Below the pieces are notes generated by a model. It saw only the letters and a list, made by a program, of their open reading frames with translations. It had not been told where the DNA came from and made no database searches. Below, one piece after another: positions 1 to 31,060 of a stretch of DNA of 31,060 nt (position 1 is the first letter of the stretch; each line of letters opens with the position of its first letter). Source of the stretch: a virus; the IMG/VR virus record IMGVR_UViG_3300032285_000175, positions 1 to 31,060 of that record. One strand, 5' to 3'. Both the position numbers and the translations under genes were made by a program.

Positions 1-1
1 T

Positions 2-526
2 CTAGATGAAAATGGGTTTAAAGATATACCAATATACTTTACATCAAAAGATAGTGCTATAGATCTTGTTAATATGGGTAATACAATTTATTGTAGGTCT
101 ACAACTACAGGACATAGTGGTCGTGGTATTGTCATTGCTAACAATGCTAATGAAGTAATCAATGCACCCTTATATACTGTCAAGACTAAACATAAGTATG
201 AGTATCGCGTCCATGTATTCCGTGACAAGATACTTGATGTCCAAATGAAACGTAAGCGTAATGGTGCCGTGGGCGGCACAGGCATTCGTAACCATGCAAA
301 TGGATGGGTTTATGCCAGGGCAGAGATAGCCCCGCCCGAAGAGCTACTACTATCATCAATCAAAGCGGTTAGGCTGCTTGGTCTCGACTTCGGTGCAGTC
401 GATATCGGACACAGAGTAATTGATAATAAATTCTTTGTATTCGAAATTAATACTGCCCCAGGATTAGAGGGAACTACGCTTGACAATTATTCAAAAGCAA
501 TTTATAATTACTACAGGAGTCTATAA
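2..526 (+). CDS. ATP-grasp ligase-like protein (5' part outside window)
   Basis: The reading frame is open to the left edge, so only the last 174 residues are visible. They look like the C-terminal half of an ATP-grasp enzyme: a GHSGRGI glycine-rich loop, EYRVHVF, VDIG, and a terminal FVFEINTAPG block in which the E-x-N pair would bind Mg-ATP. This family (RimK, D-Ala ligase and phage amidoligases) joins a carboxylate to an amine through an acyl-phosphate. The substrate cannot be told from the sequence. An internal ATG at 74 exists, but the frame and the domain continue upstream of it, so it is not the real start. It is followed two bases later by the next gene, as part of the early operon. 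Fold assignment is good; function in the phage is unknown. Confidence 0.8.
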   Translation, partial: LDENGFKDIPIYFTSKDSAIDLVNMGNTIYCRSTTTGHSGRGIVIANNANEVINAPLYTVKTKHKYEYRVHVFRDKILDVQMKRKRNGAVGGTGIRNHANGWVYARAEIAPPEELLLSSIKAVRLLGLDFGAVDIGHRVIDNKFFVFEINTAPGLEGTTLDNYSKAIYNYYRSL

Positions 527-528
527 TT

Positions 529-834
529 ATGTTTAAAATCGGTGAGTTAATTAGTTTTCATAGTATTACTGAAGACTTTGAATGGGTTCATGATATTGAA
601 ACATACCTTGATGATGCTACTTTCTATGAAGTAAAAGAAATAATAGATGATAACACCATTGGTATTTTAAATGACTCAGGTCGTTTAATACAAGCTGAAA
701 TAAGTGAATATCAGATTCATACTAAAGAATCTCTTAGACAATTATTAAAATCTAGAAACCATCAGTATGCCGCTATTTGTAACAAAATTAGACAACTATA
801 TCGTAAACAAGAGTTTAAATTTCAAGGAGTGTAA
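529..834 (+). CDS. Hypothetical early protein, 101 aa
   Basis: I do not recognise this family. The N-terminal half is acidic and probably beta-rich (FKIGELISF, YEVKEIIDDNTIGILND), resembling a small SH3- or KOW-like barrel. The C-terminal third is basic and helical (LRQLLKSRNHQYAAICNKIR), so nucleic-acid binding is possible but unproven. The gene starts two bases after the ATP-grasp gene and ends directly against the ATG of the next small gene, whose ribosome-binding site (AAGGAG) lies in its last codons. This tight packing supports it as a real gene of the early operon. Confidence 0.7.
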   Translation: MFKIGELISFHSITEDFEWVHDIETYLDDATFYEVKEIIDDNTIGILNDSGRLIQAEISEYQIHTKESLRQLLKSRNHQYAAICNKIRQLYRKQEFKFQGV

Positions 835-957
835 ATGACTACAACATTTTGGGTTAACAATCAAGAGTTTGAATTAACTATTGATACTAAACATAATCTT
901 TGGGAAGTATTTAATTATACTAAACAAGAATTAATTAAAGAAGGAACAATTAAATGA
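835..957 (+). CDS. Hypothetical small protein, 40 aa
   Basis: A 40-codon frame starts on the base after the preceding stop codon and is preceded by AAGGAG in the end of that gene. Its stop overlaps the next ATG as ATGA (954-957), so it is coupled on both sides. The product begins MTTTFWVNNQEFELTI and reads as a short beta-hairpin followed by an acidic/basic helix. There is no recognisable family. Support comes from the ribosome-binding site and the overlaps, not from homology. Confidence 0.65.
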   Translation: MTTTFWVNNQEFELTIDTKHNLWEVFNYTKQELIKEGTIK

Positions 958-1175
958 GATGTTTAGCCTGTAATAAAATCTTAAATGATTTCGAAGCTAC
1001 AAGAAAGTCGGCAACGACTGGACAATTTGTAGACTTATGTAATCATTGCTTTCATGATGTTGAATATGACATTGAGTCTCTCGAACGAGAAGACTTAAGG
1101 GAATCTGACGACATAGAAGAAGAACTAGAACTTGACGACTTACAAGGAGACCTATTCAATGGCATCTCGGAATGA
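954..1175 (+). CDS. Small zinc-ribbon protein, 73 aa
   Basis: The protein has two CxxC knuckles (C3/C6 in MRCLACNK and C29/C32 in DLCNHCF) separated by about 22 residues, the layout of a one-zinc ribbon. A very acidic tail follows (LEREDLRESDDIEEELELDD). Small proteins of this design, starting MRC-x-x-C, are common in early regions of podoviruses; their role is unknown. The start ATG overlaps the previous stop (ATGA) and has AAGGA upstream. The 3' end overlaps the next gene's ribosome-binding site and start. A regulatory or DNA-binding role is only a guess. Confidence 0.75.
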   Translation: MRCLACNKILNDFEATRKSATTGQFVDLCNHCFHDVEYDIESLEREDLRESDDIEEELELDDLQGDLFNGISE

Positions 1176-1404
1176 TATAACTGGTGACTGGATTAAATCT
1201 AAACCTAACTCTGAACAGTTTGAAGAAAACTTTGATCGTATCTTTAGACAAAAGACTGTAGATCCATTACCAAAAGAAACGCCACACAAAATATTAAGAC
1301 AATCACGCATTGACACTGTTGGTCAGAATGGTAATGAAGGACTACACTACGAGTATGAACTTGACAAGTCTACTGGTGAGGTAGTTAAAAAGGATAATCC
1401 GTAG
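1159..1404 (+). CDS. Conserved-type phage hypothetical protein, 81 aa
   Basis: The start at 1159 (MASRNDITGDWI) is chosen because AAGGAG lies 9 bases upstream (1144-1149); an upstream in-frame ATG at 1132 has no such site. The product is charged, with a helical segment (EQFEENFDRIFRQ) and a C-terminal beta-like stretch. Short phage proteins that begin with a similar ASRNDITGD motif are familiar from T7-like and related early regions, but no function is known. It is the last gene before the only real gap of the early block. It converges with pqqA on the other strand, with a hairpin between the two stop codons. Confidence 0.75.
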   Translation: MASRNDITGDWIKSKPNSEQFEENFDRIFRQKTVDPLPKETPHKILRQSRIDTVGQNGNEGLHYEYELDKSTGEVVKKDNP

Positions 1405-1407
1405 AAC

Positions 1408-1432
1408 GCAGAGCAACGCGAAGGTTGCCTGC
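1408..1432. other. Hairpin between two convergent genes
   Basis: GCAG-A-GCAAC pairs with GTTGCCTGC across the loop GCGAAG: a 9-bp, GC-rich stem with one bulged A in otherwise AT-rich DNA. It sits 3 bases after the stop of the + strand gene (1404) and 17 bases beyond the stop of pqqA on the - strand. Its position suggests a two-way transcript end or RNA-stabilising structure. No T-run follows on either strand, so it is not a classical intrinsic terminator. Confidence 0.45.
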
Positions 1433-1449
1433 ATTCGTACGTTATGCAA

Positions 1450-1521
1450 TTACTTATTCATTACATACATTGTAACTTCAAAGCCAAAACGCATTTCTGT
1501 CGCTGCTGGTTTAGTCCACAT
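1450..1521 (-). CDS. pqqA: PqqA: PQQ precursor peptide, 23 aa
   Basis: Reading the - strand from 1521 gives a 23-codon gene that begins MWTKPA and contains R11-F-G-F-E15-V-T-M-Y19, ending MNK. Cellular PqqA peptides are usually 22-24 residues, begin MxW or MW, have a K-P-A/S segment and carry the G-x-E-V-T-x-Y core. In PQQ synthesis the chaperone PqqD presents PqqA to the radical-SAM enzyme PqqE, which links Glu15 to Tyr19; both residues are present at these exact numbers. The start has AAGGAG (1529-1534) seven bases upstream. The gene runs opposite to all its neighbours. No pqqB-E genes are visible, so the peptide would rely on host enzymes. PQQ serves periplasmic methanol, alcohol and sugar dehydrogenases. 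Assignment by eye is strong; the benefit to the phage is inferred. Confidence 0.9.
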   Translation of the reverse strand: MWTKPAATEMRFGFEVTMYVMNK

Positions 1522-1540
1522 AGTATAGCTCCTTTTAAAT

Positions 1541-1562
1541 ATAGTATATAAATTTATACTAT
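1541..1562. repeat. Inverted repeat between pqqA -10 box and ribosome-binding site
   Basis: ATAGTATA and TATACTAT form 8-bp arms around TAAATT. The element lies between the TATAAT box (1569-1574) and the AAGGAG site of pqqA, so it would fall at the start of the pqqA transcript. It could be an operator or a 5' hairpin that affects translation or RNA stability. AT-rich DNA makes chance palindromes common, which limits confidence. Confidence 0.4.
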
Positions 1563-1568
1563 GATAAT

Positions 1569-1597
1569 ATTATACTCTAGTTTTACAATTATGTCGT
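1569..1597 (-). promoter_or_regulatory. Sigma-70-like promoter for pqqA
   Basis: On the - strand there is a perfect TATAAT (1574 to 1569). With a 17-base spacer the -35 hexamer is ACGACA (1597 to 1592), which matches TTGACA at four of six bases. A perfect TTGACA also occurs slightly further up (1604 to 1599) but at 24 bases, too far for normal use. A start about 7 bases below the -10 box would give a short leader into the AAGGAG site. This would make pqqA an independent transcription unit. Confidence 0.5.
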
Positions 1598-1630
1598 GTG
1601 TCAATCTGTTAATAAATACTAAGGATATTC

Positions 1631-2323
1631 ATGAGTAAATTCATTGGTCATATACCATGTCCAAGTTGTGGTAGCAAAGATAATTTGGCTGAGTATGACG
1701 ATCACTTGTTTTGTTTTGGTTGTAAATATTGGAAATCTAAGAACACAATTGAAGGAGTTCGCAGAAGATTGATGACAATCGACGAAGAATGTCCTAACGA
1801 TTTACATTTAGATTTAGTACTTGACATTCCCAAAGAACCTATGCAATGGTTATTACAATACGAGATAACAAGTAAAGATTGTGATACCTATCACATTACT
1901 TGGTGTCCGTCAAGAAAAGCTTTAGTGCTTGTGTATTTACCACACTATTACCAAGCTAGAAACTTTGGTGATGGTCCTAAGTATATGTCTAAAGGAAACA
2001 AACCCTTGCTATTCTATGGTAACAGTGATACAATAGTTGTAGTGGAAGATATTTTATCTGCAATTAAAGTTAGTAAGTCTAATAATAGTTACACAGGGTG
2101 TCCTCTACTAGGTTCAAGTATGCCTCTAAAACTTACAGAAACTATCCTAGAACGCTTTAAAAAGGTTTGGATATGGTTGGATAGGGATAAGGCAATTGAC
2201 GCTGTTAAAATGGCTAGAAATTTAAAACAAAAGGGTATTGATGCTGATGTTATTATTACAGATAAAGATCCTAAAGAGTATAGCACATACGATATAGACT
2301 TGATTATAAAGGATAAACAATGA
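1631..2323 (+). CDS. DNA primase (T7 gp4 primase-half type)
   Basis: The 230-aa protein lays RNA primers for lagging-strand synthesis. An N-terminal zinc ribbon has C10-x2-C13 and C28-x2-C31 (PCPSCGS, CFGCKYW), as in the template-recognition domain of T7 gp4. A TOPRIM core follows: E139 in IVVVEDILSAIKV and D184/D186 in VWIWLDRDKA. The length equals the primase half of T7 gp4; the helicase half is a separate gene two genes downstream, so the T7 fusion is unlinked here. The start ATG has AAGGAT eight bases upstream, and the last bases overlap the next gene. It begins the replication module right after the pqqA gap. Confidence 0.92.
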   Translation: MSKFIGHIPCPSCGSKDNLAEYDDHLFCFGCKYWKSKNTIEGVRRRLMTIDEECPNDLHLDLVLDIPKEPMQWLLQYEITSKDCDTYHITWCPSRKALVLVYLPHYYQARNFGDGPKYMSKGNKPLLFYGNSDTIVVVEDILSAIKVSKSNNSYTGCPLLGSSMPLKLTETILERFKKVWIWLDRDKAIDAVKMARNLKQKGIDADVIITDKDPKEYSTYDIDLIIKDKQ

Positions 2324-2550
2324 AACAACCTGATGCCTGGCTGTATGAAGAATACGATTCTACTGGTGCACTACGTGCTAAATACCTTTGGTCGTTTCTT
2401 CCTGCAGATCTACAACAAGTTACCAGACTCAAAGACGTGCATCACTTTGTGCTCACGCCTTTGTATCTGGATATGACTGAAAGAAAAGTTTACAATAAAG
2501 AAAACAAATACAATAGCAAGAAATTAACAGAAGCATTTTGTGGTCTGTAG
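2320..2550 (+). CDS. Hypothetical protein in replication module, 76 aa
   Basis: The gene overlaps the primase stop by four bases and ends 11 bases before the helicase, so it is embedded in the replication operon. The product (MKQPDAWLYEEYDSTGALRA...) begins like the small phage proteins that carry a WLYE or W-x-Y start followed by a short beta-strand region. There is no catalytic motif or membrane segment. Its place between primase and helicase suggests a replication-related role, but this is inference only. Confidence 0.65.
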   Translation: MKQPDAWLYEEYDSTGALRAKYLWSFLPADLQQVTRLKDVHHFVLTPLYLDMTERKVYNKENKYNSKKLTEAFCGL

Positions 2551-2561
2551 AAGGGAGTTAG

Positions 2562-3803
2562 ATGGTAGAGAAACAAATAATTAAATTGTTTTGTGAAGAT
2601 ATAAATCTCTTTACAAAGTATTACAAGTATGTTAACATTAATTATATAAAGATTAATTATAATGATATATATAAATTATTTAATATAGTATCATTATACT
2701 ATAGTAAATATAATACTAGTACTACTATTACTAATAATGAATTAGAGATATTCTATAATAGTAATTACTTATTACGTGATCAAGAACGTAAAGAGTTAAG
2801 TCTTCTTATAGAAGACATCTTTAATCAGGATACTACTAACAAAGATATCATAGTGTCATTACTAGAAGAGCATCGTAGACGCTCACTAGCAGGACAAGTT
2901 GCTATGACGGCTTTAGATGTAGAGAGTGGTAAGAAATCTACTGAGGATCTTCTTAACTTATTCAATGAGTTTGAACATCAAGAAGTTGAATCAGAAGAAA
3001 TCAAACCTGTTGATATGGACTTGGAGAACTTGTATGACACACAGATATCTACACCTGGCTTACGCTGGCGTATTGATTGGCTTAATAAGAGTCTTGGATC
3101 TCTTCGTAAAGGTGACTTTGGTTTTATCTTTGCTAGGCCTGAGACGGGCAAGACTACATTCCTTGCGAGTGAAATTACTCATATGGTCTCTCAAACTGAC
3201 GGTGATATACTTTGGTTTAACAATGAAGAACAAGGCAAGAAAGTTGGCATTAGAGTGTATCAAGCAACGCTTGGATTAACACTTAAAGAGTTGTTTGAAG
3301 ACAAAGCTAGAAACAAAGAACGATACAATACAATAACAGGTAATCGTATTCACATTCTAGACTTTGAAGATTCAAGTAATAAAGCTCGTATAGAAACAGT
3401 ACTTAAACAATATAACCCTGCATTAATTATCTTCGATCAGATAGATAAAATCAGGGGATTTAAAGGAGAAAGAAATGATCTTGAACTTAAACAAATTTAT
3501 CAATGGGCTCGTGAGATTGCTAAAACCTACGCACCAGTCATCGCAGTGTCGCAAGCAAGTGGCGAAGCGGAAGGCAAGTTATTTTTAACAATGGATCAAG
3601 TTGACGGATCCAAAACGGCTAAGCAAGGTGAGGCCGATTGGATCCTAGGAATAGGTAAAGAACAAGATAACTTAAGTCGTAGTAGATATTTTAATATCTG
3701 CAAGAACAAGTTAGTAGGTGACACTGACACTTTACCTGACTTAAGACATGGTTCTACACAAGTACTAATTAAAGCGGATATAGCAAGGTATGTCGATATC
3801 TAA
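2562..3803 (+). CDS. Replicative DNA helicase (DnaB/RecA fold)
   Basis: This 413-aa protein is the ring helicase that unwinds DNA ahead of the polymerase. Walker A is ARPETGKTTF (K197, T198) and Walker B is ALIIFDQID (D292); WFNNEEQGKKVGIRVYQA is the segment after Walker A typical of DnaB-type enzymes. The N-terminal ~150 residues are helical and divergent and contain an unusually AT-rich stretch of codons (Asn, Tyr, Ile, Lys) at about 2630-2760. The start ATG is preceded by AAGGGAG. The zinc ribbon and TOPRIM domains sit in the separate primase upstream. Assignment is firm. Confidence 0.92.
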   Translation: MVEKQIIKLFCEDINLFTKYYKYVNINYIKINYNDIYKLFNIVSLYYSKYNTSTTITNNELEIFYNSNYLLRDQERKELSLLIEDIFNQDTTNKDIIVSLLEEHRRRSLAGQVAMTALDVESGKKSTEDLLNLFNEFEHQEVESEEIKPVDMDLENLYDTQISTPGLRWRIDWLNKSLGSLRKGDFGFIFARPETGKTTFLASEITHMVSQTDGDILWFNNEEQGKKVGIRVYQATLGLTLKELFEDKARNKERYNTITGNRIHILDFEDSSNKARIETVLKQYNPALIIFDQIDKIRGFKGERNDLELKQIYQWAREIAKTYAPVIAVSQASGEAEGKLFLTMDQVDGSKTAKQGEADWILGIGKEQDNLSRSRYFNICKNKLVGDTDTLPDLRHGSTQVLIKADIARYVDI

Positions 3804-3933
3804 ATGGACTAAATGGGTATTACTAGATTGGGATGGTACAATCATACGATGGTTTGACTATCCCGCTAGTGGTTCTGTATTGTATAAAGAACCTAAGATT
3901 AATATAAATGAATTTGAGGAGTGTTTATTTTGA
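3790..3933 (+). CDS. Hypothetical small protein, 47 aa
   Basis: A 47-codon frame begins inside the last codons of the helicase gene and ends in TGA, which overlaps the next gene's TTG as TTGA (3930-3933). The product has the aromatic stretch KWTKWVLLDWDGTIIRWF and an acidic tail (INEFEECLF). The ribosome-binding site is weak (AAGG just before ATG), consistent with coupling to the helicase. No family is recognised. The DWDGT string recalls a HAD motif, but the protein is far too short for a HAD phosphatase. Confidence 0.55.
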   Translation: MSISKWTKWVLLDWDGTIIRWFDYPASGSVLYKEPKININEFEECLF

Positions 3934-4082
3934 GTATAGAAACAGTGTTACTAGTTAGATCAGACTTGACTGCTGAAGAGATAGGTGATATACTAGACTT
4001 AGTAGGACCTAATGAAACTTTGTTAGATGCAGTAAATAAATTCTATCCACTAAACCAAGGAACAGGCGATTGCGCAGCTTAA
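3930..4082 (+). CDS. Hypothetical small protein with TTG start, 50 aa
   Basis: The TTG at 3930 has GAGGAG (3916-3921) eight bases upstream and overlaps the preceding TGA. The 50-aa product (SIETVLLVRSDLTAEEIGDILDLVGPNETLL...) looks like a compact helical protein with a repeated LLDLVG-like pattern. Its 3' end carries the ribosome-binding site (AAGGA) and the TTG start of the polymerase gene, so the two overlap by 13 bases. It is not a known family. Good upstream signal and dense overlaps make it likely to be translated. Confidence 0.65.
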   Translation: MSIETVLLVRSDLTAEEIGDILDLVGPNETLLDAVNKFYPLNQGTGDCAA

Positions 4083-5239
4083 TACTAGATGTTGAAACAA
4101 CCATAAGCAATAAAGGCAATCCATTTGATGAGAGGAATAAACTTTGTTATGTTGGACTCTATAGTACTGATGGGACTTATCTATATGACATTGATTATAG
4201 CGGAAATCCTAACCGAGAACGACTTGACGCTATACAAAGAAGCATCGACAGTCACGATATTATTGTTGGCTTTAACATCAAGTTTGACTTGCATTGGTTA
4301 AGACGCTATGGAATTAACTTTATGGATAAGCGTATTTGGGATTGTCAGTTGGCTCATTTTATACTTACGGGCCAACAACATCCCTATCCAAGTCTCAATG
4401 GCGTTGCTGACAGCTATGCTTTGGGTAGTAAACTTGATATCATTGCTACTGATTATTGGAAGAATGGGATAGATACTGACAAGATTCCTAAAGATTTGTT
4501 AGAAGATTATCTTACACAAGATTTGCTTTTAACGCAAAAAGTATACGACAAACAGATGGAAGAATTTGCAGCTAGCGCAAAACAAATGCAAAGACTTATC
4601 AGTTTACATAACCAAGATTTATTAATATTACAGGAGATGGAATACAATGGTCTTAGATTTAATGAAGCAGAGTGTATTAGACTTGGGCAGGAAACTAAAA
4701 AAGATATTGAACGTATTGATTCAATTCTTTACACTTATCATAACCTTCCTGAGTTTAATGCTAATAGCACTGAACATATTAGTGCTCTTCTCTATGGGGG
4801 ATCTATTAAAGTCAGACGTCAAGAAGTTGTTGGTACTTTTAAAACAGGGGCTAGAGCGGGCTTACCAAAAAGCCAATGGAAAGAATATAACATAGACTTT
4901 GAACGCATAGTCAATCCTTTAAAGGGTTCTGAACTAGAGAAAGAAGGTTACTTCTCTAACGATGAACAGACATTACGAACACTCAAAGGTAGTAAAAAAG
5001 CTAAAGAACTAATAGAACTTATCTTAGCTAGAGCTACACTAGAGAAACGATTGTCTGCATACTACGAAGGACTAGTAGAACTACGCAAGACTATGAACTG
5101 GAAAGAAGGAATGTTACACGGAGTTCTTAATCAATGTGTTGCTAAGACAGGTAGACTATCGTCAACTAAACCTAACTTACAGAACTTTGATGGAGAAATT
5201 AAACAATTATTTGGGAGTAGATATGCTGTTGCAAGCTGA
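4070..5239 (+). CDS. DNA polymerase A, N-terminal part (3'-5' exonuclease and thumb)
   Basis: This 389-aa frame holds the proofreading exonuclease and the beginning of the polymerase domain. Exo I is D7-x-E9 (LILDVETT), Exo II is GFNIKFD (D73), and Exo III is Y147-x3-D151 (YLTQD). The last part has the family A pre-palm motif TGRLSSTKPNLQN. The frame then stops at TGA (5237-5239), directly before motif A. That motif and the rest of the polymerase continue in the +1 frame in the next gene. The start is TTG (4070) with AAGGA eight bases upstream. Both parts together (about 628 aa) make a normal-length phage family A polymerase, so nothing seems lost but the frame. Confidence 0.9.
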   Translation: MRSLILDVETTISNKGNPFDERNKLCYVGLYSTDGTYLYDIDYSGNPNRERLDAIQRSIDSHDIIVGFNIKFDLHWLRRYGINFMDKRIWDCQLAHFILTGQQHPYPSLNGVADSYALGSKLDIIATDYWKNGIDTDKIPKDLLEDYLTQDLLLTQKVYDKQMEEFAASAKQMQRLISLHNQDLLILQEMEYNGLRFNEAECIRLGQETKKDIERIDSILYTYHNLPEFNANSTEHISALLYGGSIKVRRQEVVGTFKTGARAGLPKSQWKEYNIDFERIVNPLKGSELEKEGYFSNDEQTLRTLKGSKKAKELIELILARATLEKRLSAYYEGLVELRKTMNWKEGMLHGVLNQCVAKTGRLSSTKPNLQNFDGEIKQLFGSRYAVAS

Positions 5240-5942
5240 TGCTAAAGCACTAGAATGGGTATGTGCAGCTTATCTTTCTCAAGACGAAACTGCTATTAAG
5301 GAGATATGGAATAATGTCGATCAACATACCGATAATCAGAGTCGTTTTGGCCTTCCTTCTCGTCTCATTGCTAAGACATTTGTTTTCCGTCTCATTTACG
5401 GAGGCAGTGCTTACAGTTATGCTAATGATCCAAACTTTGCGGATACCAGTAAAGTAGAATCTTTTTGGCAGAATGTCATTGATGAGTTCTATAAGAAGTA
5501 TAGTGGCTTAGGTAAATGGCATAAAGAGATTGTTGAAAAAGCTATGAGAGATAGAAAGATAACTATGCCTACAGGGAGGGTATACAATTATGAACCAGAA
5601 ATAAGATACGGTAAAGCTAAATGGCCCCGCACACGAATCCTTAACTATCCAGTGCAAGGACTCGGTGCTGATTTGATGGCTATAGCAAGAGTGAGTTTAT
5701 CTAATAGACTAAAGAAAGTAGAAGGTGCTAAGTTAATTAATACTGTTCACGATTCGATTATAGTTGACTTTGATGAAAAACTATGCGATAATAATAGTAT
5801 AGTTAAATTAGTAGATGGTTGTTTTACAGATGTCCCTCTTAACTTTAAGAAGTTATTTGGGGTTGATTTTAATCTTCCTATGCGGGTTGAATGTCAAGTT
5901 GGACCTAATTGGGGTAACATGGAGATAGTTAATGCTAATTAA
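5223..5942 (+). CDS. DNA polymerase A, C-terminal part (palm and fingers)
   Basis: The frame from ATG 5223 gives 239 aa with all polymerase motifs: motif A QADAKALEW (D6), motif B R47-x3-K51-x3-F55-x3-Y59-G60 (the O helix) and motif C VHDS (D177). The residue at the position of E. coli Phe762 is Phe55. GGGAG lies five bases upstream of this ATG, so separate translation is possible. A longer in-frame opening from 5136 reads the other frame of the first part and is not a protein extension. The gene overlaps the first part by 17 bases. The product must act with the exonuclease part, either as a two-chain enzyme or as a +1 frameshift fusion. Confidence 0.88.
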   Translation: MLLQADAKALEWVCAAYLSQDETAIKEIWNNVDQHTDNQSRFGLPSRLIAKTFVFRLIYGGSAYSYANDPNFADTSKVESFWQNVIDEFYKKYSGLGKWHKEIVEKAMRDRKITMPTGRVYNYEPEIRYGKAKWPRTRILNYPVQGLGADLMAIARVSLSNRLKKVEGAKLINTVHDSIIVDFDEKLCDNNSIVKLVDGCFTDVPLNFKKLFGVDFNLPMRVECQVGPNWGNMEIVNAN

Positions 5943-6459
5943 TATTGTTGATGTTGGAACACCTAGTACAAAAGCTTCATCTAATGGTAGATCATATCAA
6001 GAGATTGAAGTAACTTATAAGACTGAGAACGGTCAAGTAAGTAATAAAAAGTTAATGTCTTTTAGTAATCCTTCTGTGTTTAATCACATTAAAGGTTTAG
6101 CTAAAGGCGATTCTGTTAACGTAACAACTGTTAAAAATGCCAAAGGCTTTTGGGATTGGACAGGTATTGGTAATGAAGGAGATGCACCAGTGGCTACACA
6201 AAGTAAACCAGCAGCTGCACAAGCAGGCGGTAGAGTAACAGGTAGTAACTATGAAACTAAAGAAGAACGTGCTGCACGACAAGTATATATTATTCGTCAA
6301 TCTTCTTTATCTACTGCAGTAGAATTGTTAGGTCAAGGTAAATCTGTTGACGAAGTTATTGCAACTGCTAAACAGTTTGAAGCTTATGTCTTTGCTAAGG
6401 ATCTTAACCCTACTAAAGAAGTAAACTTTGATGACATGGAAGATGACATCCCAGTCTAA
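5932..6459 (+). CDS. Single-stranded DNA-binding protein (OB-fold type)
   Basis: The 175-aa protein has an N-terminal beta-rich domain (residues ~1-80, SYQEIEVTYKTENGQVSNKKLMSF...WDWTGIG) consistent with an OB fold, a low-complexity Ala/Gln/Ser linker, a helical segment and a strongly acidic tail ending DDMEDDIPV. An acidic C-terminal tip is the hallmark used by bacterial and T7 SSBs to dock onto replication proteins. It lies between polymerase and 5'-exonuclease, overlapping both by a few bases. It should coat exposed single strands at the fork. Assignment rests on layout, tail and context rather than close identity. Confidence 0.75.
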   Translation: MLINIVDVGTPSTKASSNGRSYQEIEVTYKTENGQVSNKKLMSFSNPSVFNHIKGLAKGDSVNVTTVKNAKGFWDWTGIGNEGDAPVATQSKPAAAQAGGRVTGSNYETKEERAARQVYIIRQSSLSTAVELLGQGKSVDEVIATAKQFEAYVFAKDLNPTKEVNFDDMEDDIPV

Positions 6460-7133
6460 TGAGAGCACTTATTGATGCTGATATAGTGGCGTATAGGGTT
6501 GCCTGTACGCTACAAGATGATGATGCTCAGGACTTTGCGTATGCTAGGACAGAAGATCTAGTTGATCATATCCTAGTTAGTACCGAAGCTTCTGAGTATA
6601 ATCTTTATTTAACGGGTAAGAATAACTTTAGGTATAGTATATACCCTGAATATAAAGCCCACCGTCCTAAAGAAAAACCATTCTGGTTAGAATCTATTCG
6701 TCAATATCTTATTGCTACATTTAATGCAGAAGTTATTGATGGTATGGAAGCTGACGATGCACTTGGCTTAAATCAAACAGATGATACTATTATTTGTTCT
6801 ATAGATAAAGATCTTCTTATGATTCCTGGTAAACATTTTAACTTTGTTAAGAATGAATTCTATGAGGTTACTGAGTTCGAAGGACTTAAACACTTCTATA
6901 AGCAATGTCTTATGGGTGATAGGTCTGATAACATTAAAGGCATAGAAAAGATTGGTACTAAAAAAGCAGATAAACTCTTAGCTGAATGTGAAACAGAACA
7001 ACATCTATTTGACACAGTTAGAGATGCTTATAGTAACGATGAAGAGTTTAAGATGAATGCTCAGGTTCTTTGGATTAGACAAAAAGGAAAGGAAGATTGG
7101 TTAAATGATTATATCAAATTGTGTGCAGAATAA
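6459..7133 (+). CDS. 5'-3' exonuclease (FEN/PIN family)
   Basis: The 224-aa protein has the metal-binding acidic residues of flap nucleases in order: D6/D8 (LIDADIVAY), E97/D99/D100 (MEADDALGL), D116/D118 (SIDKDLL), D154/D157 (MGDRSDNIKG). These are followed by a helix-hairpin-helix (GIEKIGTKKADKLL). This family removes RNA primers, and in T7-like phages also degrades host DNA to nucleotides. The ATG shares one base with the SSB stop (TAATG). It is full length for the phage branch. Confident assignment. Confidence 0.93.
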   Translation: MRALIDADIVAYRVACTLQDDDAQDFAYARTEDLVDHILVSTEASEYNLYLTGKNNFRYSIYPEYKAHRPKEKPFWLESIRQYLIATFNAEVIDGMEADDALGLNQTDDTIICSIDKDLLMIPGKHFNFVKNEFYEVTEFEGLKHFYKQCLMGDRSDNIKGIEKIGTKKADKLLAECETEQHLFDTVRDAYSNDEEFKMNAQVLWIRQKGKEDWLNDYIKLCAE

Positions 7134-7299
7134 AGACGGGTCACTAGACTTTGAGTTTCATGTGGATGCTAAAGAAGCAGCTTTTTTAATGGACTATGCT
7201 ATTAAAGAACTGGTGCGTAGAGGTGTATTTGAAGTTGCAACAGAAGCTGCAGAACAAGAACTAGATTTATTTAAAGAAGAAGGTGGTCAATTAAATTGA
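7105..7299 (+). CDS. Hypothetical small protein, 64 aa
   Basis: The gene overlaps the exonuclease end by 29 bases and is preceded by AAGGAAG. The product begins with beta-like residues (DGSLDFEFHVDAKEAAF), then one amphipathic helix (LMDYAIKELVRRGVFEVATEAAEQELDLFKEE). Small DGS-x-x-F-F-type phage proteins of this shape are common and have no known role. A second, very short TTG frame overlaps its stop. Confidence 0.6.
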   Translation: MIISNCVQNKDGSLDFEFHVDAKEAAFLMDYAIKELVRRGVFEVATEAAEQELDLFKEEGGQLN

Positions 7300-7349
7300 T
7301 CATCTTACTTTGGGTAGGTTTAATGGTTTTAATTTATGAAGGAGAGTAA
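7296..7349 (+). CDS. Possible 17-aa hydrophobic micropeptide
   Basis: TTG at 7296 overlaps the previous TGA (TTGA, the same arrangement as at 3930) with AAGGTGG about ten bases upstream. The frame encodes one apolar segment, IILLWVGLMVLIYEGE, long enough for a short membrane span. Its last codons contain the AAGGAG site of the next gene. It could be a membrane micropeptide or simply a coupling leader that brings ribosomes to the next start. There is no homology evidence. Confidence 0.35.
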   Translation: MIILLWVGLMVLIYEGE

Positions 7350-7350
7350 C

Positions 7351-7554
7351 ATGAGTACAGGAAATTCACCAGCATTTCCATGTCAAGATAATAAAAAACA
7401 AATCTGGACTGGTATGAACCTACGGGATTACATAGCGATGGAATCATTGCATGCTTTAATTGATTCTAAATGGTCAGAAGATCCTAAAGTATTAGCTGAA
7501 CAGTCTTATAAAGTCTCAGACGCAATGCTTGAAGAACGGGCCAAGTATCCGTAA
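7351..7554 (+). CDS. Phage hypothetical protein with GMxLRDYIA motif, 67 aa
   Basis: The start at 7351 has AAGGAG (7339-7344) six bases upstream; an in-frame ATG at 7336 overlaps that site and is unlikely. The product carries GMNLRDYIAMESL and YKVSDAMLEERAKYP, the two halves of a small protein found in very many phages and prophages (G-M-S/T-L-R-D-Y ... A-D-A-M-L-x-E-R). No function is known. It follows the replication genes. Confidence 0.8.
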   Translation: MSTGNSPAFPCQDNKKQIWTGMNLRDYIAMESLHALIDSKWSEDPKVLAEQSYKVSDAMLEERAKYP

Positions 7555-7584
7555 TTACTACTATCATCATTATTCGGGGGCGTC

Positions 7585-7911
7585 ATGAAAAAGTTATTAT
7601 TAATTCTAGGATTATGTTTAAGCACGGTTGCAATTGCTGAGGCATTTAAATATTTACATTACAAGTTTAACCAAAACGTTGTTGTAACTATTTCTAATAT
7701 TCCTTGTCCTTTGCCAGAACTTAAAGACTTATACCCCTTAACTGCGGTAGCTACTAGAGTTGACGGTGAACGTCTTCTTGCATGTTATACTCACGAAGGT
7801 GATGAAGTTGTAATACAATGGTACAAAGGTGACAAAAGCAGATTTCCTGCTAATGTCTTTCTTACTAATCCTAAGATAGACAATACTTATAAAACGGAAC
7901 CTACATTATAA
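7585..7911 (+). CDS. Secreted small protein with Sec signal peptide
   Basis: A 108-aa protein with a typical signal peptide: KK at the start, a leucine-rich core (LLLILGLCLSTVAI) and a likely AEA cleavage site at about residue 20. The mature part has two cysteines (C41, C67) that could form a disulfide in the periplasm, and a beta-rich pattern (VVVTISN, LLACYTH, EVVIQWY). Short exported proteins of this kind in phage early regions sometimes act on the cell envelope or exclude other phages, but no activity can be inferred. GGGGGCG upstream is a poor ribosome-binding site. The stop shares a base with the HNH gene start. Confidence 0.7.
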   Translation: MKKLLLILGLCLSTVAIAEAFKYLHYKFNQNVVVTISNIPCPLPELKDLYPLTAVATRVDGERLLACYTHEGDEVVIQWYKGDKSRFPANVFLTNPKIDNTYKTEPTL

Positions 7912-8267
7912 TGGAGTGGACTGATGGCAGAATTAAAGGATTTATTACGTCCGTGTTGCGGGGCGGATACAGACGTTGGCCTCCTAAATACGAAACGCTT
8001 AAGGAAGCACAAACTGGTAAGAAGATTAACGAACTTACTAAACGCATGGGTATGCACTATAAATGTAAAAAGTGTAAAGGTGAATACCCTGCTAAACAAG
8101 TACAAGTTGATCATATCAAACCAGTGGTTGATGTTAAAGTTGGGTTTACATCTTGGGATGACTTCATTGAAAGACTGTATTGTGGCAAAGAAAACTTGCA
8201 AGTCTTGTGCAAAGAATGCCACGACAAGAAAACTCTAAAAGAGAAAAAGCAAAGGATAAAGAAATGA
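7911..8267 (+). CDS. HNH endonuclease
   Basis: The 118-aa protein has a compact HNH core: zinc knuckles C52-x2-C55 and C100-x2-C103, the DH pair D67/H68 in VQVDHIKPVV, N95 in ENLQVLC, and H104. The short length and lack of a DNA-recognition extension resemble the single-domain HNH proteins free-standing in many podoviruses rather than an intron-borne homing enzyme. It is translationally coupled on both sides (TAATG before, ATGA after). Its role could be host DNA degradation or DNA processing. It is not next to the split polymerase, so it is not an obvious cause of that split. Confidence 0.9.
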   Translation: MEWTDGRIKGFITSVLRGGYRRWPPKYETLKEAQTGKKINELTKRMGMHYKCKKCKGEYPAKQVQVDHIKPVVDVKVGFTSWDDFIERLYCGKENLQVLCKECHDKKTLKEKKQRIKK

Positions 8268-9406
8268 ATACAGTAGAATTGTTTAAAGATCATAAGTATG
8301 TACATTTAAAAGATTTCTTACCTAAACATACTTGTGAAGAACTTACTACTGAACTTAAACGTTTAGTTGCAGAAAACAAAACAGTTAATGATCCACAATG
8401 TCCTTTGTCTCAAGCAGTACATGGTGCAGAAGCTTTTGATAGACTACTTGAATACCTTACACCTTACTTTGAAAAAGCTAGTGGACTTAAACTATTCCCT
8501 ACATACTCATACGCTAGGTTATATGATACTCAAGGTGAAGAACTAAAGAATCATCGTGATCGTCCTGCATGTGAAATTAGTGCTACTCTTACATTAGGGT
8601 TTGAGGGTGATGTATGGCCTATTTACATGGGTGACAATGAAGATAAATCAAATTCATCTGAAATTAAAATGGAAGTTGGGGATGCTGTTATGTATCGTGG
8701 TATGGATAAATACCATTGGCGTGAACCTTATACTGAAGGTAAGTGGCAAGCCCAAGTATTCTTACACTATGTAGATCAAGATGGTCCTCATGCTGAATGG
8801 AAATATGACAAGCGTGAATCATTAGGTATCAGTAAAACTAATACACAAGTACAGCAATTTGATGTATGCTATGTAATGAAAAACGCTGTATCTAATTCAT
8901 TTTGTGATAATCTTATTAAAGAGTATTCTAAAGATGAAGTAGAAAAAGAACAACCTTTTATTGGTGATGGTAGAGATCCTAATGTAAACATTAATCTTGA
9001 CATTAGAAATGTATTAAGACTTCCTTTACCAATGAATCAAGGTATTGGTGCTACATTAACATCAACTGCTTTAAATATAAACCATCAATTTTGGCAATAT
9101 AATGTAACACATTCTAATCAAACAGAGTTTCTTATGTATGATGTTAATGGTAAGTATGAAGCACATGTTGATACTTTCCATCAATTAGGAAATGAAACTC
9201 GTAAACTAACAGCACTAGCTATTCTTAATGATGACTTTGAAGGTGGTAAGTTTTATATTATGAATAGCCATGAAAAGATTTACCCACCACAAGAGAAAGG
9301 TGATATAATTGTATTCCCTTCTTTTATGGTGCATGGTGTAGAACCAGTAACAAAAGGTAAACGATATACAGTAGTAACATGGATGGTCGGTCCATACTTT
9401 AAATAG
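8264..9406 (+). CDS. Double-domain 2-oxoglutarate/Fe(II) oxygenase
   Basis: The start at 8264 overlaps the HNH stop (ATGA) with AAGGA seven bases upstream, giving 380 aa. The C-terminal half is a clear 2OG-Fe(II) hydroxylase: H301-x-D303, H357 and R367 (HVDTFHQ ... FPSFMVHGVEPVTKGKR). The N-terminal half repeats the layout: H97-x-D99 and H151 (NHRDRPACEISATLTL ... YRGMDKYHWREPY), but the usual 2OG-binding Arg is replaced by the sequence GKW, with K160 the possible substitute. Such enzymes hydroxylate protein, nucleic-acid or small substrates and are common in marine phages, usually as single domains. The substrate is unknown. It lies between the HNH nuclease and a DEDD exonuclease. Confidence 0.88.
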   Translation: MNTVELFKDHKYVHLKDFLPKHTCEELTTELKRLVAENKTVNDPQCPLSQAVHGAEAFDRLLEYLTPYFEKASGLKLFPTYSYARLYDTQGEELKNHRDRPACEISATLTLGFEGDVWPIYMGDNEDKSNSSEIKMEVGDAVMYRGMDKYHWREPYTEGKWQAQVFLHYVDQDGPHAEWKYDKRESLGISKTNTQVQQFDVCYVMKNAVSNSFCDNLIKEYSKDEVEKEQPFIGDGRDPNVNINLDIRNVLRLPLPMNQGIGATLTSTALNINHQFWQYNVTHSNQTEFLMYDVNGKYEAHVDTFHQLGNETRKLTALAILNDDFEGGKFYIMNSHEKIYPPQEKGDIIVFPSFMVHGVEPVTKGKRYTVVTWMVGPYFK

Positions 9407-9414
9407 GAGATAGA

Positions 9415-10161
9415 ATGAGTAAAATATTACTATTAGATATTGAAATGGCACCAAACGTAGCACACGTGTGGGGTATTTGGGATCAGAACATTGGTATCAA
9501 TCAATTACAAGAATCATCTTATGTTATGTGTTATGCAGCTAAATGGCTAGGTGACAAGAAGATGATGTTTGACTCTGTTAAAAAGTCTGGTGACAAGAAA
9601 ATGCTGGAGGGCATTCATAAACTTTTAGATGAAGCGGATGCTGTCATACATTATAATGGCAAGAGGTTTGACATCCCATCTCTGAACAAGGAGTTTCTGC
9701 TTCATGGAATGTTTCCTCCAGCTCCTTTTAAAGAAATTGACTTACTAACTGTAGCTAAGGGTAGGTTTAGATTTGTATCTAACAAACTAGACTATGTAGC
9801 ACAACAGCTAGGACTCGGTAAAAAGACTGAACATAGTGGTCATGAACTATGGGTACAATGTATGGCGGGTATCCCTAAAGCTTGGAAGTTAATGGAAGAG
9901 TATAACAAGAACGATGTTATCCTTCTAGAAAAGGTTTATGAACGTTTTAAACCTTGGATTAAAAATCACCTTAACCGTAACTTAGTTGAAGGTACAGACT
10001 TATGTTGCCCTACATGTGCATCTAAAAACTTCCAACGACGTGGTTATAACATGACTGCGGCAGGTAAATACCAACGATATCAATGTCGTGCTTGTGGTAA
10101 TTGGTTTAGGGATAATAAGAACCTTAAAGAAAAAGGTTCTATGAAGCTTGTAAATGTTTAA
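9415..10161 (+). CDS. DEDD (RNase H-like) exonuclease with C-terminal zinc ribbon
   Basis: The 248-aa protein starts with D8-x-E10 (LLLDIEMAP), then HYNGKRFDIP (D86) and Y163-x3-D167 (YNKNDVILL), the DEDDy pattern of YprB/DnaQ-type 3'-5' exonucleases. Residues ~195-230 form a zinc ribbon (C198-x2-C201, C224-x2-C227; RRGYN...YQRYQCRACGNWFRD) that resembles the DNA-binding ribbon of IS1-type transposases. The ribbon probably helps hold nucleic acid. AGGAG sits upstream of the ATG. A role in DNA repair, recombination or RNA processing is possible. Confidence 0.85.
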   Translation: MSKILLLDIEMAPNVAHVWGIWDQNIGINQLQESSYVMCYAAKWLGDKKMMFDSVKKSGDKKMLEGIHKLLDEADAVIHYNGKRFDIPSLNKEFLLHGMFPPAPFKEIDLLTVAKGRFRFVSNKLDYVAQQLGLGKKTEHSGHELWVQCMAGIPKAWKLMEEYNKNDVILLEKVYERFKPWIKNHLNRNLVEGTDLCCPTCASKNFQRRGYNMTAAGKYQRYQCRACGNWFRDNKNLKEKGSMKLVNV

Positions 10162-10176
10162 AAAGGATGGTATAAT
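10148..10176 (+). promoter_or_regulatory. Possible extended -10 promoter before DUF3310 gene
   Basis: TGGTATAAT gives an extended -10 box (TATAAT at 10171-10176) with TTGTAA (10148-10153) 17 bases upstream as a partial -35 hexamer. A start near 10183 would coincide with the ATG, so the message would be nearly leaderless. It could serve the DUF3310 and ribonucleotide reductase genes. Chance matches are likely in AT-rich DNA. Confidence 0.3.
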
Positions 10177-10182
10177 AATAGT

Positions 10183-10407
10183 ATGAGTAAATTTCCAGAA
10201 CTAAAAAAAGCTATAGAAAAACAAGTAGCAGGTACACATTACAAGAAGTATGTAATACAACCTGTTGAATTTATTACTAAAAACAATATACCTTATATTG
10301 AAGGTAATATTATTAAATATATCTGTCGATGGCAAGACAAAGGTGGTGTGGAAGATCTTGATAAAGTTATCCACTATGTAGAACTATTAAAAGAATTGAA
10401 ATCATAA
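10183..10407 (+). CDS. DUF3310 family protein, 74 aa
   Basis: The protein matches the DUF3310 layout: QVAGTHYKKYVIQPVEFI followed by NIIKYICRW...GGVEDLDKVIHYVELL. These small phage proteins are sometimes labelled nucleotide kinase-like on weak grounds; no reaction is established. There is no good ribosome-binding site close to the ATG (AAGGA lies 15 bases away). It precedes the ribonucleotide reductase, consistent with a link to nucleotide metabolism, but this is only context. Confidence 0.85.
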   Translation: MSKFPELKKAIEKQVAGTHYKKYVIQPVEFITKNNIPYIEGNIIKYICRWQDKGGVEDLDKVIHYVELLKELKS

Positions 10408-10408
10408 T

Positions 10409-10594
10409 ATGCAATTAACTTTAGAAGAGTTGAAAGAACGACTTGCGGATAGACTAGATGAGATAACTCTTCTAGAGTTGCTTAACATTACTTCTTACGA
10501 TTTAGTAGAACGATTTGCTGATCTTATAGAAGATAACTACGATAAACTTCAGAAAGAAATTAACGATGACTACGAAACTGACGAACTACAGTAA
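10409..10594 (+). CDS. Hypothetical acidic helical protein, 61 aa
   Basis: The product (LTLEELKERLADRLDEITLLELLNITSYDLVERFADLI...) is acidic and almost entirely helical, of a type often seen in phage early regions: a T-x-EELK-x-R-LA opening and an ITS-x-DLV-x-RF segment. It starts one base after the DUF3310 stop and overlaps the ribonucleotide reductase start by 29 bases. The function is unknown. Confidence 0.75.
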   Translation: MQLTLEELKERLADRLDEITLLELLNITSYDLVERFADLIEDNYDKLQKEINDDYETDELQ

Positions 10595-12443
10595 GTTTAT
10601 ACATAAGTCTCGATATGCTAGATATATTGAGGCTGAACAAAGACGTGAGTCTTGGGAAGAAACTGTTGATAGACTTGTGTCTTATTTAAAGACTAAAGCT
10701 ACTGCTAAGTCTATACCTTGGGATGATTTAAAACAATCTATTATAGACCTAGAAGTTATGCCTTCTATGCGTCTATTAATGACTGCAGGTGAAGCAGTAG
10801 AACGAGATAACATCTCTGCTTATAACTGTTCTTACCTAGCTATTAATAACAAACGAGCTTTCTCTGAAGCTCTATATATTCTAATGAATGGTACTGGTGT
10901 TGGGTTCTCATGTGAACGTCAAGAGATTGATAAACTACCAGCACTACCAACATCCTTTAAGGAGGTAGATGATGTCATTGCAGTTGGAGACTCAAAACTC
11001 GGATGGGCTAAAGCCTTTAAAAAGCTATTGTCATCATTGTGGGAAGGAGACATTCCGAGAGTTGACTACTCAAAAGTCCGTCCAGCTGGGGCTAGACTCA
11101 AAACCTTTGGTGGAAGAGCATCGGGTCCTGAACCATTGCGTAAGTTGTTTGAATTTACTATCGGAGTATGTAAGAGTGCAGCGGGTAGAAAACTAAACTC
11201 TTTAGAAGTACACGATATTATGTGTATGATTGGTGAGATTGTTGTAGTAGGTGGTGTAAGACGTTCTGCTCTAATCTCTTTAAGTAACTTAACAGATCGC
11301 AGAATGCGTGAAGCTAAAATGGGAGCGTGGTATAATGATCATCCATATAGAGGCCTTGCCAACAACTCGGTGGCCTATACTGAGAAACCAGATAGTGAAA
11401 CTTTCATGGAAGAATGGGTTAGTTTGGTTAAGTCCAAGTCAGGTGAACGAGGAATATTTAATCGTGTTGCTTCTCAAAATCAAGCAGCAAAGTGGGGAAG
11501 ACGTGATCCGTCTCTCAGCTACGGAACCAATCCATGTTCAGAAATTATCCTCCGTGATAAACAGTTCTGCAATCTTACAGAAGTGGTTGTACGGGAAAAA
11601 GATACCAGAGATTCCTTACTTAAAAAGGTTAAGTTGGCTACCATCTTGGGTACCATTCAGTCGACACTAATAGACTTCCAATTCTTATCTGAAGAATGGA
11701 AAAAGAACACTGAAGAAGAACGCTTATTAGGAGTATCATTAACAGGTATTATGGATTGTAAAGTAACTAACAATCCTGATCCATTACTATTAGAGGAGTT
11801 GCGTGATGCAGCGAGAGAAACAAACAAACAACTTTCTAAGGAGCTTGGTATACCTCCTTCTGCTTCTATCACTTGTGTTAAACCCTCAGGTACCGTCTCC
11901 CAGTTGGTGGATAGTGCTAGCGGCATTCATGCTAGACACAATACTTTTTATATACGAAGGGTACGGATTGATAAAAAGGATCCTGTATACACGTTCCTTA
12001 AGGAAAAAGGCTTCCCAGTGGAAGACGAAGTATTTAGGCCTGATTCGACAGCTGTGTTCAGCTTTCCGATGAAAGCCCCTAAAGGTGCTATAACACGTAA
12101 TGACATGACTGCTATTGAGCAATTAAACTTATGGTTAGTCTACCAACGTCATTGGTGTGAGCACAAACCTTCTGTTACTATTACAGTGACAGATGAAGAG
12201 TGGCCTGAAGTTGGTGCATGGGTATGGAAACACTTTGATGAAGTAAGTGGTATTAGCTTCCTTCCTCATTCAAATCATACGTATCAACAAGCACCATATG
12301 AGGACATTAATGAAGAACAATACAAAGAATTAGCATCCAAGATGCCTGGTGATATTAACTGGGAAGATCTTATTGAAAAGGATGATAATACTGAGGGTAG
12401 TCAAACCTTAGCATGTGTTGGTAATACATGTGAGATAGCATAA
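10566..12443 (+). CDS. Class II (B12-dependent) ribonucleotide reductase, monomeric type
   Basis: This 625-aa enzyme makes deoxyribonucleotides using adenosylcobalamin to generate the active-site radical. It has C88 (AYNCSY), N322-P-C324-S-E326 and C335 (CNLTE), matching the catalytic Cys/Asn/Glu set of Lactobacillus RTPR with the same spacing of 11 between the two late cysteines. The tail CVGNTCEIA supplies the redox pair C617/C622, with the same spacing as in RTPR. It is somewhat shorter than the ~740-aa RTPR. No small subunit is needed, and it works with or without oxygen. The host must make or import B12. It closes the replication block. Assignment is firm. Confidence 0.93.
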   Translation: MTTKLTNYSKFIHKSRYARYIEAEQRRESWEETVDRLVSYLKTKATAKSIPWDDLKQSIIDLEVMPSMRLLMTAGEAVERDNISAYNCSYLAINNKRAFSEALYILMNGTGVGFSCERQEIDKLPALPTSFKEVDDVIAVGDSKLGWAKAFKKLLSSLWEGDIPRVDYSKVRPAGARLKTFGGRASGPEPLRKLFEFTIGVCKSAAGRKLNSLEVHDIMCMIGEIVVVGGVRRSALISLSNLTDRRMREAKMGAWYNDHPYRGLANNSVAYTEKPDSETFMEEWVSLVKSKSGERGIFNRVASQNQAAKWGRRDPSLSYGTNPCSEIILRDKQFCNLTEVVVREKDTRDSLLKKVKLATILGTIQSTLIDFQFLSEEWKKNTEEERLLGVSLTGIMDCKVTNNPDPLLLEELRDAARETNKQLSKELGIPPSASITCVKPSGTVSQLVDSASGIHARHNTFYIRRVRIDKKDPVYTFLKEKGFPVEDEVFRPDSTAVFSFPMKAPKGAITRNDMTAIEQLNLWLVYQRHWCEHKPSVTITVTDEEWPEVGAWVWKHFDEVSGISFLPHSNHTYQQAPYEDINEEQYKELASKMPGDINWEDLIEKDDNTEGSQTLACVGNTCEIA

Positions 12444-12583
12444 TGGAAGTATCAATTAAACCAATATGCGGTGTATCACTAGGGTTTGAGATAGTTGAGA
12501 CTAAATATATGCCTGAACTAGATGATGACGGTACCTACTTAGTCTTAGAACTTCTCATATTTAGAGTAGTAATTTCATTTTAA
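12443..12583 (+). CDS. Hypothetical small protein, 46 aa
   Basis: The ATG shares a base with the reductase stop (TAATG). The product has VSLGFEIVETKYM, then an acidic turn (PELDDDG) and an apolar C-terminal strand or short membrane segment (YLVLELLIFRVVISF). Short phage and bacterial proteins with a GFE...LVLDLLI pattern are common; none has a known role. Confidence 0.6.
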   Translation: MEVSIKPICGVSLGFEIVETKYMPELDDDGTYLVLELLIFRVVISF

Positions 12584-12596
12584 CAAAGGAGATAGT

Positions 12597-12743
12597 ATGA
12601 ACTACGATGGCGTGCAAATTAATAAAGTATCAAATGGTTATATCGTCAATGCAACAAAACTTGATGTCCTAACCAAAACACAGGATAACAAGATTGCAAT
12701 CTTTGCAAACTTTGACGAAGTTCTAGCCTTTCTGAAGGGCTAA
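12597..12743 (+). CDS. Hypothetical small protein, 48 aa
   Basis: A 48-codon frame with AAGGAG (12586-12591) five bases before the ATG. The product is beta-rich at first (VQINKVSNGYIVNAT) and ends IAIFANFDEVLAFLKG; this final F-x-x-FDEVL-x-FL pattern is seen in other short phage proteins. It is the last + strand gene and is followed by the intrinsic terminator. The function is unknown. Confidence 0.7.
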   Translation: MNYDGVQINKVSNGYIVNATKLDVLTKTQDNKIAIFANFDEVLAFLKG

Positions 12744-12752
12744 TCTGTAGTA

Positions 12753-12779
12753 GGGGGAGTGCAATGCTCCCCTTTTTTT
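12753..12779 (+). terminator. Intrinsic terminator ending the early operon
   Basis: GGGGAG pairs with CTCCCC (plus two wobble pairs inside) and is followed by seven T on the + strand. It stands ten bases after the last early gene. On the - strand no T-run follows the stem, so it stops rightward transcription only. The T-run overlaps the stop codon of the first late-strand gene, so the two operons meet with almost no spacer. Confidence 0.88.
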
Positions 12780-13170
12780 ATTCTATTGTAAGCTCTATAG
12801 TCTTTTCTAATTCCATCTTAGCAAACAATGGATCAAAAGCAATCTTAGAATTACCAATAAAATCTTTCCCTGCCCAAGTAGTACCTACCAATATACATCC
12901 TTCAGTATCAGCACTTGAGTTTCCTGTATGAATACGTACACCTTCAAACCCAGGAACACTTAAGACATGAGGTAGTCTGCGCTTAAAACGATTAGAAACA
13001 TCAATGATGACAGAATAAGTGCCAGTAGGAATAGCTGTTTGTCCATCTATCTTCTCTCCTTTAGGTCTAACCGTATCTTCTAAAGTATAACAATAAAATG
13101 TACCATTAACATATAGTTTACCTACTGTATATGTTTTAGCGTACTCAAATCTTTTAAGTATTAGTTTCAT
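12778..13170 (-). CDS. DUF5675 protein, possible cell-wall enzyme
   Basis: The 130-aa protein fits DUF5675: TLED...AIPTGTYSV, then GVRIHTGNSSADTEGCILVG. The H81 and C92 arrangement (H-x10-C with G-C-I) recalls the HxxG...S-x-GC active site of L,D-transpeptidase-like folds, so action on peptidoglycan is plausible. In other phages this family often sits near lysis or tail genes. It is the last gene of the late operon, far from the holins. No signal peptide. Enzymatic activity is not established for the family as far as I know. Confidence 0.75.
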   Translation of the reverse strand: MKLILKRFEYAKTYTVGKLYVNGTFYCYTLEDTVRPKGEKIDGQTAIPTGTYSVIIDVSNRFKRRLPHVLSVPGFEGVRIHTGNSSADTEGCILVGTTWAGKDFIGNSKIAFDPLFAKMELEKTIELTIE

Positions 13171-13667
13171 TATCTTGGTACTGTTACCATAGTTGGTGCT
13201 ACACTATAAGTTACTTTAACATAATCATTAGGACTTAGTCTTAATATAGTATTAGTGGCTGCAGCTGTAGTATAATAAGTAGAGTTATCTCTTGAGAATT
13301 GAACTAAAGAAACAGTACCTCCGTTTACAATAATATCTGCATTATATCCTGTAGTGTTTTGATATGTAAAAGGGCTAGCTGTAACGGTTATAGAACTAAC
13401 AACGTTTGTATAATTAGTTAAACCAGCATAATCAGTAGCACTTAAATGGTAGTATTCAGTACCACTATTACCACCACCTTGTAATCCTTGTAAGTCATTA
13501 TGTCGTCTATTAACAATACTAGTTATATTAGACCCATCAAATATAATGTTATCCCAGCGTACAATGCCACCAGTATTAATGTTCTGTCCTATATTAAAGA
13601 ACCAATCACGCCATTCATGGGCATCACTTACAGGTTGATTAGGTATAGGGGATATTAAAGTAGCCAT
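13170..13667 (-). CDS. Virion protein, tail fibre or appendage type, 165 aa
   Basis: The protein contains HNDLQGLQGGGNSGTEYYHL and SATDYAGLTNYT, a signature of phage fibre and baseplate-attached proteins (HNDL-x-G-LQGG...YYHL). The C-terminal half is beta-rich and polar (ITVTASPFTYQNTTGYNADI ... LRLSPNDYVKVTYS). It overlaps its neighbours by one base on each side. It may be a small appendage attached to the ejection or tail machinery. The family look is clear; the exact location is not. Confidence 0.7.
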   Translation of the reverse strand: MATLISPIPNQPVSDAHEWRDWFFNIGQNINTGGIVRWDNIIFDGSNITSIVNRRHNDLQGLQGGGNSGTEYYHLSATDYAGLTNYTNVVSSITVTASPFTYQNTTGYNADIIVNGGTVSLVQFSRDNSTYYTTAAATNTILRLSPNDYVKVTYSVAPTMVTVPR

Positions 13668-16600
13668 TAGAATCCTCTAAGTTGTCTTTCTAAGTTACGT
13701 CTAAGTGCATCTTTAGCAGCTTCACGTTTACGTTTCTCAGCAGATACAAACTGAGCAGATGTTGGAGCTTCAATATCAATTTGTCTAGCACCCATAGCAG
13801 CCATACCCTCACCTGATTTATCAGTTTGAGCACGTAATGTTTGGCTAGCCATTGGTAATTGCATACCAGCATAACGAGCAAGGTCAGAAGCTAAGGTTAC
13901 AGGATCACTTTGTGGGTTAAATATAGGTTGACCACTATACCAGTTAGTATTCATACCAAGTTGCACTAAGCCACTTAATGCTGGATTAAATGTAAATACA
14001 GAGTTCATAGCAGCCGCAGGAGACTTAGCACCTGATACTACATCTTCCATAGAATGGATTAAGTGGTAAGGACCAGCACGTCTAAACTTAGCATTGTCAT
14101 TGTCAGTCATTGATTTAGCCATCATGTCCATCATTGGATACATAACTGCTAATGCAACAGCTACAGCCGCAGCAGAGTCTACACCTTGTTTAAACTCTTT
14201 AACACCAGCTGCACCATCTTTAATAGCACCAACTTCACGTACCATGTTTACTAAAGATTTAACCATACCATAATGGTATCTACTAAACACTGAGATGTTA
14301 GGGTTTTGCATGATATAACTTAAACCTCTACCTAAGTTTTCACCAACAACCTTTTCACCAATCATTGATGGAAGTCTATAGTTAGGCATATGTCGTTCTG
14401 CATATTGAATAGCTTCAGGGTGTGTTAATCCTTTAGTTTCCATTATCTCTCTGAGATATTGCATGTACATAATATCACGAGTAATCCACATAGCTCTGTT
14501 AGATTGATTAGATATGTTATTGTATAGCTGTTTAAGAGATACACCCATATCATTAGCTAGTTCTTTAAACTCTCCAGTCTTAGAAAATTCATTTAAACCT
14601 TTACCAAATAATGCTTCTTGGAAAGCAGAAGCTCTTGTATTAGGTGCAAGTAAAGCACCACCTAGTCTAATAGTCTCTTCATAGAAATCTGATAGGTTAA
14701 CTACATCATTAATAGCTTCTTTACCATACTTCTGGAATCTTGCAATACCACCAGGAGTTACCCAACCAGTTAAACCACGAGCATTAAATAAGTGGAATGC
14801 TTCGTTTAACATGTGGGCAATAGGGTTAACCATCATATTCTTAACAATGATGTTAGTTAAGTTAGTTAATACTGTAGGATCCCATACTTTAGCAAAGTCA
14901 TTGATAATGTTAGATACACGAACAGGGAACATATAACCAGCTAAAGGTGGGTACTTCTGTACATTCTTAGGTACAGTGTAACCTTCAGGTACTTCTTGTA
15001 GTTTATTATCTACATGAGTAGGTAAGGCAATGTCTTTCATTAAAGGAGATGCCATTAGCTCTCTAAGGTATGCATCTTGACGAACCTCTTCACGAGCTTC
15101 ATTCATCTTTTGAATTAGCACTGCAAATGAGTTTTTATTATAAGTTACTGGTGCATGTTGTTCAATCTCTTCAATAGTACCTTGAGCTAACTTACCACCA
15201 AAGAATGTATCACCTTCACGTAACATCTGTTCACGTGCTGGCATTCTACCAATAAGGGTAGCCTTTTGATTATCCCATTTAAATATCTTACCATCTTTAG
15301 AAATTTGAACTACCTCACGTCCACCATCTCTACCTTCAACAACCCAGAATGAACGAGTCTTAGAAGCACTAGATAGTTTACCTAAGTTAGGATCAAAACC
15401 ACCCTCTAGTTTACCACCAATCTCAGCAAAAGCATTCTTAATCTTACCAAAGAAGTTAGGGTTTTCTATAGTACCATTCTCTTGCATAGCTCTAATTTGT
15501 TCACGAGTTAATGGGTTCATCATTCTATTAAAGAATAGTTTACCATCTCTCATCTCACCTAATTGATGTGCAAGATCAGGATTAATTGTTTTTAAATAGT
15601 CGTATGCTTTAGTAAGTTCACTAATTAAAGGTTGATAATACTTATCAAAAAGAGCTTGTTCTGCTTTAGTTAATGTAGCACCTGGTACTCCTTCTAAATG
15701 CATTCTAATATTGTTTTGCATTTCAGGAGTTAAACCCTCAGTCATTGCTATTTGGTATAGTTTGATACCTCTAATGTTGTCAATCATCTTAGCATTAGCT
15801 GAGATAAATGCACCATCTGCCAATTCTTTTTCATTAGTTGGCATAGGAGGTAATCCTAAGTTATCTAAATTAAAGAATGGATTAACAGAAGCTTGTTCCA
15901 TAGCACTCTCATTTAAATAAGACTGATATGAACTATCTTTAAACTTAAGTTCTGATGGTTTACCTTTTCTAGTAAAGTCACCAAACTTCTGGTCTTTAGA
16001 TAGATTCTGATGTGTAAGATCTATGAGTTGATCTAATGCAGTTTGTGTATTAGCTTTACCATTACCAAGGTATTCTTTAATTATATCTTTAAACTCTTGC
16101 CAAGCACTAGGAGCTTTAGTCTCTAGTAATGGTGGTCTATCACTCATCCATCTTTGGAACTCAGGATTAGAGAAAGCTTCAGAGATCATTTCTCTAGCGT
16201 CAGCTAAACCATACCAAGACTTATCAGTGTTACTTTCCCACTTCTCTTCTTCTTTTGCTGTTGCTTTAAGCTTCTCAAAGAAATCATCCATTTGTTTAGC
16301 AAACTCAGGATCATGGTCCATTGCATTAAGAGTAGCTGCATGAATTACTTCATGACCAAATGTATGTAAGTTAGCATGTTTGTTAAGGTGTAAGCTACCC
16401 TCATCAAATAAACCTTCACCAATCTTTTTCCTATTATAAAAACCAGGGATAAGATAACCTTGTTCATCCATTACTTCTTTAAGTGGGTTAAGGTTTAAAG
16501 GTATTTCACTAATGTATTTATTAGACCTAAGAAGTTTAAATAAAGCTTTTTCAACAGGGTTACCTAGGTTACCCTCTACTAAACGATCTAAAGCTTCTCC

Positions 16601-18916
16601 AATAGTTTGAGCACCTGTTAATACATTGTGTGTATCCTCACTAGTTAAGAACTCTTTATGAGAAATCCTAGCTTCTGGAGGCTCATTAGTTAATTTTATT
16701 TCAGCAAGAGCTTCTTCTTTTTTCTTAATTTCAGATAAGATATCAGCTTTTTCACTAGGAATAGTTTCACTATCATGTAATACTTTAAGACCATCAATTT
16801 CAGATTGAAGATTATTTACAGTATTATAATAGTTTTGTCTTCTATCAAAAGACTCTTGTTCAGCTGCTGCTAAAGATTCTGCATTCTTTTGATGGAATGC
16901 ACTTTCAGGTTCTTGATGTTCAATCTTAGTTCTTTGAATCTTAAAGTCTAAATAAGACTGATAGTCTTTAAATGTATTCTCTGGGAGATTATATAGTTTA
17001 GTCCAAGCTTTAGTAGCAAACTCTTTAATAACACTAGCATTGTCTACTTCCATTGTAGGGACATTGTTAATCTCTTTAATTCTTACAGAGTCTTCATTAG
17101 CTTTATGAGTATCAACTTCAGTTTCAGGAATTCCATGTCTAGTTGCATATTCACCTTTAGTCTCCTTATCAAGGTTTATAATAGGTATATCATCTACTTG
17201 TTTAGGTACAAAGAATTCACTCTTTGAAATCCTATTAATAATAGATTCTGCTGATTCTTTAGGTTTAAAGTTTACGTTTTCAAATGATAAAGATTTACCA
17301 AGACGAGTCTTGTCACCACTTACTAATGGCATCATCATACCACTAATTAAGATACGTGATGGATCAAACTCACCTTGTACTGCTTGTGATACACCCTCAA
17401 TACCAGCACCAAAACCAGCTTGTATTAAAGGTTCTGAATATGTTTTTAATGATTTAATCTTAGAATAGTCACCAGCTTTAGCTAAGTCATAAGCTTCACC
17501 TATTTGTTTACGAGCAGCTGTTGATAAACCAAAGCCACCATATAAACCAAAGGGTAAGAAACCACCTACCATAGCTGCTGTAGGATGTTGTGCTTCACCT
17601 TGTTCTAGGGTTTTGTTAACTGATTCTGGAAGTAAATTCTTTTGAATAGCACTACCACCTGCATGGGCTCCTATGAAAGAACCAATACGTGCACCAAGAT
17701 TAACCATTAAAGGTACTAAAGCTAAAGAGGCACCACCAGTTTCAGGTGCTAAGGCAGCTCCAACAATCTCTGATACTCCGTAACCAATGCCAGTAGGTAT
17801 AACTTCTTTTAAAGCTGTTTGACCTAGTACTCTTAAAGCACCTTGTTCTTTTACTGGTTCTGCTGGAGGTGTTTCAGGGGCAGCTTGACCTTGAGGTACT
17901 TGTGGTTGTTGTTGTCCATAGATACTAGTCATACCATTATAATACTTCTGAGCTAGGTCTTTCTCACCATAAGCCATTAAGTTCTTATAGACTTCACCAT
18001 TAAACTCTTTAGATGGTAGCTTACCATTGTTTACAAAAGAACTAATGTTATCAAAGTAACTTTGAGCTAGCTTCTTATCGTTGTTTTTCATAAGAGCTTT
18101 GTATACATTACCATTAAAATCTTTATCTAATGGGGACTCTCCTGTAGGAGCAGGTGCAGCTTGTTGTGGTTGATTAAACTTAAACTTGTTAGGATCGTAA
18201 CCAAACTGTTGAGCTGTAGATTGTGGTACTTGTAAGTTACTAGTAGTATCTACCATTGGTGTAGGTACATCACTAGCTACATTAGGATTTGTATTAGCTG
18301 CTACTTGAATAGGTGGAGTCTTAGTAAATACAGATTGATCAGAAGCTACTTGTGTAGGTTCAGGTTGAGGTGTAGTTTTAGAAACAACTGGAGGTTGTTC
18401 TTGAGCTGGAGCACCAGCAAAGGTTTCTAATGAGTTAGTCTCAGCAGGTGTACTAAATGCTAATTGATTTTGGAATCTACGGTTTTGAATACCTTGATTA
18501 AACTTACCATCAACTTGATTATACTCTGGAAGTTTAGCAGCAATCTCTTCATTAGAACGTTTACCGTTATCAGTAAGTGCTAAGAAGTTCTTTTGACCAG
18601 TATTATAATGGAAGTCAACTAAACTATTAACTTGTGAATCATTCCAATCATAACCTTTAGCTTTAGCAAAGTTACGAACAAACTTCTCACGAGTGTCAAT
18701 ATCTTGAAGTAGACGTTGTTCCGCTACCTTTTTAGATATAGTTTCATCAGGGCCAGATGCTTTTGTACCATACCCTATAGAGTAATGATCTCCATCTTTG
18801 TATGCTTTTGCACTAAAGGATTCTCGTTCTTTGATAAACTCAATAAGCTTATCTTTAGTAAAAGCCTCACCCTCACTTAAGAAAGGTGATTCATCTAGCT
18901 TAGTTGTTGTTGCCAT
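13667..18916 (-). CDS. Giant ejection protein with N-terminal GH24 lysozyme and zincin motif
   Basis: At 1749 aa this is the largest product in the window, comparable to T7 gp16-type internal virion proteins. Residues ~22-155 are a T4/P22-type lysozyme (E32, D41, S46 in the place of Thr; HYSIGYGT), which could open the wall for DNA entry. A Pro/Gln/Thr-rich linker follows, then two ~35-residue repeats (DFNGNVYKALM / EFNGEVYKNLM, ~260-335), an apolar Gly/Ala-rich stretch (~370-430), long charged helices, an HExxH metallopeptidase motif at 855-859 (HEVIH) with a downstream EMISEAFSNPEFQ segment that could give the third ligand, and a long helical C-terminus. This multi-domain build resembles phage polyvalent proteins delivered with the DNA. 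The gene is flanked by other ejection-type proteins. Confidence 0.85.
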   Translation of the reverse strand: MATTTKLDESPFLSEGEAFTKDKLIEFIKERESFSAKAYKDGDHYSIGYGTKASGPDETISKKVAEQRLLQDIDTREKFVRNFAKAKGYDWNDSQVNSLVDFHYNTGQKNFLALTDNGKRSNEEIAAKLPEYNQVDGKFNQGIQNRRFQNQLAFSTPAETNSLETFAGAPAQEQPPVVSKTTPQPEPTQVASDQSVFTKTPPIQVAANTNPNVASDVPTPMVDTTSNLQVPQSTAQQFGYDPNKFKFNQPQQAAPAPTGESPLDKDFNGNVYKALMKNNDKKLAQSYFDNISSFVNNGKLPSKEFNGEVYKNLMAYGEKDLAQKYYNGMTSIYGQQQPQVPQGQAAPETPPAEPVKEQGALRVLGQTALKEVIPTGIGYGVSEIVGAALAPETGGASLALVPLMVNLGARIGSFIGAHAGGSAIQKNLLPESVNKTLEQGEAQHPTAAMVGGFLPFGLYGGFGLSTAARKQIGEAYDLAKAGDYSKIKSLKTYSEPLIQAGFGAGIEGVSQAVQGEFDPSRILISGMMMPLVSGDKTRLGKSLSFENVNFKPKESAESIINRISKSEFFVPKQVDDIPIINLDKETKGEYATRHGIPETEVDTHKANEDSVRIKEINNVPTMEVDNASVIKEFATKAWTKLYNLPENTFKDYQSYLDFKIQRTKIEHQEPESAFHQKNAESLAAAEQESFDRRQNYYNTVNNLQSEIDGLKVLHDSETIPSEKADILSEIKKKEEALAEIKLTNEPPEARISHKEFLTSEDTHNVLTGAQTIGEALDRLVEGNLGNPVEKALFKLLRSNKYISEIPLNLNPLKEVMDEQGYLIPGFYNRKKIGEGLFDEGSLHLNKHANLHTFGHEVIHAATLNAMDHDPEFAKQMDDFFEKLKATAKEEEKWESNTDKSWYGLADAREMISEAFSNPEFQRWMSDRPPLLETKAPSAWQEFKDIIKEYLGNGKANTQTALDQLIDLTHQNLSKDQKFGDFTRKGKPSELKFKDSSYQSYLNESAMEQASVNPFFNLDNLGLPPMPTNEKELADGAFISANAKMIDNIRGIKLYQIAMTEGLTPEMQNNIRMHLEGVPGATLTKAEQALFDKYYQPLISELTKAYDYLKTINPDLAHQLGEMRDGKLFFNRMMNPLTREQIRAMQENGTIENPNFFGKIKNAFAEIGGKLEGGFDPNLGKLSSASKTRSFWVVEGRDGGREVVQISKDGKIFKWDNQKATLIGRMPAREQMLREGDTFFGGKLAQGTIEEIEQHAPVTYNKNSFAVLIQKMNEAREEVRQDAYLRELMASPLMKDIALPTHVDNKLQEVPEGYTVPKNVQKYPPLAGYMFPVRVSNIINDFAKVWDPTVLTNLTNIIVKNMMVNPIAHMLNEAFHLFNARGLTGWVTPGGIARFQKYGKEAINDVVNLSDFYEETIRLGGALLAPNTRASAFQEALFGKGLNEFSKTGEFKELANDMGVSLKQLYNNISNQSNRAMWITRDIMYMQYLREIMETKGLTHPEAIQYAERHMPNYRLPSMIGEKVVGENLGRGLSYIMQNPNISVFSRYHYGMVKSLVNMVREVGAIKDGAAGVKEFKQGVDSAAAVAVALAVMYPMMDMMAKSMTDNDNAKFRRAGPYHLIHSMEDVVSGAKSPAAAMNSVFTFNPALSGLVQLGMNTNWYSGQPIFNPQSDPVTLASDLARYAGMQLPMASQTLRAQTDKSGEGMAAMGARQIDIEAPTSAQFVSAEKRKREAAKDALRRNLERQLRGF

Positions 18917-20662
18917 CTATTTAAGAGAGTCTAGTTGTTTTTGAAGTTCTAATATTTTAGCTTTAACTTCTGCTTGATCTTTACCAACAGCCCAATCAGA
19001 TATTGCTTTACTTGCTTCATTAACTGTTTTAGCAGTAGCTTTATAACCAGCTTTAGCAACTCTCATAGTAGCACTTGCACCACGTTCTGGAGCAGACTTA
19101 GTAGACTCTTGTAATGCATCAATCTGAGCTTTAATGTTCTCTTTAGTAGCAGCACGTGTTTTAGCTTCTTGTGCTGTTTGAGCAGGAGTCTTAGCTACAG
19201 GGGGTTCATAACCACCTGCTTCACTATTAACACCAGCTTCTTGTAATACATCAGCAGGGAATGCATTATTCACTGGTTGAGCATTAGGAGATGCTGGGGT
19301 AGCAGCAGGAGTTGGTATAGCTGTTGGTACAGGTTTAGTACCTGCAAAAGTATTACCTGGAGTACCAACTGCAATGTTAGGCATTGGAACATTTAATGTT
19401 TTAGAATACTGTTGAAGAGCTTTTAAGTTAGCGTCATAGCTAGGTTTTAAAGCTTTCTTGTAGTCTTCATCCATCACAGAGTTAATACTATTAAGAGCTT
19501 GGAATTGAAGTTTAACGTTCTCAGCTAAACGATTAAAGCTTGCTGTAGCTGCTTCACGACTTTCTTTATTCATAGCAATACCTGTATTAATCTTATCAAG
19601 AGTTAATTTATCTTGTTTAATAGCAAGTTCTGCTTGATCCATTACATTCTTTTGAGTAGCTACTGCTTGTTTAATACCAAGTTCAGACTTCTCAGCTGTA
19701 GTTAAGGCATCCTTTTGAAGTCTTTGTAAAGTCTTAATGTTCTCTCTAGGATCTAAACTAAACTCTACTTTACCAGTGTAACCAAGATCTTGTTTAGCAC
19801 GAGTCATAGTGTCATAATAAATTTTATTAACATCAGCACCAGGCTGTTGAATAAGTTCTAAAGCATTGTCAGCCATACTACCAACTTGTTTTGCTAAGGC
19901 AGCAGTAGTAGTAAACTTCATATGATCAGCTTGAGCTAAGGTAAGTTCTGAAGTAACTACTTTATTTTGATACTCTAAAGCTGCTCTAGCATTACCACCT
20001 TGTTGAAGCTTTTGAATAACTCTCATATTATAATCATAAGATTCTTTAGCTCTATCAGCAGCAGTAACTTGATTATTTAAAGTATCTAGTATTTTAGGTG
20101 ATGTAGCTTCTTTAGTAGCCTCAGGTTTATTAGCAGGTACTTGAGCTAAGTCTAGTACAGATTGATCTTGAGGACCGTTGAAGGGTCTTTGTTGATCTTT
20201 CTGCATCATAGACTTATCTTCTAGTGTAGGTTTTTCACCTTTAAAGTAACCAGTAGTTCCATAGTTACCTACTAATGTTTGTTCTGTAGCAGGGTTAGCA
20301 GATGGATACTCTAAGCCACCAGGAGACAAATCATTCTCAGTACCTGTATCTCTAGTTTGATATCCAGAAGGTGCTGTTTGCACTGTAGTTTGTATAGGCT
20401 TGTTACCAGTTTGATAACCTTGTAAACCTAATGAGTCACCTTGTTGATAGATGCTAGGAGTTTCTTGTTGTTTAGGAGCATTAGCTCTAGCAAAAAGCTC
20501 TTGTTGAGCTAAGTCTTGTTGAGTCTTAAGCTCTTTCTCTTTAGCCATCTCTTCTTGAACTGATTTACCTGCTGCATCAATAGACTGATCAAGTCTTCGT
20601 TGATTCATTAAGTTAGCAATTTGAAGCCCTTGTGCCCAGCCTTCACCAAATGTTTGTGCCAT
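18917..20662 (-). CDS. Internal virion (ejection) protein, 581 aa
   Basis: The protein begins MAQTFGEGWAQGLQIANLMNQ and is rich in Gln, Ala and Lys, with long helical and coiled-coil stretches (~1-60, ~190-400, ~500-581) separated by Pro/Ala/Thr-rich linkers. No enzymatic motif is seen. Such proteins between the tail nozzle and the giant lysozyme-bearing protein in podoviruses usually form part of the ejection tube. It ends one base before the ATG of the giant gene, so the two are probably made together. Confidence 0.7.
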   Translation of the reverse strand: MAQTFGEGWAQGLQIANLMNQRRLDQSIDAAGKSVQEEMAKEKELKTQQDLAQQELFARANAPKQQETPSIYQQGDSLGLQGYQTGNKPIQTTVQTAPSGYQTRDTGTENDLSPGGLEYPSANPATEQTLVGNYGTTGYFKGEKPTLEDKSMMQKDQQRPFNGPQDQSVLDLAQVPANKPEATKEATSPKILDTLNNQVTAADRAKESYDYNMRVIQKLQQGGNARAALEYQNKVVTSELTLAQADHMKFTTTAALAKQVGSMADNALELIQQPGADVNKIYYDTMTRAKQDLGYTGKVEFSLDPRENIKTLQRLQKDALTTAEKSELGIKQAVATQKNVMDQAELAIKQDKLTLDKINTGIAMNKESREAATASFNRLAENVKLQFQALNSINSVMDEDYKKALKPSYDANLKALQQYSKTLNVPMPNIAVGTPGNTFAGTKPVPTAIPTPAATPASPNAQPVNNAFPADVLQEAGVNSEAGGYEPPVAKTPAQTAQEAKTRAATKENIKAQIDALQESTKSAPERGASATMRVAKAGYKATAKTVNEASKAISDWAVGKDQAEVKAKILELQKQLDSLK

Positions 20663-20675
20663 AATTATTCCTTAA

Positions 20676-21533
20676 TTAAATAGGTAGTTTAGAGTAGTCT
20701 ACAACATAACCTGTGTTAGTTGTATGTACTGCATGTTTATATTCAGGCATCTCAAGAAGGTCTTGTGCCATAACACCAATAGATTTAATATATGACCAAA
20801 TATAATTAAAGCTATAAATCTTAATACCATTAATAGTATTAATATGTTTAATGTTAGTTTTAAGATTTCTATCAGAAATAATTGCAGCACCAATTGTACC
20901 AATCATACCAGGAATTGGACTTGCACCTGTTGATTGTGATGTAGAAGTATTACCAATCATTGAAACACCAGCAGGGCCCATTAAGTTACTAATAAGTTGT
21001 TGCATTGAGTTTGCTGCATATTGGTTACCATAACCTTGTAATGCTACATCTTGAGCACCTGTTTGTCCTACACCAGTAGATGCAAACTGTCTATTAAGAG
21101 CATCTAATCCTTGACCATATTGGAATTGAAAACCAGGTTGTGCCTTAACAAAGTCAGTTAATGACATACCAGGAGTACCAGGGACATAAGTACTTGGAGT
21201 TGTGTTTCTATTTCTACCACCTCTACTATTAGGTACCCATACCTGGTTACTTAAACCAAAACCATTAGATCTAGATTCCCAATGACCACCATTAGGATCA
21301 CTATAAGAACTACCACTTCCATTTGTATAGTAACCTTGAGTAGCACCATAACCACCACCAGTACCACCTACACCTAATAATTGTGCTAATAAATTAGCAT
21401 AAGGAGCTCTAGCATCTTTACCAAAGAAATCTACAGGTTGTGAACTAGAAGACGAACCACCTCCACCTTTACCTCCACCATAGAATGTAAAGGATTCTAC
21501 TAAAGTAGTTACCCAATTAAATAAGTTTATCAT
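20676..21533 (-). CDS. Virion/ejection protein with S74-like C-terminus, 285 aa
   Basis: The N-terminus has a glycine/serine-rich linker (GGGKGGGGSSSSSQ). The middle (FVKAQPGFQFQYGQGLDALNRQFASTGVGQTGAQDVAL) is of the kind seen in podovirus ejection or internal virion proteins. The last ~60 residues (ISDRNLKTNIKHI...YSFNYIW...IGVMAQDL...VVDYSKL) look like the peptidase S74 intramolecular chaperone domain of tail spikes, but very short. It starts three bases after the stop of the GNAT-like gene. A structural role is likely. Confidence 0.7.
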   Translation of the reverse strand: MINLFNWVTTLVESFTFYGGGKGGGGSSSSSQPVDFFGKDARAPYANLLAQLLGVGGTGGGYGATQGYYTNGSGSSYSDPNGGHWESRSNGFGLSNQVWVPNSRGGRNRNTTPSTYVPGTPGMSLTDFVKAQPGFQFQYGQGLDALNRQFASTGVGQTGAQDVALQGYGNQYAANSMQQLISNLMGPAGVSMIGNTSTSQSTGASPIPGMIGTIGAAIISDRNLKTNIKHINTINGIKIYSFNYIWSYIKSIGVMAQDLLEMPEYKHAVHTTNTGYVVDYSKLPI

Positions 21534-21535
21534 TG

Positions 21536-21952
21536 TTAATTCTCCAAAGGTAATTCGTAAAATATAAATCGTTTAGTATAACCATAGTTAGCCCATACTC
21601 TTTCCCATCCAGGACGTCCATAGCTATCAATTAATTTGCAACCATTATCTTTACCAAACTGTTGCACTAATTTAAGCATTGGGTCTTTCCATGTTTCAAA
21701 CTCAATACCTGCTAAGAAGTGTACAGTTAAAGCATCCATTCTAGGGTAGTGTGTTACTTCAGTAACTACAGCACCATAAATCTTTGTATCATCAAAAGCA
21801 ATCCAAAGTTGTTGTGGTTGCTTTAATAATCCTTCTTTAATGTCCTCAGCTTCAAATCTACCATAAGTATATTTAGCTGCTCGTTTCATGTAGCCTTCAA
21901 TTAAAGGCCATATTGCTTCTACATCTTTTGTGTCAACTATAGATACTTGCAT
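21536..21952 (-). CDS. GNAT-fold acetyltransferase-like protein
   Basis: The 138-aa product has the order of a GNAT fold: VDTKDVEAIWPLIEGYMKRA, QLWIAFDDTKIYGAVVTEV (beta strands 2-4), LTVHFLAGIEF, then a C-terminal helix and GWERVWANYGYTKRFIFYEL. A clear Q/RxxGxG/A acetyl-CoA loop is hard to see, so the enzyme may be degenerate. Proteins of this type recur within the tail genes of other podoviruses, between the nozzle and ejection proteins. It could modify a virion or host protein or be structural. Confidence 0.7.
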   Translation of the reverse strand: MQVSIVDTKDVEAIWPLIEGYMKRAAKYTYGRFEAEDIKEGLLKQPQQLWIAFDDTKIYGAVVTEVTHYPRMDALTVHFLAGIEFETWKDPMLKLVQQFGKDNGCKLIDSYGRPGWERVWANYGYTKRFIFYELPLEN

Positions 21953-21955
21953 TAA

Positions 21956-24043
21956 TTATTCTTGAGCGTTATCCAAACGGCCATTCAAGTTAAAGTCTAC
22001 TTTTTCTAAACGTAGTGGATTGTTTCCAGTGTATAAGAACTCATAAGCTCTACGTCTAAATCTACCTAGTTGATATAAACATGGTTTTTGTAAATTAAGA
22101 TTAATATTTCTATATTGAGACCATGTATTATAATCATCTTCAGTGTGTCTAACTTGCATGACATCATTAATCTGGTCACCAAAGATAGTTAAAGCACTGC
22201 CTACTTTAAATGCAAAGGTATTAAAATCCATACGATCAGTAACAATACGCATTCTAATCGGACCAAAAGGGTCTACATAGTTAGTAGGACTTAAAGTAAA
22301 CACTAAACCATTAACAGCATCTAACACATAGAAAGAACCACTGTTATAAGGAAACTGAGTAACAAATGAACATTCAAAGTAATTCTCACCACCACCGATG
22401 TTATCTTTACTTGTAGTCCATACATGCCATTCTTGTTCTTGAATATCAAACACAAGAGTTACATTTTGATCTGTTAACACTAAACCATATAAAGTATGGC
22501 CTGCAATCTTATATAACCAAGAGTATGTACCTGAGAGGTCACTTGCATTTAAAAACGTCTCTACGGCCTTTGTAGATACCTTGGTGGGTACTAAACCATT
22601 AAGCATGTATATACCCCTACCACCCTCAACAACGTTACCCATCCAAATAAGAGTTTGTTCTGGGTTTTGTATAGAGTTACCATCAGCACATCCTATTTCC
22701 ATATGAGCAGATTGGTTAATAGATAGTACAGAACCTGTTGCATTACCAGCATCAAAGAAGAAGTCAGCTGTCCATTCTTTAAATGCTACAATATAGTTAA
22801 GGTGACGAGCAATTGCTTTACCATTGTCAGCTTCTGATTTAGCTGATGTATAGTTTAAAGCACCCCATGCTGTAGGGTTTTCATTATCTGATTGCCATAT
22901 TTGACCTTGTTGGTCCATAGCAAATACATAACCATCTAGGTATACTAATCCTGGAACAGGGTTAGCTGGAAAACTATTTAATGATGCACTAGCTGAAGCG
23001 TTTACAGTAGGACCACCAGTAATTGTAGTACTAGATACAGTTTGAGAAGGACTAACTAAATAAGTACCTCTTAAACCTTGGTTATAAAAGTTATAAGTAC
23101 CAGTTGCTTTTGTAGTAAATGCACTACTAATTGTAACTGTTTTAGTAGTAGTATCTACAGCTGTAACTATATTACCATTAGCTATACCAGTACCAGTAAC
23201 AAGTTGGTTAACTGCTATACCAGTAACACTAGATAATACAACTGTAGTTGCACCTACTGCACCACCACTAACATAAGTTGTGGTAGCATTTGCTGTTTCT
23301 GTAGAAGTTATTTGACTTGTAATCTTAGTACCAGATGTAACACCTGTTCCTGATATGGTCATACCTGAGTATAAAGATCCAGAACCAACTGCTGTAATTG
23401 TTAACGTTGTAGTTGAAATACTACCAGTACCACTAAATGTCGGGTTATTAAATACTACAGTAAGAGTACCAGAATAACCAGTACCTGGGTTTGTTAATGT
23501 TAAAGCAGTTACAGAACCACTAAATGTAGTGTAAGTTCCTGTGGCACCAGAGCCACCTCCTGAACCTGTAATAGTAAATGTACCACCACCTGCAGGATAA
23601 CCAGAACCACCATTGGTTAATACAACTTGATTTACTTGGCCATCTATTAATACAACAGAACCAGTTGCATCAAGATAATATCCATTAACTTGATCATGGA
23701 ATACCATATAAGGATGTGGACTAGTAGTAGCTAATGTATTAACCCAACTAATATTATTAGTAGAATTTAAACCAGTCTTTTTACTAACTCTTGTACCACC
23801 AGTAATCTGATATAGTGTCCCACCAGCTACTGCATATAGATTACTATTATAAGTCCATAGACCTTGACCAGGACTTGGTAAAGCTGGAGTTATAGTATAA
23901 GATGCTTTACCTGGTCTTTTAATAACTAAAGTTTTACCATCAGGGTATGTTTCTTTAAAACAGTTAACCATCTTAGAGTCTTTAGTAAGACTATTAGTTC
24001 TATTCCTTAAAGGCATAGATAATGGTATATTAACTATAGGCAT
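21956..24043 (-). CDS. P22 gp10-like tail nozzle/DNA stabilisation protein
   Basis: The 695-aa protein begins MPIVNIPLSMPLRNRTNSLTKDSKMVNCF...VIKRPGKASY, the N-terminal pattern of P22 gp10-type hub/stabilisation proteins that close the portal after packaging. The expected propeller-like body (GLWTYNSNLYAVAGGTLYQI...DNENPTAWGALNY...FFDAG) is interrupted at ~135-345 by Gly/Thr/Ser-rich beta repeats, including GGSGYPAGGGTFTITGSGG and TGYSGTLTV. It overlaps the preceding adaptor gene by one base (TAATG). It should form the lower tail tube. Confidence 0.85.
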   Translation of the reverse strand: MPIVNIPLSMPLRNRTNSLTKDSKMVNCFKETYPDGKTLVIKRPGKASYTITPALPSPGQGLWTYNSNLYAVAGGTLYQITGGTRVSKKTGLNSTNNISWVNTLATTSPHPYMVFHDQVNGYYLDATGSVVLIDGQVNQVVLTNGGSGYPAGGGTFTITGSGGGSGATGTYTTFSGSVTALTLTNPGTGYSGTLTVVFNNPTFSGTGSISTTTLTITAVGSGSLYSGMTISGTGVTSGTKITSQITSTETANATTTYVSGGAVGATTVVLSSVTGIAVNQLVTGTGIANGNIVTAVDTTTKTVTISSAFTTKATGTYNFYNQGLRGTYLVSPSQTVSSTTITGGPTVNASASASLNSFPANPVPGLVYLDGYVFAMDQQGQIWQSDNENPTAWGALNYTSAKSEADNGKAIARHLNYIVAFKEWTADFFFDAGNATGSVLSINQSAHMEIGCADGNSIQNPEQTLIWMGNVVEGGRGIYMLNGLVPTKVSTKAVETFLNASDLSGTYSWLYKIAGHTLYGLVLTDQNVTLVFDIQEQEWHVWTTSKDNIGGGENYFECSFVTQFPYNSGSFYVLDAVNGLVFTLSPTNYVDPFGPIRMRIVTDRMDFNTFAFKVGSALTIFGDQINDVMQVRHTEDDYNTWSQYRNINLNLQKPCLYQLGRFRRRAYEFLYTGNNPLRLEKVDFNLNGRLDNAQE

Positions 24044-25038
24044 TAATGAAAGTCTCTGTTAAAACCACCACGTACATCTGGTTGGAAGTAAGTAGATGTC
24101 CACTCAATATCCCAATCCATTAATTCATTCTTAAGCACTGTAGCTTTTTGTTCATAGTATTGCTTATCATTTAAAGTCTTTTCATAGTCAGAAGCAAGCT
24201 CTGCTACTAATGCCCATTTAAGAGCTAAGAACCATTCACTAGGGAAGTCAAAGTTCTCATTAGGTTTAGTTATATCCATGATAGGACGTTGTACTGTAAG
24301 GTGTAACTCATAGTACTCAGCTGTATTAGCATTAGGTGTTAAGAACACTTTAACTTCACCATAATCTCTCCATGCTTTATAAAACACAGAGTTTGTAGTA
24401 CCTTGTGAAGATTTACTACCTAAAATGTTATACTCTTGTTGAGAGATAAGATTCATAGGTAAATCGATAAATGTATTATAAAGACTATTAACTGTTATAG
24501 TAGCTGGTGTTGTATAAGATCCACCTAACATTGTAAGAACATCACCTACAGCATAGTTACCACCATTAGATTCAAGAGCTACACCAGTAACAGCTCCACC
24601 TGAGAATGTTAAGTTAAATGTAGCACCAGACCCTGTACCACCAGATACAGAAACAGGATTAGAAGGCTGTGACGTATAACCAGATCCTCCTGATAATAAT
24701 GATATTTGACCTACACCATTTGTAGGAGATGTCATATTTCTTAAGAATGCTTGAATAACTCTTAAAGGTTTATCAGCATTTAAATCATAATTAGATGATG
24801 GTCCAATAGTATAAGCAGTTTGACTATTAACAAGAGGTATCACATACTCAACAACAGTCCATAGTTTAATACCTTCTGATTGCCACTTCTTTAAAATAAG
24901 ATTTAAAGAGAAAGATGAGTTTTCAATTGTTGTAGCTGAAGGTTGTGCACCTTCTTCTAGTACTGCTAAACTACGTAATGCAGATTCAATAATCTGATCA
25001 CGAGTAACGGTAAAGGTTGTTGTTCCTGACACTGCCAT
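24043..25038 (-). CDS. P22 gp4-like head-to-tail adaptor
   Basis: The 331-aa product starts TRDQIIESALRSLAVLEEG followed by NLILKKWQSEGIKLWTV, the typical helical start of P22 gp4/T7 gp11-type tail adaptors that join portal to nozzle. The expected ending is present too (FDFPSEWFLALKWALVAELASDYEK). A Gly/Ser-rich insert (~115-180; LSGGSGYTSQP...TGSGATFNLTF) resembles one in the gp10-like protein next door. Gene order adaptor then nozzle agrees with P22-type tails. Confidence 0.83.
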   Translation of the reverse strand: MAVSGTTTFTVTRDQIIESALRSLAVLEEGAQPSATTIENSSFSLNLILKKWQSEGIKLWTVVEYVIPLVNSQTAYTIGPSSNYDLNADKPLRVIQAFLRNMTSPTNGVGQISLLSGGSGYTSQPSNPVSVSGGTGSGATFNLTFSGGAVTGVALESNGGNYAVGDVLTMLGGSYTTPATITVNSLYNTFIDLPMNLISQQEYNILGSKSSQGTTNSVFYKAWRDYGEVKVFLTPNANTAEYYELHLTVQRPIMDITKPNENFDFPSEWFLALKWALVAELASDYEKTLNDKQYYEQKATVLKNELMDWDIEWTSTYFQPDVRGGFNRDFH

Positions 25039-25040
25039 AG

Positions 25041-25223
25041 TTAGTCCTTTTGAGAATCAGTTTTCTTTTTAAATCTATCGTAAATTCTAATACCAGTCCA
25101 TACTATAGTAAATACTGAAGCTATTGCAGGTAGCCATTGTAATAAACTTGCTACTGCTGTAAATGCTGATACTGAGTCTAGTATATGTTTAGTTGATTCT
25201 GATAAATGTTCGTGGTTAATCAT
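25041..25223 (-). CDS. Small holin-like membrane protein, 60 aa
   Basis: The product has a polar N-terminus (MINHEHLSESTKHILDS), an apolar region with one or two spans (VSAFTAVASLLQWLPAIASVFTIVWTGIRIY) and a basic tail (DRFKKKTDSQKD). This is the build of small podovirus holins that end in WT-x-x-RIY. Its ATG shares one base with the stop of the SprT-like gene. It would pierce the inner membrane to trigger lysis. Function is inferred from topology and position. Confidence 0.72.
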   Translation of the reverse strand: MINHEHLSESTKHILDSVSAFTAVASLLQWLPAIASVFTIVWTGIRIYDRFKKKTDSQKD

Positions 25224-25561
25224 TATAAATCCAGTGGTTCCCAGCCATATAAGTTGGCTACTTCATGTGTTAGTTTATAAAAGTTTTTGTTATGGAGTTC
25301 ATATCTTTTACCTTGAAGATACAAGATAAGATGCACCATCTCATGTGCCATAGTTTGTTGCAAGGTTTGTAAATGACTTTGTTTTGCAGTACTTATTGTT
25401 ATACAATGAGGTTCTGGACAATAAGACCCATATAACTCAGGATCATGTACAATTACAAATTCTATCTCGGAAGGTCTAGGTAACTCATACTTATTAAAAG
25501 GTGGCAAGTATCTAAACATATTATAGATAGCTTTACACGTTTCAATAGTTACAAGTTTCAT
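25223..25561 (-). CDS. SprT-like zinc metallopeptidase
   Basis: The 112-aa protein has H73-E74-x2-H77 (MAHEMVHLIL) with a third likely ligand H90 in a YELHNKNF segment, as in the SprT/minigluzincin type. The rest is short, so it is close to a minimal catalytic domain. It lies between two membrane proteins of the lysis group (overlapping both by 1-4 bases), which suggests a role in lysis, for instance cutting an envelope protein or peptide. It could also process virion proteins. The zinc site is clear; the substrate is unknown. Confidence 0.82.
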   Translation of the reverse strand: MKLVTIETCKAIYNMFRYLPPFNKYELPRPSEIEFVIVHDPELYGSYCPEPHCITISTAKQSHLQTLQQTMAHEMVHLILYLQGKRYELHNKNFYKLTHEVANLYGWEPLDL

Positions 25562-25923
25562 TTCTTTTTAATGTAAAATAAACTTCTTTCACCAAATAAG
25601 TAGAAGCCAACTGCTGATGCAAAGTTATCTACTTCAAGTGTAGCCATACCTTTAAGGTGCATATATGCCCAGGTAGTTAATACAATAAGACCAATAGCTG
25701 GTCTCATAAGTCTAGTTACTGCTTCTACCCAAGGGTAGCTAGGAGTACCAGACCCTGCATCATTCATTACTTTAAAGAACTCAAGATCAATGTTCTTCAT
25801 TTGAGTATATTGCTCAATAGTTGCAGGTTTAAATTGATCAGGTGCTACAAACTTATTAATAAGGGACTTACCTAAGTCCATTACCACAGGAGCAAACGCT
25901 GACAATATTGTTATTGGATCCAC
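25558..25923 (-). CDS. 3TM holin-like membrane protein, 121 aa
   Basis: The protein has an N-terminal amphipathic helix (ITILSAFAPVVMDLGKSLI), a polar middle, then PWVEAVTRLMRPAIGLIVLTTWAYMHL and a final apolar segment with VGFYLFGERSLFYIKKK. The R-P-x-x-G...FGERS layout matches the GTA_holin_3TM-type family, common in marine phages and gene transfer agents. It overlaps the SprT-like gene by four bases (ATGA). Together with the 60-aa protein it gives two holin-like products; one could be an antiholin. Confidence 0.72.
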   Translation of the reverse strand: MDPITILSAFAPVVMDLGKSLINKFVAPDQFKPATIEQYTQMKNIDLEFFKVMNDAGSGTPSYPWVEAVTRLMRPAIGLIVLTTWAYMHLKGMATLEVDNFASAVGFYLFGERSLFYIKKK

Positions 25924-26151
25924 TTAAACTAACTGCCCTGTTTCATTATCAATTGTATCAGGTTCTGGTGGAAATGGTTTAATTAATTGATCGCTTGGAT
26001 CATACCAAAATTGATCTGCTATTACATCATCTGCACATTCAACCCAAAATAATCCACCTACTTCAAAAGTTTGCCCTTCATCAACCACTTGAGCAACACG
26101 ATAACCTGTCATTCTAGGTTCGCTAGGGCTTATTAATGCTTCTTTTGACAT
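25924..26151 (-). CDS. Hypothetical protein downstream of tail fibre, 75 aa
   Basis: The product (TGYRVAQVVDEGQTFEVGGLFWVECADDVIADQFWYDPSDQLIKPF) is a short beta-rich protein of a type often found next to tail fibre genes in phages: QTFEV...LFWV-x-CADDV...D-x-FWYDP. A fibre-associated or assembly role is possible. AAAAGGAAT precedes the ATG. The gene lies between the tail fibre and the first holin-like gene. Confidence 0.7.
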   Translation of the reverse strand: MSKEALISPSEPRMTGYRVAQVVDEGQTFEVGGLFWVECADDVIADQFWYDPSDQLIKPFPPEPDTIDNETGQLV

Positions 26152-26169
26152 ATTTTATATTCCTTTTAA

Positions 26170-27555
26170 TTAGTATTCTACAATTACAACACCACCACCA
26201 CCAGCGGCAGAAGAAATAGTAGGCGATGTAGGCGCTCCACCTCCACCACCTCCATAATTTCCTACAGATGGGCTTGAAACACTTGTTCCACCACCAAAAG
26301 CTGAAGAGCCTCCAATGTTTTGACTGCTACCTCCAGGAGCAGCACTTAATCCATTACCACCTGTTCCACCAACTAATAGTAAAGTTCCTGTTGTTCCAGC
26401 TCCCCCTGCACCACCAGCAACAAAAGAAGTAGGACCAGTGTTTGGTCCTGCTGATCCACCAGTAGCAGAAGCTAACGAACCAAATGATGATGTTCCTCCT
26501 GGGTTTCCAATTGATGTAGCAGTAACTCCTGTTCCTCCAGCGCCTACAGTTATTGCATAAGGAGTTGAAGCGGTTATAGGACCTACATAAATTGCAGTTC
26601 CACCACCACCACCACCAGCGGCAGATCCTACTGGAGCTGGTGCAGGATTAATTCTTGCTCCTCCACTAGCACCACCACCCACTACAGTCACTTTAATTTT
26701 AGTAGTAGTAGAAGGTGTTGTAAATGTACCAGGTGAAGTAAATACTTGCATATTAGTAAAACCAGAAGTTACAGTAGTCCAACTAGCAGCAGCACCACTA
26801 CCACCAGATGTTAATACTTGACCAGAGGTTCCGTAGTTAGCACCACCGAGGCCAATCTCACCTGTTGGTCCAATACGCATACGTTCTGCAGCTCCAGCAC
26901 TAAACTTAATTGGATTGCTTGTATCAGCCATGATATTAAGAGTGTCATAGCTATATAACATTGTTCCTGTGCCAGATATTCCATTATAAGCATAAGTTGA
27001 ACCTAATCTAGTTAATTGAGCATTAGTCGGACTATCTGAGTATATACCAATTCCATAAGAGTTACTTGTTCCTGATAAATTGCCAACTGATATAGATAGT
27101 TTTGCACCAGGACTTGAAGTACCAATACCTACATTACCAGAAGCATCTTTATAGAATTGACCTGAACCTAAGTTAAATATACCAGTACTACCTGTAATAG
27201 CACCAGAGAAAGTTTGGTCAGTAGCAAATGTATTTGTAGAATCTAATTGTGGGAAGTTAAGAAGGTCGATACGAGTTAAACGAAGTTCAACCTTATCACC
27301 AGAACTCCAAGCTACTGCTGATGTACCATCTTGAGCACGAACAATAGTAAATGTATCAGTAGATCTAGCAGTTACTTTAACAATTTCATTAGTACCAGCA
27401 TTGTTAGCTATAGTACAATAGAAGTATTGTGAACCTGCTAAGGTAGGGAATAATGCTCCAGTACCAGCTGCTACAGTTAAACTAGTAGCTACGTTAGTTA
27501 TACTAGAGGCTAGTGTGGTAGCTGCATTATTGGTAAATAAATTTAATCCTGCCAT
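26170..27555 (-). CDS. Tail fibre with glycine-rich receptor-binding end
   Basis: A 461-aa protein. Residues ~1-110 form a beta-rich attachment domain (NAATTLASSITNVATSLTV...RAQDGTSAVAWSSGDKVELRLT) shared by many marine phage fibres. The shaft contains a DASGNVGIGTSSPGAKL repeat unit. From about 285 to the end the protein is packed with glycine runs (GGGASGGARIN, AAGGGGGGTAI, GNYGGGGGGAPTS) and ends GGGGVVIVEY. Glycine-rich tips of this kind form receptor-binding loops in several phage adhesins. It probably decides host range. Confidence 0.88.
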   Translation of the reverse strand: MAGLNLFTNNAATTLASSITNVATSLTVAAGTGALFPTLAGSQYFYCTIANNAGTNEIVKVTARSTDTFTIVRAQDGTSAVAWSSGDKVELRLTRIDLLNFPQLDSTNTFATDQTFSGAITGSTGIFNLGSGQFYKDASGNVGIGTSSPGAKLSISVGNLSGTSNSYGIGIYSDSPTNAQLTRLGSTYAYNGISGTGTMLYSYDTLNIMADTSNPIKFSAGAAERMRIGPTGEIGLGGANYGTSGQVLTSGGSGAAASWTTVTSGFTNMQVFTSPGTFTTPSTTTKIKVTVVGGGASGGARINPAPAPVGSAAGGGGGGTAIYVGPITASTPYAITVGAGGTGVTATSIGNPGGTSSFGSLASATGGSAGPNTGPTSFVAGGAGGAGTTGTLLLVGGTGGNGLSAAPGGSSQNIGGSSAFGGGTSVSSPSVGNYGGGGGGAPTSPTISSAAGGGGVVIVEY

Positions 27556-27559
27556 AATA

Positions 27560-27910
27560 TTATCCTAAAGTTGTTTCGTTAATGGTTGTTTGGTTAAGTT
27601 GTTTTGGTATAGGGTTATACGCTATATATCTAATATCTATAGTACAGTTTGTACCATTTGTTATTGCAGTTAAAAACTCAGTAAAGTCAAAAGGTATAAA
27701 GTTATTAGCAGACTCATCTCTTAACCATGGGGCAATTTGATGATCTGCTTGACCTTTAACAAAGTCTTGTGGTTGACGGATTTCCCAATCATCATCACAA
27801 CACATAAGGCCATCCCAACGTTTCTGTAACATGCTAGCTTTATAAAGCCTACCACATACATCACATATGGCTTTCCAGTTACCTTTGTCGTATCTTGCGG
27901 TATATGACAT
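27560..27910 (-). CDS. Conserved phage structural protein with Cys-rich motif, 116 aa
   Basis: The protein has a CDVCG...CC arrangement (C16, C19, C37, C38; YKASMLQKRWDGLMCCDDDWEIRQPQDFVKG), a small zinc ribbon often seen in phage proteins located just before tail fibre genes. The C-terminal part is polar and beta-like. It sits between the fibre-tail adaptor type protein and the fibre. A virion-attachment or assembly role is likely; no activity is known. Confidence 0.75.
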   Translation of the reverse strand: MSYTARYDKGNWKAICDVCGRLYKASMLQKRWDGLMCCDDDWEIRQPQDFVKGQADHQIAPWLRDESANNFIPFDFTEFLTAITNGTNCTIDIRYIAYNPIPKQLNQTTINETTLG

Positions 27911-27912
27911 GA

Positions 27913-28224
27913 CTAAAGGTTAGTTGGGCTTATTACTTGTAAATCTGCTACAATAGTGTAAACATTACTTACTGATGTAGTAGCTGTCATTTGAATACGA
28001 TAAATTACTCCATCTAAACCTTTGTATAGTCGTTGAGTAACTTTAGACCCACTGATAGCAGGACTACCAGATTTAATAGCACTAGGGTTTGAATCTGTTC
28101 CTTCTTGCACTGTAACAGTACAGGCAGCTGAACTAATTGTCTCGGTTGATCCTAACACGGGTGAGAAGTCAAAGGTAAACTGTTCGTTCTCTGTGGTTAG
28201 TTTGTAAGAGAATGAGGCACTCAT
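27913..28224 (-). CDS. Fibre-tail adaptor-like protein, 103 aa
   Basis: A single beta-sandwich-like domain: DFSPVLGSTETISSAACTVTVQEGTDSNPSA, then YKGLDGVIYRIQMTATTSVSNVYTIVADLQV. This sequence style (S-x-x-W/C-x-V-x-x-G-x-D-x-x-P-x-A...G-x-Y-x-I-x-x-T) is typical of the small proteins labelled phage fibre-tail adaptor. It overlaps the upstream repeat protein by four bases (ATGA) and precedes the fibre region. Confidence 0.75.
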   Translation of the reverse strand: MSASFSYKLTTENEQFTFDFSPVLGSTETISSAACTVTVQEGTDSNPSAIKSGSPAISGSKVTQRLYKGLDGVIYRIQMTATTSVSNVYTIVADLQVISPTNL

Positions 28225-29330
28225 ACTTGATTGTCCTTATTAATAAATATTGTTCTAAATTTAACAATAGTTACTTCCCTTAAGTTTTGGGTAGCTGTAA
28301 ATATTGTATCGAATCTAACTTTAGCTATTTCTCTAACTTTGCTAGCAGCATAGATTAGCTTACTACGGTCAAAGTTTATAAATGAAATTACATTAGTTAA
28401 TAAACTAATGATTACATTAGATAAGATATTAAAATACTTATTAATACTCTTACTTAATATAATACCACAATTTACAGTAATTGTCAAGAGTTTTATCCAA
28501 TATTTACCTAAAATAACAGAACTCGTTGATACTACTGATAATACTTTAAAGTAAAATTGAGCAACTGTTATAGTAGCTATAGAACTAACTGTAGCTCTAA
28601 TAAACTTATTAACAGACTTAAACATAGAAGTCGTATTAATAGAAGTAACTAATCTACTTAAAAGAACTGACTTAATAATTAAAACTGTTTCAGTTACTGT
28701 TGCAGATATAGTTTTAGCTAATACTCTTAATATAGATACTGTTGAACTAACTGTTGCAGTTATTAATTTACCTATGCTTTTTACAATAGTTACTACAGAT
28801 GCTTGTGTAGCTGTTATAATCTTATTAGTTTGTCTCTTAATACTTGAAGTAGAAGTAGAGTATGCTAATAAAGTTACTAGCCTATTAACGGCTAAGATAA
28901 TAGTAGAAGCAGTTACGTCTGCTACTAAGACTAATTTACCTGTATATTTAAGTATGCTAACTATAACACTAGAGGTTACATTCATTAGCTTACTAATAGG
29001 TTTTAAAATAGTTACAGTGCTACTAGAAGTAACACTCATTAATTTACCTACTTTCTTAAGTAGGGTAACTACATTTGATACTGAAACTGATAAAGATTTA
29101 ATACTAGATTTTAAAACGGTAACAGCAGTTGTTTGAACCGCTGTCACTGTCTTAGTTAATGCTTTTACTATTGAAGCTGTTGTACTACTTAAAACACTCT
29201 TAGCTGTTTGAGCAGCTTTTTTAAAACTTGCTGTTGTAGTAGAGGTAGCACTTACAGCTTGTGTGTAGGTGTTACCACCAATTTGACCGTTAATAACAAC
29301 GGTGTTAAGAGCAGAGTTGTTAAGCTGCAT
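28221..29330 (-). CDS. Virion protein built of 18-residue repeats, 369 aa
   Basis: Between residues ~45 and ~320 the protein is made of about 14 degenerate units of 18 residues, of the form x-A-T-x-S-S-x-V-x-I-L-K-x-x-x-K-L-I (for example TATQASVVTIVKSIGKLI followed by TATVSSTVSILRVLAKTI). Most units keep Lys at 12 and 16 and apolar residues at 8, 10, 11, 17 and 18. The N-terminus (NNSALNTVVINGQIGGNTYTQ) and C-terminus (REIAKVRFDTIFTATQNLREV) are different. A beta-solenoid or long helical rod is possible; membrane interaction cannot be ruled out. It is surrounded by virion genes and is probably structural. Function unknown. Confidence 0.75.
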   Translation of the reverse strand: MQLNNSALNTVVINGQIGGNTYTQAVSATSTTTASFKKAAQTAKSVLSSTTASIVKALTKTVTAVQTTAVTVLKSSIKSLSVSVSNVVTLLKKVGKLMSVTSSSTVTILKPISKLMNVTSSVIVSILKYTGKLVLVADVTASTIILAVNRLVTLLAYSTSTSSIKRQTNKIITATQASVVTIVKSIGKLITATVSSTVSILRVLAKTISATVTETVLIIKSVLLSRLVTSINTTSMFKSVNKFIRATVSSIATITVAQFYFKVLSVVSTSSVILGKYWIKLLTITVNCGIILSKSINKYFNILSNVIISLLTNVISFINFDRSKLIYAASKVREIAKVRFDTIFTATQNLREVTIVKFRTIFINKDNQV

Positions 29331-29336
29331 GTCATC

Positions 29337-29708
29337 TTAACTAAATTGTGTTTTAAATGTAAACTGAATACTGTCGCCTGATGCTAAGTTGATTGTTGAG
29401 AAATCACCTTTAACAAATAAGTTACCAGAACTTGAAGTAACAACGTCAAACGTACCTGCATTAGTAATAGCTAGTGTACCACCAGCTGTTAATGTACCTA
29501 CAACTTGATATGTATCATTTGTTGTAGATGTGGTTTGTTGAGTTGAAGTACCTGTAGCTCTAGTACCAGTTTCAGTAAATAAAGTAGTATCTGTAGCAGA
29601 TGTCGTACCAGCTCCTGTACCCCAAGCAATATACTTAGGCTCTGTACCAGAACCAAGAATACGATTGGTTACAATAGCTTTACCACCATTTACTAGAAGT
29701 GTAGCCAT
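29337..29708 (-). CDS. Phage structural protein, 123 aa
   Basis: The protein has the pattern KAIVTNRILGSGTEPKYIAWGTGAG, a Thr/Ser-rich variable middle, and NAGTFDVVTSSSGNLFVKGDF...SGDSIQFTFK at the end. This layout is shared by a group of small beta-rich virion proteins in marine and freshwater phages. A tail or decoration role is possible. GGAG lies upstream of the ATG, within the end of the overlapping 51-aa gene. Confidence 0.7.
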   Translation of the reverse strand: MATLLVNGGKAIVTNRILGSGTEPKYIAWGTGAGTTSATDTTLFTETGTRATGTSTQQTTSTTNDTYQVVGTLTAGGTLAITNAGTFDVVTSSSGNLFVKGDFSTINLASGDSIQFTFKTQFS

Positions 29709-29848
29709 TTTTTAATTCTCCATATAATACGTTTAAGAGGGTTCTTGTTCCAATATTGAATTGTTCCAAGGTCTTCAACGGAACCATCTGCTCTTGTAAT
29801 AACAGCAGATATTTCCATTTGTTTTACTTTAGCATCGGAAATTATCAT
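29693..29848 (-). CDS. Small conserved-type phage protein, 51 aa
   Basis: This short frame starts at ATG 29848, overlapping the TGA of the preceding gene (ATGA), and ends 16 bases inside the next gene. The product has VITRADGSVEDLGTIQYWNK then a basic tail (NPLKRIIWRIKKWLHF). Small proteins with an A-V-x-T-R-A-DG-x-V-EDLG...Y-x-x-KNPLKR pattern occur among structural genes of other phages. The coupling and pattern make it a real gene. The basic, aromatic tail might touch membrane or DNA. Confidence 0.7.
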   Translation of the reverse strand: MIISDAKVKQMEISAVITRADGSVEDLGTIQYWNKNPLKRIIWRIKKWLHF

Positions 29849-30195
29849 GATAAGTTTCTTAATTTATAAATAGTACTAAGATATAAACCAATAACTTCAT
29901 CAATAATGTTTTGAATAGCTGTTCTGCTAGAAGCAGCTTTACGTAGCTTTTCAATCATATTGACTTGTTTAACTAAGAAGTTATCAATAGTGTCAGTAGG
30001 TTGTGCAGCAAACAAAGGGATGTCTGGCATAATACCTTCATCCCCTTGATAAGCTTCTGCAAGTTTGTCTGCTAACTCAATGACTTCTTCATAGAACGTT
30101 CCAAGGGCCATGTGTTGAGCAAAGCTCTTAGTTTTTAAATGTTCCTTATGTGCTATAGTACGTGCATGAAACAATAGTCCTATGATTTCTTCCAT
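29845..30195 (-). CDS. DUF5856-like hypothetical protein, 116 aa
   Basis: The start at 30195 is chosen because GGAG lies a few bases upstream and the previous gene ends at 30197; an upstream in-frame ATG (30222) lies inside that gene. The product is helical: LLFHARTIAHKEHLKTKSFAQHMALGTFYEEVIELADKLAEAYQG, then a second helical half. The HxAHxxHL...HxAL...FYEE pattern resembles small ferritin-like or DUF5856 phage proteins. Its position suggests a virion-assembly role. Function unknown. Confidence 0.65.
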   Translation of the reverse strand: MEEIIGLLFHARTIAHKEHLKTKSFAQHMALGTFYEEVIELADKLAEAYQGDEGIMPDIPLFAAQPTDTIDNFLVKQVNMIEKLRKAASSRTAIQNIIDEVIGLYLSTIYKLRNLS

Positions 30196-30196
30196 G

Positions 30197-30613
30197 TTAA
30201 CTCCACTGTTTAATACATTCAATTAATAAACTGAATGATAATTTACCTGATGAATAGCCATCTGTATCATAAAGGATCTTACCAGTTTTACCAGTGCCAG
30301 CATTGTTTTGTAAGAAACCTACAAACTCTGCATTAGCCATAGCACGACCAGTGAATCTCCAGATAGGTACATCTGTATCAGCATCCCAATATAAATTAAC
30401 AGCAAGACCATCTTCAATATCAAATAGTACTTTTTTAATTGCTAAGGTTGATGCCTTTTGAGAATTTAATCCAGAAGTATTGACTGAAGCTAAAGTTGCT
30501 GGATCTAATAAAGTAGTTAAAGATACATCTGAAGTATCTAAAATACCTACTAGTTTAACAACTACGTTACGGTCTCCATCTTCTAGGATTTGTGTCTGGA
30601 CTGAATTAGCCAT
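30197..30613 (-). CDS. Conserved phage structural protein, 138 aa
   Basis: The protein starts MANSVQTQILEDGDRNVVVKLVGILDTSD and has LAIKKVLFDIEDGLAVNLYWDADTDVPIWRFTGR followed by NNAGTGKTGKILYDTDGYSSG. This is a recurring small beta-rich virion protein in marine phages; its exact place in the particle is not known to me. AGGAG stands shortly before the ATG. The GTGKTGK string looks like a Walker A motif but lies in a beta-rich structural protein without other ATPase motifs. Confidence 0.75.
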   Translation of the reverse strand: MANSVQTQILEDGDRNVVVKLVGILDTSDVSLTTLLDPATLASVNTSGLNSQKASTLAIKKVLFDIEDGLAVNLYWDADTDVPIWRFTGRAMANAEFVGFLQNNAGTGKTGKILYDTDGYSSGKLSFSLLIECIKQWS

Positions 30614-30625
30614 TTTATTCTCCTA

Positions 30626-31060
30626 TTATCTTGCTAGTTCTTGGGCAGCTAAAACGAAATCAACAGTTAATGTATCAGTTGCTGTTGGAGTAATTTGAAA
30701 CACTGGACCTAAAACTGCATCAGTTAATGTAGTTCCTGTTGAACCAATTGTTGGAGCTGTAACACGAGCTACTAAAGCATTGTCTGAATAAACTAATAAG
30801 TCTACACCATCAAAGTATAAACCTAAGTTAAGCCATGTAGCTGCTGCTGCTGTTGCTACACCAGTTACTAAAGTAGTAGCTGTAGAGTTTACAGTTGATA
30901 CTAAGTTAACAGAAGTTGATGATGCTGGTTTAGCAAACCATAAACCATCAGTTGTACCTGAACCATTACGTAAACCTACGTAGAATGATTTAGTACCTGA
31001 TACTGCTGATGCTTGGAATCTTGCTTCATACCAGAACTGTTTACCAGCTTGGAATTGTAA
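30626..31060 (-). CDS. Virion protein with lectin-like domain (5' part outside window)
   Basis: The frame is open to the right edge on the - strand; 144 codons and the stop (30626-30628) are visible. The sequence (KQFWYEARFQASAVSGTKSFYVGL...WLNLGLYFDGVDLLVYSDNALVARV...DFVLAAQELAR) has the strand pattern of a concanavalin/lectin-like jelly roll used in phage head fibres and decoration proteins. The start and the N-terminal part are missing. It is the first late gene seen, and the adjacent capsid genes probably lie further right. Confidence 0.65.
   Translation of the reverse strand, partial: LQFQAGKQFWYEARFQASAVSGTKSFYVGLRNGSGTTDGLWFAKPASSTSVNLVSTVNSTATTLVTGVATAAAATWLNLGLYFDGVDLLVYSDNALVARVTAPTIGSTGTTLTDAVLGPVFQITPTATDTLTVDFVLAAQELAR

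Follow-up and report, generated by a model that had tools for sequence, protein, structure and literature searches.

A phage-borne gene for PqqA, the precursor peptide of PQQ, was reported in 2020 in the Lake Baikal Methylophilaceae phage VP_266, where it was proposed to be an auxiliary metabolic gene (AMG) for methanol oxidation (PMC7678222); viral pqqA also appears as a list entry in PMC13188868. In bacteria, one methylotroph possesses five pqqA copies that are expressed differently, and a cell-free extract turns added PqqA into PQQ (PMC9851590); PMC7936290 cites pqqA overexpression as raising PQQ in Gluconobacter. Publications on the phages Melnitz, MEP401, and MEP301 make no mention of phage PQQ genes, within a literature scope that took in subscription journals in part. 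Here, we describe a pqqA gene in the window, a 31,060-nucleotide stretch of viral DNA (IMG/VR record IMGVR_UViG_3300032285_000175, positions 1 to 31,060) in which a PqqA frame had been proposed from the letters alone (the original prediction).

Identification of pqqA in the window

A single PqqA-like motif was found within the 31,060 bases, in the frame at positions 1450 to 1521 on the minus strand. The frame consists of 23 codons and a stop and translates as MWTKPAATEMRFGFEVTMYVMNK, a 23-residue peptide in which the cross-link pair of the E-[VI]-T-x-Y core is present as Glu15 and Tyr19. The peptide scored 42.4 bits against the Pfam PqqA family (PF08042; curated cutoff, 21.1) and 40.4 bits against the NCBIfam PqqA equivalog (TIGR02107; cutoff, 20), with approximately the whole length matched in each case. 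The translation and both scores bear out the original prediction of a 23-codon PqqA with Glu15 and Tyr19 that should match a PqqA profile above noise. In the proposed comparison with PqqA of Methylophilales hosts, the window peptide was letter-identical to PqqA of Methylophilaceae hosts, with 16 identical copies among the genome loci. A search of solved structures with this very short query returned no match. A chance frame as the origin of 1450 to 1521 was ruled out by the profile scores, the selection described below, and the presence of the gene in at least 155 contigs; the frame is a bona fide pqqA. Because the peptide is identical to host PqqA, it is likely that PqqE and PqqD can cross-link it and that it can be converted to PQQ.

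Genetic setting, promoter, and stem-loop

pqqA occupies a 226-bp gap between an open reading frame (ORF) that ends at 1404 and the DNA primase gene (1631 to 2323, plus strand), its divergent neighbor. It had been described as antisense to the early operon; the opposite direction was confirmed, but the gene overlaps none of the early genes. The predicted ribosome-binding and promoter sequences of its own were both located on the minus strand, with the Shine-Dalgarno sequence AAGGAG at 1534 to 1529, 7 nt upstream of the ATG, and the -10 box TATAAT at 1574 to 1569; a -35-like ACGACA (1592 to 1597, minus strand) is separated from the latter by a 17-nt spacer. The flank of pqqA is largely unconserved in the window's lineage, with the TATAAT box >90% conserved. 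Among the matches listed, this box was found 5' of pqqA in 43% of viral copies versus 3% of host copies, and because it is so rare in the latter, phage pqqA seems to have been released from host control.

A stem-loop lies 3' of the stop codon (1400 to 1441, minus strand); it has no T-run and is a putative terminator at most. The 70-nt stretch at this site folds at -23.3 kcal/mol (z score, -4.07), and no base pair had both sides altered, so that the structure is supported by energy and conservation and not by covariation. Over 158 nonredundant viral copies among the matches listed, the mean folding z score 3' of the gene was -2.9, based on mononucleotide shuffles. No Rfam match was found in the window. 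A moron-type cassette, with its own promoter and terminator around a gene set among unrelated genes, might be suspected from the lineage-conserved promoter and the hairpins after viral pqqA genes, but the window hairpin lacks the T-run. Moreover, the MEP401 gene heads an operon, and the promoter-like region upstream is also present in a pqqA-less relative (G045).

The carrier phage and its likely host

The window encodes a primase, a helicase, a split DNA polymerase, an exonuclease, a ribonucleotide reductase, a lysozyme, and tail proteins. Its nearest isolated relatives are the Methylophilales phages MEP401 and MEP402, with a helicase identity of 63%. As these isolates infect OM43 bacteria, the host of the window phage is most likely a member of the Methylophilaceae, and the methylotroph host that had been suggested is supported. 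pqqA is flanked by phage replication genes, as expected of an AMG in a real phage genome, and host contamination as its source was ruled out by complete isolate genomes that carry pqqA and by its viral neighbors. Among the window proteins scanned, none was recognized as a terminase, portal, or major capsid protein, and several relatives are 43 to 46 kb in length; the 31-kb record is therefore probably incomplete.

Several other features of the window were recorded. The DNA polymerase is divided between two ORFs (4070 to 5942), and a small ORF (5263 to 5457) lies close to where they meet, an arrangement similar to that of gp13, gp14, and gp15 in MEP401. A 408-residue protein (8180 to 9406) has a C-terminal 2OG-Fe(II) oxygenase domain and ferrochelatase-labeled PHROG matches, and a DUF5856 protein is encoded near the contig end (29845 to 30222).

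Distribution of pqqA in phage collections

Using the peptide as a tblastn query against a collection of 50,697 phage records, 12 matching records were identified, 10 of which are methylophages or their relatives: Venkman, P19250A, MEP301, MEP401, MEP402, four Melnitz variants, and an uncultured genome with a terminase that shares 74% identity with that of Venkman. These 10 carriers span different phage groups, such as Zobellviridae and Kyanoviridae, and represent this collection, not all methylophages (MEP431-434, HIM624-A, and Venkman EXVC038S are unconfirmed in it). The two remaining records bear the name Acinetobacter phage. One of them, "Acinetobacter phage MD-2021a" (CAKLQF020000010.1, L129), was rejected as a phage carrier, being a bacterial contig that contains ppk and the entire pqqABCDE cluster, and was used solely as the source of PqqB-E queries.

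The suspicion that so short a gene is widely missed proved justified, as none of the 10 carrier records annotates pqqA and PHROGs holds no family for PqqA. Five of the records have no annotated feature at the gene, and the two others inspected (Melnitz EXVC044M, MW202481) have a hypothetical protein annotated on the strand opposite pqqA.

In IMG/VR, the pattern G-F-E-[VI]-T-M-Y was present at 120 loci or more, and all 120 listed are proper PqqA frames. The pattern T-E-M-R-F-G-F, which is blind to Glu15 and Tyr19, likewise matched at least 120 loci, with 117 of the 120 listed being PqqA; the other three were discarded as chance frames inside unrelated genes. Combined, the two patterns identified at least 155 contigs with PqqA. 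One 50.8-kb viral contig, IMGVR_UViG_3300011115_000265 (G070; L522 and neighbors), harbors two pqqA genes, at 32,544 and 45,380. A further type of viral PqqA, MW.KP.Y...RLGFE[VI]TMYF, was observed at eight loci (L005, L013, L015, L021, L028, L040, L048, and L055), suggesting that these phages infect PQQ-using hosts other than typical Methylophilaceae. For the divergent viral types, no match exceeded 78% identity in 369 genomes of a single class.

Selection on the peptide

Relatives forming the window's lineage were collected by similarity to its DnaB-like helicase (2562 to 3803, plus strand), a query that does not select for pqqA, giving 39 loci and, with the window, 40 frames representing 29 unique genes. 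Across this set, the peptide is almost invariant. Minor-allele fractions were 0.043, 0.021, and 0.213 at codon positions 1, 2, and 3, respectively, and pN/pS was 0.10; no copy with an altered Glu15 or Tyr19 was found at the lineage loci by tblastn with the peptide, a search that makes no demand on either residue. The synonymous bias and the retention of both residues are those anticipated for a genuine gene, and pqqA is under strong purifying selection in the window's lineage. Across 171 unique viral 23-codon genes among the matches listed, a set that was partly motif selected, pN/pS was 0.17 with a pS of 0.59, and Glu15 and Tyr19 were invariant. Both residues were also kept in all 117 listed PqqA frames recovered with the pattern blind to them.

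Prevalence and genomic position

Prevalence was determined among records of approximately 19 kb or more, many of which are fragments. PqqA was encoded by 22 of the 23 relatives identified by the window helicase, by five of the seven identified by the Venkman terminase, and by two of the 12 identified by the MEP401 terminase. In a near full-length MEP401 relative of 42.8 kb, the flanks align and the pqqA stretch is missing at that place. As most of the MEP401-terminase relatives, including this genome, are without the gene, pqqA is not essential to all such phages. No PqqA match was obtained by tblastn in MW202796 either; this complete uncultured genome has a helicase with 62% identity.

In the window's lineage, pqqA usually lies approximately 110 bp from the primase gene and in the opposite direction. 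Several relatives have this primase-side site free and carry pqqA elsewhere in the genome; thus, the presence of the gene is retained while its position changes. In L482, the primase gene follows almost directly after the preceding ORF, with the region too diverged for an isogenic empty-site comparison. Among the matches listed, 159 nonredundant viral copies fell into 47 groups on the basis of three or more shared flank proteins, a number inflated by short contigs.

pqq genes in phages and in hosts

No pqqB-E gene was found in the window, the sole match being a 22-residue chance match to pqqC (E value, 0.45). pqqB, pqqC, pqqD, and pqqE were likewise absent near pqqA at all 158 IMG/VR loci and in all seven phage records among the matches listed, and none of the 43 viral records searched whole contained PqqE above the cutoff. 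That pqqA stands without any other pqq gene, as originally stated for the window, thus extends to the viral loci examined. One of the 43 whole records encodes a PQQ alcohol (methanol) dehydrogenase: the 72-kb viral contig IMGVR_UViG_3300025120_009955 (L053) carries this gene (608 bits) together with pqqA, which agrees with the Lake Baikal report (PMC7678222).

In the sampled Methylophilaceae genomes, pqqA was present in 149 of 150, with a median of 4 copies and up to 12. Two Methylophilaceae genomes encode PqqE (520.7 and 508.9 bits) and a PQQ alcohol dehydrogenase. pqqB-E genes lie near pqqA at 39 of 119 genome loci, the window phage's own host being assigned from its relatives; in the Methylophilaceae isolate LSUCC0665, none of three pqqA genes adjoins pqqE. 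The nearest pqqA by DNA, in a putative genome contig, differs at 3 of 72 bases, a length too short for a tree.

Discussion

We propose that phage pqqA is functional and acts as an AMG that supplies a consumable substrate rather than an enzyme, a reading to which we assign a probability of roughly three in four. The phage would make the PqqA peptide during infection, host PqqD and PqqE would bind it and join Glu15 to Tyr19 by a cross-link, and a host peptidase, PqqB, and PqqC would complete PQQ, with each peptide yielding at most one molecule. PqqA is the sole component of the pathway that is consumed and needs fresh translation, the host enzymes being reusable, and a phage that cuts back transcription in the host would lose the PqqA supply first. 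Since PqqA is spent one for one while PqqB-E are catalytic, a phage could maintain PQQ synthesis with a single very small gene, 72 bases being enough to restore the supply. The PQQ formed would keep the PQQ-dependent methanol dehydrogenase, through which carbon and energy enter the host's metabolism, active during infection. We infer from sequence analysis the expression of the gene, its processing by host enzymes, the higher PQQ level, and the benefit to the phage. The weakest link is why an infected cell would run short of PQQ: dehydrogenase-bound PQQ is probably stable, making the need for more within one infection questionable, and the hosts already hold several pqqA copies.

The peptide could instead be a decoy or inhibitor that occupies PqqD and PqqE and lowers host PQQ, either stopping methanol oxidation or sparing S-adenosylmethionine. 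It contains the full recognition region, substrate in excess could titrate PqqD, and a kinetic effect of this kind is compatible with everything in the sequence. A decoy has no need of reactive Glu15 and Tyr19, yet both are invariant; the peptide is letter-identical to the substrate that the host itself makes; and one phage contig has pqqA together with a PQQ dehydrogenase, making this explanation unlikely. The original prediction had ranked supply first and a decoy as its alternative, and we retain that order because the 117 frames drawn with the blind pattern all keep both residues and the peptide is identical to that of the host. The supplied PqqA might also serve an end different from host methanol dehydrogenase: the PQQ could go to a different PQQ enzyme or act, unbound, as a redox compound. 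PQQ serves several dehydrogenases, and divergent PqqA types occur in other viral contigs, whose hosts may lie outside the typical Methylophilaceae, but the gene of the isolated phages is tied to methylotrophic hosts, whose principal PQQ enzyme is methanol dehydrogenase, and we regard such a use as quite unlikely.

Two further explanations deny the peptide a role. The many host pqqA copies are a ready source from which so tiny a gene, with its variable location, could jump into phages and be kept for a short time without serving any function; such a neutral passenger is contradicted by the selection data (a pN/pS of 0.10 with saturating synonymous change), by retention in 22 of 23 relatives although the position shifts, and by the conserved promoter, and is very improbable. 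Selection might otherwise act on the DNA or RNA, as a regulatory RNA, promoter region, or terminator to which the peptide is incidental, given that a conserved promoter and a stem-loop flank the gene. This is hardly credible where changes concentrate at third codon positions and the peptide is kept, where phages whose flanks are unrelated share the conserved peptide, and where the window has no Rfam match.

With less confidence than in the supply role itself, but still on balance, we favor the view that PqqA supply is a common, near-universal strategy of Methylophilaceae phages, and perhaps of phages of other PQQ-dependent bacteria, which unrelated groups have repeatedly acquired and relocated; it would represent a class of AMG that provides a single-use substrate and is systematically missed on account of its 72-base length. 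OM43 and LD28 methylotrophs are abundant methanol consumers in marine and lake waters. If carriage of pqqA is routine among the phages of these bacteria, infected cells are probably limited by their PQQ supply, and methanol oxidation would be directly affected by phages. Gene callers and phage family libraries overlook this widespread metabolic gene.

Compared with known systems, the window gene resembles PqqA of the Methylophilaceae (PF08042, TIGR02107) in its full-length match, its identical 23 residues, and its G-F-E-V-T-M-Y core; it differs in standing alone in a phage genome without pqqB-E and in having a consensus TATAAT promoter that is mostly missing from host copies. Like cyanophage psbA and similar AMGs, pqqA may be a phage copy of a host gene with a fast-consumed product that possibly limits host energy metabolism during infection; psbA, however, encodes a reaction-center protein, and pqqA a consumed 23-residue peptide substrate. 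Phage PqqA is not wholly unreported, given the Lake Baikal phage (PMC7678222); what seems new is its wide spread over phage groups, its lone-gene form, its relocation, and its invisibility to annotation. As in VP_266, pqqA is borne by a methylotroph phage; however, VP_266 is T4-like and also has a methanol dehydrogenase, whereas the window belongs to a smaller phage lineage without the dehydrogenase, and PqqA, noted once in VP_266, is here widespread across phage groups.
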